64,000 nucleotides of DNA, from the NCBI GenBank assembly GCA_001544655.2, contig FCOD02000001.1, positions 248,001-312,000 of the forward strand, given 5' to 3'. The notes under the pieces were generated by a model, which worked only from the letters and a program-made list of their open reading frames with translations, was not told the origin of the DNA and ran no database searches. This document shows, piece by piece, positions 1 to 64,000 of this stretch; within the stretch, counting starts at the first letter, position 1, and each line of letters opens with the position of its first letter. This stretch comes from Caballeronia turbans (GTDB lineage: Bacteria; Pseudomonadota; Gammaproteobacteria; Burkholderiales; Burkholderiaceae). The position numbers and the translations under genes are program-made.

Positions 1-525
1 CTTCGCCGCGCGCCGCTGGCTGGTGCGCTCGTCGAGCCACTTGACGACCTGCGGTCCGAAAGTGCGCGGCGCCTTGGCATGCACGCGTCCCGCGAGATCC
101 GCTAGCCGGTCCGCCGCGAGCGCCTCGCGCATGCGCTTCTCCGCGTTTTTCATCACCGCGTGAACGGCGCAGACACCGCTCGTCGCCCAGGGCGGCGCGT
201 CGTCGCCGAACACTGCGCAGCGCGCTCGAATCTCCCGGCAGTCGAAGAGCGGCTTGTCGCCGTCGATCGCGTCGACGACATCGAGCACGCTGATTTCCTT
301 CGACGGCCGCGCAAGCGCAAAGCCCCCGCGCGCACCTTCCGTCGCGACGACGAGCCCCGCCTTGTGCAGCTTCGTGAACAGCTTCGCGACGTACTCCGCG
401 GGCACGCCCTGCAATTCCGCGAGATCGCGCACGCTCGCCTCGCGCACGCCGTGCGGCGGCTCTGCGAGATAGAGCATGCAGTGCAGCGCGTACTCGACGC
501 CCGTGCTGATGTGAGACATATCCAT
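1..525 (-). CDS. Rrf2-family transcriptional regulator (3' end cut by window edge)
   Basis: The reading frame starts MDMSHISTGVEYALHCMLYL and stays open for 175 codons to the window edge, so the C-terminus is missing. The N-terminal winged helix (ISTGVEYALHCML, then VRDLAELQGVPAEYVAKLFTKLHKAGLV and GARGGFALARP) is typical of the Rrf2 family (IscR, NsrR, RirA relatives). Three cysteines follow the dimerisation helix at about residues 96, 103 and 119. They could bind an Fe-S cluster, but the spacing (7 and 16) is wider than in IscR or NsrR, so the ligand is uncertain. An alternative ATG lies two codons downstream (position 519). The gene is divergent from two small exported His-rich proteins, with an inverted repeat between them. 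The family is secure; the signal sensed is not known. Confidence 0.85.
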   Translation of the reverse strand, partial: MDMSHISTGVEYALHCMLYLAEPPHGVREASVRDLAELQGVPAEYVAKLFTKLHKAGLVVATEGARGGFALARPSKEISVLDVVDAIDGDKPLFDCREIRARCAVFGDDAPPWATSGVCAVHAVMKNAEKRMREALAADRLADLAGRVHAKAPRTFGPQVVKWLDERTSQRRAAK

Positions 526-636
526 TCCGACATTGTGAATCGGAGTTCAGGATAGCGCGCCGTCCCTTCGCGCGCAACGGCGAGACGCGCGCTGCAGCGT
601 CTTTACAGGCGCCCGTGGCAAATATTTCAGGTTACA

Positions 637-652
637 CGTTTGCTTACAAACG
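637..652. promoter_or_regulatory. Inverted repeat in divergent Rrf2/lipoprotein intergenic region
   Basis: CGTTTG-CTTA-CAAACG is a perfect 6-4-6 inverted repeat, 63 bp upstream of the small lipoprotein start and about 110 bp upstream of the Rrf2 gene. Its placement fits an operator for the divergent regulator, but no known consensus is matched. Confidence 0.3.
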
Positions 653-714
653 AACACGGCTTGTCATTTTGCGAACCGCTAAATTGATCTCCATGGATTC
701 ACACGGAGAAAGCC

Positions 715-834
715 ATGAAGAAACTAGCGATCCTTGCAGCGTTGGGCGTGTTGCTGAGTAGCGCGCTTTCGGGCTGCATCGTCGTGCCGGACGGTGGCGG
801 GTATCACCATCATCACGATTACTACCGCGACTGA
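715..834 (+). CDS. Tiny His/Tyr-rich lipoprotein
   Basis: A 39-residue reading frame with a lysine-containing start (MKKLAIL), a hydrophobic stretch and the lipobox LSGC, predicting signal peptidase II cleavage and lipidation at Cys21. The mature peptide is only about 19 residues (CIVVPDGGG then YHHHH and DYYRD), rich in His and Tyr. A purine-rich ribosome site (cacggagaaagcc) precedes the ATG. It is followed 90 bp downstream by another small exported His-rich protein and is divergent from the Rrf2 regulator. No function is recognised; His-rich content suggests possible metal binding. The gene is short, so confidence rests on the signal peptide and ribosome site. Confidence 0.7.
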   Translation: MKKLAILAALGVLLSSALSGCIVVPDGGGYHHHHDYYRD

Positions 835-924
835 GCCCTCGCGCAAGACGCGCTGAATTACAACGAAACTGCTACCTCATGACTCGCGGTTTCGACTGCA
901 AGCAACGACCAAGGAGCAAATATC

Positions 925-1146
925 ATGATGAACAAGACGAAGAAGAGCCTGCTGATCGCTTCCCTTGCTGCCGCGCTGGGCATGGGCCTCGCAAACGTCG
1001 CATCCGCCGAGGTGCACCACAATCCGCCGCATCGCGTGACGGTCGGCTGGCACGGTGACCGCTACTGGGACGGCCATCGCTATTGGCAGCGCCACGAATG
1101 GGAGCGCCATCATCATGTCGCGCCGCCTCCGCATCGCTACTACTAA
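925..1146 (+). CDS. Small secreted His/aromatic-rich protein
   Basis: 73 residues. The N-terminus (MMNKTKKSLLIASLAAALG...ANVASA) is a clear Sec signal peptide with an ASA cleavage site around residue 28. The mature part has about 45 residues and is very rich in His, Trp, Tyr and Arg (VHHNPPHR, RYWDGHRYWQRHEWERHHH, PPPHRYY). This resembles the short periplasmic peptides widely found in Burkholderia, which have no assigned function. An AAGGAGC ribosome site lies 7-8 bases upstream. A strong bidirectional terminator follows. It may work with the preceding lipoprotein, since both are exported and histidine-rich; that is inference. Confidence 0.75.
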   Translation: MMNKTKKSLLIASLAAALGMGLANVASAEVHHNPPHRVTVGWHGDRYWDGHRYWQRHEWERHHHVAPPPHRYY

Positions 1147-1167
1147 GCGGTTCCAGCCATAAAAAAA

Positions 1168-1200
1168 GGCCGCAGCGAAAAAAAAATCGCTGCGGCCTTT
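1168..1200. terminator. Bidirectional rho-independent terminator
   Basis: GGCCGCAGCGA pairs with TCGCTGCGGCC across a short A-rich loop. A-runs precede the stem and T-runs follow it, so it can end transcription from both the small secreted gene (+) and the anti-sigma gene (-). Confidence 0.85.
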
Positions 1201-1216
1201 TGCATCGTTCGCCGGT

Positions 1217-2008
1217 TCACCAGTTTTTGGGATCGCCGCCGAGCTCCTTGCATGTGTCATACGCAATCGCCTGCAGCTTCGCCTCGCCGATCTGACCCGA
1301 GAGCGCATAGCCGACGCGATCCCACGCCCAGTAGAACGTCGTGCGCTGCCCGTCCTTGAGGCTTCTGATCTTGCTGTCGTTGCGCCTGATCGTCGCCGTC
1401 GTCATATAGAGCGTGAGCCGCTCGCCGGTGGCGTTCTGATACATGAACTGCGCGGCCGGGCCCTCCTCGTCAGGCAACAGGCGCCCGCCGACGAGCTGAA
1501 AGCCGTATTCGGCCAGCGACGGAATCGTCACCGCGCGATTCAACCGCTTCGACAGCCACGTAACGAGATGATCCTGTTGCGACGCGGCCACCTCCACCGC
1601 ATGCCGCTGCTCGGGCGCGTACACGGCATAGGCGATATCCGCCCGCTCCGCGAAGCGCGCACTCTCGCCGAGCGAGGGCAGGAGCATGTGCATCAGGAAT
1701 CCGCACGCGACCCCGACGACCAGAAAGCACGCCGCGATCAGATAACGCTCGCGCGCGGGCGGCCGCAAACGCACGACCTGCGGCTCGCCCTGATCGGCGA
1801 AGAGCGCGCGCAACGCGTTGTCCTGCGCGCGATATGCGGCGGCGGTCGCCTCGCTCGCCGGATCTGCCGCGATGCGCTGCGCCACGGCGTCGCGTTCGTC
1901 GCCCTGGAGTTCTTCGTCGATGAAGGCGGACAACGCCTGCAGATCGCGATCCGGCCTGGGAGGTCCCATACGGTCGCCGCCTTCGGGTGGACGGTCTTGG
2001 CTGCTCAT
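1217..2008 (-). CDS. Membrane anti-sigma factor
   Basis: 263 residues starting MSSQDRPPEGG. The ATG overlaps the stop of the ECF sigma gene as ATGA, so the two are translationally coupled; longer upstream reading would overlap the sigma gene and is rejected. The N-terminal cytoplasmic part (DRDLQALSAFIDEELQGDER...AQRIAADP) is the short helical segment typical of anti-sigma factors of the RskA/ChrR-like type, without a clear zinc HxxxCxxC motif. One transmembrane helix follows at about residues 88-107 (YLIAACFLVVGVACGFLMHM), then a periplasmic domain of about 150 residues. By family knowledge it sequesters the cognate sigma until a periplasmic signal arrives. Confidence 0.85.
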   Translation of the reverse strand: MSSQDRPPEGGDRMGPPRPDRDLQALSAFIDEELQGDERDAVAQRIAADPASEATAAAYRAQDNALRALFADQGEPQVVRLRPPARERYLIAACFLVVGVACGFLMHMLLPSLGESARFAERADIAYAVYAPEQRHAVEVAASQQDHLVTWLSKRLNRAVTIPSLAEYGFQLVGGRLLPDEEGPAAQFMYQNATGERLTLYMTTATIRRNDSKIRSLKDGQRTTFYWAWDRVGYALSGQIGEAKLQAIAYDTCKELGGDPKNW

Positions 2009-2556
2009 GATCGGCTCACCACTTTCAGTGACGACGGCGACGTCTTGCGGCCGGGTTCTTCGCCGAGCAGAACACGCATGTGCTCCCGCGCTCTCGACAA
2101 GCGCGACATCACGGTTCCGGTCGGCACGTTCAACACCACGGATGCCTCCTGATAACTCATTTCCTCGACGCACACGAGCAGCATCACTTCACGCTGCTCG
2201 ACGGGCAGACAGTAGAGCGCGCGCTGCACGTCGCGCAGCACGAGGCCGTCGACTTCACCGCGCGGCGCGGCCATCTGCCGCCAGGGCGCGGTTTCATCGT
2301 CCACTGCAATATCGCGTCGGCCGCGCAGCTGATCGATATACAGGTTGCGCATGATCGTGAATAACCATGCGCGCAAATTCGTGCCGGCATGAAACGATTT
2401 GGCGCGATTGAGCGCGCGCTCGGTCGCGTCCTGAACGAGATCGTCCGCCCACGCGCGATCGCCCGTCAGCCCGCGCGCGTAGCGGCGCAGCTGGGGCAGA
2501 TGCGCGAGAAGGTCGCTCTCGAAGCTCAAGGCCGTGCGCCCGCGCGCGTGACGCAA
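2005..2556 (-). CDS. ECF-subfamily RNA polymerase sigma factor
   Basis: 183 residues as called. Region 2 is seen as LRRYARGLTGDRAWADDLVQD and AWLFTIMRNLYIDQLR; region 4 as EEMSYQEASVVLNVPTGTVMSRLSRAR, the helix-turn-helix contacting -35. There is no region 1.1 or 3, as expected of the extracytoplasmic-function group. The start is uncertain: position 2556 is a TTG, another TTG at 2529 (giving MSFESDLLAHLPQ) is also possible, and no ATG is in frame nearby. The gene sits between a small lipoprotein gene and its anti-sigma partner, with which it overlaps by ATGA. The operon is probably autoregulated, but I could not identify a promoter with confidence. Confidence 0.9.
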   Translation of the reverse strand: MRHARGRTALSFESDLLAHLPQLRRYARGLTGDRAWADDLVQDATERALNRAKSFHAGTNLRAWLFTIMRNLYIDQLRGRRDIAVDDETAPWRQMAAPRGEVDGLVLRDVQRALYCLPVEQREVMLLVCVEEMSYQEASVVLNVPTGTVMSRLSRAREHMRVLLGEEPGRKTSPSSLKVVSRS

Positions 2557-2575
2557 GCGTCAGAGGCGTTCGCCA

Positions 2576-2716
2576 TCAGTAGCTGCCTCCGCCGGCCGGC
2601 CCGCTCGGCGCCCCCGACGAATTCGGCGCACTTTGCGTACCGCTCGCGCAACCCGCCGCGCCCAGCGCAAGGCTGAGCACGATCAGGAGCGCCGTCACTC
2701 CGATCGATCGTTTCAT
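2576..2716 (-). CDS. Small lipoprotein heading the sigma operon
   Basis: 46 residues: MKRSIGVTALLIVLSLALGA, then AGCASGT and a Ser/Gly/Pro tail ending AGGGSY. The charged start, hydrophobic core and Cys after ...GAAG suggest a lipoprotein or a short secreted peptide; the lipobox is imperfect (Ala at -3). It ends 19 bp before the sigma gene on the same strand, so it is probably the first gene of that operon. A ribosome site (caggtaacgatc) is weak. Homology is not recognised. Confidence 0.62.
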   Translation of the reverse strand: MKRSIGVTALLIVLSLALGAAGCASGTQSAPNSSGAPSGPAGGGSY

Positions 2717-2818
2717 GATCGTTACCTGTTGATTCATAGACCGGCAGGCTCGCCGATTTATTCCGCGAGCCGGCCGCTTCCCAAGTTTGTTGCGCGTGCG
2801 TTGCGCGAAACGCGACGT

Positions 2819-3199
2819 TCAGGGCTTCACGACGTGCCAGACGTCGCGGAAGTTATCCCCGTTCTTGTCGCCGGGCTTCGTGTCTTTCGCGAAGCGATAG
2901 ACGCGCTTGCCATCGTAGGCCCACTGCTTTCCGCCGTCGGCGGCTTCCATGGTCCATTTGCCGCTCGGCTTGTCGGCGTCGCTCGCCATCGCCGCCGGCC
3001 ACGCCTGCGCGCAGCCGCCGGTGCAGGCGCTCGCGCCGCCTTTCGTGTCCTTGTCGAAGGTGTAGAGCGTCATGCCGTTTTCATCGACGAACATGCCGTT
3101 CGCTTCCTTCGGCACCGCAGCATAGGCGGATGAAGCAAGCGAAGCGAACGCGGTGACGACTGTTGCGGCAGCGGCGAACATCTGGATGCGCTTCTTCAT
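2819..3199 (-). CDS. Secreted COG4315-type repeat protein
   Basis: 126 residues with a Sec signal peptide (MKKRIQMFAAAATVVTAFAS...AYA). The mature protein carries the motifs of the 'secreted repeat of unknown function' family (COG4315): GMTLYTFDKD and KRVYRFAKD, both of the form Y-x-F/R-F-x-x-D, with a CTGGCAQAWPA segment between them. The internal start at 3199 is chosen over upstream in-frame codons because it alone places the signal peptide at the N-terminus and has an AAGGGAAAG ribosome site. It lies about 100 bp upstream of the sigma operon on the same strand, and such proteins often sit with ECF sigma genes in beta-proteobacteria, so joint control is plausible. Confidence 0.88.
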   Translation of the reverse strand: MKKRIQMFAAAATVVTAFASLASSAYAAVPKEANGMFVDENGMTLYTFDKDTKGGASACTGGCAQAWPAAMASDADKPSGKWTMEAADGGKQWAYDGKRVYRFAKDTKPGDKNGDNFRDVWHVVKP

Positions 3200-3384
3200 T
3201 TCATCTTTCCCTTTTTGTAGAAGTATCCGTAGAACGTTCGGAAGCGCTGCACTATTCCGCGGACGATGAAATAAACCGATGCGGCAGCGCCGTCGCATCG
3301 CCAGTCGGCAATCCATTCAAGACCATTCGCGCGCGCCTTGCCAGAGATTCATCGAAATTTCGCAGCGGGCCGCGAAACCGGCGC

Positions 3385-4383
3385 TCAGGCGCCGACCGCG
3401 GCGGCGGTCGCATCGCGCCAGCGACGCGTGTCGCGCAGCGGCGGCGCGCCGAAGAGCCGGCTGTACTCGCGGCTGAACTGCGAGGCGCTTTCATAGCCCA
3501 CGCGATGCGCGGCCGTGGCGGCATCGACGATATCGAGCATCATCAGGCGGCGCGCCTCCTGAAGCCGCAACTGCTTCTGATATTGCAACGGGCTCATCGC
3601 CGTGACGGCCTTGAAATGGTGATGCAGCGACGACACGCTCATGTGGACGTCCCGCGCAATGTCCTCGACACGCAGCGGCTGATCGAAGTGCTGGCGCAGC
3701 AACTGGATGGCCTTCGCGATACGCTGGGTCTGACTGTCCTGCAGCGCAATCTGGCGCAGCCGCGCGCCCGAGCCGTTCATCAGCAGGCGATAGAGAATCT
3801 CGCGCTTCACGAGCGGTGCGAGGATCGGCACGTCTTCAGGCGTATCGACGAGACGCAGGAGGCGCAGCACCGCGTCGAGCATCGAGTTGCCGAGGCGGTT
3901 CACATAGAGACCGCGCGAGGCGTCGGCCTGCGTCGCGGGCGGCAGATTCTCGTCCTGGATCAGCGACGTGATTTCCTCGACGTCGAGTTCGAGCCGCATG
4001 CCGAGATACGGCTCCGACTCGCTCGCCACCGACACCTGTCCGCACACGGGCAGATCCACCGACGACACCAGATAGTGCATCGGATCGTAGATATAGACTT
4101 CGTCGCCGACCATGAGACGCTTGCTGCCCTGCGCAATCAGCGCGAGCGCGGGCGTCTGGATGCCGTGCTTCGGTCCGCCCGGATTCATGATGCGATGCAG
4201 GGCTAGCCCCGGCACCGGCGTTTCGACGGAGCCTTCGCAACCGGCGGTGAAGCGGTCGAGCAACGCGACGAGATCGAGCCGCGCCTGATCCAGCCCGGGA
4301 TCGGCCGCGCCGACGTGGCGCATCTCCTTCGGCTGGTCGTGACTGTCTTTTCCGGCGAGGCCGGGGGTGTCGTTCAGGGCCAT
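3385..4383 (-). CDS. AraC-family transcriptional regulator (YqhC-like)
   Basis: 332 residues. The N-terminal half (about 40-200) matches the AraC_N domain of the YqhC type (GIQTPALALIAQGSKRLMVGDEVYIYDPMHYLVSSVDLPV). The C-terminal double helix-turn-helix spans about 225-320 (IQLLRQHFDQPLRVEDIARDVHMS, then HFKAVTAMSPLQYQKQLRLQEARR and VGYESASQFSREYSRLFG). It is divergent from an aldo/keto reductase gene 217 bp away. By analogy with E. coli YqhC, which activates aldehyde reductases yqhD/dkgA, it likely controls that neighbour. Confidence 0.92.
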   Translation of the reverse strand: MALNDTPGLAGKDSHDQPKEMRHVGAADPGLDQARLDLVALLDRFTAGCEGSVETPVPGLALHRIMNPGGPKHGIQTPALALIAQGSKRLMVGDEVYIYDPMHYLVSSVDLPVCGQVSVASESEPYLGMRLELDVEEITSLIQDENLPPATQADASRGLYVNRLGNSMLDAVLRLLRLVDTPEDVPILAPLVKREILYRLLMNGSGARLRQIALQDSQTQRIAKAIQLLRQHFDQPLRVEDIARDVHMSVSSLHHHFKAVTAMSPLQYQKQLRLQEARRLMMLDIVDAATAAHRVGYESASQFSREYSRLFGAPPLRDTRRWRDATAAAVGA

Positions 4384-4600
4384 GATGAAAGGACGATTTC
4401 GAGATAGGGAGAACTCTGGCTAGCTTACTCGCGCGGGCGCGTGATTGCTTGCGAGCGACCGCAGCGTTTGCAGGAACAGGCAAGGATTGAACAGGATCAG
4501 GCTATGAACCGGCCGCGCGCCAGGACGATACTGCATTGCCGGCCGGATCGCTTGCGCAGTTCGGGCGATGCCGCGCCTTTCCAGTCATTCGGGAGCAACC

Positions 4601-5653
4601 ATGCGCTACAGGAAATTCGGCAATACCGGTCTTTTCGTCTCTGAACTGTGCCTGGGCACGATGACGTTCGGCGGCGGAACGGGCGGAATCTGGGACAACA
4701 TCGGCCAGTTGCAGCAGGCGGACGCGGACAAGCTGATCGGCCGCTCACTCGATGCGGGCATCAATTTCATCGACACCGCCGACGTCTATGCCGACGGCCA
4801 GTCGGAAATCATCACCGGTCAGGCGCTGAAAAACCTGAAGGTGCCGCGCGAGAACGTAGTCGTCGCGACGAAGATCCTCGGCGAGACCGGGACGAAGGGG
4901 ACGAACTCGCGCGGCGCGTCGCGCTATCACATCATCGACGGGGTGAAAGCGAGCCTGAAGCGCTTGCAACTGGATCACGTCGATCTGTACCAGATTCACG
5001 GTTTCGATCCGGCGACGCCGATCGAGGAAACGCTGCGCGCGCTCGACAATCTCGTGCAGCATGGCCATGTGCGCTATATCGGCGTGTCGAACTGGGCGGC
5101 GTGGCAAATCATGAAGGCGCTCGGTATCTCGGAGCGGCTGGGTCTTGCGCGCTTCGAGTCGCTGCAAGCGTATTACACGATCGCCGGCCGTGATCTCGAG
5201 CGCGAGATCGTGCCGCTCTTGCAAAGCGAGAGCGTCGGCCTGATGGTCTGGAGTCCGCTCGCGGGCGGCCTGCTCTCGGGCAAGTACACCCGGGAAGGCG
5301 CGAAGGAAGAAGGCAGCCGGCGCACCAAGTTCGATTTCCCGCCGGTCAACGTCGAGCGCGCGTATGACTGCGTCGACGTGATGCGGCGCATGGCCGAGGC
5401 CAAGGGCGTGTCGGTCGCGCAAATCGCGCTCGCATGGCTGCTGCATCAGAAGGTCGTCTCGAGCGTGATCATCGGCGCGAAACGCATCGAACAGCTCGAC
5501 GACAACATCGCGGCGACGAAAGTCCGGCTCAACGACGACGAACTCGCGGCGCTCGACGAAGTCAGCCAGTTGCCCTCGGAATACCCGGGCTGGATGCTCA
5601 CGCGGCAGGGCGAATATAGGCGCAACCAGTTGAAGGAGCAGTCGGCCGAGTGA
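4601..5653 (+). CDS. Aldo/keto reductase
   Basis: 350 residues starting MRYRKFGNTGLFVSELCLGT. It is a TIM-barrel NADPH-dependent aldehyde/ketone reductase. The catalytic tetrad is visible as Asp58 and Tyr63 (NFIDTADVYADG), Lys91 (VVVATKILG) and His133 (VDLYQIHGFD). The C-terminal cofactor segment SVIIGAKRIEQLDDNIAA is also present. Start 4601 is preferred because it matches the family N-terminus and is preceded by GGGAGC; an in-frame ATG at 4568 is less likely. The gene is divergent from the AraC regulator, suggesting inducible aldehyde detoxification. Confidence 0.93.
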   Translation: MRYRKFGNTGLFVSELCLGTMTFGGGTGGIWDNIGQLQQADADKLIGRSLDAGINFIDTADVYADGQSEIITGQALKNLKVPRENVVVATKILGETGTKGTNSRGASRYHIIDGVKASLKRLQLDHVDLYQIHGFDPATPIEETLRALDNLVQHGHVRYIGVSNWAAWQIMKALGISERLGLARFESLQAYYTIAGRDLEREIVPLLQSESVGLMVWSPLAGGLLSGKYTREGAKEEGSRRTKFDFPPVNVERAYDCVDVMRRMAEAKGVSVAQIALAWLLHQKVVSSVIIGAKRIEQLDDNIAATKVRLNDDELAALDEVSQLPSEYPGWMLTRQGEYRRNQLKEQSAE

Positions 5654-5667
5654 GATTGACCGACATG

Positions 5668-5690
5668 CGGACGGCCCTCCTGGCCGTCCG
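5668..5690 (+). terminator. Hairpin after aldo/keto reductase
   Basis: CGGACGGCC-CTCCT-GGCCGTCCG forms a perfect 9-bp stem 14 bp after the stop codon. No T-run follows, so it may be a weak terminator or an mRNA 3'-stabilising hairpin. Confidence 0.5.
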
Positions 5691-5794
5691 CGTGTCGTAG
5701 GGATTTACCCGTAAATCTGGCGGATTACGCCCATTTTCGGCCCTTTATCTCGAAACCAGATAGACCCTATCCTCCGTATCGCGTTGCGGCATAA

Positions 5795-7030
<1,236 letters not shown>

Positions 7031-7041
7031 CCGGTCATCGC

Positions 7042-7070
7042 GCGCACAGCGCCATCATGGCGCTGTGCGC
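7042..7070. terminator. Hairpin between convergent pobA and glycosidase genes
   Basis: GCGCACAGCGCC pairs with GGCGCTGTGCGC around the short loop ATCAT. The stem is perfect and lies between two convergent genes. It lacks a clear T-run, but its position and strength fit a shared terminator. Confidence 0.65.
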
Positions 7071-7078
7071 TTGCCGCA

Positions 7079-9331
7079 TCAGAGCACCGCAACCACGCGC
7101 ACGTCCCCTTCCACCGACGGAATCACCTGCCCGCCGACGCGCCGGAACGTGATCGTCGCCGTCTTGTCGCCGAGACGCAGATCGCCGATTTCCAGCCAGT
7201 CGATGCCTTCGGGCAACGCCGGCCGGTCGATGCGCACTTCATCGTTGACGGCATCGACGGTCATGCCAAGGCACGCCTCCAGCACCATGAAAGGCGCGCC
7301 CGCCGCCCACGCCTGAGGCAGACAGGCGACCGGATAAGCGATCGGCCGTTCGCCGCGCTGCCGCGTGAATCCGCAGAACAGCTCAGGCAGACGCATATCG
7401 AAGGTGACGGCGGCCTCGAACAACGCTTGCAGCAGGCCCACCGCCGCACCGCGGTCGCCGTAACGCGCGAGACCGCGTGCGCACAATGCAGTGTCGTGCG
7501 GCCATACGGAGCCGTTGTGATACGACATCGGATTGAAGCGCGGTTGCCCCGCCGCCAGCGTGCGCACGCCCCAGCCGGTGTGAAAGAGCGTCGATTCGAG
7601 CTGACGTGCAACGGCCTCGCCGCGCTTGCGATCGACGAGATCGAATGCGAGCAGATGCCCCGCATTCGACGACAGCACGCGGCACAACTCCCCCTTGCCG
7701 TCGAGCGCGATGCCGTAGAAGTCCATCTCCGGCATCCAGTACATCTCCTCGACGCGCTCGCGAATGTGGCGCGCGCGGCGCTCGAACTCACGCGCACTTT
7801 CGTCTTCGCCGCGCTCGCTGGCGAGGCGCGCCATCGTTGAAAAGGCCGTCGACGCATACGCTTGCACTTCGACGAGCGAGATCGGTCCAACCGGGAATTT
7901 CCCGTCCGCGTGGAACACGGAATCCTGGCTGTCCTTCCAGCCTTGATTCGCGAGACCGTTCTCCGATGCGCGCTGATAATCAAGCAGACCGTACGGATTC
8001 TTGTCGCAATGGCGCGCGACCCATTGCGCCGCGAGTTGCAGCGCCGGCCATATTTCGTCGATCAGTGCGCCGTCGCCGGTGCGCTCGGCATAGGCGCCCG
8101 CCAGCACGATGAAGAGCGGCGTGCTGTCCACGCCGCCGTAATAAAGCGCGAAGGGCACCTCGCCGGTCGCCGCCATCTCGCTCTTGCGTGTCTCGTGCAT
8201 GATCTTGCCGATTTCGGCATCGCGGAACGCCGAGTCCTCGCGGGCCTGATGAGCGGCGAGAAAGCGCAGCACGCCGCGCCCGAGCGTGGGTTGCAGCCAG
8301 AGCATTTGCAGCGAGGTGATGATCGCGTCACGGCCGAACGCCGTCGAGAACCACGGAATACCCGCGTAGGGATAGGGGCCGGTTTCGAGGTCGGTCGTGA
8401 GCAGGCCGAGATCGGCGAACGAACGGTCGATCCATTCACTGAAAAGCGGATTGCTGGAACGCACGCGCGCGCTCGCGCGGCGTCTGTCGCGCATGCGCCG
8501 ATGCGCTTCGACGAGCGCCTCGCGAATCGCCGGGCGGCCCGACTCCGGCGCGCATTCGGCAGCTTCGGCAGCGTTGCGCTTGCTTTCCTCGCTGGCATCC
8601 GAAAGCGCATGCGTGACCGCCGTCACTGACAAATACACCGAGATCGCGGTCTCCGACTGAATATGCAACGCGTAGTCAGCGCGCGTGGGCGACAGCACGT
8701 CCGGCGCGGGCGTGAACTGGATGCGCGCCGTGCGCTCCACTTCGTCCAGGCCGATATAGCGCAACACGACCTCACCGTTCTCGACCATCGGCGGCCGCAA
8801 CGCGCCGCGCTTGCCGCGTTTCGCGCCGCGCACCTCGAACATGTCGAGAAAGTCCGCCGCGAAGGAGATCGAAAGCGGCACGGTGGACGGCTCGGTGCCG
8901 TAATTCGTGAGCACGATGCTCTCGTGCAGCACGTGCCCGGACAGCACACGCTTGCGCTCGACGTGAATCACGCCTTCCGGCGTTTGGGCCCCGCCTATCG
9001 GCGGAAGCGGGCGGTTGGTCAGATGCGCCGTGAAAACCGCGTTGTCGCTCGACACGCTGCCGGAAAGCAGCGACGGCGCGCGTCCGCCGAACGTCAGCAC
9101 GAGCTCCGAAAGCACCCGCGTGTCGTTGACGAAAAGGCCGTCATCGCCGCCACGGATGTCGCCGTTCGCGTCGTAGACAGCGAATGTGTTGCCGGATTTC
9201 AGGACGAACTGGCGTTCGCTCGGCATGTTGGCATGCTCGGTCGGGATGAACGCGTCATCCGTGAGCCGTGGCTGCGACTCCTGCGATTGTTGTTGCTGTT
9301 GCTGCTCTTGCGACTGTTCCTGTGTATTCAT
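7079..9331 (-). CDS. Glycogen-debranching-type amylo-alpha-1,6-glucosidase (COG3408)
   Basis: 750 residues. After a Gln-rich tail (residues 4-20, encoded by CAG/CAA repeats) comes the N-terminal 'glycogen debranching enzyme, bacterial and archaeal' beta domain (FVLKSGNTFAVYDANGDIRGG...LFVNDTRVLSEL). The C-terminal part, from about 320, is an (alpha/alpha)6 glycosidase with PWFSTAFGRDAIITSLQMLWL, LLDYQRASENGLANQGWKDS and FNPMSYHNGSVWPHDTAL, where the acidic residues are likely catalytic. The ATG at 9331 has GGAAGGCGC upstream. The substrate is inferred only from the family; many Burkholderia copies are uncharacterised. It stands alone, divergent from a TauE exporter. Confidence 0.9.
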   Translation of the reverse strand: MNTQEQSQEQQQQQQSQESQPRLTDDAFIPTEHANMPSERQFVLKSGNTFAVYDANGDIRGGDDGLFVNDTRVLSELVLTFGGRAPSLLSGSVSSDNAVFTAHLTNRPLPPIGGAQTPEGVIHVERKRVLSGHVLHESIVLTNYGTEPSTVPLSISFAADFLDMFEVRGAKRGKRGALRPPMVENGEVVLRYIGLDEVERTARIQFTPAPDVLSPTRADYALHIQSETAISVYLSVTAVTHALSDASEESKRNAAEAAECAPESGRPAIREALVEAHRRMRDRRRASARVRSSNPLFSEWIDRSFADLGLLTTDLETGPYPYAGIPWFSTAFGRDAIITSLQMLWLQPTLGRGVLRFLAAHQAREDSAFRDAEIGKIMHETRKSEMAATGEVPFALYYGGVDSTPLFIVLAGAYAERTGDGALIDEIWPALQLAAQWVARHCDKNPYGLLDYQRASENGLANQGWKDSQDSVFHADGKFPVGPISLVEVQAYASTAFSTMARLASERGEDESAREFERRARHIRERVEEMYWMPEMDFYGIALDGKGELCRVLSSNAGHLLAFDLVDRKRGEAVARQLESTLFHTGWGVRTLAAGQPRFNPMSYHNGSVWPHDTALCARGLARYGDRGAAVGLLQALFEAAVTFDMRLPELFCGFTRQRGERPIAYPVACLPQAWAAGAPFMVLEACLGMTVDAVNDEVRIDRPALPEGIDWLEIGDLRLGDKTATITFRRVGGQVIPSVEGDVRVVAVL

Positions 9332-9509
9332 TGCGCCTTCCTGAAAGTGTTCTGAAGGGTTTTCCTGAGCCGCTCTGGAACGCGTTCGAAGCTCCCGGCA
9401 CGCCGCGACCGCCCGGTCGGGCATCGCTCTCATGCAGCAAGTGAGCCGCTTACCCGCTATCATCGACGGCTTTTCGACCCACCCACGCCTGACGGGTTCT
9501 CCGCGCGCA

Positions 9510-10304
9510 ATGTCATTTCCGCATATCGACTTACTTTATTCTGCTTCGGGGCTCGCGGTGGGCTTTCTCGTCGGCCTGACGGGCGTGGGCGGCGGTTCGC
9601 TAATGACACCGCTGCTCGTCCTGCTGTTCGGCATCCACCCGGCGACCGCCGTCGGCACCGACCTGCTCTACGCGGCCGCGACCAAGACCGCCGGTACGCT
9701 CGTGCACGGCATCAAGGGTTCGGTCGACTGGCGCATCACCGGCCGTCTCGCCGCGGGCAGCGTGCCGGCGGCGGCCATCACACTGTATTTCCTGCACGCG
9801 CACGGCATTGAATCGCGCGACACCGCGCGGCTCATCCAGCTGATACTCGGTACGGCGCTACTCATCACCGCCATTTCGTTGGTCTTTCGGCCGCAACTCG
9901 CCCGCTTCGCGTACAAGAAGGGACGTGGCCGGCCCGAGCACCCCGTGCGCACCGCCGCCTGGACGGTTCTCACCGGCGCGATTCTCGGTGTCCTGGTTTC
10001 GATTACGTCCGTGGGCGCGGGCGCGATCGGGGTGACCGTGCTGCTTCTGCTGTATCCGCGTCTCGCGACGGTGCGCATCGTCGGCTCCGATGTGGCCCAC
10101 GCGGTGCCGCTCACGCTGATTGCCGGCGCCGGCCACTGGATGCTCGGCTCGGTCGACTGGGCCCTGCTCGCCTCGCTCCTCGTGGGTTCGATTCCGGGCA
10201 TTGCCATCGGCAGCATGCTCTCCTCGAGGGCGCCCGAAGCGCTGCTGCGTCACGTGCTTGCCGCGACGCTGGTACTCGTCGGAGCAAAGCTCGTGTTCAG
10301 TTGA
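9510..10304 (+). CDS. TauE/SafE-family sulfite/organosulfonate exporter
   Basis: 264 residues with about eight predicted membrane helices in two repeats. The first repeat begins SASGLAVGFLVGLTGVGGGSLMTPLLVLLFGI and the second TGAILGVLVSITSVGAGAIGVTVLLLLYPR, both with the Gly-rich signature of the family. Start 9510 (MSFPHIDLL) places the first helix near the N-terminus; an in-frame ATG at 9432 would add 26 non-hydrophobic residues. The family exports sulfite, sulfoacetate or related anions; the substrate here is unknown and the neighbours give no hint. Confidence 0.92.
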   Translation: MSFPHIDLLYSASGLAVGFLVGLTGVGGGSLMTPLLVLLFGIHPATAVGTDLLYAAATKTAGTLVHGIKGSVDWRITGRLAAGSVPAAAITLYFLHAHGIESRDTARLIQLILGTALLITAISLVFRPQLARFAYKKGRGRPEHPVRTAAWTVLTGAILGVLVSITSVGAGAIGVTVLLLLYPRLATVRIVGSDVAHAVPLTLIAGAGHWMLGSVDWALLASLLVGSIPGIAIGSMLSSRAPEALLRHVLAATLVLVGAKLVFS

Positions 10305-10560
10305 TGTTAGTCACGCTGCTTCGCGCTTTCCAGTCGGCCGAACGACATAGGCCGATTCGCACAATGTTCCTGTTTTTCTCCTATGCCGTTTGGCCGGGTT
10401 TCGCGCTGCGGGGCGATGCGGCATCATGCCCACTCAGTTGAGCCGCGAGCAGCATAGCGGCCAGGCCGGGGCGCCGGGTAATGGGCGCGTCATCTTTCGG
10501 CGTCGATAATGCGGGCGCGCGTCATGGGACGTGTGCGGCATGTTCACGAGGAGTCAGGCG

Positions 10561-12258
10561 ATGAATGAGAAGGACCATCCGCAGAACGAGCTTCCCTCCA
10601 GCATCGATACGCCAGCCGGCGACGCGCCGGCGGACCCCGCGCGGCGGCGGCTGCTTGCGGCTGGCGTGGGTCTCGCAGGACTGTCGCTCGGCGGGTGCAA
10701 CCTGTTCGAAAACAAGCCGTCCACGCCTAAAACCGCAGCCGATGTCGCACTCGACCGCACGCTCACGGCGAAGGTTCAGCACATCGTCGTGATTTACGCG
10801 GAGAACCGCAGCTTCACCAATCTCTACGGCAATTATCCGGGCGTGCAATATCCGCTCTCAGCCGTGCCCGCGTCGCAGTACACGCAACTCGATCGCGACG
10901 GCCTCACGCCCATGCCCACGCTCCCGAAAATCTGGGGCGGGCTCGTGCCGCAAGCGCAGGAAGTCGGCGGCAAGCGCTTTGCGATTTCCGAGCAGCAGAT
11001 CACCGGTCTGCGCAACGCGCCCTTCCAGATCATGGACGCGAACGGGGCGCCGCTTCCCAATTCGGTCATCACGCGGGATCTGGTCCACCGGTTTTATCAG
11101 AACCAGATGCAGATCAACGCGGGTCGTAATAATCAGTTCGCGGCGTGGGGCGACTCGGGCGGCCTCGTGATGGGCCATTACCAGAACTCGCCTGAGACGC
11201 TGAAGCTGTGGGGGCTCGCGCAGCAATACACGCTCTGCGACAACTTTTTCATGTCGGCATTCGGCGGCTCGTGGCTGAACCATATTTTCCTGATCTCGGC
11301 GCAGGCGCCCTTCTATCCGGACGCGAAAGGCAGTCCGGCGGCAAAGTTGCTTGCAGTGATCGAAGGCGACGACCCCACCGGATCGCGCCTCAAACTCGCG
11401 CCCGATTCGCCGAAATCGGCGCTCGAAGGTCCGCCGAAGTTCGTGCGCGACGGGGCGCTCACCGCCGATGGCTATGCGGTCAACACCATGTTCCCGCCCT
11501 ATCAGCCGAGCAATGTGCCGCCCCCGCAAGGTGGCGATCCGCGTTACGCGGACCGGGCGAACGCGCTCGTGTTGCCGCCGCAGACTTACGCGACCATCGG
11601 CGATCGCCTGTCGGACAGGAACATCGACTGGGCGTGGTACAGCGGCGCCTGGCAATACGCGCTCGAGCACCGGGACACCGGCGCGGTGCCGGACTTCCAG
11701 TATCACCATCAACCGTTCAACTACTTCGCGAACTACGCACCGGGCACCGCCGCGCGCACTCAGCATCTGCGCGACGCGGGTCTGGGCGACGATCCATCGA
11801 CGAACAAGCTGCTCGCCGACATCGACGCGGGCCGCCTCCCCGCCGTCACCTTTTACAAGCCGCAAGGCAATCTCAACATGCACGCGGGCTATGCGGATGT
11901 CGCTTCCGGCGACCGGCATATCTCGAACGTGATCGAGCACATCCAGCGCGGGCCGCAGTGGGAAAACACGGTGGTGATCGTCACCGTCGACGAGAACGGC
12001 GGCTGGTGGGACCATGTCTCGCCGCCGAAGGGCGATCGCTGGGGCCCGGGCTCGCGCATTCCGGCGCTCGTGATCTCCCCGTTCGCGAAGAAGGGCTACG
12101 TCGATCACACCGTGTACGACACGAACTCGATCTTGCGCTTCATCTCGCGCGTGCATGACCTGGCACCGCTCGACGGCGTGGCCTCACGGGATCGTGCCTT
12201 CGCCGCGAACGGCCAGGCGCCGCTCGGCGACCTGACGAAATCGCTGGACCTTGCGTAG
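10561..12258 (+). CDS. Acid phosphatase AcpA-like / phosphoesterase-family lipoprotein
   Basis: 565 residues of the alkaline-phosphatase-like phosphoesterase family (phospholipase C / AcpA type). The N-terminus has PARRRLLAAGVGLAGLSLGGC, which combines a twin-arginine-like motif with a lipobox, so export by Tat and lipidation are likely. Metal and catalytic motifs visible are VVIYAENRSFTNLYGNYPG (Asn and Glu near the N-terminus), HAGYADVASGDRHISNVIEH and VDENGGWWDHVSPP near the C-terminus. The ATG at 10561 follows GAGGAG. Members hydrolyse phosphomonoesters; the physiological substrate is unknown. The gene is monocistronic. Confidence 0.88.
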   Translation: MNEKDHPQNELPSSIDTPAGDAPADPARRRLLAAGVGLAGLSLGGCNLFENKPSTPKTAADVALDRTLTAKVQHIVVIYAENRSFTNLYGNYPGVQYPLSAVPASQYTQLDRDGLTPMPTLPKIWGGLVPQAQEVGGKRFAISEQQITGLRNAPFQIMDANGAPLPNSVITRDLVHRFYQNQMQINAGRNNQFAAWGDSGGLVMGHYQNSPETLKLWGLAQQYTLCDNFFMSAFGGSWLNHIFLISAQAPFYPDAKGSPAAKLLAVIEGDDPTGSRLKLAPDSPKSALEGPPKFVRDGALTADGYAVNTMFPPYQPSNVPPPQGGDPRYADRANALVLPPQTYATIGDRLSDRNIDWAWYSGAWQYALEHRDTGAVPDFQYHHQPFNYFANYAPGTAARTQHLRDAGLGDDPSTNKLLADIDAGRLPAVTFYKPQGNLNMHAGYADVASGDRHISNVIEHIQRGPQWENTVVIVTVDENGGWWDHVSPPKGDRWGPGSRIPALVISPFAKKGYVDHTVYDTNSILRFISRVHDLAPLDGVASRDRAFAANGQAPLGDLTKSLDLA

Positions 12259-12261
12259 CGG

Positions 12262-12654
12262 CTAGCCGCGCTCGATCCAGGCCCGCGCCGAGATCTCCAG
12301 CAAATAGCCGTAGTGCAGCGCGCCGACCGGCACGACGGCGCGCGCCGGTTTCCACGCGCCGAAGTGGCGCGCGTAGATTTCGTTGAACGCTTTCCAATGA
12401 TCGACGCCGACGAGATACACGGTCACTTCGATGCAGTCTGCGAGACTCGCGCCTGCCGCTTCGAGCACGGTGCGCAGATTCGAAAGAGTCTGTTCAGCCT
12501 GCTCTTCGAACGGGAGATCGCCCGTATGCGTGCCGTCTGGACGGATAGGCAACTGGCCGGACACGCACACGAGATTGCCGGCGCGGGTCGCGTGGCTGTA
12601 GTGTCCCGCCGGAATCGGCAGGCCGGGAGCGTTGATGGTTTCGATCGGAGGCAT
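12262..12654 (-). CDS. RidA-family (YjgF/UK114) deaminase
   Basis: 130 residues. RidA proteins hydrolyse reactive enamine/imine intermediates. Visible family motifs are GNLVCVSGQLPIRPDG, EEQAEQTLSNLRTVLEAAGASLADCIEVTVYLV and the C-terminal KPARAVVPVGALHYGYLLEISARAW, where the Arg of PAR is the equivalent of the catalytic Arg105 in E. coli RidA. It belongs to a RidA subgroup, and the exact substrate is not evident. Its stop lies only three bases after the stop of the convergent phosphatase gene. Confidence 0.92.
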   Translation of the reverse strand: MPPIETINAPGLPIPAGHYSHATRAGNLVCVSGQLPIRPDGTHTGDLPFEEQAEQTLSNLRTVLEAAGASLADCIEVTVYLVGVDHWKAFNEIYARHFGAWKPARAVVPVGALHYGYLLEISARAWIERG

Positions 12655-12810
12655 CGTCGGTTCGGGTGGAGTGACAAACGGTGAGATGGGCGTCGACGGC
12701 GGATTATTGATTCGGAGTCAAGTTTCATTTGAGACTATCGCTCTTTTTGCGAGAGTCCAAGCGGCTCATACTGTGCTCATCGTAGTTCGAACATTCAACG
12801 GAGCACAAAC

Positions 12811-13707
12811 ATGAACATTTTCATCACTGGCGCGGGCGGGTTTATCGGCGGTTCGATCGCGGCGGGCCTCGCGCGTGACGGTCATCGGGTGCGCGGTCTT
12901 ATCCGGCGCACGGAACAGGCCGAGGACCTGAAGCGCCTGAACATCGAACCGGTGATCGGCAGCCTGGACGACACCGACTTGCTGACCGCCGAGGCGCGCG
13001 CCGCCGATGCTGTCATCAACGCCGCGAGCAGCGATCATCGCGGCGCCGTCCAGGCGCTGATCGGCGCGCTCGAAGGCACGAACAAGCCGTTCCTGCATAC
13101 GAGCGGATCGAGCATCGTCGGCGATGCGTCGGGCGGCGAGGCATCGGACAAAATCTACTCCGAGGACGACCTGCCCGAGCCGACGCCCGACAAGGCGCCG
13201 CGCGTGGCGATCGACACACTGGTGCTCGATGCCGCAAAACGCGGCGTGCGCTCGACCGTGCTCTGCAACACATTGATTTACGGCCACGGCGCCGTCCCGA
13301 ATACGGCAAGCGTGCAGTTGCCGCGACTGGAGCGTCAGGCGAAGAAGAGCGGCATCGTGCGCCACGTGGGACGCGGCCTGAACATCTGGTCGAACGTGCA
13401 TATCGACGATGTCGTCGATATCTACCGCCTCGCGCTCGAAAAATCGCCGGCGGGCACTTTCTACTTCGTCGAAAGCGGCGAGGCGCAGTTCCGCGACATG
13501 ACGGCCGCCATGGCCCGCGCCCTCGAACTGCGTGGGCCGGAAGACTGGCCGCTCGAGGAAGCGATCAAGGAATGGGGTTATGAAATGGCGTCGTACGGTC
13601 TCGGCTCGAACAGCCGCGTGCGCAGCAAGCGCACGCGCGAGACGCTCGGCTGGCAGCCGAAACGCACGTCCGTCATCAAATGGATCGATGACGACATGGC
13701 CGCCTGA
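12811..13707 (+). CDS. NAD(P)-dependent epimerase/dehydratase (extended SDR)
   Basis: 298 residues. The Rossmann GxxGxxG is at the N-terminus (MNIFITGAGGFIGGSIAAGL). Later segments typical of atypical extended SDRs are FLHTSGSSIVGDASGGE, TVLCNTLIYGHG and NVHIDDVVDIYRLAL. The usual catalytic YxxxK cannot be placed with confidence, so activity may differ from classical epimerases. ACGGAGC precedes the ATG. It is divergent from ridA across 156 bp. No pathway is indicated by neighbours. Confidence 0.9.
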   Translation: MNIFITGAGGFIGGSIAAGLARDGHRVRGLIRRTEQAEDLKRLNIEPVIGSLDDTDLLTAEARAADAVINAASSDHRGAVQALIGALEGTNKPFLHTSGSSIVGDASGGEASDKIYSEDDLPEPTPDKAPRVAIDTLVLDAAKRGVRSTVLCNTLIYGHGAVPNTASVQLPRLERQAKKSGIVRHVGRGLNIWSNVHIDDVVDIYRLALEKSPAGTFYFVESGEAQFRDMTAAMARALELRGPEDWPLEEAIKEWGYEMASYGLGSNSRVRSKRTRETLGWQPKRTSVIKWIDDDMAA

Positions 13708-13717
13708 TCGCCGATGA

Positions 13718-13748
13718 CGCGGCAAATTGGCTTGACCAATTTGCCGCG
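13718..13748. terminator. Hairpin between convergent SDR and Ldh-family genes
   Basis: CGCGGCAAATTGG and CCAATTTGCCGCG form a perfect 13-bp stem around CTTGA, 11 bp after the SDR stop and 17 bp from the opposite stop. A shared terminator is likely, although the AT pairs lie at the loop side of the stem rather than in a trailing T-run. Confidence 0.75.
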
Positions 13749-13764
13749 CGTGCGACATCACGCG

Positions 13765-14874
13765 TTACTTCAGCGCAGCCGCAAACTTCTCGATATCCGC
13801 TTCCGGCATGCCCGACTTCGTCGCGGAATCGCGGATCTGCTTCCACGTCGTCGGATCGATTGCGATGCCGTTCGCCGTGCGGTCCGCGCGACGCGCCTCC
13901 TCCGGCTCGCCCGGCGCGTAGATCGCGTCCACGCCCGCCGCCCGCGGCGAAGCCTTCATCCATTCGAGGAACGCTTCGGCCTCGGCCTGCGCGGCGGGGG
14001 CATCGAACGCGTTCGGATCGACGATCACCGAGGTCATGCAGTTGATGATCGCGCTCGACTTCTCCAGCGTCTCCTCGTGCGTCGTATAGCCGCCCGAGAG
14101 CGCCCCGCCGAAAATCTCGCACAACGCGGCGAGGCCCGAACCCTTGTGCAGTCCGAACGCCGTGAGCGAACCGAACGGCTCTTCGTGCATCACCTTCGGT
14201 TCGATGGTCGGCTTGCCTTCGTGATCCAGCAGCATGCCCGGCGCGACCTTCACGCCCTTGTTGTACGCCACCCGCGTCTTGCCGTAAGCGATGCCGGCGG
14301 TCGCGAAGTCGAGCACGAGCGGGCTCTTGCCCTCGCGCGGATAGGCTGCGCAGAACGGGTTCGTGCCGAAACGCCGGTCGATGCCGCCGAAGGGTGCCAC
14401 GAGCGGATCGCCCGCGACGTTCACGAAGTGGAAAGACACGAGCCCCGCCTTCGCGCACTGCTCCGCCCAATGACCGATGCGCCCGATGTGATGCGCATTG
14501 CGCAAGCCCACCGCGCACACACCGAGCTTCTTCGCGCGCTCGATTCCATGTTCCATCGCTTCGTAGGCGACCACTTGCCCGAAGCCCTTGCGGCCATCGA
14601 CGGTCAGCACGGCGCCCGCATCGCGCACGATTTGGGCGTGCGTGTTGAGCTTCAACTGGCCCTCGCCGAGCGACGCGACGTAGCGCGGGATCATCCCGAC
14701 GCCGTGCGAATCGTGACCCGACAGATTCGACATCACGAGGTGGTCCGCGACCAGTTCCGCCTCGCGCGGCGCGCTGCCGGCTGATTCCCAGATCGCGCGG
14801 ACATAGGCGTGCAGCGTGTCGGCGGCGATGCGCTGTTCGGTGGCATAAGGGGTGGACGTGGGGGATGCATTCAT
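13765..14874 (-). CDS. Ldh-family oxidoreductase (malate/L-lactate/ureidoglycolate type)
   Basis: 369 residues of the type-2 malate/L-lactate dehydrogenase family (PF02615). Signatures are HLVMSNLSGHDSHGVGMIPRYV, NAHHIGRIGHWAEQCAKAGLVSFHFVN (the HHxGR segment with the catalytic His) and GGIDRRFGTNPFCAAYP. The family reduces or oxidises 2-hydroxy acids with NAD(P). The substrate (malate, sulfolactate, ureidoglycolate and others) cannot be told from sequence alone. It is a single gene. Confidence 0.93.
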   Translation of the reverse strand: MNASPTSTPYATEQRIAADTLHAYVRAIWESAGSAPREAELVADHLVMSNLSGHDSHGVGMIPRYVASLGEGQLKLNTHAQIVRDAGAVLTVDGRKGFGQVVAYEAMEHGIERAKKLGVCAVGLRNAHHIGRIGHWAEQCAKAGLVSFHFVNVAGDPLVAPFGGIDRRFGTNPFCAAYPREGKSPLVLDFATAGIAYGKTRVAYNKGVKVAPGMLLDHEGKPTIEPKVMHEEPFGSLTAFGLHKGSGLAALCEIFGGALSGGYTTHEETLEKSSAIINCMTSVIVDPNAFDAPAAQAEAEAFLEWMKASPRAAGVDAIYAPGEPEEARRADRTANGIAIDPTTWKQIRDSATKSGMPEADIEKFAAALK

Positions 14875-15001
14875 TGCGGCACTCGTCTCCGTAGTTGATG
14901 GCTCGCGCGTTTCGAATTTCGAGGCACGCGCGGGCCTATCACTTTACAGACGATCAACTGGCCTTACCAGTTTGTTTTTACGAAATCGCTGAAAACCGGC
15001 C

Positions 15002-15028
15002 AAAAAAAGCCCGGACAGACCGGGCTTT
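15002..15028 (-). terminator. Rho-independent terminator of the M20 peptidase gene
   Basis: On the minus strand AAAGCCCGG-TCTGT-CCGGGCTTT is followed by a run of Ts, giving a canonical terminator 28 bp after the peptidase stop codon. Confidence 0.88.
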
Positions 15029-15055
15029 CCATACCGTCGACCGGTCGATCGAGAT

Positions 15056-16525
15056 TCAGGGCGCCGCCGCAATCACTTCCGCAACCGAGGCCGTCAGCTT
15101 TTTCGCATACGGAACGTGCAGGAATTCGTTCGGTCCATGCGCGTTCGATTTCGGGCCGAGCACGCCGCACACCATGAACTGCGAACGCGGAAACCCTTCC
15201 TTGAGCGTGTTCATGAGCGGGATCGTGCCGCCCTGCCCGATGTACGCGACGTCCGCTCCGAAGTGGCGCTTCGACGCTTCATTCAGCGACGAACGCAGCC
15301 ACGGCGCGAGGTCCGGCGCATTCCAGCCCGTCGCGGCGCCCGCTTCCGGCTTGAACGTCACCTTGGCGTTGTACGGCGGATCCATTTCGAGCAATCGCTG
15401 CAACTTCACGACCGCCTTGGCCGCGTCGACGAGCGGCGGCAGGCGCAGCGACAGCTTGAACGCCGTGCGCGGCGCGAGCACATTGCCCGCGTCCGCGAGC
15501 GGCGGCAGGCCCGCCGCGCCCGTCACGGTGAGCGACGGACGCCAGGTGGAATTGAGGAGCGCTTCGCGAGGATCGGTCGTCGTCGGCAGCACGCTGCTAC
15601 CGTCCGCCCCGCAGCTCCACGGCAGCTTCTTCCAGACATCGTCACCGAGGATGCGCGCGGTCATTTCAGCTTCGCGCCGGCGCAGCATCGGAATCGGGCA
15701 GTGAAAGCTCTCCGGCAAGAGATTGCCCGTGCTCGCATCTTCGAGGCGTTCGAACAGTTGCCGCATGATGCGGAAAGTGGACGGCGCGATGCCGCCGTAG
15801 CCGCCCGAGTGGATTCCCTCTTCGAGCACCTGCACTTCGAGATCGCCCGCGACGAGACCCCGCAGCGACGTCGTGAGCCACAGCTGATCGTAGTTGCCCG
15901 CGCCGGAATCGAGACAGATCACGAGGCCGACATCGCCGAGCCGGTCACGCAGTGCGTCGATGTAAGGCAGAAGATCGTAGCTGCCCGATTCCTCGCACGT
16001 CTCGATGATGCCGACACAGCGCGGCCGCTCGACGTTCTGCGCATCCAGCGCCGCGAGCGCGGTGATGCTGGCGTAGGTGGCATAGCCGTCGTCAGCGCCG
16101 CCGCGGCCGTAGAGCTTGTCGTCCTCGAGCTTCGGGGTCCACGGGCCGAGATCGCTGCGCCAGCCTTCGAACTCCGGCTGCTTGTCCAGATGGCCGTACA
16201 GCACGACCGTCTCGTTGCTGCCGGCGCGTGTGGCGGGCGTTTCGAAGAAAATGACCGGCGTGCGCCCGGGCAGGCGCACGATCTCGACCTTGAGACCCTT
16301 CACCGGCTGCGTGTTGATCCAGTCGACCGCATCCGTGACCACGCGCTCGATGAAGCCGTGGCGCGCCCAGTCGCTATCGAACATCGGGCTCTTCGCGGGC
16401 ACGGCGATGTAGTCGGTCAGTGCGGGCACGATCTCGTCGTTCCATTTGCGATCCACGAACTCGCGCAGCGCGGCGGAATCGAGCCGTACTGCTTCGTCGT
16501 GTTGCGTGCTGTCGCCGTTAGTCAT
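15056..16525 (-). CDS. M20-family metallopeptidase (dipeptidase, CNDP-like)
   Basis: 489 residues. Metal-binding motifs of the M20 family are seen in order: VVLYGHLDKQPE, GRGGADDGYA (bridging Asp), ETCEESGS (catalytic and metal-binding Glu), VICLDSGAGNYD and the C-terminal His in SNAHGPNE. The lid/dimerisation domain sits in the middle (GIHSGGYGGIAPSTFRIMRQL). The start at 16525 (MTNGDST) is preferred over 16555 because AAGGGAAAC lies just upstream. No signal peptide, so cytoplasmic cleavage of dipeptides or related amides is expected. Confidence 0.93.
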   Translation of the reverse strand: MTNGDSTQHDEAVRLDSAALREFVDRKWNDEIVPALTDYIAVPAKSPMFDSDWARHGFIERVVTDAVDWINTQPVKGLKVEIVRLPGRTPVIFFETPATRAGSNETVVLYGHLDKQPEFEGWRSDLGPWTPKLEDDKLYGRGGADDGYATYASITALAALDAQNVERPRCVGIIETCEESGSYDLLPYIDALRDRLGDVGLVICLDSGAGNYDQLWLTTSLRGLVAGDLEVQVLEEGIHSGGYGGIAPSTFRIMRQLFERLEDASTGNLLPESFHCPIPMLRRREAEMTARILGDDVWKKLPWSCGADGSSVLPTTTDPREALLNSTWRPSLTVTGAAGLPPLADAGNVLAPRTAFKLSLRLPPLVDAAKAVVKLQRLLEMDPPYNAKVTFKPEAGAATGWNAPDLAPWLRSSLNEASKRHFGADVAYIGQGGTIPLMNTLKEGFPRSQFMVCGVLGPKSNAHGPNEFLHVPYAKKLTASVAEVIAAAP

Positions 16526-16622
16526 GACCCTGTTTCCCTTCGAGGCAAACTTCAATCATAGACGGGATTTGCCCCCGGCTGGAGCGGCGACGGGCCGTGC
16601 ATGCCCCTTTTGGGGTGATTTT

Positions 16623-19067
16623 CTAGCGTGCTGGCTTGCTCGCCGCGCCATCGCGCGTTCCCGACACGACGACGCGCGTCGCCGCCGGGTCGGAATCGAT
16701 CGCCTGTTCGGAAAACCGAAAGCGCGACCAGCGCTTCGCCGCGAACGCGCGCGTCGCATCGCCCGAGTGCGGCGAGGCCGGATCATCGGATTCGGCGTGC
16801 GAGAGCATCGTGTCGGCTTCCACGCCGTTCTCGCCGAACGTGACGACCTGCACGTAGCTGTCGCCCTGGCCGTTGATGTCCATCGGATAACCCTTCGCAT
16901 CGAGCGGACGCCGCGCGCAGACGATCGTGAAGTAGCCCGCCTCGTCGCAGCCGCCAAAAAGCGGCACGCGCGCGCCGTTGCGGGTCGTGTAGAGCATGTC
17001 GCCGCGCCGCGAATCGAGTGCAAAGCCGTTCAGCGTCAGCGCGAGTGCCGCGCCGCCGAGCGCCTGGCGCAAGTCCTGAAGGACCGCGGGGTTGTCGGCA
17101 CTGAAGCCTGCCGGCGTCGCGAGCGGCTTGTTCGGATCGAAGCCCGACGCGTACAGGCGTTCCGGCGCGATCCGCGTCGCGCGTGACCAGAACTCGTCCC
17201 AGAGATTCGCGCCGCGCGCGTCGATCTCCGCCGTGCCATTCCACTTGCGCAGCACCTCGCAGGCCTCGTGCAGCGGGCCGAGCGCTTCGTTGACCGTGCA
17301 GACCGCATCGAGCAGCGGCTGGCGGTAGAGGCGCTCGGACATCGAGTTCGTTTCCAGCACGGCGGATTCGAGCGCGTCGCGCGTCACGCCGCCGCGCTCG
17401 CGCTGCAGGCGCGCGGCGAGCAGATGGCCGTAACGCGTGCGCAGCGACTGCTCGACGCGCGTCGCGCCCGCGATGCGCGGATAGCCCGACATCGGCGCGT
17501 TCGCGTTGGTGAGCCAGTAGCTGTCGTTGAAGTTGCCGACGTAGTCGCCGCGAACGATGTTCGGCAGTTGCTCGACGGGCAGCGCGCCCGGCTGCACGCT
17601 CGTCGAATCGACGCGCCACGCGCACGCGCTCTTCGAGCCGTCGAGGAACGGCACGCCCGGCACACGGGCCGCGAACGCGCGGCCGGCCGGAGTCGTGCAC
17701 GACTGCGCGAGCGCGTCGGGCACGTTCGGGATCGGGCCGATGTCGGCGAACCAGACGCGCTCGTCGCCGCGCCCGATCGCGAAGGTGTTCGCCCACGGCA
17801 TCGCGGCGTAGCGCTTCTGGATCGCCATGAAGTCGCCGAGCGAGCGCGCCTGATTCCACGCGAAAAAGTTCTGGAACGCGCGCGTGTTGTCGATGTTCAC
17901 GTCGGCGAGCGCATACGTGCGCTCGCCGCTCCAGCCGAGTCCCTGTGCCATCGCGGACAAATCGACGACCGGACCGTAGCGCGTCTTGTACAGCGTGCGC
18001 GACACGGATTCGTAGGTGCCGTCGGCGCGCCGCGAGCGCACCGTGAGCGGCACGGGCGTCATCGCTTCGCTCTCGCCATCGACGAGATACCGCGTCGGAT
18101 CGGCGGGATCGAGCGTCAACTGGAAAATGCCGAAGCGCCGCGCGCTCGACACCGTATGCGTCCACGCGATGTTCTCGTTGAAGCCGAGCACGATCAGCGG
18201 CACCCCGAGAAACGACACGCCCGCGACGTTCAACTGGCCGGGAATCGTCAGTTGCGCCTGATAGAAACGGTCGGGGCCGCGCCAGAACCAGTGGGGATTG
18301 CCGAACAGGATGCTGCGTTTGTCGCGCGTGATCGGCGCGCCGAACGCAAGCGCATTGCTGCCGATGCCCGCATGCTCGCCGATGGGAAAGCGCAAGGATT
18401 CGAGCGTGGTTTGCGCTGCGTCAGAGGTGGTAGCCGGCTTCGGCGGATGGGCGGTGGCGATCGATGTCACGAAGCGCGCCGAGCCGCCCGCGAGATTGGC
18501 CGCGATCAGGCGAAGGTAGATGTCGTCGGCGTTGATCTTGCCGAGCCACGGCTTGCCGCGGCACGCTGCATGCGCGTTCGGGAAGCTGCCCGCGTTCAGA
18601 TCGGCGAGATAGCGGTTGTAGCCGTTCGCGAAGCCGTCGATCAGATTGCGCAGTTCAGCCGGTTGCGCGAGACGATAACGTTCGACGGCCGCCTGATCGC
18701 CGATCAGACGAAAGAAGAAATCCGCGTCGATATTGCGCGGCTGGCCGAAGGTCGCCGCCGCTGACGGGCGCGCGTCCGGACCGAACCAGGCCGAGCGCTC
18801 GCCGCGATACGTGACGAAGCCGTCCGCGAGCGTGCACAAGTTGTCCTGCGCCTGCGCATAGCCGAAACCGAAGCCGAGGCCGCCCCAATCGGCTGCGCGG
18901 ATATGCGCAATGCCGTCCTGCGTGCGGCGGATCTCGGCGCTCCAGGCGTTCTGCGCCCCCGAATTCGTCTGGCCGGGTCCGACCGGCGTTTCCGGCGGCG
19001 CGACGCAGCCGGCCAGAAAGGCGCTCAGAAGCGCGCCGGAGATCGCAAGGCTGACGATCTGGTTCAT
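16623..19067 (-). CDS. Penicillin-acylase-family Ntn hydrolase, lipoprotein
   Basis: 814 residues. The N-terminus MNQIVSLAISGALLSAFLAGC ends in a lipobox, predicting an outer- or inner-membrane lipoprotein. The Ntn-hydrolase nucleophile is Ser237 in HAGIGSNALAFG, which would be exposed by autoproteolysis into a ~200-residue alpha and ~580-residue beta chain. Family motifs GIAHIRAADWGGLGFGFGYAQAQD (alpha), FGNPHWFW, LGFNENIAWTHTVS and NDSYWLTNANAPMSGYP (beta) are intact. Relatives include aculeacin acylase and N-acyl-homoserine-lactone acylases such as PvdQ. Membrane-linked lipoprotein anchoring is less common than free periplasmic forms. Substrate unknown. Confidence 0.9.
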   Translation of the reverse strand: MNQIVSLAISGALLSAFLAGCVAPPETPVGPGQTNSGAQNAWSAEIRRTQDGIAHIRAADWGGLGFGFGYAQAQDNLCTLADGFVTYRGERSAWFGPDARPSAAATFGQPRNIDADFFFRLIGDQAAVERYRLAQPAELRNLIDGFANGYNRYLADLNAGSFPNAHAACRGKPWLGKINADDIYLRLIAANLAGGSARFVTSIATAHPPKPATTSDAAQTTLESLRFPIGEHAGIGSNALAFGAPITRDKRSILFGNPHWFWRGPDRFYQAQLTIPGQLNVAGVSFLGVPLIVLGFNENIAWTHTVSSARRFGIFQLTLDPADPTRYLVDGESEAMTPVPLTVRSRRADGTYESVSRTLYKTRYGPVVDLSAMAQGLGWSGERTYALADVNIDNTRAFQNFFAWNQARSLGDFMAIQKRYAAMPWANTFAIGRGDERVWFADIGPIPNVPDALAQSCTTPAGRAFAARVPGVPFLDGSKSACAWRVDSTSVQPGALPVEQLPNIVRGDYVGNFNDSYWLTNANAPMSGYPRIAGATRVEQSLRTRYGHLLAARLQRERGGVTRDALESAVLETNSMSERLYRQPLLDAVCTVNEALGPLHEACEVLRKWNGTAEIDARGANLWDEFWSRATRIAPERLYASGFDPNKPLATPAGFSADNPAVLQDLRQALGGAALALTLNGFALDSRRGDMLYTTRNGARVPLFGGCDEAGYFTIVCARRPLDAKGYPMDINGQGDSYVQVVTFGENGVEADTMLSHAESDDPASPHSGDATRAFAAKRWSRFRFSEQAIDSDPAATRVVVSGTRDGAASKPAR

Positions 19068-19193
19068 CGCGTGGGTCCCCCGGTCCGATCGACGTGATGA
19101 CGGGTGCTTACCGCCCCGCCGCGCAGTATCGCATCGCGGGCAGCGCGATACGCCGCCAAAGTCTAGCCGCTCGCGTCCGCCGTGGCGAAGCCG

Positions 19194-19385
19194 ATGCACA
19201 ATGAAGCGATGAACGATCCTTCTCCTCACACCGACGATCCGCGCCCGGTGCCACCCGAGCGTCCGCTGCCGGAAGACTGCTGCCAGAGCGGCTGCAACGC
19301 GTGCGTTTTCGATCTGTATCAGGAGGCGCTGGCGCGCTATCAGGCGGAGCTGCGCGCGTGGGAGGCGCGGCACGCCGCACGGTGA
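19194..19385 (+). CDS. Small oxidoreductase-like-domain protein
   Basis: About 63 residues. It contains the short 'oxidoreductase-like, N-terminal' motif (PF09791): RPLPEDCCQSGCNACVFDLYQEALARY, with a CC-x3-C-x2-C cysteine cluster likely to bind metal or undergo redox change, followed by a charged helix. Starts at 19182 (GTG), 19194 (ATG) and 19209 (ATG) are all possible; none has a strong ribosome site. The domain in eukaryotes is fused to larger proteins, and its bacterial function is not known. Confidence 0.75.
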   Translation: MHNEAMNDPSPHTDDPRPVPPERPLPEDCCQSGCNACVFDLYQEALARYQAELRAWEARHAAR

Positions 19386-19478
19386 ATCGATCCTGCCGGT
19401 TCGAGCAGGCAAATGGGCGCGGCGCTATGCTTGTGTCCCCTGTCGGTATCCAAACCAGAACACAAGGAGCGCACTTCC

Positions 19479-19988
19479 ATGTCTCTCACGATGTATCGCG
19501 CATCGATTCCCGTATTCATTCGCGGACTCGAGGTATGCGCGGATCTGCTGAAGAAAGGCGCCGTCTTCGCCGATGAAAAAGGCCTCGCTCACGCCGACGT
19601 GATCAATGCGCGCCTCGCGCCCGACATGCTGCCGCTCGCCGCCCAGATCCAGCGCGCGAGCGACACGGCGAAGCTGTCGGCGGCACGTCTTTCCGGCGTC
19701 GACGCGCCGCGCTTCGAGGACGACGAAGACAGTTTTCCGGCGCTGCAGGCGCGTATCGAGAAGACGATCGCGTTCCTGAAGAGCATCGACAAGGCGTCGC
19801 TTGCCGGCTGCGAGACTCGCACCGTCACACTGAAGTTTCCGGATTTCTCGCCGTCGTTCTCGGGTGACGATTATCTGTTCGGCTTCGGGCTGCCCAACTT
19901 CTATTTCCACGTCGTCACGACGCACGACATCCTGCGCCATCTAGGCGCGCCGATCGGCAAGCGGGATTATCTCGGGCCGCTCAAGTGA
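19479..19988 (+). CDS. DUF1993 family protein
   Basis: 169 residues starting MSLTMYRASIPVFIRGLEVC, the characteristic N-terminus of DUF1993. The rest (DMLPLAAQIQRASDTAKLSAARLSG, LPNFYFHVVTTHDILRHLGAPIGKRDYLG) also fits this DinB-like four-helix family. A good ribosome site (CAAGGAGC) precedes the ATG. The function is not established; members are cytoplasmic. Confidence 0.92.
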   Translation: MSLTMYRASIPVFIRGLEVCADLLKKGAVFADEKGLAHADVINARLAPDMLPLAAQIQRASDTAKLSAARLSGVDAPRFEDDEDSFPALQARIEKTIAFLKSIDKASLAGCETRTVTLKFPDFSPSFSGDDYLFGFGLPNFYFHVVTTHDILRHLGAPIGKRDYLGPLK

Positions 19989-20009
19989 TTTGAACGCGGC
20001 GCTCGATGA

Positions 20010-20035
20010 GCCGCTCGATCGGACGATCGAGCGGC
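20010..20035. terminator. Hairpin between convergent DUF1993 and acvB/virJ-like genes
   Basis: GCCGCTCGATCG and CGATCGAGCGGC are perfectly complementary and separated by two bases, forming a strong stem with a small loop 21 bp after the DUF1993 stop. No T-run follows. Confidence 0.6.
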
Positions 20036-20063
20036 CGAATCAAGGCGCTTTTGGGTACTACCC

Positions 20064-21356
20064 CTACCCCTGCTGCGCCGCGATCTGCTTGCGCCAGCCC
20101 GCGAGAATCCGCCGCGCGAGCGCATCGTAGTCGCCGCCGAAGTGATGATCGCCCGGCAGCTTCACCACTTCGATACCCGTCTTCGTCAGTTGCGGACACA
20201 GCGTGTCCTCTTCCTTCTCGCCGTAGATGCATTGCACCATCGACGGCGGCAGCTTGTTCAATTCCGGCCGCACCTTGAGCGCCTTTTCGCTTGCGCGCAT
20301 GCCGAGCCAGCCGGTGACGCGGATCTGAAAATCCGCGGCAGGCGAAAATCCCATCAGCGAGATATACGACACCTGCGCGCGCACTGCGTCCGGCAGACGG
20401 TTATACGCGAACGGCATCACATCCGCGCCGAACGAATAGCCGACGAGCGCCACATGGCTCGTATGCCAGCGCGCGCCGTACGCGCGGATCACGCGGGCGA
20501 GGTCGTCGGCCGTTTGCTGCGGCGTCTTCTCGCTCCAGAAGTAGCGCAGCGAGTCGATGCCGATCACCGACACGCCATCGCGTTGCAGCGCGAGCGCCAT
20601 TGTCTTGTCGAGATCGCGCCAGCCGCCGTCGCCGGAAATGACGATCGCGAGCATATCGGTGGGTTGCGCGGCGCGCAGCTCGATCAGCGGGAGATCGGAG
20701 ACGTCGCCGCCGGTCGTGGGCCCGGCCTTTCTGAGATGCGGCCCCGTCATCGCGACGAGCGCGGTGGCCTTCGTCTGACCCGGTTGCAATGCCGCGCGCT
20801 CCATGAAACCCGGCAGACCCTTCGCGTGGATGATGGTCGGGTCCGGCGGGCACGGCTTGAAGCGCGCGTCGAGTTGCGCGTCCGCCGAGAGCGACACGGC
20901 GCCCGCGACGGTGTTGTCGGGCGCCTGCTTCAGCGAGCTTTCCGCGAGGATCGCGCCCTGCCCCGTGCCGACCAGGATCGGCGAGAAATAATGATTCGAC
21001 TGGACGGTGCGTTCGAGCTGATGGCTCATGTTCTCCGCATCGCCGACGAGGTTATGGCACGACTTCTCCGTCTTGTCGGCGGCGACTCGCGCGGCATAGC
21101 GAGGCGTATCGACGCCGATCACCATCGCGCCCCTGGCGGCGAGCGCGGCGGCGGCCTCCTGATCGGCCGGCGTCCAGCCGCTTTGCTCCGAGAACAGCAC
21201 GACGAAGCCGGTCATGTCACCAGTGGGCTTCGTGAGCGTCACCTGGCCGTAACGTCCGCCGGAAATCGATTCAGCGGCATGCGCCGCACTGAACATGGAC
21301 ACACCACAGACGGCGGCCACCACGACCGCCGCCGCTTTCTTGCAAAAGAATTTCAT
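20064..21356 (-). CDS. AcvB/VirJ-family periplasmic hydrolase (putative aminoacyl-phosphatidylglycerol hydrolase)
   Basis: 430 residues with a Sec signal peptide (MKFFCKKAAAVVVAAVCG...AHA). It has two related halves. The C-terminal half (about 225-430) is an alpha/beta hydrolase of the VirJ family with nucleophile Ser308 in LVGYSFGADV and a late His in GDHHFGGDY. The N-terminal half keeps the fold pattern but has GTGQGA where the nucleophile elbow would be, so it is probably non-catalytic, as in Agrobacterium AcvB. AcvB has been reported to hydrolyse lysyl-phosphatidylglycerol made by the MprF homologue LpiA. Here the start codon overlaps the mprF stop as ATGA, which supports the same pairing. 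Confidence 0.9.
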   Translation of the reverse strand: MKFFCKKAAAVVVAAVCGVSMFSAAHAAESISGGRYGQVTLTKPTGDMTGFVVLFSEQSGWTPADQEAAAALAARGAMVIGVDTPRYAARVAADKTEKSCHNLVGDAENMSHQLERTVQSNHYFSPILVGTGQGAILAESSLKQAPDNTVAGAVSLSADAQLDARFKPCPPDPTIIHAKGLPGFMERAALQPGQTKATALVAMTGPHLRKAGPTTGGDVSDLPLIELRAAQPTDMLAIVISGDGGWRDLDKTMALALQRDGVSVIGIDSLRYFWSEKTPQQTADDLARVIRAYGARWHTSHVALVGYSFGADVMPFAYNRLPDAVRAQVSYISLMGFSPAADFQIRVTGWLGMRASEKALKVRPELNKLPPSMVQCIYGEKEEDTLCPQLTKTGIEVVKLPGDHHFGGDYDALARRILAGWRKQIAAQQG

Positions 21357-23947
21357 GAACGCCAACCGCCCGCGAGGAGCGAAAGATCCGCCAAAGTGAA
21401 AAATACGCCGACCGAACCGGACGCCGCCAGATAACGCGGCTCCCAGCGCGGCTGGAACTTGCTTTTGAATCCGCGCAGTCCGCGGAAGTTGTAGAAACGC
21501 CCGCCGAAGCGCCAGACGAGCCCCGCGAACCGATGCCAGTGCGAGGCCAGCGGCGTCGGTTCCATGCCCGACAGCGGCGCAATGCCCAGCGACAGCGATT
21601 TGAACCCCGCTTCCTTCAGATGCAGCGCGAGCTTGGTGAAGAGGTATTCCATCGCGTAAGACGAGGCGGCCGAAACATGGCGCATCACGCCGACGGTCGC
21701 TTCGGTGTTCATGTCGGTCGTCATGAAGGTGACGAACGCGACCGGCGCGCCCTGCTGGCGCACGAGCAGCACCGACTGCGCCGCGAGATATTCCTCGTTG
21801 AACGCCGCGACCGAGAAGCTCTTCTCTCGCGCGGAGCGGCTGTCGAGCCAGTCGTCGGAGATTGCGCGCAGCATCGGCATGCTTGCCGCGATCCGCTCCG
21901 GCCCGATGACTTCCGTATCGAAGCCATCGCGCTCGCCGCGCTTGAGCGCATAGCGCAAATGCGAGCGATGCGAGCCCTTCAGATCGAACTCGGAGAGCGC
22001 GACGTGCGCCTCCTCGCCGAGCTTCATCAGCGTGAGGCCGGCGTCGAGATAGAGCGGCAGAGCATCGGCGCGCACCTGATAAAACGCCGCGCGGCCGTTG
22101 TGCGCGTGCGCGAGCTCGACGAACTTGCGGATCAGCTCCGCCCACTCGCGGCGCGGACCGACCGGATCGTGCAGCGCGGCCCACGTGCGGCCGTGCTTCG
22201 CGTACATCAGGAAAGCTTCGCGCGACTCGGAGAAGAGGAAGCTCTTGTCGCCCATCATCGCGAGGCCGGCGTCGCTGCGTTCCTGTGCGCGGAAGATGCG
22301 CGCGGCATCGGCGAGATCCTGCGGGGCGGGCTTCACGAAGCGGCCCGCCGCCGGACGCAGCAGTTGCCACACGCCGAACGCCGACGCGAACACCGCCGCC
22401 GCGAGCGTCGCGCGCAGCGCACGCGGGGCGCGCTCGTCGAAGGCGAACTGCCACCAGAGATCGCCGCTGTACGGCACGTCGCGGAATGCGAAGAGCATGA
22501 TCCACACGGCGAAGGCCATCACGACGCCTATCGAGATCAGCCATGTCGCGGTGAAGCGCTCGGCGAAGAGCGACGAGCGGCGGTTGAAGCGCTCGCGCGT
22601 CAGGACGAGGAGCACGACGAGAAACGCGAGGACGCCGACTTCGACGAACGCGAGACCTTTGGCGAGCGACAGCGCGAGGTTCGTCACAGCGAGCACGAGC
22701 GCGAGCCACCAGGCGGCATCGAGGCGGCGCATCAGGCCGCGCGCGACGAAGAGGAGCAGCACGCCGAGCACCGAGCCGAGCAGTTGCGAGCTTTCCAGCA
22801 CCCACAGCGGGACGATGGTCTGCAACAGCGCAATGCGCATCTTGAATGCCGGCGTCGCGCCCGAGATGACGAGCATCGAGCCCGCCGCGAACGTGACGAT
22901 CGACAGGAACAACGGCGCAAGCTGCGACACGTGACGCCGGCTCAGGAGGCCGAAGCGGCCCTTGAGCGCACGCCCTTCGAACGCGGCCATCACGCCCGCG
23001 GAAAGGATCAGCGGCAGGCCGAAATAGATCGCGCGATACGCAAGCAGCGCGGCCAGCACATCCGGCGTCTGCGCACTGTTGCCGAGCGCGAACACCATTG
23101 CCGCCTCGAACACGCCGACGCCGCCCGGCGTATGACCGATCATGCCGAGCAGCATCGCCGCCGAGAAAACCGTCATGAATTCGCCGAAGCCGACTTGCGC
23201 GTTCGGCAGGAGCGCCCAGAGCGCGAGCCCGGCGCCGAATACATCGATGACGGCGAGCGCGGCCTGCGCGACGAAATCGCGGCGCGCCGGGACGGTGAAC
23301 GACAGCCATTTCCAGCGCGAACGCAGCGTGCGCGGCTCGCCGCCGCAAACGACGGCCATCGCGGTGAACACGGCGAGCAGCGCCGCGCCCGTCACGCGCA
23401 GCACGGCCGGCGGCACATGCATCATGCCCGAGAGCGTGCCCGCGCCGAACAGCATGCCGGCGGCCGCCATGAAGGCAAGGGAGAGCGCCAGCGTGACGCT
23501 CGTGAAAATCGTCAGGCGGCCGACTTGCGCCGGCGTGACCTCGGCCGCGCCGTAGACGCGGCAGCGCACGGCGCCGCCTGTCAGGGCACCAAAGCCCGTT
23601 ACGTTGCCGAGCGCCGAGCCGACCGTCGCGCCGACCCACAGCAAGGAACGCGGCACCGCTACGCCGATGTGACGCAGCCCGACCGCGTCCCGCCCGACGA
23701 GCGCGGCAAAGCTGAGCCCGGTCGCGAACAGCGCGGCCATCCAGGCTTGCGGCGTCATCATGCGCAGCGAGTGGATGACCGACTTGTAATCGACCGAGCG
23801 CGAAAGATGCTGGAAGACGACCAGCAGCAGCACGCAGATGACGACCGTCAGCACGGGCGCGGCGAGCCGCTGAAGATCGAAGCCGCCGGACGAACGTCCG
23901 ATCGGAGAAATGGCGCGAAGCCGGGCAAGCAACTTTGTGCGAGACAT
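21353..23947 (-). CDS. mprF: Phosphatidylglycerol lysyltransferase (MprF/LpiA)
   Basis: 864 residues, the usual length of bifunctional MprF. An N-terminal membrane flippase part of about 12-14 helices (YKSVIHSLRMMTPQAWMAALFATGLSFAALVGRD..., GMIGHTPGGVGVFEAAMVFALG) is followed from about residue 540 by the cytoplasmic synthase domain with GNAT-like folds (LAMMGDKSFLFSESREAFLMY, KGSHRSHLRYALKRGERDGF, FRGLRGFKSKFQPRWEPRYLA). It transfers an amino acid, classically lysine, from tRNA to phosphatidylglycerol, lowering surface charge and raising resistance to cationic peptides and acid. First gene of a two-gene operon with the acvB/virJ homologue. Confidence 0.94.
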   Translation of the reverse strand: MSRTKLLARLRAISPIGRSSGGFDLQRLAAPVLTVVICVLLLVVFQHLSRSVDYKSVIHSLRMMTPQAWMAALFATGLSFAALVGRDAVGLRHIGVAVPRSLLWVGATVGSALGNVTGFGALTGGAVRCRVYGAAEVTPAQVGRLTIFTSVTLALSLAFMAAAGMLFGAGTLSGMMHVPPAVLRVTGAALLAVFTAMAVVCGGEPRTLRSRWKWLSFTVPARRDFVAQAALAVIDVFGAGLALWALLPNAQVGFGEFMTVFSAAMLLGMIGHTPGGVGVFEAAMVFALGNSAQTPDVLAALLAYRAIYFGLPLILSAGVMAAFEGRALKGRFGLLSRRHVSQLAPLFLSIVTFAAGSMLVISGATPAFKMRIALLQTIVPLWVLESSQLLGSVLGVLLLFVARGLMRRLDAAWWLALVLAVTNLALSLAKGLAFVEVGVLAFLVVLLVLTRERFNRRSSLFAERFTATWLISIGVVMAFAVWIMLFAFRDVPYSGDLWWQFAFDERAPRALRATLAAAVFASAFGVWQLLRPAAGRFVKPAPQDLADAARIFRAQERSDAGLAMMGDKSFLFSESREAFLMYAKHGRTWAALHDPVGPRREWAELIRKFVELAHAHNGRAAFYQVRADALPLYLDAGLTLMKLGEEAHVALSEFDLKGSHRSHLRYALKRGERDGFDTEVIGPERIAASMPMLRAISDDWLDSRSAREKSFSVAAFNEEYLAAQSVLLVRQQGAPVAFVTFMTTDMNTEATVGVMRHVSAASSYAMEYLFTKLALHLKEAGFKSLSLGIAPLSGMEPTPLASHWHRFAGLVWRFGGRFYNFRGLRGFKSKFQPRWEPRYLAASGSVGVFFTLADLSLLAGGWRS

Positions 23948-24347
23948 GCGTTCTATCAAACTGGCTCCCGCTGCGCATCGGCCGCGAGCGATCGATGGCA
24001 ACGTTACATCACGGTTATCGGGGTCCGCGCACACACGCGGTCGGAGAGCGCCACTTCGGCGCCTGCCGCTCGCGCTCGCGCCATACAAAAGGCTTCAATG
24101 TGTGAAACGCCTGTATAACGGCGGTGGTTGACCCGACTTGACTAATATTGGGAAAACTACGGATCGAAAGCTTTCGATTAGACCTGGCGCGGTTCCCGGA
24201 CGGCTCGACCGGCACGAATGACCGATCGCGCGCGCTTTACGGTTTGTCAGGGAAGCGGTTAGGATCGACGGCCGCGCAGCTTGCGGGCATCGACCTGAGC
24301 ACGGGACGGTAGCTTAAGCGGTTACTACAAAAAAAGGCATCGGAATT
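23948..24347. other. Intergenic region upstream of mprF with a 16-bp palindrome
   Basis: No coding frame is convincing in these 400 bp between divergent mprF and a lipoprotein gene. The middle is relatively AT-rich. A perfect palindrome, ATCGAAAGCTTTCGAT, lies at 24163-24178 and could be an operator. No convincing sigma-70 promoter could be fixed on either strand. Confidence 0.4.
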
Positions 24348-24704
24348 ATGAGAAAACACATCGAAATCTTGTTTGCCGCCATCGGCGCATCCGTGCTGAG
24401 CGCGTGCGTTTCGACCGACGACGCCCTGCTCAAGACCGTGCCCTTCGGGTCGGGCACGTCGCAGTACAAGCCATACGACTTCGTTCGCTGCGTGAAGGAA
24501 AAATGGACGCCGATCGCGCCGCGCGTGCGCGAATATTCGCCGAGCGCAGATACGCTGGCCGTTTCGGTGCCCGGCGGCGGCAGGACGAGCCAATCCGTGG
24601 TGCTGGTGATCGCGCAGGCGTCCGCGAACGGCACGGGCTACACGATCTACGGCGATGTCGCAGCCGCGGGCCGCTACGTCACGGCGACGCACACGTGCGA
24701 CTGA
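24348..24704 (+). CDS. Hypothetical lipoprotein
   Basis: 118 residues. The N-terminus MRKHIEILFAAIGASVLSAC ends in a good lipobox (VLSAC), predicting lipidation at Cys20. The mature part (SQYKPYDFVRCVKEKWTPIAPRVREYSP..., TGYTIYGDVAAAGRYVTATHTCD) has two further cysteines that could form a disulphide in the periplasm. AAAAAGGC precedes the ATG. No family is recognised. It converges with another lipoprotein gene, the stops being only 16 bp apart. Confidence 0.72.
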   Translation: MRKHIEILFAAIGASVLSACVSTDDALLKTVPFGSGTSQYKPYDFVRCVKEKWTPIAPRVREYSPSADTLAVSVPGGGRTSQSVVLVIAQASANGTGYTIYGDVAAAGRYVTATHTCD

Positions 24705-24720
24705 GCCGCCGTATTCGTGA

Positions 24721-25248
24721 TCAGGAAGGCTTGCCGTTGCGCATGTCGACGCCGGCCAGATGCGTGCCGACGACGCGTCCGATCAGATAGCCGTCCGATG
24801 CGCACGCGTTGACGCGCTCCTTGCCGTCCCACTGGATCTTGTACTGATCGTCCAGGGAATGGACCGTCGACGGGTCGAACTTGCGCCGGGCCTTGCCGCC
24901 ATTGCGCACTTCCTCGCTGACGAGGCGGTTCCAGGTGAGCGCGTAGCCGTAGCGCACGCCGTCGGCAAAGGCGCCGTCGTCGCAGACTTGAGATGGGGGC
25001 GTCGTCTTGAGCATCAGATGGTAGCCGTTCGCGCTGCCGACCATGATGCGCTGCTCGCCCGGCGGCGCCGGCGGCGCCGGCGGTGCGGGCGGCCTGGCCG
25101 GAGCCTGAGCCGCTTGCGTGGCCGATGCCGCCGACGCCGCCGCGGTGTCGGTGCCGTTCTGCTGCGGAAGCGGCGCGCATGCGCCGAGAAGCAGCGCCGC
25201 TGTCACCGCGATGGCCGTGCCGGCGCCTTGCATTTTTATGAACGTCAT
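24721..25248 (-). CDS. Hypothetical Pro/Ala-linker lipoprotein
   Basis: About 175 residues. The signal sequence MTFIKMQGAGTAIAVTAALLLGAC ends in a lipobox, then an Ala/Pro-rich linker (PARPPAPPAPPAPPGEQ) leads to a domain of about 105 residues (ANGYHLMLKTTPPSQVCDDGAFADGVRYGYALTWNRLVSEE... NACASDGYLIGRVVG). The start is uncertain: GTG 25260 and ATG 25233 are in frame too; 25248 is chosen because it gives a basic residue before the hydrophobic core. No known domain is recognised. Confidence 0.72.
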   Translation of the reverse strand: MTFIKMQGAGTAIAVTAALLLGACAPLPQQNGTDTAAASAASATQAAQAPARPPAPPAPPAPPGEQRIMVGSANGYHLMLKTTPPSQVCDDGAFADGVRYGYALTWNRLVSEEVRNGGKARRKFDPSTVHSLDDQYKIQWDGKERVNACASDGYLIGRVVGTHLAGVDMRNGKPS

Positions 25249-25407
25249 CCTGCGAATCACCTACGCTGACCCCATCTCAAATATAGTCCGGGCTCTACCT
25301 TACCATCCCAGGCGCATTCCTCGGAACGATGAGAAAAAGGCGGCGCAGATGCGACGACGCGGACGCCTTTCAGGCTGACCGCGTCGAAAAGAAGAGGAAT
25401 GGAAGGG

Positions 25408-26103
25408 TCAGGACGCCGACGACGTGTTGCTCATCGGCATTTCGATCCCGCGCCGCGCCATCTCGACGATCAGAAACGTTCGCCGCGTGACGTGAAAGCG
25501 CGCGAGCAGATCGCTTGAATATTCCTTGGCAGTGTTTTCGCTGATGTTCATCTTGCGCGCGATAGCCTTGTTCGACAGGCCTTGCAGCAGATAGCGCAGC
25601 GTCTCGGTCAGGCGAGGCGGCAGATCGAGCGATTCGACCGTCACGCCTGCGTGCGGCGAAACCGGCTTCGGGCTGTGGCCGCCCTTGCCGAGCACGGTGT
25701 TCGGCAGGTAGACGCGCCCGTTGAGAATCGTCTTCAGCGCTTCGCGGAAGACGCCCGCGCCCTGCTCGCTGCCCTTCGAAATGAATCCGCACGCGCCGTT
25801 CTTGATGCATTCGAGCACCGTGTCGCGGTCGTCCTGCGCGGAAAGCATGATCGTCTGGATCTCGCGCTCTTCCTCGCGAATCCAGTTGAGGAGGTCCATG
25901 CCGGTCGCCTGGCCGCGCAAGTGGTAGTCGAGGAACATGAGATCGTAGGTGTTGGCGGAAAGCTTGGCCTTCGCCTGCTCGAACCCATCGGCTTCGTCGA
26001 TTTCGAGCAAAGGCTCGTTCGCCAGAATGAGGCTTTTCATGGCGCTCCTGGTGAGCCCTTCGTCCTCTACTAGCAACACAGTTTTGAAGTAGCCATTTTC
26101 CAT
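25408..26103 (-). CDS. NarL/LuxR-family response regulator
   Basis: 231 residues. The receiver domain (about 8-125) has the acidic pair VEDE, phosphoacceptor Asp in LMFLDYHLRG, the Ser/Thr in TIMLSAQDD and the Lys in GFISKGSE. The C-terminal LuxR helix-turn-helix spans about 160-220 (PPRLTETLRYLLQGLSNKAIARKMNISENTAKEYSSDLLARF). No histidine kinase is adjacent, so it is an orphan regulator here. It is divergent from a second, single-domain receiver protein. Confidence 0.93.
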   Translation of the reverse strand: MENGYFKTVLLVEDEGLTRSAMKSLILANEPLLEIDEADGFEQAKAKLSANTYDLMFLDYHLRGQATGMDLLNWIREEEREIQTIMLSAQDDRDTVLECIKNGACGFISKGSEQGAGVFREALKTILNGRVYLPNTVLGKGGHSPKPVSPHAGVTVESLDLPPRLTETLRYLLQGLSNKAIARKMNISENTAKEYSSDLLARFHVTRRTFLIVEMARRGIEMPMSNTSSAS

Positions 26104-26299
26104 TGCGAGGCTCCGAGAACGGTTCCGATATTACGCGCGCCGCGCGCGGCGACCACCCCCCTTTCGCAGGGATACATTCGGCAGTCTCACAAAATCCACC
26201 GCATCCCCCTCCCGTGCCGGGTTTAGCGGCCGGTACGTTCGGTCGACACTGGTCGCAGTCGAATCAACCACGTAACGCAATACGAGAATGGAGGATGAG

Positions 26300-26752
26300 A
26301 TGTCAAGCCGTCTGGCCGACAACGAAAGCGAATTCGCGTTGTGGCGTATCAAGCGGGCCCGCACGGCGGACACATCGCGCCGTGTGCTGATCGCCCATCA
26401 AGACAAGTCGATCGGCGATTCCCTCGCCGTGCAACTTCGGCTCAAAGGCTTGCAGGTCATCCATTCGCAGGATATGAAATCCGTGCGCGCGCTGGTGCAT
26501 AGCTGGCAGCCACAGGCGCTGCTTCTCGATACGCGTCTTGACAACGATTCCGGCTATGTCTTTCTGCGCACGCTGCGCATGGACGCGGACGTCACCGGGC
26601 GGCTCCTCGTCGCGATGAGCAACGTGTGGCCCGCCGACCCGGTTCAGACGCTCAAGGAAGCCGGTTTCGATGCCCACTGCCGTCGGCCTTGCGCGACCTG
26701 GCGCATCGTCGATCTCGTCGAGTCGTTCTTTTCCATGCCGCTCACGCGCTGA
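26300..26752 (+). CDS. Stand-alone, degenerate receiver-domain protein
   Basis: 150 residues. After a 30-residue tail, a CheY-like fold is seen: RRVLIAHQDKSIGDSLAVQLRLKGL, then LLLDTRLDNDSGYVFLRTLR with the likely phospho-Asp, LLVAMSN and a final FDAHCRRPCA. The invariant Lys of the K-P motif is Arg here, and the N-terminal acidic pair is reduced to one Asp, so phosphorylation or signalling may be altered. No output domain is attached. Start 26300 is chosen because GGAGG lies 5 bases upstream; an ATG at 26288 overlaps that site. It is divergent from the NarL-type regulator, 196 bp away. Confidence 0.85.
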   Translation: MSSRLADNESEFALWRIKRARTADTSRRVLIAHQDKSIGDSLAVQLRLKGLQVIHSQDMKSVRALVHSWQPQALLLDTRLDNDSGYVFLRTLRMDADVTGRLLVAMSNVWPADPVQTLKEAGFDAHCRRPCATWRIVDLVESFFSMPLTR

Positions 26753-26872
26753 GTCCCGAATCCGGAGGTGCCGCCATGAACAGAGATGCTTGCCTCGTCG
26801 TCGGGGGCTGGTTGCCGGCGCATGCGTCGCGCCTTCCCGCGGTTCGCGAGCGCGCCTGCGTGGAAGCGCGCG

Positions 26873-27808
26873 TCAGGCGTCGCCGCCGTCGCGCCGGGCC
26901 GGGGTCTCGCCGACTGCCATCGCGAGCGACGCCCGTATTTCACTACCTGGCCCGATGAGCGCGATGCCGGTTTCGGGCAGCCCTTGCGCCGCGAGGTTGA
27001 AGCCGTCGCTCACGTGCGAGACCGGTTCGACGCACAGATAACCCGCCCCGGCCGGACAATGCACGACGACGTGCTTCAGCGTGTCGTCGGCTTTCAGTTG
27101 GAGCGAGCGGCCGTCCGGGTAACGCAGCGTGGCGCGGCCGTCCCATCCACCCAGATAGCGCGTGTAGCCTTCCCTTTCCCGCACATGTCGATGCGCGGGC
27201 GCCTCGACCGTCGGCTCGATGGCGATCTCCGCTTCGTGACGCCAGTGCGTCGTCGCATGGAGTTCGGCTTCCTGGGCGCCGAAGTATGGGTGAAAGCCGA
27301 GGCCGACCGGCATCGGGCTGGACGACCGGTTCGCGATGCGCATCGACAAGCGCGCGCCGTGCGCATTCGCTTCGATCAGTTGCACGGCCTCGAACGCCCA
27401 AGGCCAGCCATGCTCGCCCTCGCCGTGCACGTAGCGCAACGCGACGCAATCCGCCTCCTGAAGCTCGACGCTCCATGCCGCGAACTGGCCGAAGCCGTGC
27501 AGCGCGTGCACCATGCCCGGAAACGTCGCGAGTTCGACGAGGGAACCGTCCGGCGCGGCAAAACGCGCATCGCGCACGCGATTCGAAAACGGCACGAGCG
27601 GATAGCTGCCGCCTTTGGGCCATGCGTCGCACGGCCAAGTGACGGCCGTCACCGGCACGAGCCAGTCCTGCCATCCGCGCGCGCCTTGCGTGGCGAAGCG
27701 CGTAATGCGCCCGCCCGCCGCCGGCGCGATTTCGACGACATGCGGCCCGCTCGAAATGCTCAGGCGCGGCCCGGCGTTCAGCGGTACGACTTCACGAAAT
27801 TTCGTCAC
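26873..27808 (-). CDS. Aldose 1-epimerase family protein
   Basis: About 311 residues with a GTG start (MTKFREVVPLNAGPRLSISSG). The mutarotase fold is supported by GSYPLVPFSNRVRDARF, HALHGFGQFAAWSV (catalytic His segment), VGLGFHPYFG and GYLCVEPVSHVSDGFNLA. A longer in-frame start at 27853 is rejected because it would begin within the hairpin terminator of the upstream ABC operon. It interconverts anomers of a sugar. It follows the ABC importer on the same strand but is separated from it by that terminator, so co-function is only a suggestion. Confidence 0.9.
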   Translation of the reverse strand: MTKFREVVPLNAGPRLSISSGPHVVEIAPAAGGRITRFATQGARGWQDWLVPVTAVTWPCDAWPKGGSYPLVPFSNRVRDARFAAPDGSLVELATFPGMVHALHGFGQFAAWSVELQEADCVALRYVHGEGEHGWPWAFEAVQLIEANAHGARLSMRIANRSSSPMPVGLGFHPYFGAQEAELHATTHWRHEAEIAIEPTVEAPAHRHVREREGYTRYLGGWDGRATLRYPDGRSLQLKADDTLKHVVVHCPAGAGYLCVEPVSHVSDGFNLAAQGLPETGIALIGPGSEIRASLAMAVGETPARRDGGDA

Positions 27809-27832
27809 GACACGACTTCGATAGGAAAAGAA

Positions 27833-27850
27833 CCCGCGCAGCCGCGCGGG
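27833..27850 (-). terminator. Terminator after the ABC transporter operon
   Basis: On the minus strand CCCGCGC-GGCT-GCGCGGG is followed by TTCTTTTC, 8 bp after the last permease stop codon. Confidence 0.7.
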
Positions 27851-27857
27851 CACGATG

Positions 27858-28775
27858 TCACTGTTTCTGTTCCTTCACGCGCGACACGAGTTGCGTCGGG
27901 CTCACGAACTGCAGCGCGATCAGCACCCACACCATCGTGATGGCCATGTAGATCATCGCCATCGCGTCGATGGATTGCGGCGCGCGCACGCCCGTTGAGA
28001 AGACGGCGTAATAGAGCGCGACGACGAGCGTCTGGGTCGTCGGCCCCGCGGTGAAGAACGTCAGCTCGAACATGCCGATGGTCCGCACCAGCACGAGCAG
28101 CCCCGCGGCCAGCATGCCGGGCACGAGCAGCGGCAGCAGCACGTAGCGGAAGTAACGGAACGTGTTCGCGCCGAAGATGCGCGCGGCCGATTCGAGGTTC
28201 GGATCGATCTGCTCGATGAACGGCGTCATCACGAGAATGACGAACGGCAGCGCAGGCACCAGGTTCGCGAGGATCACGCCGGTCAGCGTGCCTGCGAGAT
28301 GGAACTTGTACATGACCGTCGCCATCGGGATGCCGTAGGTCACGGGCGGCACCATCAGCGGCAGCAGGAATACGAGCATCGCGAAACGCTTGCCGGGAAA
28401 CTGCACGCGGGCGAGCGCATAGGCCGCCGGCACGCCGAGTACGATGGAGAGCAGCACCACCGCCCCCACCACTTCGAGCGTCACGAGCAGCACGCTCGAG
28501 AGCTGAAAATCGCTCCACGCCTGCGCGTACCAGTGCAGCGTGAAGCCCTGCGGCAAGAGCGTGCCGAACCAGCGCGTCGCCACCGAATTCACGGCCACGG
28601 TCGCGATCAGCAGCAGCACGTTGACGAGGAAAAAGCCCATCGTCGCCCAGACGAAGAACTTCCATAGCCTGTCGCGCAGGCTCACTTGCTGTTTCATGTG
28701 CTTGCCGGTGCCGTTCGCGGTTTCGGTCGGGGCGCCGGCCTGCCAGCCGGACGCCGCGCGGTTATCGGTCGTCAT
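27858..28775 (-). CDS. ABC transporter permease (PotC/PhnV-like)
   Basis: 305 residues. An N-terminal tail of about 35 residues is followed by six predicted membrane helices and the binding-protein-dependent permease motif near ESAARIFGANTFRYFRYVLLPLLVPG (EAA loop) that contacts the ATPase. The start ATG shares one base with the TAA of the upstream permease (TAATG). It is the last gene of the importer operon and forms a heterodimer with that permease. The family (PotBC-type) imports polyamines, phosphonates, thiamine or iron; the substrate cannot be told. Confidence 0.93.
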   Translation of the reverse strand: MTTDNRAASGWQAGAPTETANGTGKHMKQQVSLRDRLWKFFVWATMGFFLVNVLLLIATVAVNSVATRWFGTLLPQGFTLHWYAQAWSDFQLSSVLLVTLEVVGAVVLLSIVLGVPAAYALARVQFPGKRFAMLVFLLPLMVPPVTYGIPMATVMYKFHLAGTLTGVILANLVPALPFVILVMTPFIEQIDPNLESAARIFGANTFRYFRYVLLPLLVPGMLAAGLLVLVRTIGMFELTFFTAGPTTQTLVVALYYAVFSTGVRAPQSIDAMAMIYMAITMVWVLIALQFVSPTQLVSRVKEQKQ

Positions 28776-29641
28776 TATCCCTTGCCTCCCGTCACCGGAC
28801 CGGTATAGAAGAAGCGGCGCGCGCCGAGCATGCCGCCCACGACGAGCAACTGCACGAAGCCCATCACGATCGCAATGGTCGATGCGAGCGCGTAGTCGTA
28901 GTTTTCGAACGCGGCTTCGGAGGCGGCGATCGAGATCACGCGCGTCGGACCGGCCGGCGCACCGAGCAGCACCGCCGACGGAAACACCGAGAACGCCTGC
29001 ACGAACGAGAGACAGGCGGTCATCGTGAGACCCGGCAACAGCAGCGGCAGATAGATCTGACGGAACTGCTGCCACGGGCTCGCGCCGAGCGTCGCGGCGG
29101 CGCGCGCGAGCGTCGGGTCGATGCCGGTCACATACGACAGCGTCAGCAGAAACGCGAACGGAAACCCTGACACGATCAACGAAATCAGCACGCCCCAGTA
29201 GTTGTGCGTGAGGCGCACTTCATCGCCATAGAGATGGAGTGCCTGCAATGCCTGCGGAAACCAGCCGTTCGGGCTGAAGTACGTCAGCATGCCGTCGGCG
29301 ATGAGCACGGTGCCGAGCGTCACCGGCACGACGAGCAGCGTCGTGACGAACTTCTGCCACGGCGAGGTGCGGCGCAACGCGAACGCGACCGGCACCGACA
29401 CACCGACGTTGATGATCGTCGCGGGCACGGCGAGCTTCAGCGTGACGATGATCGTCGGCCACATCGACGAGTCGGTGAAGAACGTGATGTAGTTTGCCCA
29501 GACGCTGCCGCCGTTCATCGGACTGAACGAGAGCATCAGCCCGTAGGCGAACGGATAGATGAACAGCGCGAGGATGAAGAAGAGCGCCGGCGTGACGAGC
29601 CAGCCCTTCGGATCGCGTTGCTGCGCCGGAAGCGCGATCAT
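28775..29641 (-). CDS. ABC transporter permease (PotB/PhnU-like)
   Basis: 288 residues with six predicted membrane helices (first at PKGWLVTPALFFILALFIYPFAYG) and the EAA-type loop LARAAATLGASPWQQFRQIYLPLLLPG. The start (MIALPAQQ) overlaps the ATPase stop as ATGA. Translational coupling upstream and downstream shows a tightly built operon of ATPase, permease and permease. Confidence 0.93.
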   Translation of the reverse strand: MIALPAQQRDPKGWLVTPALFFILALFIYPFAYGLMLSFSPMNGGSVWANYITFFTDSSMWPTIIVTLKLAVPATIINVGVSVPVAFALRRTSPWQKFVTTLLVVPVTLGTVLIADGMLTYFSPNGWFPQALQALHLYGDEVRLTHNYWGVLISLIVSGFPFAFLLTLSYVTGIDPTLARAAATLGASPWQQFRQIYLPLLLPGLTMTACLSFVQAFSVFPSAVLLGAPAGPTRVISIAASEAAFENYDYALASTIAIVMGFVQLLVVGGMLGARRFFYTGPVTGGKG

Positions 29642-30714
29642 TTGTCTTCTCCGTACACGAGCGTTTTCGAAGGCGCCACGCGCAGCGAGATGCGCTCGCC
29701 TTCGCTGCATTCGCCCGCGATGCGCGCCCAGAGCTTGCCGAACGCGGAATTGACGATGATGAGCGAATCGCGGCCGCCGTACTCGACGACTTCGACGTGC
29801 GCATCGAAGGCGTTCTCGGCGCCGGGCGTCGAACGCTCCATGTCTTCCGGGCGCAGCGCGACGCTGACGCGCTTGCTGTCGAAGCCTTCCATCGGCGTGC
29901 CGACGAGCCGCACGCCGTTCGCGTTCACCGCGACCGCCTCGCCCTGCGTGCCTTCGAGGGTGGCCTGCACGACGTTGCGAAAACCCATGAAGCGCGCGAC
30001 ATGCAGATTTTTCGGCCGCGAATAGACTTCCTTCGGCGAGGCCACCTGCTGGACGACGCCTTCCTTCATCACGACGATGCGATCGGCCATCGACAGTGCT
30101 TCGTCCTGATCGTGCGTCACGTAGATCGTCGCGCGCTCCAGCTTGCCGTGGATGCGGCGGATTTCGGCGCGCATCTCGATGCGCAGCTTGGTGTCGAGGT
30201 TCGAAAGCGGCTCATCCATCAGAACGAGCGGCGGCTCGATGACGATCGCGCGCGCGATCGCCACACGCTGCTGCTGGCCGCCCGACAGTTGACCGGGAAG
30301 CTTGGCATCGTGGCCGATCAGTTGCACGAGCTGCAAGGCGGCCTTCGCGCGCTTGGTCGCTTCGGCCTTCGGCATGCCGCGCATCTTGAGGCCGAAGCCG
30401 ACGTTGTCCAGCACCGACATGTGCGGAAACAGCGCGTAATTCTGAAAGACCATGCCGAAGCCGCGCTTTTCGGGCGGCAGCACGTCGATACGCTTGTCGT
30501 CGAGCCAGATGCCGCCGCCCGTCAGCGGTTGCAATCCGGCGATGCAGTTCAGCGCGGTCGACTTGCCGCAGCCCGATGGCCCGAGCAGCGCGATGAACTC
30601 GCCGCGCTGGATATTCAGATCGAGCCCCTTCAACGCCGCGAGCTGCTGCCCTTCGGCGTTGGTGAAACTGCGCGAGACCGAGTCGAGGCGCAACTGCTCA
30701 AAAGTGTGCTTCAT
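29638..30714 (-). CDS. ABC transporter ATP-binding protein (PotA/CysA-like)
   Basis: 358 residues. Walker A is LLGPSGCGKST (about 43-53), the Q-loop FQNYALFPHMSV, the ABC signature LSGGQQQRVAIARAI, Walker B LVLMDEPLSNLD and the H-loop YVTHDQDEA. A C-terminal TOBE regulatory domain (about 265-350) is present, as in the spermidine/putrescine and molybdate/sulfate importers. An AGGAAATTG ribosome site precedes the ATG. It energises the two permeases that follow. Confidence 0.95.
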   Translation of the reverse strand: MKHTFEQLRLDSVSRSFTNAEGQQLAALKGLDLNIQRGEFIALLGPSGCGKSTALNCIAGLQPLTGGGIWLDDKRIDVLPPEKRGFGMVFQNYALFPHMSVLDNVGFGLKMRGMPKAEATKRAKAALQLVQLIGHDAKLPGQLSGGQQQRVAIARAIVIEPPLVLMDEPLSNLDTKLRIEMRAEIRRIHGKLERATIYVTHDQDEALSMADRIVVMKEGVVQQVASPKEVYSRPKNLHVARFMGFRNVVQATLEGTQGEAVAVNANGVRLVGTPMEGFDSKRVSVALRPEDMERSTPGAENAFDAHVEVVEYGGRDSLIIVNSAFGKLWARIAGECSEGERISLRVAPSKTLVYGEDK

Positions 30715-30742
30715 GACAATTTCCTGCGCTTTTTTGTACAAG

Positions 30743-30772
30743 CGGCGACGCGCCCTGGCAGGAGCGTCGCCG
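30743..30772 (-). other. Intercistronic hairpin between binding-protein and ATPase genes
   Basis: CGGCGACGC and GCGTCGCCG form a 9-bp stem in the 81-bp gap. There is no T-run on the minus strand, so it is more likely an mRNA-stabilising or attenuating hairpin that keeps the binding protein in excess, as in other importer operons. Confidence 0.5.
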
Positions 30773-30795
30773 TCTCATCACAGCGTTACGCCAAC

Positions 30796-31968
30796 TTACT
30801 TGGTCTTCGCCGCGCCGATTTCCCGGTCCCACTTCTGGAAGGCCGCCACCATCGACTGCGCATTGAGCGGCAGCACGTGCGGACGGTCGGCCAGCAGCTT
30901 CGCGTACTCGGGCCGGCCGAACTTCTGGATGACTTCCTGGCTCTTCGCGGGCGCCATCGAGAGCGGCACGTCCTTCACCGCCGGGCCCGGATAGAAGTAG
31001 CCATCGTCATAGGTCAGCGCCTGCTGCGCCGGCTCGAGCATGAAGTTCATCAGCTTGTAGAGCACGTCGAGCTTTTCCTTCGGCACGCCCTTCGGGATCA
31101 CCATGTAGTGGGCATCGTTCACCCAGGTCATGTTGTCGAACGCGGCCACCTTGAACTCCGCGGGCACGATGCCGAGCGCGCGCGGGTTGATGTCCCAGCC
31201 GGTCACCGTGACCGTCATGTCGCGCGTGCCTTCGCCCAGTTCCTTCATGACGGCCGATGTGCCGCCCGGGTAATACGGGATGCAGTCGTTCAGCTGCTTG
31301 AGGAACGCCCAGGTCTTGTCCCAGCCGTTGATCGGGTCCATCGGGTCCTTGTCGCCGAGCACGTACGGCAGGCCCATCAGGAAGGTGCGGCCCGGACCGG
31401 AGTTCGCCGGGCGCGCGTAGATCAGCTTGTTCGGATGCGCCTTGCACCACGCGAGCAGTTGATCCGGCGTCTTCGGAACGTCGGTGACCTTGGCCGGGTT
31501 GTATTCGAGCAGCGGCCCCGCGGGCATGTAGGTCACTTCGAGGCCGTAGCCCTGCGCGATGTCCTGCATCTTGCGCGGGCCGGGTGCGTACTTGTCGAGC
31601 ACGCCGGGGAACGCCTTCGCGTTATCGGGGAGCAGTTTCTCCCACAGGCCTTGCTGGATGCCGGCCGCGAGTGCGTCGGTGCCGGTGACGACGAGGTCGA
31701 TGTCCGAGCGGCCCGCCGCCTGCATCGCCTTGATCTTGCCTGGCAACTGCGGCGCGGGCGCGTTCGTGAAGGTGATGCTGGAAACGAGGTCCGGATATTT
31801 CGCCTTGAACGCTTCGAAGCCCTTTTGCGTGAGCTGCAGATTGCCCGCAACGTCGACGATGTTGATCGATACGGGATCGGCCGCGTGTGCCGCGCTCATG
31901 CCGAAAACCGCGCTAACTGCGACGCAAACCGCCGCCAGCTTCACTGACAGTCCTACCTTGAAAGCCAT
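30796..31968 (-). CDS. ABC transporter extracellular solute-binding protein
   Basis: 390 residues with a Sec signal peptide (VGLSVKLAAVCVAVSAVFGMSAAHA, cleavage near residue 29). The mature protein is a family-1 solute-binding protein (INIVDVAGNLQLTQKGFEAFKAKYPDLV, PQLPGKIKAMQAAGRSDIDLVVTGTDAL). Distant resemblance to PotD-type and 2-aminoethylphosphonate-type binders is visible in overall layout, but no ligand residues are diagnostic. A perfect TGAGGAG ribosome site precedes the ATG. First gene of the importer operon; a sigma-70-like promoter lies about 190 bp upstream. Confidence 0.93.
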   Translation of the reverse strand: MAFKVGLSVKLAAVCVAVSAVFGMSAAHAADPVSINIVDVAGNLQLTQKGFEAFKAKYPDLVSSITFTNAPAPQLPGKIKAMQAAGRSDIDLVVTGTDALAAGIQQGLWEKLLPDNAKAFPGVLDKYAPGPRKMQDIAQGYGLEVTYMPAGPLLEYNPAKVTDVPKTPDQLLAWCKAHPNKLIYARPANSGPGRTFLMGLPYVLGDKDPMDPINGWDKTWAFLKQLNDCIPYYPGGTSAVMKELGEGTRDMTVTVTGWDINPRALGIVPAEFKVAAFDNMTWVNDAHYMVIPKGVPKEKLDVLYKLMNFMLEPAQQALTYDDGYFYPGPAVKDVPLSMAPAKSQEVIQKFGRPEYAKLLADRPHVLPLNAQSMVAAFQKWDREIGAAKTK

Positions 31969-32155
31969 GTTGTCTCCTCACTTCTCTCGCAACCAGGGGT
32001 CGGGAAAAGGTCCGGTCGTATCGTCGATGTTGTTGGTTCGGGTCGATCGCCGGCCTGTTTGTGCTTCGTTCTGATTCGTTTGTGCGCCGCTTGCTTGGCA
32101 CCTTGAATGTAGCGGGTCTCTGTACGCGTGCGTCCTCATGGCGACCGGATGCTGA

Positions 32156-32185
32156 AAAATAGCTAACAGGGTCATAGGATGTCAA
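32156..32185 (-). promoter_or_regulatory. Predicted sigma-70 promoter of the ABC importer operon
   Basis: On the minus strand a perfect -35 TTGACA (32185-32180) is followed after 18 bp by TATTTT (32161-32156). The predicted start would give a leader of about 180 nt before the binding-protein ATG. Confidence 0.6.
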
Positions 32186-32854
32186 GCAAATCGGGGCTGC
32201 TGAGGCTGTTACCGAAACAGCGTGAGCGTGGTTTTTCCTCTGGCGATAGCGCTTTGCAAGGTCTCTCGGGAGATACCCCAACGGCCTGTTTAACTCGAAT
32301 TTAACCGGTGTTTCCTTAGGAGTTACCGGGTGTTTTCCTGGTCGGCGTGATGTTCGACTTGAGTTCAGGAGGATGCCGCGCGGATACGCAATATGGGCGC
32401 GCGCATGTCGACGCAAGATCGTCCGCATGCGTTGGTCTGTACTCGACGCGCCTCGTGATGCCCGCATGTTTCCAAGCGCGCGCGCTGATCGCCGCTTCCT
32501 CGGATTTGGACGCTGAATTCTTTGTCGCCTGAAGCGTGTCTTTAATAGAAGTGCCGGTGAACCTTGATCGACTCTTCTGAACGTAGCCGAACGGCCTTCT
32601 CGCATCGCCCTACGGTCTCGATGCACGCGGTGCGATGGACAGTCCGCACGAGGGATGTGTGCCTGAGTGAGCCTCACCCCTTCTGTCTCGGCCATGGAGG
32701 CGAGTCAAGCAACTCGCCATGCTCGCTGCGGGCACGTGATCGTGGTCCCAGCTCTTGCCAGGACGGAGCGCGCTCACCGCCCCGTCGGCTGCGATGCGGA
32801 TTCATGAAGCTCGCCGAAGGACAGATAGCTGGCGGTCTACATCGACGTCAGTTT

Positions 32855-32871
32855 AAGTTGTCAAACAACTT
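32855..32871. promoter_or_regulatory. FadR/GntR-type operator 1
   Basis: AAGTTGT-CAA-ACAACTT is a perfect dyad that contains TTGTnnnACAA, the core form of many FadR-subfamily GntR operators. On the minus strand its right arm overlaps a TTGACA, a possible -35 with a weak -10 (TGTAGA) 17 bp on. Confidence 0.55.
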
Positions 32872-32908
32872 TGTTGCGGCGGGCATGACTTCGGCCGTCG
32901 ACACGCAG

Positions 32909-32921
32909 GTTGTGTGACAAC
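32909..32921. promoter_or_regulatory. FadR/GntR-type operator 2
   Basis: GTTGT-GTG-ACAAC is a second perfect dyad with the same TTGTnnnACAA core. Its centre is 52 bp from that of operator 1, close to five helical turns, so two regulator dimers could bind on the same DNA face. It lies 12 bp after the gntR stop codon. Confidence 0.55.
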
Positions 32922-32932
32922 TGTGACGACGA

Positions 32933-33625
32933 CTAGTCGCCGAACATCCTGACGATCGCGTTCTCGAGATGCGCCTTCATCGCTTTCCCGGCTCGAGCGG
33001 CGTCGCGCGCGCGAATTGCTTCGAGCACTTCCAAATGTTCGCGCTGGACGACGCGCTGCCGCTCGATCGTCTTGACGAACGAAAGATTGCGCGACAGATT
33101 CATGCTGACTTCGACCTGTTCTTCGATGAACGACAAGGCAGTGATGAAGAACTGATTCTTCGACGCTCGCGCAACCGCGAGATGGAACGCGAAATCGTCT
33201 TTTGCGCCGATGCCCTGCCGCGTTTCGACGACGCGCTCAAGCTGGTCCCATGCATCCTGGATCGCGCGGATATCGTCATCGTCAGCCTTGAGGGCGGCGA
33301 ATTCCGCTGCCCCGGACTCTGTCACGATCCGAAATTCGTAGCAGCGGCGGATGTCCGACAGCGTTTCGAGCGGCGCGAAACGGCGCATGTCCGCATCAGG
33401 GCGGCGTCCGACGGTGGTGCCTGAGCCGCGCCGCGTCACGATGATGCCGTCCGCGCGCAGCCGTGCGAGGGCTTCGCGCACGGTCGGGCGAGAGGTCGCG
33501 AACCGTTCGGCGAGCGCGTGTTCGGTAAGGAGCCGATCGCCCTCCTTGAATTCGCCTTCCACGATGCTATTGAGGATGTCGCTGTAGATCCGGTCGGCGA
33601 GTCCGGAGGACTTACGCTCGTTCAT
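32933..33625 (-). CDS. GntR-family regulator, FadR subfamily (FCD domain)
   Basis: 230 residues. The N-terminal winged helix (about 8-75) has GEFKEGDRLLTEHALAERFATSRPTVREALARLRADGIIVTRRGSGTTV. The C-terminal all-helical FCD domain (about 90-220) has the ligand/metal-binding pattern with YEFRIVTESGAAEFAAL, DDFAFHLAVARASKN and REHLEVLEAIRARDAARAGKAMKAHLENA, including the usual His residues. It probably controls the ABC importer in response to a small organic acid or related ligand. Two TTGTnnnACAA dyads lie just after its stop codon, toward the importer. Confidence 0.93.
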   Translation of the reverse strand: MNERKSSGLADRIYSDILNSIVEGEFKEGDRLLTEHALAERFATSRPTVREALARLRADGIIVTRRGSGTTVGRRPDADMRRFAPLETLSDIRRCYEFRIVTESGAAEFAALKADDDDIRAIQDAWDQLERVVETRQGIGAKDDFAFHLAVARASKNQFFITALSFIEEQVEVSMNLSRNLSFVKTIERQRVVQREHLEVLEAIRARDAARAGKAMKAHLENAIVRMFGD

Positions 33626-33720
33626 GTTCGCGCTTGTCGTGCTTGTCAGGGTGGAGACCGATTGTAAGGCAGATTATTTGCGCGGTGATACGTCGCGGGG
33701 ACAAGCCGAGCAACGCAAAA

Positions 33721-33749
33721 GCGGTCGACGCAGCAGCTGCGTCGACCGC
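33721..33749 (-). terminator. Terminator after the adhesin gene
   Basis: GCGGTCGACGCAG and CTGCGTCGACCGC form a perfect 13-bp stem with a 3-base loop. On the minus strand TTTT follows, about 30 bp after the adhesin stop codon. Confidence 0.8.
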
Positions 33750-33778
33750 CCCGATCACTCGGCTGCTACGTCAGGCGC

Positions 33779-36421
33779 TTACCACTGATGACCCGCGCCG
33801 ATGGTAAACCCGATATTGCCGGAACTGCTGGTGTTACCCGACGCCTTCACCACCCACCGATCGTCCTGCGTCACGTACGAGATACCGATCGCCGCGCCGG
33901 ATGCGCTCGCGTAACGCGCCCCCGCGACGGCCACCATGGTCTTCCCCGGAGCGGTAGGCTGCGGCAATCCGGCTGCGGCCATCGCCGCGGCGATACCACC
34001 GTAAGCCGTGCTGGCGACGTTGTTGATCTGGCTCTGCACGCCAGCGATGCGCGAATCGGTGTAGCTCTGCGCCTGCGCCGATGCCAGGTTCAATTGTCGG
34101 ACGTTGACCGCGTCGGTGTCTTGCGTGCCGTTGGCGACGTTCGTGATCTGACGTTCGTTGCCTGCGGATCCGACCGATACCGTGTTCGCCCGGTCGGCCA
34201 CCGAACTCGCACCGAGCGCGACCGAATTGTCCGCCCTCGCGTTCGCGTTCGCGCCCATCGCGGTAGCGTGGGCGCCGGTAGCGCTGGCAACCTCGGTGTT
34301 GCGATCCCCGTCGGCCGCGAACAACGGATTGCCGCCGCTCTCGGCGATGTTCGTCACGCGGTCGAGCGCGGCGTTCATCTGGTTCACGTTCACGGCATCG
34401 GTGCCCGCAACGCCCGCCGCGACGTTGTGAATCGTCGTCGCGCCGGTGCCATTGCCGAGCGTCAGGTTCGAATAGTCGGCTTTGCCATCCGTACCCGTGT
34501 CATACGTCACGGCTGTTTTCGACGAGCCGTCGCCGTCGATCAGGCCCGCTTGCTTCAACTGCGACACATTGACGGCGTCCGTGTCCTCCGTGCCGGCCGC
34601 CACGTTCGTGATCTGACGCGACGCGTTTGCCGAGCCGACCGAAACGGTATTCGGACGATCCGCCACGGAGTTCGAACCCAATGCCACCGAGTTGGCCGCC
34701 GTTGCCGACGCGCTGCCTCCGATTGCCACCGAGTCCGCGCCCGTCGCGGACGAATCCGGCAGCGTCGAATTGGCGTGGAAGTACTTGATCCCGCCGCCCG
34801 TCGTGATGTTGTTCAGCGTGTCGTTGATCGTGGCGATGCCCGCCGTGTTCTGCGTAACGCGGCCGTCGAGGTTAGCGAGCGCGTCGCCGACGTTGTTGAA
34901 CGTCGAATTGTCGATGAACGTATAGGTCGGCTTGGTGATCTTGCCGTCGGCGTCAACGGATGATCCGCCGCCCAGCGCGTCCGCGGCGCTTTGCGCGGTC
35001 GCAAAGAGTTGCGAGCCGTTGATCGCTTCGTGGCTCGTCTGGTCGACCTTCCCGTTGGCCACGTTGTCGATCGTTACCTGCGCTTGTGGATCCTGCGCAT
35101 GCAGCGTGACTCTGCTGCGCGTCGGATCGTCGTAGGTCACTACGTTTGCAAGGCTCGACGAGATCGTCGAGGTCAATTGCGAGACGTTGACGGCATCGGT
35201 CGCATCCGAGCCGGCCGCGACGTTCGTGATGCGACGCTGCGAGGTCGCCGAGCCCACCGATACCGTGTTCGGCTGATCCGCCAACGAGTTGGAGCCGAGC
35301 GCAACGGCGTTATCCGCAGATGCGATCGCGTTGCCGCCGATCGCCACCGCATCGACGCCGAGCGCGGAAGAATCCGGAAGGGTCGAATTGGTATGGAAGT
35401 ACTTGATGCCGCCGCCGTTGTTGATCGTGCTCAGCGTCGTGTTGATGATGCTGATGTCCGATGTGTTCTGCGTGACGCGGCCGTCGAGGTTGGTGAGCGC
35501 GTCGCCGACGTTGTCGAACGTCGAATTGTCGGTGAACGTGTAGGTCGGCTTGGTGATCTTGCCGTCGGCGTCAACGGATGATCCGCCGCCCAGCGCCTCC
35601 GCGGCGCTTTGCGCGGTCGCAAAGAGTTGCGAGCCGTTGATCGCCTCCAGGCTGGTTGCATCTACCGTCCCAGGCGCGACATTCTTGAGCGTAACCGGCG
35701 AGCCCGGTGTGCCGAACGTAACGCTCGTGTGACCCGGATCATCGTACTGGACGGTGTTGTCCAAGGCGACCGACAGCGAATGGACTCCCGTCGACAACGA
35801 GACGACTGCGGTCGAAGTCGAGGTCGAAAGCGTAACGATGCCGGTTGACAGCGTTGTCACAGCCGTGGAGGTGGATGCGGACAGCGTGTCGATACCCGTC
35901 GACAGAGACGCGATGCCGGAGGTTACCGTGCTGAGGCCGGTGGAAAGCGACGCGACGCTCGATGTCACCGTGCTCAAGCCTGTCGACGTTGAGGTCGACA
36001 GCGAGTCGAGGCCGGAGGTCACCGTGCTGAGGCCTGTGGAAAGAGAATCAACGTTCGATGTCACCGTGCTCAGGCCTGTCGAGGTCGAGGTCGACAACGA
36101 GTCGAGGCCCGAGGTCACCGTACTCAAGCCCGTTGAGGTCGAGGTCGACAGCGAGTCGAGACCGGAACTTACCGTGCTGAGACCCGTGGAAAGAGAATCA
36201 ACATTTGATGCGACTGTACTCAATCCTGTCGACAGGGAACTTACATTGGACGTAACCGTGCTGAGTCCCGTGGACAGCGAGTCCACGTTAGACGTCACCG
36301 TGCTCAGTCCGGTGGAAAGCGAAGCGACGCTCGAGGTCACCGTGCTCAGGCCCGTCGAGGTTGAGGTCGACAGCGAGTCCAGACCAGATGTCACCGTGCT
36401 GAGCCCTGTGGAGAGAGAATC
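33779..36421 (-). pseudogene. Trimeric autotransporter adhesin, 3' fragment (stalk, heads, anchor)
   Basis: This part encodes about 880 native residues: a Ser/Thr-rich stalk, two near-identical head-neck modules, a third partial one, and the membrane anchor. YadA-type head repeats are seen as AVAIGGNAIASADNAVALGSNS and neighbours, necks as NVAAGSDATDAVNVSQL, and the C-terminal beta-barrel anchor as GGIAAAMAAAGLPQPTAPGKTM...VTQDDRWVVKASGNTSS.GNIGFTIGAGHQW, ending with aromatic Trp as the Bam signal. It has been cut from its signal peptide by the IS66 insertion. An open frame reaches back into the IS (to 36484) but lacks export signals, so no surface product is expected. Confidence 0.9.
36414..36421. 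repeat. Target site duplication, left copy
   Basis: AGAGAATC, 8 bp, directly abutting the IS left end. It matches the right copy exactly. Eight-base duplications are the norm for IS66-family elements. Confidence 0.92.
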
Positions 36422-36445
36422 GTACGCGATCCACGAACGACGCCC
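36422..36445. repeat. IS66 left terminal inverted repeat
   Basis: Begins GTACGCGATCC and matches the right end at 17 of 24 positions. It lies downstream of tnpC. Confidence 0.85.
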
Positions 36446-36490
36446 CTCGGAGTAAGGTGGAGAGCGCGTGATGTATGTCAGCAATGCGGG

Positions 36491-38071
36491 TCAGCGGAGA
36501 TCTGCGGGCATCTTCCAAGGAAGCAGCGCGTCGTAGTCGTCAACGGTCCTCGCCAGAGGAAGACGTTGAAACAACCAGTGAAGGTAGCGATAGGGATCGA
36601 TGCCCCCGGCTTTGCAGGTTTCGATCAGGCTGTAGAGGTTTGCACTTGCGTTCGCCCCTGCTACGGTGTCGCTAAAAAGCCATGAGCGGCGCCCGACGAC
36701 GAATGGGCGAATCGCATTCTCGCAAGGGTTATTCGAGATGGCCCAAGTGCCGTTCTCGACGTAGCGGATCAGCTTCGGCCACTGCTCGCGCAGATAGGTC
36801 AGTGCCTTTCCGAGCAAACTTTTTGGTACGACACCCGGCGACTTCGCGAGGGCTAAAGCGTAGATGGCGTCGAGTATGCGCGTGCTGTATCGACGTCGCA
36901 ATCGCTGTCGTCGCTCAGCTGCCCATTGCTTAGAGCGGGCCTCCGCAGCGAACAGCTTGCCGATCAGCGTGATGAAGCGTGTCGCGAGCAGATCGGGCGA
37001 ACGCGCGGCTTTCGGCACGTTCTCCTCCGCTTTGATGAAGTACCGTCTTAGGTGGGCCCAACATCCGAGGTGCACGAGGTCGTAGCGTTGAGCGATGTCG
37101 TTGTAGGGCTCGTAGCCATCAGTCATCAGAACCGCGCCCTTGCGGACCCCCGTGAACAGCTTGTCGGCCAGCTTGGCACCGCGTCCGGGCGTATAGCTGA
37201 AGCAGCGGATGGGGATGCCTGAATTGGTTATCTGCGCCCAGAGGTAGCTCTTCGTTTGCGGCTTGCGCCCTTTCTCTTTCAGTACCTGGAACGTCGTCTC
37301 GTCGCAGTAGATCAGTGTGGCATCGAGCAACGCATCGCGCATGAGGTTGATCACGGGCTGGGTCGCGAGGCCAACGCGAACCATGCTGGCGGCGATCGTG
37401 TTCGACGAGATGTCTCCGCCGAAGCGACACAGCAAACCGGCCTGGCGATAGAGCGGCATGCCGAACTGATATTTGCCGGTGGCGATCCATGCAAGCGCCG
37501 CTTCGCTCAACAGTCCGCGCGCGATGATGCGCGGCGGCGCTGGAGTGACCTTGATGCCGAGATCGCAGCACGGGCACGCATATTTAACGCGCTGGTGTTG
37601 GATCACTCGAAGCTGCTCGGGGATCACATCGAGCTGCTCGCTGATCTCCGCGCCGATCTCGACGAGCGCTTGCCCATCATTCGTGCAAAAGCGTTCGACT
37701 TCGGGCAATTCGTGCCGCACGACCTCGCGCGGCAGATTGGGATCAAGCGGCTTGCGGTGACCGCGCTTCTTGCGCTTGTGCGCGCCAACCGTCGTCTCTG
37801 GCGTGTCTTCTTGGGCAGGCGCGCTGTTCGCGCCGAGCACCTCGGCTTCGTTGAACAAGCCAAGTTGATCAGAATCTCGTGCCTCGCTCTTGGCGCCGAA
37901 CAGTTCGCGACGGTAGGCTCGGAGTCGCTCCTCAGCAAGATCGCGCTCTGCCGTCATAAGCCGCAAGGCGCCGCGTAAGGCCTCCTGTTCTTCTCGCAAT
38001 GCCCGAGCAGCATCGCGCTCGGCGAGCAACGCCTTCAATTCCTCGGCGGTGATCGTGACATTGATCGGCAT
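36491..38071 (-). CDS. tnpC: IS66-family transposase TnpC
   Basis: 526 residues, full length for IS66 TnpC. An N-terminal leucine-rich coiled segment (residues 1-60) is followed by the zinc-binding CPCC (about 166-169) and a DDE catalytic core: Asp257 in IYCDETTFQV, Asp318 in VLMTDGYEPY and the Glu in NNPCENAIRPFVVGRRSWLF. The C-terminal IS66 domain (HWLFQRLPLARTVDDYDALLPW) is complete. It cuts and joins the element ends. Confidence 0.96.
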   Translation of the reverse strand: MPINVTITAEELKALLAERDAARALREEQEALRGALRLMTAERDLAEERLRAYRRELFGAKSEARDSDQLGLFNEAEVLGANSAPAQEDTPETTVGAHKRKKRGHRKPLDPNLPREVVRHELPEVERFCTNDGQALVEIGAEISEQLDVIPEQLRVIQHQRVKYACPCCDLGIKVTPAPPRIIARGLLSEAALAWIATGKYQFGMPLYRQAGLLCRFGGDISSNTIAASMVRVGLATQPVINLMRDALLDATLIYCDETTFQVLKEKGRKPQTKSYLWAQITNSGIPIRCFSYTPGRGAKLADKLFTGVRKGAVLMTDGYEPYNDIAQRYDLVHLGCWAHLRRYFIKAEENVPKAARSPDLLATRFITLIGKLFAAEARSKQWAAERRQRLRRRYSTRILDAIYALALAKSPGVVPKSLLGKALTYLREQWPKLIRYVENGTWAISNNPCENAIRPFVVGRRSWLFSDTVAGANASANLYSLIETCKAGGIDPYRYLHWLFQRLPLARTVDDYDALLPWKMPADLR

Positions 38072-38102
38072 GGCGGGTTAGACCAGCGCACGGCCTCACT
38101 GT

Positions 38103-38456
38103 TCAGCTCACGCGGCGATATTCCTGCTTCGGATGCCGTCGTATCGCGGTGATGTCATCGCCATCGAGCAACGCGTGCAACACGTTGCTCGTCATCGTCA
38201 CGATCTCAGCCTTGTTGTCTGGCCAGATGAAGTGGCTGCTCTCCAATCGTTTTATCAAAAGCCAGAAACCACTGCCGTCCCAGCCAAGAATTTTTATCCG
38301 GTCGCGACGTCGGTTTCCGAAGATGTAAAGCGACGTGTCCATCGGATTTAGGCGCATCGACTGCTCGACGAGAATCGACAGACTGTTCATGCCGTAGCGG
38401 AAGTCGACAGGATCGCGGTGCAGGTAGACCTTCAGATTATCGTCGAACCGGAACAC
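38103..38456 (-). CDS. tnpB: IS66-family accessory protein TnpB
   Basis: 117 residues of the IS66 Orf2 family (PF05717): DPVDFRYGMNSLSILVEQSM, DTSLYIFGNRRRDRIKILGWDGSGFWLLIKRLE. It is required for IS66 transposition, but its exact activity is not known. Its start overlaps the end of tnpA by 25 bp, indicating translational coupling. Confidence 0.95.
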   Translation of the reverse strand: MFRFDDNLKVYLHRDPVDFRYGMNSLSILVEQSMRLNPMDTSLYIFGNRRRDRIKILGWDGSGFWLLIKRLESSHFIWPDNKAEIVTMTSNVLHALLDGDDITAIRRHPKQEYRRVS

Positions 38457-38932
38457 GGCATCCTCCCGAGCATCTGGACCACGGTGGTCAGCTCGTCGAT
38501 GGTCGCCTCTGCGATGTCGAACTCAACACCGTTGGGCAAACGTATGTGCAAGGCAACCGTGATCGATGGTGTGCGCGCGGACACCGCTCCTTCAACCGTC
38601 ACAGCCCCCTGAACGACCGGTACAAATGGTGATGGCACGTCGGGCGCGTGAGTCCGCAAGGCCGGCGGCGTGACATCAAGCGATGCCCTGTCTGCTGGCC
38701 TCAGTTCCTTCTCCGCCAAATTCCGCGCCGCATGTGTCTTCTGATAGCGCGTGATCCACTCGCGCAACAGATTCGGGTTCAAGCCGTATTCCATCGCCGT
38801 ACGTGCTATCGAAACGCCGGACGTCATGCACAACTGGACCAGTTCCTCGCGGGCTTGCGGATCGTATTCCCGGCGACCATCCCGCTTCGCGCCGACTACC
38901 AGACGGCTACGCAAATCTCGATCTTCTGTCAT
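38432..38932 (-). CDS. tnpA: IS66-family accessory protein TnpA (HTH)
   Basis: 166 residues. The N-terminus has a helix-turn-helix of the IS3/IS66 Orf1 type (YDPQAREELVQLCMTSGVSIARTAMEYGLNPNLLREWITRYQ), likely to bind the IS ends. A variable linker follows, then a C-terminal segment (HIRLPNGVEFDIAEATIDELTTVVQML) typical of longer IS66 TnpA proteins. First gene of the transposase operon. Confidence 0.93.
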   Translation of the reverse strand: MTEDRDLRSRLVVGAKRDGRREYDPQAREELVQLCMTSGVSIARTAMEYGLNPNLLREWITRYQKTHAARNLAEKELRPADRASLDVTPPALRTHAPDVPSPFVPVVQGAVTVEGAVSARTPSITVALHIRLPNGVEFDIAEATIDELTTVVQMLGRMPCSGSTII

Positions 38933-38994
38933 GTACTCTCATCCCAGCTGTCCACGTGGACAGGTAGCATCAGAGAATCACTCGTCCATTGCTA

Positions 38995-39018
38995 GGGCGT
39001 CCCTGAAGGACCGCATAC
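38995..39018. repeat. IS66 right terminal inverted repeat
   Basis: Read inward it starts GTATGCGGTCC, pairing with the left end. It lies upstream of tnpA. Confidence 0.85.
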
Positions 39019-39026
39019 AGAGAATC
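39019..39026. repeat. Target site duplication, right copy
   Basis: AGAGAATC, identical to the left copy, directly following the IS right end. Confidence 0.92.
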
Positions 39027-39180
39027 AACATTAGATGTAACCGTGCTCAAGCCTGTCGAGGTCGAGGTGGACAGCGAGTCGAGACCGGAGGTCACCGTGC
39101 TCAAACTGGTCGAGGTCGAGGTCGATAACGAGTCGAGGCCTGAGGTCACCGTGCTCAGGCCGGTCGAGGTTGAGGTCGAC

Positions 39181-40058
39181 AGCGAGTCCAGACCGGAGTT
39201 CACCGTGCTGAGCCCTGTGGATAGCGAACTCACGCTAGACGTGATGGTGCTCAAACCCGTAGACAGCGAGGTCACACCGGACGTCACCGTGCTCAGCCCG
39301 GTGGAGAGCGAAGCGACGCTCGAGGTCACCGTGCTCAGGCCCGTCGAGGTTGAGGTCGACAACGAGTCCAGACCAGATGTCACCGTGCTGAGACCGGTGG
39401 AAAGAGAACCAACATTCGATGTAACCGTGCTCAAGCCCGTCGAGGTCGATGTCGACAACGAGTCGAGACCGGAGGTCACCGTGCTCAAGCCCGTCGAGGT
39501 CGATGTCGACAGCGAGTCCAGACCGGAGTTCACCGTGCTGAGCCCTGTGGATAGCGAACTCACGCTAGACGTGATGGTGCTCAAACCCGTAGACAGCGAG
39601 GTCACACCGGACGTCACCGTGCTCAGCCCGGTGGAGAGCGAAGCGACGCTCGAGGTCACCGTGCTCAGGCCGGTCGAGGTTGAGGTCGACAGCGAGTCGA
39701 GACTGGAGGTCACCGTGCTCAAACTCGTCGAGGTCGAGGTCGACAACGAGTCGAGGCCTGAGGTCACCGTGCTCAGGCCCGTCGAGGTCGAGGTTGACAA
39801 TGAGTCCAGACCGGAGGTCACTGTGCTGAGACCTGTGGAAAGAGAATCAACTTTCGAAGTAGCCGTGCTCAAGCCCGTCGAGGTCGATGTCGACAGTGAG
39901 TCCAGACCGGAGTTCACCGTGCTGAGCCCTGTGGATAGCGAACTCACGCTAGACGTGATCGTGCTCAAACCCGTAGACAGCGAGTTCACACCGGACGTCA
40001 CCGTGCTCAGCCCGGTGGAGAGCGAAGCGACGCTCGAGGTCACCGTGCTCAAACCCGT
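39181..40058. repeat. Three copies of a ~160-bp block in the adhesin stalk
   Basis: A block beginning at 39181 recurs at 39511 with identity over about 160 bp, and again with a few changes near 39895. Spacings are 330 and 384 bp, both multiples of 3. These larger duplications overlie the short 42- and 54-bp stalk units and show recent in-frame expansion. Confidence 0.8.
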
Positions 40059-41410
40059 CGAGGTCGATGTCGACAGCGAGTCGAGACTGGAGGTCACCGT
40101 GCTCAAACTCGTCGAGGTCGATGTCGACAACGAGTCGAGACCGGAACTTACCGTGCTGAGCCCCGTGGAAAGTGAATCAACGTTCGAGGTAACTGTGCTC
40201 AAACCTGTCGACAGCGAGCTCAGGCCGGTGGAAAGCGAAGCGACGCTAGACGTCGCCGTGCTCAAACCCGTCGACGTCGAACTGGACAGTGAATCGAGGC
40301 CCGAGGTCACCGTGCTCAGGCCCGTCGAGGTCGAACTCGACAGCGAGTCCAGACCGGAACTTACCGTGCTGAGACCCGTGGAAAGTGAATCAACGCTCGA
40401 GGTAACCGTGCTCAATCCCGACGAGGTTGAACTCGATAACGAGTCCAGACCTGAACTCACCGTGCTGAGACCCGTGGAAAGAGAACCAACATTCGACGTG
40501 ACCGTGCTCAAGCCGGTCGAAACCGAACCCGACAGCGAGTCGAGACCTGAACTCACCGTGCTCAATCCCGTCGACAACGAACTCACGTTCGACGTCACAG
40601 TGCTCAAGCCAATCGAAACCGAAGTCGACAGTGAATTGACACTTGAATTCACCGTGCTCAGACCCGTCGAGAGCGAATTCACTCTGCTTGACGCCGTGCT
40701 CAGGCCTGAGGACATCGAACTGGACACCGTGAAGAGCTGAGAGCCATTGATCGCGTCCAAGCTAGCGGCATTCACAAGTCCGGGCGCCAGTCCCGTGATC
40801 TTGTCCCGGTTCATGTTGATCTGCGCGTATGCGTTGATCGTGGTCATACTGGTGCCGGGATCTGTGACAATGGTCAGCTGGTCGGCACCCGCGGTACCGA
40901 ACACAAGCGTGTTGGAGTCCGTAGCGACGGCATAAGCGCCCACCAGCGCAGCCTGGTCAAACGCGACAAAGCCCACTCCAGTCTTGCCACCGCTGTCACA
41001 CGCTGCGCCGCCCTGCGGACCGCTAGCCGTCGATGAGAAGCAGTTCACATATGCGTCCGCGTCGAAGACACCATTTACATAGCTATTCGCATCCACCGCG
41101 TGCGCCGTTCCGCCCGCAAACGTAGCCATCGCGGAGGCAGCCACAACCGCCGATCGCTTCGTGCTCTTCCCCTTGGTCCGAGCAAATTCATGCGCAACCA
41201 CCCACTCTCCAGACGCCTGACTCCACACCACCTTATACGTTTTGTTCACTCGAAACCTCGTAGATTCAATCGCTCAACATTCACGACTCGGCATGCGCCC
41301 GCTCGCCAGGACAGATAAATGAAACAGCTTGTGATTTCTTGCATTTAGTTTGCGGCCGGTCGGCCAGCATTCGAATTCAGGATCTTCAGTGGCGTAGATA
41401 TGACCAAATA

Positions 41411-41440
41411 GTTAGATTTACTAACGTTACAAGACGTAAC
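41411..41440. promoter_or_regulatory. Two abutting 15-bp dyads upstream of the adhesin
   Basis: GTTAG-ATTTA-CTAAC is directly followed by GTTAC-AAGAC-GTAAC. Each is a perfect 5-5-5 dyad of the form GTTAS-N5-STAAC with no bases between them. The pair lies about 165 bp upstream of the adhesin start and overlaps a weak promoter-like TTGTAA...TATTTG on the minus strand. It is a candidate operator. Confidence 0.4.
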
Positions 41441-41555
41441 ATTGGTATATCTATACGCTCCCGCCACAATGGAGGTCCGCAATTCTTGGCCTTCGCGGCG
41501 GGCGTTTCAATTCATAAATTCTGAAAAAACCTCTATTCCGATTAAGGAATCCAAA

Positions 41556-41624
41556 ATGTTTCAAAATCCGAAGGCCTTCAGTCGAACTTTCTTACTTGCA
41601 AAAAAACTGACGCGAGGCAACTAA
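41556..41624 (+). CDS. Possible 22-residue peptide
   Basis: MFQNPKAFSRTFLLAKKLTR followed by GN and a stop, with AAGGA eight bases before the ATG. The codons are AT-rich, unlike real genes nearby. No homologue is recognised. It could be a leader peptide or chance. Confidence 0.18.
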   Translation: MFQNPKAFSRTFLLAKKLTRGN

Positions 41625-41985
41625 CAAGGCTAATTGAGTGCCAAATGGAATCGTCGGGAAACCGTCTTGAATAAGCCTGGGAAGCGATATCAACGAATTT
41701 TATTTCGGTTGTACGTTCGGGTTTCGTGCTGCGCAGAAGGCTAAGCGGAGCCGACTTTGCTCGATCCGCACGTCGATGCGTCGGAGCCCTCGGGCGCGGG
41801 ATCGCTGGCGGGGAAGCTGCGTCGGCCATCGATGAAAGCGCGGGCAGGACGCTGGTCGCGTCGTCGCCAATGGACATGCAGACGCGTACCCGCATCGGCG
41901 GCGTCACGATCCGCGCAGGTGAAAAGACAAACAAAAAGCGCGCCGTGGTTTCCCGACGGCGCGCCTCGACCCGCATGGACAACAC

Positions 41986-42822
41986 TCAAATCGACAACAA
42001 CTTCCGCGCCTCCTGCGCCGTCGCCACCGGCCTTCCATACTCCGCGCACAGCGACGCCACCCGACTCACCAATTGCGCATTGCTTTTCGCGAGCGTGTCC
42101 TTGTCCCAGCGCACGTTGTCTTCCAGCCCCGTGCGACAGTGCCCGCCCAACTGCAGCGTCCAGTGATTCACTTCGAGCTGATGACGCCCGATGCCCGCAG
42201 CGGTCCACGTCGCATCGGGCAAGTTCTTCTTCAACTGCTCGACTTCGAATTCGAGAATCTCGAGCCGCGCGGGCAAGGCGTTCTTCACGCCAAGCACGAA
42301 CTGAACGTGCACGGGTGACTTCAACAAGCCCTGATTCACCAGATCGACGGTGTTATAGAGCATCGCCAGATCGAAAATCTCGATCTCGGGCTTCACATTG
42401 TGATCGAGCATCATCTGCGCGAGCGAGCGTACGAAGTCGGGCGGATTCTCGTAGACGATCGTCGGAAAATTGACCGAGCCCGTCGCCAGCGACGCCATGT
42501 CAGGCTTCAAGTCGAGCATCGCGCCGCGCTGCTCGAACGAGCGTCCGCGCCCGCCCGTCGAAAACTGGATGATGATGTCCGGGCAATGCTTGCGGATGCC
42601 CTCCTGCAAGTCCGCAAACCGATGCCGGTCCGAGCTGGAGCGTTCATCTTCATCGCGCACATGCAGATGCACGAGCGTCGCGCCCGCTTCATACGCCTCA
42701 TGCGTACTCTCGATCTGTTCGGCGATCGTGATCGGCACGGCGGGATTGTCCTTCTTGCGGGGGACCGAGCCGGTAATGGCAACCGATATCACGCACGGTT
42801 CTTTCGTAGGGGATTGGGTCAC
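41986..42822 (-). CDS. BKACE family 3-keto acid cleavage enzyme (DUF849)
   Basis: 278 residues with a GTG start preceded by AAGGAGC. The TIM barrel of the beta-keto acid cleavage enzymes is supported by VISVAITGSVPRK, GATLVHLHVRDEDE (zinc-binding His pair), IIIQFSTGGRGR and QLGGHCRTGLEDNV (conserved Gly-His and Glu). These enzymes condense a beta-keto acid with acetyl-CoA to give acetoacetate and a new CoA ester; 3-keto-5-aminohexanoate is the archetype. Several subgroups exist and the substrate here is not evident. It is monocistronic. Confidence 0.92.
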   Translation of the reverse strand: MTQSPTKEPCVISVAITGSVPRKKDNPAVPITIAEQIESTHEAYEAGATLVHLHVRDEDERSSSDRHRFADLQEGIRKHCPDIIIQFSTGGRGRSFEQRGAMLDLKPDMASLATGSVNFPTIVYENPPDFVRSLAQMMLDHNVKPEIEIFDLAMLYNTVDLVNQGLLKSPVHVQFVLGVKNALPARLEILEFEVEQLKKNLPDATWTAAGIGRHQLEVNHWTLQLGGHCRTGLEDNVRWDKDTLAKSNAQLVSRVASLCAEYGRPVATAQEARKLLSI

Positions 42823-43005
42823 GCTTCGCTCCTTGAAGGCGCCATTCTTGCGGCAACAATGCAGGATCGCGAACGGCGCTCAGATTTGAACTAACTAGTA
42901 CGTTTGTGATAGTGACGCATTGTCCGTTCCGCTGCCAGCCAAACAAACCCTGACTCACCGGCCTGTGCATCGCTGTTCGTACGACGAATCGGCCGGCGTG
43001 TTCGT

Positions 43006-43287
43006 CTACTGTCGCTGCGCATATTCCAACAGCATTTTGCCGACCTGCTCGTCGGTGATCGCCGGTTTGATGTCGAACATGAACAGATCGGCCCACTCGT
43101 GCGCCCAGCACGCGAGCGGCTCGATGTCGTCGCATTCGCATACGGCGACGCCCCAGATGGAGCCGATCGCATGCCAGCGTCCAAGCAGCTTGATGCCCTC
43201 GGGCGGCGCGCCGCGGGTTTGAATGAATCGCTCGGCCGCCTGGCGTTCGACCTCGGGCTGCGCAGTCCAGTTGACGATGAATAGCAT
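43006..43287 (-). CDS. DUF3303 family protein
   Basis: 93 residues starting MLFIVNWTAQPEVERQAAERF. The pattern GAPPEGIKLLGRWHAIGSIWGVAVCECDD...WADLFMFDIKPAITDEQVG fits DUF3303, a small ferredoxin-like alpha/beta fold. AGGAGGATCGAG precedes the ATG, which rules out longer in-frame starts. The function is not established. Confidence 0.88.
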   Translation of the reverse strand: MLFIVNWTAQPEVERQAAERFIQTRGAPPEGIKLLGRWHAIGSIWGVAVCECDDIEPLACWAHEWADLFMFDIKPAITDEQVGKMLLEYAQRQ

Positions 43288-43509
43288 GGCTCGATCCTCC
43301 TGTTGGAACGCCATGAAACGGCGCGAAGCGCCGGGTCGCCGCCGCATCGGCCCATCGGGTCGACGCGGTTCATTCAGTATAGGAGGCAGGCGCGCATTGC
43401 ATCGCCGCGTATCGCTGCATATCGGTTGCATATTGCAGTACGCATTGGGCGCGGCCGGGATGCACTATGCTCCTGCCACCGGATTACGCAAACGCGAGCG
43501 TGGCATCGG

Positions 43510-43845
43510 TCAATGCATCACGACGACGGGCGTCGCGAGCACCGGTTGCGCATACGTGATCCTGACGGACGGCGGGACCACATACGGCGACACCACGACG
43601 ACCGGCCTCGGCGGAGGCGGAGGCACGGCGACCGCCACGGGCGCGACGACTACGGTGCGCGCGGGCACGTAGTAATAAGGCGGCCTCGGCGGCGGCGCGT
43701 AGTAGTACACCGGACGCGGCGGCGGCGCGTAGACGACGGCCGGCGCGACATAGGAAACCTGCACGCTCGTTCCAGCCGCTGCGGTTTTGGCGCAGGTCAG
43801 GCTGATGGCGGCAACGGCGGAGACGCTAAGCAAACGGATGTTCAT
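43510..43845 (-). CDS. Proline/tyrosine-rich secreted protein
   Basis: 111 residues with a Sec signal peptide (MNIRLLSVSAVAAISLTC...AAAG). The mature part is low-complexity and rich in Pro, Val and Tyr (YAPPPRPVYYYAPPPRPPYYYVP, VAVPPPPPRPVVVVSPYVVPP). Such proteins in Burkholderia are cell-envelope peptides without assigned function. A GAGGAC ribosome site precedes the ATG. Confidence 0.8.
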   Translation of the reverse strand: MNIRLLSVSAVAAISLTCAKTAAAGTSVQVSYVAPAVVYAPPPRPVYYYAPPPRPPYYYVPARTVVVAPVAVAVPPPPPRPVVVVSPYVVPPSVRITYAQPVLATPVVVMH

Positions 43846-44103
43846 GGTGAAGTCCTCATGCATCGTGGAACATGGAATTCGGCAGCGTGAACGAAACACG
43901 TCTGCCGGCGATGAGAACGATAGCGAAGCGTCGCGCCAAGCGTGAGCCGTAACTTATGTCGCCGCATGTCGGCAAAAGCGTGCGGATCCGCGCATGAAAT
44001 CCGGCGACATGATTCGTAGCATCCGTGAGATTGCGTTCGCCGTGCGGCTCAATAGAATGGCATCACCGTCGACGTTCATTCGTATCCGGCCAGGGACAAA
44101 GCC

Positions 44104-44394
44104 ATGCGAAAAATTCTTGTCATGCTTGCGGCATGCGTGGCGTGCGCCGCGTTCGCGCAAACCGCGACCCAGCCGATGGGCGCGAGTCCGCGCGTGGAAC
44201 ACGCGCTCGGGCAGTTGCAGACCCGCTTCTCGAGCGCGAACACGACGCACGACGGCAAGCTCACGCGCGAGCAGGCGTCGGCCGGCATGCCGATGGTGGC
44301 CAGGCACTTCGATGAGATCGACACACAGAAGAACGGCTACGTGACGCTGCCGCAGATCGAAGCCTTCATGCGCGAGCACGCCACGCAACGCTGA
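44104..44394 (+). CDS. Exported EF-hand-like protein
   Basis: 96 residues. The signal peptide MRKILVMLAACVACAAFA is followed by two EF-hand-like helices and loops: NTTHDGKLTREQ and DTQKNGYVTLPQ. Both loops keep the central Gly and a hydrophobic residue at position 8, but position 12 is Gln instead of Glu, and the first loop starts with Asn, so calcium affinity may be low. The gene ends 13 bp before the response-regulator gene, so all three genes likely form one operon. Confidence 0.82.
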   Translation: MRKILVMLAACVACAAFAQTATQPMGASPRVEHALGQLQTRFSSANTTHDGKLTREQASAGMPMVARHFDEIDTQKNGYVTLPQIEAFMREHATQR

Positions 44395-44407
44395 TCCGGG
44401 AGCATCC

Positions 44408-45121
44408 ATGGAAACCCTGCCGAAGATCATCGTGCTCGACGACGAAGCCGAGTTGCGCAACATGCTGCAGCGTTTTCTGAGTACGCAGGGGTTCGAGGTC
44501 CGCGTCGTCGAGAACGGCAAGCGGCTCGACCGCTACCTTCAGCGCGAGCCTTACGACCTGCTCGTGCTCGACTGGATGATGGAGCCCGAAGACGGCCTCT
44601 CGGTCTGCAAGCGCCTGCGCGCCGAAGGCCAGACGCTGCCTATCCTGATGCTCACGGCCAAGGGCGATCCGGTCGACAAGGTGATCGGCCTCGAAACCGG
44701 CGCCGACGATTACCTCGCCAAACCCTTCCTGCCGCAAGAACTCGTCGCTCGCGTGCGCGCGCTGCTGCGCCGCCAGAAAATCGCCGCCGGCGATCCGACG
44801 CACACGCAGCAGGTCGTCCGCTTCGGCGAATTCCGCCTCGATCTCGCGAGGCAAAAGCTCTATCGCAACGGCGAGCCGTTCGATATCCATTCGGCGCAGA
44901 TGCAGTTGCTCCATGCGCTCGGCTCGTCGCCGAACCGCGCGGTGAGCCGCGACAACCTCATCGCCCGCACGCGCGGCCGCGATCACGATGCGCTCGATCG
45001 CAGCATCGACGTGCAGGTGCTGCGGCTGCGTCAGATCGTCGAGGAAGACCCGGGCAAGCCGCGCTTCATCAAGACCGTCTGGGGCGTCGGCTACATGCTG
45101 CTCGCCGAAATCGAATCGTGA
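44408..45121 (+). CDS. OmpR-family response regulator
   Basis: 237 residues. The receiver domain (about 6-120) has the acidic pair LDDEAE, phospho-Asp in LLVLDWMMEPEDG, Thr in LMLTAKGD and Lys in YLAKPF. The C-terminal OmpR winged helix spans about 140-235 (FGEFRLDLARQKLYRNGEPFDIHSAQMQLLHALGSSPNRAVSRDNLIARTRG, DRSIDVQVLRLRQIVEEDPGKPRFIKTVWGVGYML). Its stop overlaps the kinase start as GTGA. The layout resembles OmpR/EnvZ, but the regulon is unknown. Confidence 0.95.
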   Translation: METLPKIIVLDDEAELRNMLQRFLSTQGFEVRVVENGKRLDRYLQREPYDLLVLDWMMEPEDGLSVCKRLRAEGQTLPILMLTAKGDPVDKVIGLETGADDYLAKPFLPQELVARVRALLRRQKIAAGDPTHTQQVVRFGEFRLDLARQKLYRNGEPFDIHSAQMQLLHALGSSPNRAVSRDNLIARTRGRDHDALDRSIDVQVLRLRQIVEEDPGKPRFIKTVWGVGYMLLAEIES

Positions 45122-46482
45122 GCGCCGTGCGTCGCGTCCATTTCGTGCCGCGCTCGCTCTTCGCGCGCAACATCCTGTTGCTGGTCGCGCTCGTCGCCGT
45201 GAGCCAGGTATGCGCGATCGCGGTGCTGCTGCACTTCATCCAGACGCCGCGCATCGAGCGGGCGGCGGCGACGTTCGCAAGCTACATCGTCACGCTCGAC
45301 ACGCTTTTGCAAACAACGCCACCCGACGCCGCGCAAACAGTCGCCGCGCACCTCGACCTGCGCCGCGACTTGCCCGCCGGCGCGCACGAGACGGCGCCGG
45401 GATCGCGCTTGCGCTTCTATCAAACGTATCAGCGTCAGACGTTCATCGAGAGCCTGCGGCAGCACTTGCCCGCCGGCATGCTCGTGCGCTGGCAAGGCGG
45501 CGAAACGGCCGACGACGGCCAGCAACGCTTGTGGATCCGCGCGCATCTGTCGGGCGAGCCGCGCTGGCTTGCGTTGCCGGTGCCCGAAGCGGCACACGAC
45601 GACGGCCTCGTGACCGCCCTCCTTCTGTCGCTTGGACTCGGCGCGCTCGCGTTCGCGACGGCCTATGTGATCCAGCGCCACCTGAACCGCCCGCTCGCGC
45701 ATCTCGCCGATGCCGCGCGGCTCGTTTCCGCGGGCGGCGAGCCGGGCGTCCTGCCGACGGACGGCCCCACCGAAATCGCGCAAGTGAGCGGCGCGTTCAA
45801 CCGCATGACGGCCGCGCTGAAGGAAGCCGAAGCGACGCGCGCGCTGATGCTCGCAGGCATCTCGCACGACATCCGCACGCCGATGACCAAGCTGCGCCTC
45901 GCCATGGCGATGTCCTCCGTGCCTGCGAAGGATGCGGCGTTCGCGGCATCGGCGGAGGGCTATCTCGACACCATCGACACGATTCTTCAGCAGTTCATGG
46001 ATTACGCGGGCAGCGGCGCGAAGGAGACGCCCATCGTCGGTGATCTGAATGCGCTGATCGCCAGTCTCGCTGCCGATTTCGCGGGACTGGGACACGAGTT
46101 CGCGCTCGATCTCGGCCACATCGAACCGTTCCCGTTTCGCCCGATCAGCATGTTGCGCATGCTCATGAACCTGATGCAGAACGCGGTGCTGTACGGCGTG
46201 ACCGGGCTGGAAGTGCGCACGTGGACCGACGCGCGGGCGAATGCCGCGTGCATCGTGATCGCGGATCGCGGCAAGGGACTCGGCGAACAGGATCCGGAAG
46301 CGCTCAAGCAACCGTTCAAACGCGGTGGCGGCGAAGGCCAGCCGAAAGGCACGGGCCTCGGTCTCGCGATCGTCGAGCGCATCGCGCGGCTGCATGGCGG
46401 CACGCTCGAGCTGCGCGCACGCGAAGGCGGCGGAGCGGAATCGCGCATCGTGCTGCCGCTTTCCGGCGCGGCGGCGAGCTGA
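45118..46482 (+). CDS. Sensor histidine kinase (EnvZ-like)
   Basis: 454 residues with a GTG start overlapping the regulator stop. Membrane helices are at about 17-40 and 163-185, with a ~120-residue periplasmic sensor between them. HAMP (about 186-238) leads to the H-box AGISHDIRTPMTKLRL with phospho-His250. The catalytic part has NLMQNAVLY (N box), IADRGKGLG (D/G1) and GTGLGLAIVERI (G2). It phosphorylates the paired OmpR-type regulator. The small exported EF-hand-like protein encoded upstream may contribute to sensing. Confidence 0.95.
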   Translation: MSAVRRVHFVPRSLFARNILLLVALVAVSQVCAIAVLLHFIQTPRIERAAATFASYIVTLDTLLQTTPPDAAQTVAAHLDLRRDLPAGAHETAPGSRLRFYQTYQRQTFIESLRQHLPAGMLVRWQGGETADDGQQRLWIRAHLSGEPRWLALPVPEAAHDDGLVTALLLSLGLGALAFATAYVIQRHLNRPLAHLADAARLVSAGGEPGVLPTDGPTEIAQVSGAFNRMTAALKEAEATRALMLAGISHDIRTPMTKLRLAMAMSSVPAKDAAFAASAEGYLDTIDTILQQFMDYAGSGAKETPIVGDLNALIASLAADFAGLGHEFALDLGHIEPFPFRPISMLRMLMNLMQNAVLYGVTGLEVRTWTDARANAACIVIADRGKGLGEQDPEALKQPFKRGGGEGQPKGTGLGLAIVERIARLHGGTLELRAREGGGAESRIVLPLSGAAAS

Positions 46483-46484
46483 CG

Positions 46485-47876
46485 CTATTTCGTGGCGTGT
46501 GCGTCGTCGGGATCGGCGATTGCCTGCTTCGCGCCGCCCTCTTTCGCCGCTTGCGCCTGCTCCTCGACGACCGTCGATTCGCGCGCGAGCGGTGCGATCG
46601 CCTGCAACGGGACCATCGGCTGCGCGCGCGCGTTGACGCCGGCGGGACTCGGCTCGTTGTCGTGGATCAACGCGCGGATGCGCGGATAAATCTGCCGCTC
46701 CCAGCGCTTGCCGTTGAATACGCCGTAGTGCCCGACGCCCGTCTGCACGTGATGCGCCTTCAGGTACGGCCGCAGCTTGTCGCACAGATCCTGCGCGGCG
46801 AGCGTCTGGCCGACTGCGCAGATGTCGTCGCGCTCGCCCTCGACGGTGAAGAGCGCAGTGCGCCGGATCGCCGACGGATCGACCTTGCGGCCGCGCACTT
46901 CGAGTTGCTTCAACGGCAACGCGTGCCGCTGAAACACCGTATCGACGGTCTCCAGATAGAACTCCGCGGTGAGGTCCATCGTCGCGAAGTATTCCTCGTA
47001 GAAAACACGGATCACGTCGGCCTGAGCGGGATCGCCCTTCGCGCGCTGACGATGCATCTCCTCGAACGATTCGAGGTGGCGCGCGAGATTCATCGACATG
47101 AACGCGCCCAGTTGCATGAAGCCGGGATAGACGCGCCGCATCGCGCCCGCGAAGCCGAACGGCACCATCCCGATCAGGTTGCGCTCGAACCATTCGATCG
47201 GCTTGCTCTTCGCGAGCTCGTTTACGCGCGTGGGATTCACGCGGGTGTCGATCGGACCGGCCATCAGCGTCATGCTCGCCGGCTCAGCGGGATGCCGGTC
47301 CTCGGCCATCAGTGCGACCGCCGAGAGCGCCGCGACGGTCGGCTGACACACCGCGAGCAGATGCGCGCCCGGCCCGATCGTTTCGATGAAGTCGATGATG
47401 TGCTGCACGTACTCGTCGAAGCCGAAGCGGCCGTGCATCAGAGACACGTCGCGCGGATTGCGCCAGTCGGTGATATAGACGTCGTGGTCGGCGAGCATCG
47501 TGCGCACGGTGCCGCGCAGCAACGTCGCGAAGTGGCCCGACATCGGCGCGATGAGCAGCACGCGGGGCTGCGCAACGGCCACATCGGCCTTGCGGAAATG
47601 CAGCAGGTCGCAGAACGGCGTGCGCGCCGTCACCTCTTCCACGACGCGCATCGGCTGGCCTTCGACGTCCACTTCCGCAATACCGAACGCCGGCCGCGCG
47701 TGCGTGAGTCCGGCAAGCTCGATCAGTTCGCAGATCGCGTTAAGGCCGCGGCCTTGCGGCGTTGCGCCGATCTCCTTCCAGACCCGCAGCGCGCCGCCCG
47801 CGAGCGAGGCGGCGTGGCGTATCGGCAGCATCGAATCGGACCAGGCCTGATAGCCCGCGTAAGCAAAGGGATTCAT
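46485..47876 (-). CDS. phaZ: Intracellular polyhydroxyalkanoate depolymerase
   Basis: 463 residues of the PhaZ a-type intracellular depolymerase family. The N-terminal region (MNPFAYAGYQAWSDSMLPIRHAA) and the lipase-box-like LLAVCQPTVAAL, with nucleophile Cys177 in place of Ser, are diagnostic; Asp (ERDDICAVGQT) and His (GVGHYGVF) of the triad follow. It degrades native PHB granules to 3-hydroxybutyrate. The C-terminal extension (about 40 residues, charged) is longer than in some relatives. A phasin-like gene lies about 5 kb downstream, so PHA genes here are dispersed. Confidence 0.94.
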   Translation of the reverse strand: MNPFAYAGYQAWSDSMLPIRHAASLAGGALRVWKEIGATPQGRGLNAICELIELAGLTHARPAFGIAEVDVEGQPMRVVEEVTARTPFCDLLHFRKADVAVAQPRVLLIAPMSGHFATLLRGTVRTMLADHDVYITDWRNPRDVSLMHGRFGFDEYVQHIIDFIETIGPGAHLLAVCQPTVAALSAVALMAEDRHPAEPASMTLMAGPIDTRVNPTRVNELAKSKPIEWFERNLIGMVPFGFAGAMRRVYPGFMQLGAFMSMNLARHLESFEEMHRQRAKGDPAQADVIRVFYEEYFATMDLTAEFYLETVDTVFQRHALPLKQLEVRGRKVDPSAIRRTALFTVEGERDDICAVGQTLAAQDLCDKLRPYLKAHHVQTGVGHYGVFNGKRWERQIYPRIRALIHDNEPSPAGVNARAQPMVPLQAIAPLARESTVVEEQAQAAKEGGAKQAIADPDDAHATK

Positions 47877-48085
47877 CTCTCTTGCACGCGGGCCGCGCAT
47901 GCGTCGAATTGGAGCAACGAAACAAGGCAATACGTATGCCAGTCGACCGTGGCGACGGCTCACCCGACCGAGCGACTGGCATACCCTTTGCACCGCTACC
48001 GTTCACGAGCGCGTTTTGCCGCCTTTCGGTGCCCGCACGCGCCGCGCTCGATCCGTCTTGGTGCACGACGCGCGAGGAGAACCTC

Positions 48086-48739
48086 ATGGCGAACGCCACG
48101 CTTACCATCAGCAGCAAGAACTATTCGTCCTGGTCGCTGCGCGGCTGGCTGCTCACGAAGTTCAGCGGACTGCCGTTCGAGGAAGTCGTGATGCCCGCGG
48201 ACGATCCCGGCGCGCGCGCCGAGCTGCTGCTGCTCTCGCCATCGATTCTCGTTCCGTGTCTCTTTCACGATGGCATCAAGGTCTGGGACACCCTCGCGAT
48301 CGGCGAGTATCTGAACGAAGTGCGCCCCGGCGCCCGCCTGCTGCCGAAGGAACGTGCCGAGCGCGCGCATTGCCGGGCGATCTGCGGCGAGATGCATTCG
48401 GGCTTCGCCGCATTGCGCTCCGCCTTGCCGATGAACCTCAAGGCGCACTTTCCCGGCTTCAAGGTGTGGGCGCGCGCGCAGACCGACATCGAGCGCATCG
48501 TGACCATCTGGCACGAGTGTCTCGCGCAATACGGCGGTCCGTATCTTTTCGGCGAACGCACGTGCGCGGATGCGATGTTCGCGCCGGTCGTCACGCGCTT
48601 CGTCACCTACGACGTAAAGCTCGACGCCGATATCGTCGCGTACGGCGAGCGCATTCTCGCCATGCCGGAAATGCGCCAGTGGATCGCCGATGCGCAGCAG
48701 GAAGCCGAAGAGATCGACGAACTGGACGTCGAATTCTGA
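48086..48739 (+). CDS. Glutathione S-transferase
   Basis: 217 residues. The thioredoxin-like N-terminal domain begins LTISSKNYSSWSLRGWLLTKF and includes the glutathione-binding SPSILVPCLFHDGIKVWDTLAIGEYL segment; the helical C-terminal domain follows from about 90. The ATG has GAGGAGA upstream and is preferred over upstream in-frame codons that would antisense-overlap phaZ. It conjugates glutathione to electrophiles. The Crp/Fnr gene lies 77 bp downstream. Confidence 0.93.
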   Translation: MANATLTISSKNYSSWSLRGWLLTKFSGLPFEEVVMPADDPGARAELLLLSPSILVPCLFHDGIKVWDTLAIGEYLNEVRPGARLLPKERAERAHCRAICGEMHSGFAALRSALPMNLKAHFPGFKVWARAQTDIERIVTIWHECLAQYGGPYLFGERTCADAMFAPVVTRFVTYDVKLDADIVAYGERILAMPEMRQWIADAQQEAEEIDELDVEF

Positions 48740-48816
48740 ACGTCGCGCCGCAGACGCACCGGGTTTTCCTTTCCTTCATCCGTGAACCATACTGAGTCTG
48801 TAGGAGGAAACCCGTC

Positions 48817-49524
48817 ATGGAACCGTCGATCCACCCAGACGCCTCGGTCAGGCGCGCCGCGCCGACGCTGCACGTCCGCTTCTCGGACACCGACGCCATT
48901 CCGTTTCCGACCCGTACCGTCGAGCGCGGCGACGCGCTTTATTGCACGGGCGAGCCGCTGCGCAGCCTCTATACGGTGCAAGGCGGCTGCTTCAAGGCCG
49001 TCGCGACGTATCCCAGCGTCAGCGACGACAGCGCTCCGCACACGCAGGTCACGGGTTTTCACTTCGCGAATGAAACGCTCGGCCTCGACGGGGTGTGCAC
49101 GGGGCGGCACGAAAGCGACGCCATCGCGCTCGAGCCAAGCGTCGTGCGGATCATGCCGGTCGGCATACTCGAACCCCTGTGCCGCGAGTACGCGGCCATG
49201 CAGCACGAGCTGCTCGCGATCATGAGCGCGGAAATCGTGCGCGCGTCGCGTCTCGCGCTGATGCTCGGCACGATGCCCGCGCGCGAGCGCGTCGCCGCGT
49301 TCCTGCTCGATTTCTCCGAGCGCCTCGACGCGTGCACTGCTCCAGCCCGCGAACATGCGAACGAACTGATCCTGCCGATGACGCGTTCGGACATCGGCAG
49401 CTATCTCGGACTCGAACTGGAAACCGTGAGCCGCATGCTGTCGAAGCTGCAACGCGAGGGCGCGATCGGTCTCAACGGGCGGCAAGTGCGCATCGTCGAT
49501 CGCACGATGCTCGAACACCACTGA
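48817..49524 (+). CDS. Crp/Fnr-family regulator without an FNR Fe-S cysteine cluster
   Basis: 235 residues. A cyclic-nucleotide-like beta barrel (about 35-120: VERGDALYCTGEPLRSLYTVQGGCFK) is followed by the long dimer helix (AMQHELLAIMSAEIVRASRLAL) and the helix-turn-helix LPMTRSDIGSYLGLELETVSRMLSKLQREG, whose ETVSR matches the FNR-type recognition helix that reads TTGAT-type half-sites. The N-terminal cysteines needed for oxygen sensing by FNR are absent, so the signal differs. AGGAGG lies before the ATG. Confidence 0.92.
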   Translation: MEPSIHPDASVRRAAPTLHVRFSDTDAIPFPTRTVERGDALYCTGEPLRSLYTVQGGCFKAVATYPSVSDDSAPHTQVTGFHFANETLGLDGVCTGRHESDAIALEPSVVRIMPVGILEPLCREYAAMQHELLAIMSAEIVRASRLALMLGTMPARERVAAFLLDFSERLDACTAPAREHANELILPMTRSDIGSYLGLELETVSRMLSKLQREGAIGLNGRQVRIVDRTMLEHH

Positions 49525-49548
49525 CGAACGTTCGTCGATTTTCCCGGA

Positions 49549-50538
49549 CTACGCGCGGACCGTCAGCACCGCCGCGCCCGTGAGCCTGCCTTCGCGAAGA
49601 TCGGCGAGCGCGCGGTTGGCTTCGCCGAGCGGATAAGGTGTCGTGTGCAGATCCAGATGAAACTGCCCGGCGATGTCCATGAACGCGCGCCCGTCCTCGC
49701 GCGTGAGATTCGCCACCGACATGACGCGGCGCTCGCCCCAGAGCAGGTCGTACGGAAATGCAGGAATGTCGCTCATGTGGATGCCGCCGCACACCACGGC
49801 GCCACCCTTCGCGACCGCCTTGAGCGCCGCCGGCACGAGCGCGCCGGCCGGCGCGAAGATGAGCGCGGCGTCGAGTTCGTCGGGCGGCGTTTCGTCGCTG
49901 CCGCCCGCCCAATGCGCCTTCAGAGTGAGCGCGAGCCGTTGCGCGGCGGTATCGCCGGGACGCGTGAACGCATAGACCGAGCGACCCTCATGGTTCGCCA
50001 CCTGCGCGACGATATGCGCGGCCGCGCCGAAGCCATAGATGCCGATGCGCTGCGCATCGCCCGCCATCGCGAGCGTGCGATAGCCGATGAGTCCCGCGCA
50101 CAAGAGCGGCGCCGCTTCGACATCCGAATATCGCTGCGGCAGATGCAGGCAGTAACGTGCATCTGCGACGACGCGGTCCGCATAACCGCCGTCGATCGTA
50201 TAGCCCGTGAAGCCGGGTGTATCGCATAAATTCTCGCGGCCCGCTGTGCAGTAGCGGCAATGTCCGCACGTGTGACCCAGCCACGGCACGCCCACGCGAT
50301 CGCCGGGCGCGAAGCCCGTCACGCCGTCGCCGAGTCGCGCGACCGTCCCGACGATCTCGTGCCCCGGAATCACCGGCCGCTTCGGATGCGCGAGCTCGCC
50401 GTCGATGACATGCAGATCCGTTCGACACACGCCGCACGCATGGACGTCGATGAGCAGTTCGCCTGCATGCGGCGTGGGATCCGGCAGGTCGAGCATCTGT
50501 AAAACGGGGGCATTGCCGTCGAAAACCATTGCGCGCAT
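49549..50538 (-). CDS. Zinc-dependent alcohol dehydrogenase
   Basis: 329 residues of the medium-chain family. Catalytic zinc ligands are seen in HACGVCRTDLH and GHE (IPGHEIVG), structural zinc ligands in TCGHCRYCTAGRENLC, and the Rossmann motif in RIGIYGFGAAAHIV. It oxidises or reduces alcohols/aldehydes with NAD(P). An AGGAGA ribosome site precedes the ATG. It converges with the Crp/Fnr gene (stops 24 bp apart), a pairing that suggests but does not prove joint control. Confidence 0.94.
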   Translation of the reverse strand: MRAMVFDGNAPVLQMLDLPDPTPHAGELLIDVHACGVCRTDLHVIDGELAHPKRPVIPGHEIVGTVARLGDGVTGFAPGDRVGVPWLGHTCGHCRYCTAGRENLCDTPGFTGYTIDGGYADRVVADARYCLHLPQRYSDVEAAPLLCAGLIGYRTLAMAGDAQRIGIYGFGAAAHIVAQVANHEGRSVYAFTRPGDTAAQRLALTLKAHWAGGSDETPPDELDAALIFAPAGALVPAALKAVAKGGAVVCGGIHMSDIPAFPYDLLWGERRVMSVANLTREDGRAFMDIAGQFHLDLHTTPYPLGEANRALADLREGRLTGAAVLTVRA

Positions 50539-51123
50539 GGATACGTCTCCTGAGTTCGTTGCTACTGCATGCATGCCGTTCGATATTGCAGCGCAGCGCT
50601 TTTGTTTTAGCGCGCATCGGCGCAGCGCGTGTGTCGGCGTCGCCGTGGGGCGCGCGAGGCCGACGTGGTGCACATGTGCACGACCAACGAGCGTCGTTCT
50701 AGCCCCCAATCGCCCGATGATGCGCCGCATTCATCGAGTTGGACTCAGGCCCACATGCGTCGATATGCCTCCGATGCTTGTCTCCAAAGCGTCAGATTGT
50801 CGTACTAAACTCAACCCATGCAGTGCCGATGTGAAAGTGCGCGGCGAACATGTTTCGGCATCGGTCTTGCTTTATCGGTTCGACTGTCTTTGCTGTTGCG
50901 GCACAGCAAGTTTCAGAGCGCCTCGGCGATGGAACCCATTACATGCGCCGCGCTTAAAACTTATCCGCCGCGCGCAGTTCGAACCTTGATCGCGGTCTCC
51001 GCAGACCGCGCTGTAACGCCTCAACAATACGCGCGGTGCAAGCCGCCATTCAACCGACGGCGCTCATGGCCAGCGCGAAAGCGCTGAGCGTCTCGTCCAT
51101 CGAATCGTTTCATGGAGGATGAC
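50539..51123. other. 585-bp intergenic region with a 14-bp palindrome
   Basis: No gene is supported here. A perfect palindrome GTGCACATGTGCAC at 50668-50681 lies about 130 bp upstream of the alcohol dehydrogenase start and extends as an imperfect dyad (TGGT...ACCA). No promoter is clear. Confidence 0.4.
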
Positions 51124-51498
51124 ATGCGTATCACGGTCAAGCTGGATGGCTTCGAAGGCGCTCAATCGGCGGCTTTCGCCATCCTGTGGCTCGACAAGGA
51201 AACCCGCCGCTGGTCGCGCGAGGGTCACCAGGCGGTGGAAGTGCCGGACTGGGGCGGCCTGCGTTCGGGAAAGAACGGCACGATGATTTGCGGCCAGAAA
51301 GTCGGCGACCCGATCTGCGTGCTGGAGCGCCTCGACGTCGACGCACCGGATGGTCCGAGCGAAGGTCTCGCGGGGCGCGTGCTGTGGTATGCGGACGGCG
51401 CGGCGACGAAGAGCACCGGACGCTGGCACGTGCAGTGCATCGACCGCGAACAGATCAAGGCGGAGCACGGCGTTTTCGCCGGCGAAGAGGGAGGCTGA
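51124..51498 (+). CDS. DUF3564 family protein
   Basis: 124 residues starting MRITVKLDGFEGAQSAAFAILWLDKETRRWSREGHQAV. The length and pattern fit DUF3564, which appears largely confined to Burkholderiaceae. GGAGG lies 7 bases before the ATG. No membrane segment or signal peptide; the function is unknown. Confidence 0.85.
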   Translation: MRITVKLDGFEGAQSAAFAILWLDKETRRWSREGHQAVEVPDWGGLRSGKNGTMICGQKVGDPICVLERLDVDAPDGPSEGLAGRVLWYADGAATKSTGRWHVQCIDREQIKAEHGVFAGEEGG

Positions 51499-51513
51499 TC
51501 TGAACGCGCAATC

Positions 51514-51705
51514 TCAGGGCTCGTCGCCCGGCAACGGCGTAAGCATCACGACGAACGACGCAGCCCCGATGAGAATTGCGAGCACGCCGTAGTACATCAC
51601 GGCCGTCTCGTCGAAGAGCAGGCCGCGCAGCGCCGCATCGATGCCGCCCAGCGTCACGAACACGGCGCCCAAGGCCGCGACAATGCGCCCTTCACCCCTG
51701 ATCAT
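51514..51705 (-). CDS. Small two-helix membrane protein
   Basis: 63 residues with two predicted membrane helices (GRIVAALGAVFVTLGGIDAAL and VMYYGVLAILIGAASFVVML). A GGGAGAAC ribosome site precedes the ATG. No family is recognised; it converges with the DUF3564 gene. Confidence 0.7.
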   Translation of the reverse strand: MIRGEGRIVAALGAVFVTLGGIDAALRGLLFDETAVMYYGVLAILIGAASFVVMLTPLPGDEP

Positions 51706-52049
51706 GATGTTCTCCCGACCGTCGGGCGGCGCCGGCCCGACTCACCGCATCGCGCTCGTGTCGATGTCGCGCCGCCATGATTCATGGTCGTTTGCGCGGC
51801 TCGGCATGGCTTGACCTGTATCAACCTCGCCAGTACTCCGCTGCGCCGCCTCGTCACGCGCGCCGGGCTGCGCAAGAAAACGCCCGTTCTGGTGTTTTCC
51901 CTTGCCCGTTTCCAACGCTTATATTGGTAGTATCAGGTGCCGGCTGCAGGTTGGCATGATTTCGCGGACGGCGCATGCTGCTCGGGCCATCCTCGCCTTT
52001 GCCCGCAAGAATGGCTCGCATTCGACCGACAGAATCCTGGGGAGGCACG
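51706..52049. other. 344-bp intergenic region
   Basis: No gene or clear regulatory element seen. It separates a divergent small membrane-protein gene from the phasin gene. Confidence 0.4.
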
Positions 52050-52472
52050 ATGAATCAAAATTTCAGCGACCCGTTCAGCCAGTTTGCCGCCATGTTCCAG
52101 CAGTACCAGCTTCCAGGGTTCGATGTCACCGCGATCATGGAATCGCGGCGCAAGGACGTCGAAGCGCTCGCGGCGACCAACCGCGTCGCGTTCGGCGGCA
52201 TGGAAGCGCTGCGCGACAAACAGGTCGAAATACTGCGCCGGACTTTGAGCGATCTGGAAACCATCGCAAAACAACTCGCCAACACGTCGACTCAACCTCC
52301 GTTCAATGCCAATGAAGTCGTGCAACGCGCGCTGCACAACGCACTCGCCGACATGCAGGACATCGCGCGCACCACTCAGCAGACCCAGGCGGAAGCCTAT
52401 GCGCTCGTGAGCAAGCGAATGGAAGACGCCCTGAGGGAACTGAAAGCTTCAATCGAGAAGCCCAAGACCTAG
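52050..52472 (+). CDS. Phasin family protein
   Basis: 140 residues, mostly helical, with FSDPFSQFAAMFQQYQLPGFDVTAIMESRRKDVEALAATN at the start and a long amphipathic helix (QKQ-rich segment, then VQRALHNALADMQDIARTTQQTQAEAYALVSKRMEDALRELK). This fits the phasin family that coats PHA granules, though it is shorter than PhaP (about 190). A GGGGAGGC ribosome site precedes the ATG. Confidence 0.88.
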   Translation: MNQNFSDPFSQFAAMFQQYQLPGFDVTAIMESRRKDVEALAATNRVAFGGMEALRDKQVEILRRTLSDLETIAKQLANTSTQPPFNANEVVQRALHNALADMQDIARTTQQTQAEAYALVSKRMEDALRELKASIEKPKT

Positions 52473-52543
52473 CCTCGCGCGTCCTTGACGAGGCCCGGCC
52501 TCCGGCAATGGCAAGCCGCGTGCGCGGCGAGCGGAGGTGCGTC

Positions 52544-53356
52544 ATGCAATTCGATGAATTCGCGGCGTTCGAGAAGAACGGCTGGGAGCATGTTGTCCCC
52601 TCGTACGAGGATTACTTTGGAAGGCTGACCGTTCAGTCGCATCCCGCGCTGCTCGATGCGCTCGCAGTCGGTCCGGGTACGCGCATGCTCGATGTCGCCG
52701 CGGGCCCCGGCTATCTCGCCGCGGCGGCGATCGAGCGCGGCGCGACCGCGGCGGCCGTCGATTTCTCCGCGTCGATGATCGCGCATGCGCGCCAGCTTCA
52801 TCCCGAGATCGAATTTCAGATCGCCGACGCGGCCCATCTCCCGTTCGACGACGAAAGCGTCGATGCCGTCGGGATCAGCTTCGGCATGCTGCATTTTCCC
52901 GAGCCCGAACGCGCACTCGGCGAAGCGGCGCGCGTGCTGCGCGCGGGCGGCCGCGTCGCGTTCACGGCGTGGGCGCTGCCTGAGCGTGCGGTCGGCTTCG
53001 GCATGGTGCTCGACGCGATCCAGCTTCACGGCAAGCCCGATGTCGGCATGCCGCCCGCGCCGCCTTTCTTCCGTTTCAGCGATCCCGGCGAATGCGTGCG
53101 CGTGCTGACCGAAGCGGGCTTTGTCGATGCGCGCGCCGTCGAAGTCGAGCAGACCTGGCATCTCGTGCTGCCCGAAACGCCGCTCGACGGATTGATGCAC
53201 GGCGGCGTGCGCATGGCGGCGCTGCTGCGCGCGCAGTCGAGGAGCGCGCTCGCCGCGATCGAGCAGGAAGTGAAAACGCGCGTGAAGGCCTACACGGCGC
53301 ACGGCGAGCTGCTCATCCCGATGCCTTGCGTGCTGGCCTCCGCGATCAAGCCCTGA
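52544..53356 (+). CDS. Class I SAM-dependent methyltransferase
   Basis: 270 residues. The SAM-binding motif I is MLDVAAGPGYLAAAAIERG, followed by AVDFSASMIAHARQL (motif II) and VDAVGISFGMLHF. It belongs to the UbiE/Methyltransf_11 type. GGAGGTG precedes the ATG at 52544, so the longer in-frame start at 52508 is rejected. The substrate is unknown. It follows the phasin gene by 71 bp on the same strand. Confidence 0.92.
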   Translation: MQFDEFAAFEKNGWEHVVPSYEDYFGRLTVQSHPALLDALAVGPGTRMLDVAAGPGYLAAAAIERGATAAAVDFSASMIAHARQLHPEIEFQIADAAHLPFDDESVDAVGISFGMLHFPEPERALGEAARVLRAGGRVAFTAWALPERAVGFGMVLDAIQLHGKPDVGMPPAPPFFRFSDPGECVRVLTEAGFVDARAVEVEQTWHLVLPETPLDGLMHGGVRMAALLRAQSRSALAAIEQEVKTRVKAYTAHGELLIPMPCVLASAIKP

Positions 53357-53363
53357 GCCGCTG

Positions 53364-55508
53364 TTATTTCCTGGCCTGCGTCGTGATCTGGAAAATATCG
53401 ACGGCCACGCGGTCGCGGCCGTACTTGCCCGCGAGCGCGGAGAGGCGCTTTTCTACGGCGCGCAGATATTCGGGCTTCGCCTCGCTGTCGGGGCGCGCCG
53501 AGTCGAAGAGCGGCGCGGGCGTGACCGTCAGCACGATCATCTCCGAGCCGAACGGCTTGCCGACGACCCAGTCGCCCATCGTGCCGATGGTCGCCGTGTA
53601 GTTCGCCGGCGCCTGGTTGTCGCGCGAGCGCGAATTGGGCACCAGATGCACGACGCTGCCATCGAGCATGTAGTAGTCGACGCTGACGTAGGACTCGAAC
53701 GCGGGCGTCATCAGATCGACGATCAGCGGATCGCCTTCGGTGAGGCGCGTCGCGCGCGAACGCGTATGCACCGACGCCGGCCTGCCCGACTGCCGGTTGG
53801 CCGTCCAGAACGGGCCGAACACCTTGAGCAGGTCGCATTTGTCGTCGGCGACCTGCTGCACGCCGAAGTTCGTGGTCTTCACGCCTGGCACGCGGCCGAG
53901 CGCCTCTTTCAGGCGCGCGAGACCGAACTTCTGCGACACGAAGCCCTGCACGTCGACGGTCTGATCGTGCACCGACGCGACGAGCGCCGAACACGGCACG
54001 CTCGCGAGCACAGGCGTGACGGCCGCCATCGTGAGCTGGGGAACGGGCGTCGGCGGCACGGCGGGCGTGACCGCCACGCTGGAAGCCGGCGCCGCGGTCT
54101 CGGGCGCGTGCGGCGTCACCGCGCCCGTGGCGCTGCCCTCGGACGACCGTGACGGCGCTTCGCGCGCGGCTTCCTCGCCTGCGCCCGACTGCTCGTAGAA
54201 GTAGTAGCCCGCCCCCGCGATCAACGCCGCCACGACCGCCGCCGCGCCGATCGCGAGCTTCGGCGCGCCGCCCTTCTTCGCCTTGCGGCCCGTGGTCGGG
54301 CCGGCGTGCTCCTCGGCGATCTCTTCGAGGAATTGCACGACGCTCGGCGTGCGCGCCTCGCGCTCGAACGCGAGCGCGGCCTTCAGCGCCTTCCACTGCC
54401 TGTTGCCGAGATGCTCGGGGCGCTGCGGCTTCATGCCCGCGCTCTTCGCCTGCAGCGCGGGCACGCGGTCGAACGGGTGTTTGCCCGTCAGCAGTTCATA
54501 GGTGATGCAGCCGAGCGCATAGATATCGTCACGCGGATCAGGTTCGCGATGCTCCATCATTTCCGGGCTCGCGTACGCGGGCGTCATCGCGCCGAGGCTG
54601 CCGGGATCGAACACGGTCGCCTCGGTCTCTTCCTCGGGCCGTTGAATGACGCGCGAAATGCCGAAGTCGATCACCTTCACTTCCGACGTGTCCGTCAGAA
54701 ACACGTTGGGCGGCTTGAAATCGCAATGAACGAATCCGCGCTCGTGCGCGTAGGCGAGCGCGTTGGCCATGCCCTTGAAGATCGGGAAGACCTCGGAGAA
54801 CGGCATGCCCTTGAAATTCGGGTTCCGAAGCAATCGGGACAGCGGCTGGCCGGAGAGATATTCCATCGTCAGATAGACGATCTGGCCGTCGCGATCGAAG
54901 TCGTATACGGTGACGATGTTCCGGTGCGCGAGCTGTTGGGCCTTGCGCGCTTCACGCTGCAGCGCGATCAGCGATTTCGGATTGCCGCGGAACTGGAGAT
55001 TGAGCACCTTGATCGCGACATACGGCCGCCGGTCCGACGCTTCCAGCTTGCGCAGGTCGAGCGCCTTGTAGACGGTGCCCATCCCGCCGATGCCGAGACA
55101 TTCTTCGAGCACGAAGCGGCTGTTGAGCGTGTCGCCGACGCCTTTCATCTGCTGATCGTGATCGGCGATCACCTGCGTCGCCTGGCTGCCGGTGCCGCTG
55201 CTCGGATCGCGCGACGGCGGCGGCGCAAAGCCCGGTGATGTTTGCAGACGCGTCTCGTCGCGGCTCGCGGGGCCCGTGGGGGAATCGGCTTCCGGGTGCA
55301 TGCGCGCCGCGTGCTCGATGCGGCGGCGGATAGCCGCATAAATGTCGGGCGGCAAGGGTCGCGCCGCGTGCTCCTCGTCGAGGATCTCCATGAGCCGCTT
55401 TGCCGGAGTCTGCTCGGTCGCCAATGCGCCGTCCACTCCCGCAAAGAACTCGTCGCGCGACCCGCCGTCGCCCCGATAAGTACGAATCGCTTGCGCAAAA
55501 CTTGTCAT
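53364..55508 (-). CDS. Membrane-anchored Ser/Thr protein kinase
   Basis: 714 residues. An N-terminal region of about 130 residues precedes the kinase domain (about 130-395): Gly loop GIGGMGTV, Lys167 in VAIKVL, catalytic loop HCDFKPPN (His261-Cys262-Asp263) and DFG at 281-283. The usual HRD Arg is Cys, making it a non-RD kinase, and the activation segment ends in ASPEMMEHREPDPRDDIYALGC. One membrane helix follows at about 417-438, then an Ala/Pro-rich linker and a C-terminal extracytoplasmic domain (GVKTTNFGVQQVADDKCDLLKVFGPFW... DYYMLDGSVVHLVPN) resembling DUF4384. The layout resembles PpkA-type kinases, but no T6SS genes are in the window. Confidence 0.91.
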   Translation of the reverse strand: MTSFAQAIRTYRGDGGSRDEFFAGVDGALATEQTPAKRLMEILDEEHAARPLPPDIYAAIRRRIEHAARMHPEADSPTGPASRDETRLQTSPGFAPPPSRDPSSGTGSQATQVIADHDQQMKGVGDTLNSRFVLEECLGIGGMGTVYKALDLRKLEASDRRPYVAIKVLNLQFRGNPKSLIALQREARKAQQLAHRNIVTVYDFDRDGQIVYLTMEYLSGQPLSRLLRNPNFKGMPFSEVFPIFKGMANALAYAHERGFVHCDFKPPNVFLTDTSEVKVIDFGISRVIQRPEEETEATVFDPGSLGAMTPAYASPEMMEHREPDPRDDIYALGCITYELLTGKHPFDRVPALQAKSAGMKPQRPEHLGNRQWKALKAALAFEREARTPSVVQFLEEIAEEHAGPTTGRKAKKGGAPKLAIGAAAVVAALIAGAGYYFYEQSGAGEEAAREAPSRSSEGSATGAVTPHAPETAAPASSVAVTPAVPPTPVPQLTMAAVTPVLASVPCSALVASVHDQTVDVQGFVSQKFGLARLKEALGRVPGVKTTNFGVQQVADDKCDLLKVFGPFWTANRQSGRPASVHTRSRATRLTEGDPLIVDLMTPAFESYVSVDYYMLDGSVVHLVPNSRSRDNQAPANYTATIGTMGDWVVGKPFGSEMIVLTVTPAPLFDSARPDSEAKPEYLRAVEKRLSALAGKYGRDRVAVDIFQITTQARK

Positions 55509-55964
55509 CTGTGCGTCGCGATGCGGCTCCGAATCGATCGAACTTACTTGTCGTAACAAAACCCCGGTGCTCGTTCGATACTAGCCTTCGCCTGACGCTT
55601 TCGCAAATGGCGTTTGCGATCATGCGCGGCGTCGCGCACATGTCGTTCGGAGACCGACATATCGGCGGCGAGTGTCGGCGCGGCGCAGGCAGATCCCGCG
55701 CTTAATCAGCCTCCCCAATGCCGGCGGCGTCGAATAAAACGTCGGCAAATCATGGTCTTACGCGATTTTTGGCGTTACATCGCGCTTTGGCACGGCTTTC
55801 GCATTCGCTAGAGGCGAACGTCTTTGCGGCAGAAGGCTCGCGCCTTTCGCCGCCATTGGCGTTTGCCGTCCGATGTATGGCGCGCCGGATCGTGGAGTCG
55901 GTCCGGTGCGGCAAGCCGGATTGTCTATACTCGACTACGACTCCCCACTCTGGAGGAAACATCC
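55509..55964. other. 456-bp divergent intergenic region
   Basis: No gene is supported. A 7-5-7 dyad TCGCAAA-TGGCG-TTTGCGA lies at 55601-55619, between the kinase and the double-glycine peptide gene. Confidence 0.4.
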
Positions 55965-56186
55965 ATGGCCGTCCTCAAAATCAGGGATCTCGCCGACAGC
56001 GTCGAACTCGACAGGCAGGCGATGCACACGATCGTCGGCGGTGCGCGCGATGGCGTGCGGGCGTCGTTTCGCTTCCGGCCGGCGTCGAACGTGAATCGTG
56101 TCGTCGACTATCCGGGCGTGCCGGTGAAGGACGTGCCGGCCGTGCAGACCGGGCCGTTCACGACCAGAATCGTCGCGAAGAAGTGA
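55965..56186 (+). CDS. Small peptide with double-glycine leader
   Basis: 73 residues. The N-terminus MAVLKIRDLADSVELDRQAM followed by HTIVGG has the pattern of class-II leader peptides (ELD...AM..IxGG), with predicted cleavage after Gly26. The remaining 47 residues (ARDGVRASFRFRPASNV... TRIVAKK) are basic and not rich in Gly or Cys, unlike typical bacteriocin cores. A strong TGGAGGAAAC site precedes the ATG and a perfect hairpin terminator follows, so it is its own transcription unit. No C39-peptidase ABC exporter or modification enzyme lies in the window. Function unknown. Confidence 0.8.
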   Translation: MAVLKIRDLADSVELDRQAMHTIVGGARDGVRASFRFRPASNVNRVVDYPGVPVKDVPAVQTGPFTTRIVAKK

Positions 56187-56195
56187 CGTCGCCTT

Positions 56196-56220
56196 CAGCG
56201 AGGGACCGCCTCCCTCGCTG
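56196..56220. terminator. Hairpin between convergent peptide and helicase genes
   Basis: CAGCGAGGGA and TCCCTCGCTG form a perfect 10-bp stem around CCGCC, between the two stop codons. Confidence 0.7.
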
Positions 56221-56222
56221 CG

Positions 56223-59200
56223 TCAATGGCGCACCGGCAAGCCGGTGCCCGTCATCCCGCTACCGAACGACGTACCGAGCGAGCGCGCCGAGCGTTTGAC
56301 GAGCGCGAGCCGCACGCGCTCGCGCCCTTCTCCTTCGACATCGCCGAAATAACGTGTCTTGCCGGCGACGACCGCGCCGACCGGCAGGCCGTCGAGATAC
56401 AGCACGCGATTGCCCGCGAGCGCCGGCACTTTCTCGCCCGGCAGCAAGGTGCCGACGAGATTGAGCGGATCGACCGCCGAGAGCGCGACGAACGCGCCGT
56501 CCTTCGGCCGTTTGCGCATGTCGCGCAAAAGGGGCACCGCGTCGGGCAGCGCGAACTGCTCGCCCGCGAGCCCGGCGACGAAACGCCCGCCGCGGATCTC
56601 GCCGCGCGCCTCCAGCCGGTGATAGACGCGCAGCAAATCGCGCCACGGCGGCAGCCATTCGGCCTCGCGCTCCAGCAGCCGCCAGAACACGACGCCATAT
56701 CGGCGCAAGAGCGTCAGCGCGACGTGCTCGAGATCGCCTTCCTCGCGCGTATCGTCCTGCTTTGCGCGGCGCAGCAGTGCCCAGCGCCCGGCATCGTCCA
56801 TTCCGCCGATAAAGAGCCCGCCGCGCCTCGGACGACGCGCGAACGCGTTGCGCTTCGCCGCTGGCGCGAGGAGCGCGCGCAGGCCCGCGAAGCTGTCGGC
56901 ATTGACGAGTCCGAGCGCGACGAGTTCGCCGAGCGCGTCTTCGAGTTCGGTGCGCAGGAGCCGCACGTCGCCGAGAAGCTCGTCGAAGAACATCGCGCCG
57001 TGGGCTTTCAGCGCATCGAAGACGCGTTCGGCCCGCGACGAAAGCTGCGGCGCTTCGTCCGGGCGCATGAGCGCATTCCACGCGCCGAGGTGACGGCGCG
57101 GCAGCAGCACGATCGGCGTGCCGCGCACCGGGCCGCCCGACGCGCGCGAACGTCCCGCCGGGCGCGTCCACACGAGCTTGCCGGCTCGGCAGAGATCGTC
57201 GAGCCAGATTCCCGAATAATCGGCAATGCGCGCCGGCAGGATTTCGTCCTCCCATGCGACGGCGGGCGCCTCGAATCCTTCGAGCTGTTCCAGCACGGCA
57301 CCCAGCGCGTCGCGGCCCTCGCCTTGCGCCTCGGGCGCGACGCGCTGCCATTCGAGCAGAAAGCGCATGAAATCCTGCCGCTCGACGGGCTCGATCTCGC
57401 GGCGCAGCCGCCGCACCGTATAGCGATGAATCCGCGCGAGCAGATGCCGCTCGCACCATTCGTCGGCCTGAGCGCCCGGCGTGAAGCGTCCGCGCATCAC
57501 GTAGCCCTGCGCTTCGAGCCGCGTCAACGCCAGCGCGATCGCCGAAGCGGGCAGCGCGAGCGGTCGCGCGATCTCGGGCACCGTCAGCGGTCCGAAGCCC
57601 GACAAGCGCGCGCGCACGATCTCGACGAGCGCATCGTCGGACGCCCAGGCGTCGTCGAAGCCGGGCGGCGGGTGCAGCGCGGGGTGCATCGGCGCGTGCC
57701 CGTAGACGGCGCGCACGCACGCGAGACGCTCGACGGGCGTCCACAACGCGTCGTGCTCCGCGACTCTCAGGCGCGTCGCGCGGCCGGAGCGCGCCAGCGA
57801 TTCGAGCCATGCGGGCCATTGGGGACTGCGCTGCGCTTCGGTTTCGGCGATGCAGGCGAGCGTCGTCAGCGCCTCGTGCATTTCATCGGCGCTCGTGACC
57901 TCTGGCCACGCCTCGTCGCGCACGCTCGCGATCGCTTCGGGATCGAGCGCGCCGAGATCGTCCGCCGAGCGCGGATCGGTCCAGCGGCGCGCGAGCACGG
58001 CCTGCGTGCGGCGTTCCTCGATCGGCGCATCGTCGAGGAACGCGTAGGGACGCGCCGACAGAATTTCGGCCGCGAGCGGCGACGGCGCGGGCAACTCGCG
58101 GGTGACGAGCCGCACATCGCCCGTTTCGATGCGTCGCAAAAGCGCGAGCCACGCGTCGCTGTCCATCGCGTCGTGCAGGCAATCGTCGATGGTCTGCTCG
58201 ACGAGCGGATGCGCAGGCACGTCGCGCTCGCCCGCGATGTTCTCCGCGCACGCAACCTGGTCCGGAAACACCGCCGCCAGCAGGTCCTCGCTTTTCATGC
58301 GCTGCAATTGCGGCGCGACCTTGCGCCCGCCGCTGTAGCGCGGCAGCGCGAGCGCGTTGGTCGCGTTCCAGCGCCAGCGCACGCCGAAAAGCGGCGCGTC
58401 GAGCAGCGCCTGGATCAGGACGTGTTCCGCCGTCGCTGATTTCAGATAGCGCCAGACGTCGTCGAGCGCGAAGCTGTGGCTGCCCGTCAGCGACAGCACG
58501 ATCGCATCCTCGGTGGCCGCCGCCTGCAATTCGAAGTTGAACGTGCGGCAAAAGCGCTTGCGCAGCGCGAGACCCCACGCGCGATTCACACGGCTGCCGA
58601 ACGGCGCGTGAATCACGAGCTGCGTGCCGCCGGATTCGTCGAAGAAGCGCTCCATGACGAGCGTGTCCTGCGTCGGCAGCACCGAGAGCGCGGCACGCGA
58701 GCGCGCCAGATAATCGACGATCTGCCGCGCCGGTTCGATGCCGATGCCCGTCGCGTCCGCCAGCCACGCGACGGTTTCGTCGACGCTGCCTTGCGCGAGC
58801 CGCACGTCGATCTCGCCGCGCAGCCTCGATATCGCGTGAGACAGCTCGTCGCTGCGGCCCGGCGCTTCGCCGAGCCAGAACGGAATGTTCGGCGGCTGGC
58901 CATTGGCGTTCTCCACGCGTACGCGCCCGCCTTCCACGCGCACGATCCGGTACGACGTATTACCGAGCTGAAAGATATCGCCCGCGAGACTCTCGACGGC
59001 GAAATCTTCGTTCACCGTGCCGATCTGCAGGCCCTGCGGCTCGAGGATCACGGCGAAATCGGCGTTGTCGGGAATGGCGCCGCCCGAGGTCACCGCAGTC
59101 ATCTTGCCGCCGCGCCTGCCGCGCAACGTGCGCGAGACGGCATCGCGATGCACGTAGGCCCCGCGCACGCCCTGCCGGCCGGTATAGCCTTCGGCGAGCG

Positions 59201-60602
59201 TGCGCAGCACGGCCTCGTAATGCGCGCGGTCGAGCGTCGCGTACGGATACGCCCGCGTGATGCGCTCGAAGAGTTCGTCTTCCCCCCACTCCCGGCACGC
59301 GACTTCGGCGGTGATCTGCTGGGCGAGCACGTCGAGCGGCGCGCGCGGAATCGTCAGCGCGTCGAGCTCGCCGCGACGCACGCAGTCGAGCAGCGCTGCG
59401 CATTCGATCAGATCGTCGCGCGAAGTCGGAAAAAGCCGTCCTTTAGGCACGCCGCCGACGTGATGCCCCGAACGCCCGACGCGCTGCAGGAACGCGCCGA
59501 TCGACCCCGGCGAACCGAGCTGGCAGACGAGATCGACCTCGCCGATATCGATGCCCAGTTCCAGCGACGCCGTAGCGATGAGCACGCGCAGCTCGCCGCG
59601 CTTCAACCGCTGTTCCGCGTCCAGCCGATGTTCCCGCGCGAGGCTGCCGTGATGCGCCGCGACCGCTTCCTTGCCTAGACGCTCGGTCAGATGCCGCGCC
59701 GCGCGCTCCGCCATGCGGCGCGTGTTGACGAAAACGAGCGTCGTGCGATGCTGCCCGGCGAGCTCCGCGAGCCGGTCGTAGACGCGCTCCCACATGTCGT
59801 TGGACATGATCGCCTGGAGCGGCATCGGCGGGATGTCGAGCGCGAGATCGCGCGCGCGGACGTGGCCCACGTCGACGATTTCGCAGGCGCCGCCCTCGCT
59901 ACCCTCGCCGGCGAGAAACTTCGCGACGAGCTCGATCGGCTTTTGCGTGGCCGACAGGCCGACGCGCACCGGGCGCTGGCCGCCCGCGTCCTCGCACAGC
60001 GCGTCGAGCCGCGCGAGCGAAAGGCTCAGGTGCGAACCCCGCTTGCTGCCCGCGACCGCGTGGATTTCATCGACGATCACGGTGCGCGTGGTCGAGAGCA
60101 TCGCGCGGCCCGAATCGGACGAAAGCAGCACGTAAAGCGATTCGGGCGTCGTCACGAGGATATGCGGCGGGCGCTTTTTCACCGCGTTGCGCTCCTGCTG
60201 CGTCGTGTCGCCGGTGCGCACGGCCGCGCGAATCTCGGGCGCGGCCACGCCGGATTCACGCAGCGTCTGTGCGATCCCCGCGAGCGGTTCCTCCAGATTC
60301 ACATGAATGTCGTTCGACAGCGCCTTGAGCGGCGACACGTACACGACGCGCGTCTCGTCCGGCAGTGTCCCGCCGAGCGCGATGCCGTCGCGCACGAGTT
60401 CGTCGATGGCGGCGAGAAAGGCGGTGAGCGTCTTGCCCGAGCCCGTCGGCGCGGCGACGAGCGTCGAGCGGCGGGCGTGCACGAGCGGCCACGCGCGCGC
60501 CTGCGCCGCGGTCGGGGCGGGAAAGCGCGAACGGAACCAGCCGGCGACGGCGGGATGGAAGCCCTGCAAGGCGTCGGTCGCGGAAGCGGATTTTCGGGTC
60601 AT
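56223..60602 (-). CDS. Lhr-type ATP-dependent helicase
   Basis: 1459 residues, the size of large Lhr proteins. Walker A is AAPTGSGKT (51-58), the DExH box [12 protein letters not shown], motif [16 protein letters not shown] winged-helix/Lhr core follows, then a C-terminal region of about 600 residues (helix-turn-helix and DNA-binding) with [45 protein letters not shown] typical of the DEAD/DEAH Lhr family. It is a 3'-5' helicase implicated in DNA repair. It stands alone on the minus strand. Confidence 0.95.
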
Positions 60603-60773
60603 CGGGACATTCTATGAGTGCTTGAGAAATGGCGTATTGCGTGCGGTTTTCGGAACGTTCCCATCCGAGCCGATCGTTCTTCCGGCGATGCTAGACGGTT
60701 CGCTCATTCGAGCGGCTTCGGCGCGTCGCCCCGGCGTGCGTCCTCGCGTAATTTCCATTCGTTCACAGCTTCC

Positions 60774-62063
60774 ATGATCGTCATCAGCCTTCTGTTCGAC
60801 CGCGCGCGCGCCGCGCTCGTCAATCATCGCCACTATGCGCGCGAGCACGGCTACCGCCACGTCGAGCTCGACCTGTCCGAACTGTCCGGCAGCAACAACG
60901 CCGTGCGCTGGCTCTACAAGTACGAAACGCTCCTGCGCCATCTGCAACAGGCCCAGCCCAACGAAATCGTGCTGCTGCTGAGCGAGAACGCCGCCCTTCT
61001 GCGCTCGACGCCCCTGACCGACCTCATGGCGGGCCGTGACTGGCTGCTCGTTTGCAGCGATTCGGATCTGCCGCAGACGGACATCCTCATGTTCCGCAAC
61101 ACGCCGACGGTCCGCGAGAAGGTCGCGGATCTCGTCGGACGTTGCCGTTACGGGGTCGTGCTGCCGGAGCGCGAGGCCGGGTTGCTGCACAACTTCACCG
61201 CGTGTCCGGTTCAGCACCGCATCGGCGATGTCTTCGTGGTCGTTCCGGCTGCGTCGAACCTCCAAAGCGTCTGGGCCAACTGGCCGGCGTTCTCCGTCAG
61301 CATCCAGGACGACAAACAGCATCGGCGGTTTCGCACGGCGCTCCTCGAACACATCAACGAATGCCGCGCGCGGGGCCTGCCCTATCTGACGCTCACCGAC
61401 ACCGGCGTGCGCGAAACTTCGGCGCACAGCGTTTTCCAGCCGAACCGCCCGATTGCGATCGTCACGCTCTATACGCCGAACGTCGCGGGCTACGGGCGGA
61501 TCGCGGAGGCGAACTTCAGGCGTTACTGCGAGCGTCAGGGATACACGCTCTACGTCCATCGCGATATTCCCGCGCAGCTGAACGACGGCAAGACCTCCGG
61601 CAACTGGTTCAAGGCCGCGCTGCTGCGCGAGTACCTGCCGAACCATCAATGGGTGTTCTGGCTCGACGCCGACGTGCTCATCAACGACATGAACCAGCGG
61701 CTCGAACCCTTTACGCACGGGCGCCAAACGGTGCTTGCGAGAGATATGGGCACGTGGCGCTTCAATTCCGGCATCATGGGCTTTCAGCGCAATCAGCAAA
61801 ACTACGACGCCTTTGCACGCGTGATAGATGAGTGTGCAAGGCTGGAAGACAAGTCACATGTCTACGCGAGCCAGGGCGATCAGCATCAGTTCATTCGCGC
61901 ATTCGAGGAGCTGCCGGACGTGCACGTGTCGTCTTTCATCGACATCAACACGCCGTGGATCTATCGGCGCCCGGACAGCTTCATGGTCCACTATTTCGGC
62001 ATGTGGGAAGACAACCGGGCACTTATGATGGACCACGACCTCCGCCATCGGGCGATGGAGTGA
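60774..62063 (+). CDS. GT34-like glycosyltransferase with a degenerate duplicated N-terminal domain
   Basis: 429 residues. The C-terminal half (about 225-429) resembles the galactosyltransferase GMA12/MNN10 family (GT34): DxD-type motif Asp298-Ala-Asp300 in VFWLDADVLINDM, FNSGIMGFQRNQQNY, GDQHQFIRAF and FMVHYFGMW. The N-terminal half (1-215) repeats the same order of segments (N-terminal IVISL/IAIVTL, WLYKYETLLR against WFKAALLREY, TDILMFRN against SGIMGFQRN) but has SEN at 70-72 in place of DAD, so it is probably non-catalytic. No signal peptide; cytoplasmic. The acceptor is unknown and no polysaccharide cluster is adjacent. Confidence 0.8.
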   Translation: MIVISLLFDRARAALVNHRHYAREHGYRHVELDLSELSGSNNAVRWLYKYETLLRHLQQAQPNEIVLLLSENAALLRSTPLTDLMAGRDWLLVCSDSDLPQTDILMFRNTPTVREKVADLVGRCRYGVVLPEREAGLLHNFTACPVQHRIGDVFVVVPAASNLQSVWANWPAFSVSIQDDKQHRRFRTALLEHINECRARGLPYLTLTDTGVRETSAHSVFQPNRPIAIVTLYTPNVAGYGRIAEANFRRYCERQGYTLYVHRDIPAQLNDGKTSGNWFKAALLREYLPNHQWVFWLDADVLINDMNQRLEPFTHGRQTVLARDMGTWRFNSGIMGFQRNQQNYDAFARVIDECARLEDKSHVYASQGDQHQFIRAFEELPDVHVSSFIDINTPWIYRRPDSFMVHYFGMWEDNRALMMDHDLRHRAME

Positions 62064-62113
62064 CGCACCCGCCTGTCAGAACGCCCAAGCCGCCTTATGA
62101 TGTTTCAGGGCGG

Positions 62114-62149
62114 CGCCCGATTCGCCCGATGCGCCCGATGCGCCCGATT
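62114..62149 (+). repeat. Four tandem copies of CGCCCGAT[T/G] upstream of phosphoketolase
   Basis: CGCCCGATT, CGCCCGATG, CGCCCGATG and CGCCCGATT lie end to end, 140-176 bp before the phosphoketolase start. They may be a slippage-prone minisatellite or repeated binding sites. Confidence 0.85.
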
Positions 62150-62289
62150 CGCGCGCCGTGCCCGTCCTTGCCAACATAACGCCACACACGTTTCCGATCA
62201 TTGAACAGCGCGCGGGATCCGATCTTGCGCGAACGCGAACGCGCACGCACGACGCTCGACCAATCCTCCCACTTCTCAAGGAGACGCAA

Positions 62290-64000
62290 TTGAACGACGA
62301 CGTCACCCGCACGACCGCTCTCGCCACGCCCCTCGACCCCGACCTCCTCGCACGAATCGACGCCTACTGGAGAGCCTGCAATTATCTGTCGGTCGGCATG
62401 ATCTACCTGCGCGCGAATCCGCTGCTGCGCGAGCCCCTGAAGCCCGAGCACATCAAGCGCCGGCTGCTCGGTCATTGGGGCTCGGACCCCGGCCAGTCGT
62501 TCGTGTGGGTGCATCTGAACAGGCTGATCAGGCGCGACGACCTGAATGTGCTGTTCGTCTCCGGCCCCGGCCACGGCGCGCCCGCGACGCTCGCCAATTC
62601 CTGGCTCGAAGGCCATTACTCGGAAATCTATCCCGACCGCAGCGCCGACGAGCGCGGCATGCTCAGGCTGTTTCGCGCGTTTTCGTCGCCGGGCGGCATC
62701 GGCTCGCATTGCACGCCGGAAACGCCGGGATCGATACACGAAGGCGGCGAGCTCGGCTACAGCCTCTCGCATGCGTTCGGCGCGGCGTTCGACAATCCGG
62801 ATCTGATCGTCGCGACGGTCGTCGGTGACGGCGAAGCGGAAACCGGCCCGCTCGCCACGTCCTGGCATTCGAACAAGTTCCTCAATCCGGCGACGGACGG
62901 CGCCGTGCTGCCGATCCTCCATCTGAACGGCTACAAGATCGCCAATCCGACGATCCTCGCGCGCATTCCGCACGACGAACTGGAAGATCTCTTCAAAGGC
63001 TATGGCTACGCGCCGCATTTCGTCGAAGGCGACGAGCCTCGGACGATGCACCAGCGCATGGCCGCGACGATCGAACGCTGCATCGCCGATATCCGCGCGA
63101 TACAGGCCAACGCGCGCGCCAATCCGCAAGACGTGACGCGCCCGCGCTGGCCGATGATCGTCCTGCGCACACCGAAAGGCTGGACCGGGCCGAAGGAAGT
63201 GGATGGTCATAAGGTCGAGAATTTCTGGCGCGCGCATCAGGTGCCGATCGCCGATCCGGCCAGCAATCACCGCAATCTCGCGCTGCTCGAGAACTGGCTG
63301 CGCAGCTACGGGCCGCAAGAACTGTTCGATGAAGACGGCCGCCTGATCGAGACGCTACGCGCGCTCGCGCCCGAAGGCGCGCGGCGCATCAGCGCCAATC
63401 CGCACGCGAACGGCGGCGTGCTGCGCCAATCGCTCGACTTGCCCGATATCCGCGATTACGCGTTCGAGTTCAAGCGCGCGGCGAGTGTCTATCAGTCGCC
63501 GACCGCCGTGCTCGCCACCTTCCTGCGCGACGTCATCCGTCGCAACATGACGAGCTTCCGTCTTTTCGGCCCGGACGAAACCGCAAGCAACAAGCTCGAT
63601 GGCGTGTACGAAGCATCGGGCAAGCGCTGGCTCGCACAGACGCTGCCCGAGGACGCAGATGGCGGCGCGCTCTCCATCGATGGCCGCGTCATGGAAATGC
63701 TCTCCGAGCACACGCTCGAAGGCTGGTTCGAAGGCTACGTGCTGACCGGCCGCCACGGTCTCTTCGCAACCTATGAAGCGTTCGTGCACGTGATCGACTC
63801 GATGTTCAACCAGCACGCCAAGTGGCTCGAAAAGGCGAAGAACGAGCTTCGCTGGCGCGCGCCGGTGCCGTCGATCAATCTGCTCATCACGTCGCTCGTG
63901 TGGCGCCAGGATCACAACGGCTTCACGCATCAGGACCCGGGCTTCCTCGATGTCGTCACGAACAAGAGCCCGGGCGTCGTGCGCATCTATCTGCCGCCCG
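62290..64000 (+). CDS. xfp: Xylulose-5-phosphate/fructose-6-phosphate phosphoketolase (3' end cut by window edge)
   Basis: 570 codons are visible of about 800. Family motifs: [67 protein letters not shown] and the thiamine-diphosphate motif [24 protein letters not shown], then [17 protein letters not shown]. The start is TTG at 62290, chosen because AAGGAG lies 6 bases upstream and the N-terminal sequence begins where homologues begin; no ATG occurs before codon 37, which would remove part of the domain. It splits sugar phosphates to acetyl-phosphate, forming a bypass of glycolysis. Confidence 0.95.

What the first reader, a model, noticed from the sequence alone, without database searches (positions are those of the whole stretch)
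33779..41249. Adhesin knocked out by a precise, potentially reversible IS66 insertion
Seen: an intact IS66-family element (36422-39018) lies in a trimeric autotransporter gene, flanked by the 8-bp repeat AGAGAATC. I joined the two gene parts after removing the element and one repeat: the combined length is 4866 nt, divisible by three, and the junction reads on as NVDSLSTGLST. All three transposase genes and both ends look functional, and neither gene fragment shows other damage, so the insertion appears young. Inference: excision or recombination could restore a 1621-residue surface adhesin, making the insertion a phase switch or a recent loss during laboratory or niche adaptation.
Basis: partly seen in the sequence, partly recalled or inferred. 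Interest (0 to 1): 0.75.

Follow-up and report, generated by a model that had tools for sequence, protein, structure and literature searches.

The report
Jumping element breaks stalk adhesin gene
In a Caballeronia bacterium a mobile element has jumped into the gene for a long surface adhesin and split it, and several related species carry similar breaks in this gene or in other adhesin genes, so it looks like recurrent loss of a surface protein rather than a built-in on/off switch.

Summary
A complete 2,597-bp IS66-family element (36422-39018, AGAGAATC on both sides) splits a YadA-type trimeric autotransporter adhesin (TAA) gene in a Caballeronia genome. Both fragments are open (741 and 877 codons), coordinates keep the frame, and the transposase genes are intact; the halves were not joined. 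Seven relatives have an uninterrupted gene at this locus, so the insertion is derived. No same-species strain was available.

New: it is not a one-off. Of 37 same-genus genomes with the neighbouring GntR gene, the adhesin is intact in 7, broken in 5 (this IS or a close relative 2, IS256-type 1, stop codon 2), a remnant in 1, absent in 20, unscorable in 4. Of 53 mapped insertion sites of the element and its relatives, 4 lie in TAA genes. Outside the window, 3 of 25 close sites do, against about 0.05-0.09 expected. A weak target motif does not explain it: 3 of 4 TAA sites score below the median.

Best reading: recent loss of function, part of recurrent adhesin loss. A phase switch has no direct support, although in-phase direct repeats across the element make rare reversal conceivable.

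The parts
39027..41249 (-). 5' fragment of the trimeric autotransporter adhesin gene (GTG start, ESPR signal, stalk; 741 codons)
   Evidence: N-terminal part 58-75% identical to the best six relatives
33779..36413 (-). 3' fragment of the adhesin gene (stalk, head repeats, YadA anchor, stop; 877 full codons)
36414..36421 (.). 8-bp target duplication AGAGAATC, copy at the left end of the element
39019..39026 (.). 8-bp target duplication AGAGAATC, copy at the right end of the element
36422..39018 (-). IS66-family insertion element, 2597 bp, transposase genes on the same strand as the adhesin gene
36491..38071 (-). tnpC, 526 aa, DDE_Tnp_IS66 with zinc-finger, leucine-zipper and C-terminal elements
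   Evidence: D257, D318, E451 invariant in 17 aligned homologues
38103..38456 (-). tnpB, 117 aa
   Evidence: TnpB_IS66
38432..38932 (-). tnpA, 166 aa, overlaps the start of tnpB
   Evidence: HTH_Tnp_1
36422..36445 (+). left terminal inverted repeat
   Evidence: 17 of 24 match the right end
38995..39018 (-). right terminal inverted repeat
32933..33625 (-). GntR-type regulator gene, downstream neighbour used as anchor of the locus
41986..42822 (-). BKACE/DUF849-like gene (name recalled, not searched), upstream neighbour of the locus

Best explanation
A structurally intact IS66-family element that circulates among Caballeronia species transposed into the stalk-coding repeats of a trimeric autotransporter adhesin gene, recently, and inactivated it. 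The 5' product would have the signal but no anchor, the 3' product an anchor but no signal, so neither should reach the surface as a trimer (inferred). It is one case of a recurrent process in the genus: TAA genes, at this locus and elsewhere, are broken by this element, by other elements and by stop codons, most likely because they are long, dispensable and sometimes disadvantageous surface genes. Shown: the insertion, its integrity, uninterrupted orthologues, independent breaks in relatives. Inferred: loss of function, and tolerance or selection as the cause.
For: Intact element with 8-bp duplication; open fragments; syntenic uninterrupted orthologues in 7 genomes; same locus broken in G021 by this IS or a close relative in the opposite orientation at another site, in G072 by a Mutator/IS256-type element with TCGCCCCG on both sides (read by eye from the letters printed), in G015 and G030 by in-frame stops, remnant in G073, absent in 20; further TAA genes hit by the same element in G073 and G010.
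Against: Loss of function is not measured. Two of the 'breaks' (G015, G030) are single stop codons in draft genomes and could be sequencing errors. Absence in 20 genomes may partly be late gain rather than loss. The excess of TAA hits rests on 3 events outside the window, one of which (G021) was seen before the systematic count.
Confidence: 0.8

Rival explanations
1. Reversible phase switch: the element leaves precisely through its 8-bp repeats, or is lost by recombination between stalk repeats, so that populations hold ON and OFF cells, as cited for IS256-family elements in Staphylococcus and Pseudoalteromonas.
For: Frame kept, duplication perfect. 25 of 25 exact direct repeats of at least 20 nt (longest 55) between the stalk stretches on either side of the element are in one codon phase. 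Stalk length varies in the genus (stop-to-stop frames of 960-1771 codons). Precedent cited in PMC5649170 (passages).
Against: No empty allele seen; nothing on IS66 excision as a switch in the searches. Other genomes show permanent kinds of damage to the same gene.
Confidence: 0.07
2. Insertion hotspot: the element prefers TAA stalk DNA as a target, because of its motif, its repeats or its DNA structure.
For: 3 of 25 close sites outside the window are in TAA genes; expected 0.049, or 0.088 with 25 kb of TAA per genome; P 2e-5 and 1e-4. A weak motif, about NWTYRANC, is seen in 49 other duplications, and strong matches are twice as dense in this stalk as in the rest of the window (6.5 against 3.1 per kb; also above shuffles).
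Against: 3 of the 4 TAA sites score below the median of the other sites, and 10 of 251 ordinary windows reach the stalk's density at the next lower cut-off. Other elements also hit TAA genes (G072; second IS66 in G073). If G021 is left out too, because it was noticed before the count, 2 events remain against about 0.045-0.08 (P about 0.001-0.003, worked out by hand).
Confidence: 0.3
3. Assembly artefact: the element was placed in the repeat array by the assembler.
For: Stalk repeats break contigs in relatives (G009, G029, G021); the genome is a 120-contig draft.
Against: Known element ends abut a perfect 8-bp duplication with the frame kept, and only one full copy was found in this genome, so there is no second copy to confuse it with.
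Confidence: 0.03

Closest known systems
ata adhesin gene interrupted by ISAba26 in Acinetobacter baumannii NCIMB8209 (PMC7392541; passages read)
   Same: A trimeric autotransporter adhesin gene broken by an insertion element in an environmental strain, as part of wider loss of surface structures.
   Different: Another genus and another named element; there a single strain, here breaks by several means in several species.
IS256 phase variation of biofilm genes in Staphylococcus and Pseudoalteromonas (cited in PMC5649170; passages read)
   Same: An insertion element in a surface or adhesion gene with a short target duplication.
   Different: There reversal is reported; here no reversal was or could be observed.
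Copies of the same IS66 element in Caballeronia zhejiangensis OP-1 and C. catudaia LMG 29318 (L024, L025)
   Same: Full-length, 99% and 98% identical, same ends, own 8-bp duplications GATCGAAC and GAACAATG.
   Different: Inserted at other places; their flanks gave no adhesin match.

Membership tests
IS66 insertion-element family | tnpA, tnpB and tnpC with DDE transposase of the IS66 type | tested here: met
   Pfam hits over curated cut-offs for all three genes; D257, D318 and E451 invariant in 17 aligned TnpC (that these are the catalytic triad is recalled)
IS66 insertion-element family | 8-bp target duplication (recalled as typical of the family) | tested here: met
   this copy and paired ends in G017, G029, G006, G073, G010 and G021
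IS66 insertion-element family | imperfect terminal inverted repeats | tested here: met
   17 of 24
YadA-type trimeric autotransporter adhesin (type Vc) | extended signal peptide, stalk, head repeats and C-terminal YadA anchor | tested here: met
   found in the two fragments, searched apart
YadA-type trimeric autotransporter adhesin (type Vc) | surface display and adhesion | not testable with these tools
   gene is split; no experiment
IS-mediated phase variation | insertion with target duplication and preserved frame | tested here: met
   frame by coordinate arithmetic
IS-mediated phase variation | reversal at a measurable rate, empty alleles in the population | not testable with these tools
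   one assembly per species; no reads

The most novel reading that the evidence does not exclude
IS66 elements circulating in Caballeronia land in trimeric autotransporter genes far more often than chance, so that element and stalk-repeat genes form a recurrent inactivation system. Since all long repeats found across the window's element are in codon phase, recombination between them could give a slow, imprecise resetting with changed stalk length.
Probability: 0.15. Interest if true: 0.62.

Novelty: new member of a known kind. Interest (0 to 1): 0.38.

Why it matters
A single insertion in an adhesin gene is ordinary. That one element family, other elements and stop codons break the same surface gene in different species of one genus suggests that these large adhesins are gained and lost with lifestyle. 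It gives a concrete set of loci on which selection for loss can be told from insertion preference.

Tried and rejected
A phase switch was considered and kept only as a rival: no empty allele of the same strain could be looked for. Target-motif preference was tested and explains at most part of the excess. Outward promoters were scanned for: 0 sigma-70-like sites in 36300-39200 (shuffles 0.7) and 2 terminator-like sites (shuffles 1.9). The extra AGAGAATC inside the right end (38972) is part of the element: the last 100 bp are identical in five other copies. The tRNA scan gave nothing. Searches of the held papers: 0 papers with Caballeronia, trimeric autotransporter and insertion sequence; 0 with Caballeronia, IS66 and insertion sequences; 5 with IS66 and trimeric autotransporter (passages of one read, the other four seen as listing only); listings brought nothing on this case, judged from titles and abstract starts except where passages were read. 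Passages of PMC5001619 (an IS66 table row seen without its column headers, not used), PMC3826837 and PMC9208149 did not bear on it.

Counts corrected on the way: one search used 26 sites outside the window; one G010 'site' (CTCTCATC) is the element's own sequence, and repeats the sum with 25. The tally of 53 is 53 printed flank words minus that one plus GATCGAAC counted twice (two genomes). Unpaired ends (G030, G061, G063, G066, G080 and others) are counted as separate sites, so 53 may be too high. Matches that stopped short of a terminus were dropped (at least L215, L235, L261, and the 76% copy in L107). The TAA lengths used for the expectation come, with estimates of mine for parts of G010, G061 and G073. 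The 21 of 58 genomes without a GntR hit at E 1e-80 were not surveyed at the locus. In the tree the long branch of G062 is an artefact: its OmpR match is a 33% paralogue and no BKACE match was found.

Full report
What is there. The window lies in a 7.35-Mb, 120-contig draft genome. The genus is Caballeronia: contigs of same-genus genomes have the same lengths as named Caballeronia records (G017:C82 and C. zhejiangensis OP-1, G029:C34 and C. catudaia, G004:C67 and C. pedi), and these three also hold the closest named TnpC relatives, 98, 98 and 94%. The species is not known to me. A gene on the minus strand, 41249 down to 33779, encodes a trimeric autotransporter adhesin (TAA). Its 5' fragment carries the ESPR signal and stalk, its 3' fragment stalk, head repeats and YadA anchor. 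It is interrupted by a 2,597-bp element at 36422-39018 with AGAGAATC on both sides. The element has tnpA, tnpB and tnpC, imperfect inverted repeats (17 of 24) and a TnpC whose D257, D318 and E451 are among the residues invariant in 17 aligned homologues. The halves were not joined.

Age. The fragments are open over 741 and 877 codons. From 373 possible stop-making single changes in them, and 269 more in the transposase genes, neutral divergence since insertion is below about 2.4% (adhesin alone) or 1.4% per site (with the transposase genes) at 95%. This is the only full copy found in this genome; two short, weaker matches exist elsewhere. Full copies 99% and 98% identical sit at other places in C. 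zhejiangensis and C. catudaia with their own duplications. Recent arrival from the genus pool is an inference. The genome has one other gene with a YadA anchor.

The locus in the genus. In the ten relatives first fetched the adhesin lies beside the same neighbours as in the window. The GntR neighbour was found in 37 of 58 same-genus genomes, the window's own included, at E 1e-80; the other 21 were not surveyed. In the 37: one open frame in 7 (G004, G005, G006, G007, G011, G062, G068; stop-to-stop 960-1771 codons); split by an insertion element in 3 (G000 here, G021, G072); in-frame stop in 2 (G015, G030); remnant in 1 (G073); contig break inside the stalk in 2 (G009, G029); contig end before the locus could be read in 2 (G061, G064); absent in 20. 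In a tree of neighbour proteins from 34 of the 37 the states are interleaved: G000 groups with G067 (absent), G009 and G006, and G021 with G017 (absent). The five lesions differ in kind or place, so they are independent.

The G021 case. Contig C13 runs from the GntR gene through the 3' part of the adhesin and ends 77 bp inside an element whose right end is identical to the window's, in the opposite orientation and with the flank AGTTCGTT. The other three right ends found in G021 pair with left ends by their duplications; this one's partner was not found, as expected if it lies in the unassembled stalk. Left ends in G021 are 87% identical over 67 bp, so its element may be a close relative rather than the same.

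Other adhesins. End probes over 58 genomes found the right end in 14 and the left end in 15 at E 1e-12. Fifty-three sites could be given an 8-bp flank (as corrected in Tried and rejected). Four lie in TAA genes: the window; G021; G073, where a 98% copy sits in another TAA gene with CGTCGACT on both sides and a second, different IS66 element follows further down; and G010, where both ends with GTTCAACT abut one fragment with ESPR and one with the anchor. In G020 a 76% relative sits at the broken end of a YadA-like gene but its flanks do not match, and it is not counted. Nine genomes that carry the element have 1-5 YadA anchors each, so TAA genes are about 0.3% of a genome at most by my lengths. 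Outside the window, 3 of 25 sites with an end at least 95% identical are in TAA genes; 0.049 are expected, or 0.088 if 25 kb of TAA is allowed per genome. Over all 52 other sites the expectation is 0.19 and P about 0.001. Caution: G021 was noticed before the count began. Without it 2 events remain against about 0.045-0.08, P about 0.001-0.003 by hand.

Why there. The 49 duplications outside TAA genes show a weak preference, about NWTYRANC. The window's stalk has about twice the density of strong matches found in the rest of the window (6.5 against 3.1 per kb), but 10 of 251 ordinary windows reach its density at the next lower cut-off, and 3 of the 4 TAA sites score below the median of the other sites. 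Other elements also hit TAA genes: a Mutator/IS256-type one in G072 and a second IS66 in G073. Tolerance or selection for loss is favoured over insertion preference alone, but not proven.

Reversal. Twenty-five exact direct repeats of 20-55 nt lie across the element, all 25 in one codon phase. Recombination between such repeats could in principle remove an element and keep a frame, at the price of stalk length. Nothing here shows that it happens in this strain, and no bench step to bring it about is proposed.

Known context. A TAA gene (ata) interrupted by ISAba26 in an environmental Acinetobacter strain that also lost other surface structures is in print (PMC7392541, passages). Reversible insertion of IS256-family elements in biofilm genes is cited in PMC5649170 (passages). 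The searches brought nothing closer in the held library. The case is a new member of a known kind, with an unexpected recurrence across the genus.

Noticed in passing
L252 (G073:C1:588000-605000) and L267 (G073:C1:604000-612000): A TAA gene of roughly 17 kb with two different IS66-family elements in its stalk and a further break between 1818 and 3145 of L267.
   Followed up: partly
L174 5101-6640 (G072): The orthologous adhesin gene is split by a Mutator/IS256-type element whose own transposase lies in two overlapping frames; TCGCCCCG stands at both ends by eye.
   Followed up: partly
L272 2452-4248 and 51-2726 (G010:C18): The 5' part of the G010 adhesin lies in two overlapping frames, so that gene may carry a frameshift besides the IS66 insertion, or an assembly error.
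   Followed up: no
window 39043-40740, + strand: A 565-aa open frame antisense to the stalk, a by-product of the repeats keeping both strands open; a long antisense frame also overlaps stalk DNA in L128 (G030) and L252 (G073).
   Followed up: no
L027 and L107 (Burkholderia sp. S171 / G020): A 76% identical IS66 relative sits at the broken end of a YadA-like gene without matching flanks, perhaps after a rearrangement.
   Followed up: partly
window 38972-38979: A third AGAGAATC lies inside the element's right end; it belongs to the element and looks like coincidence.
   Followed up: yes
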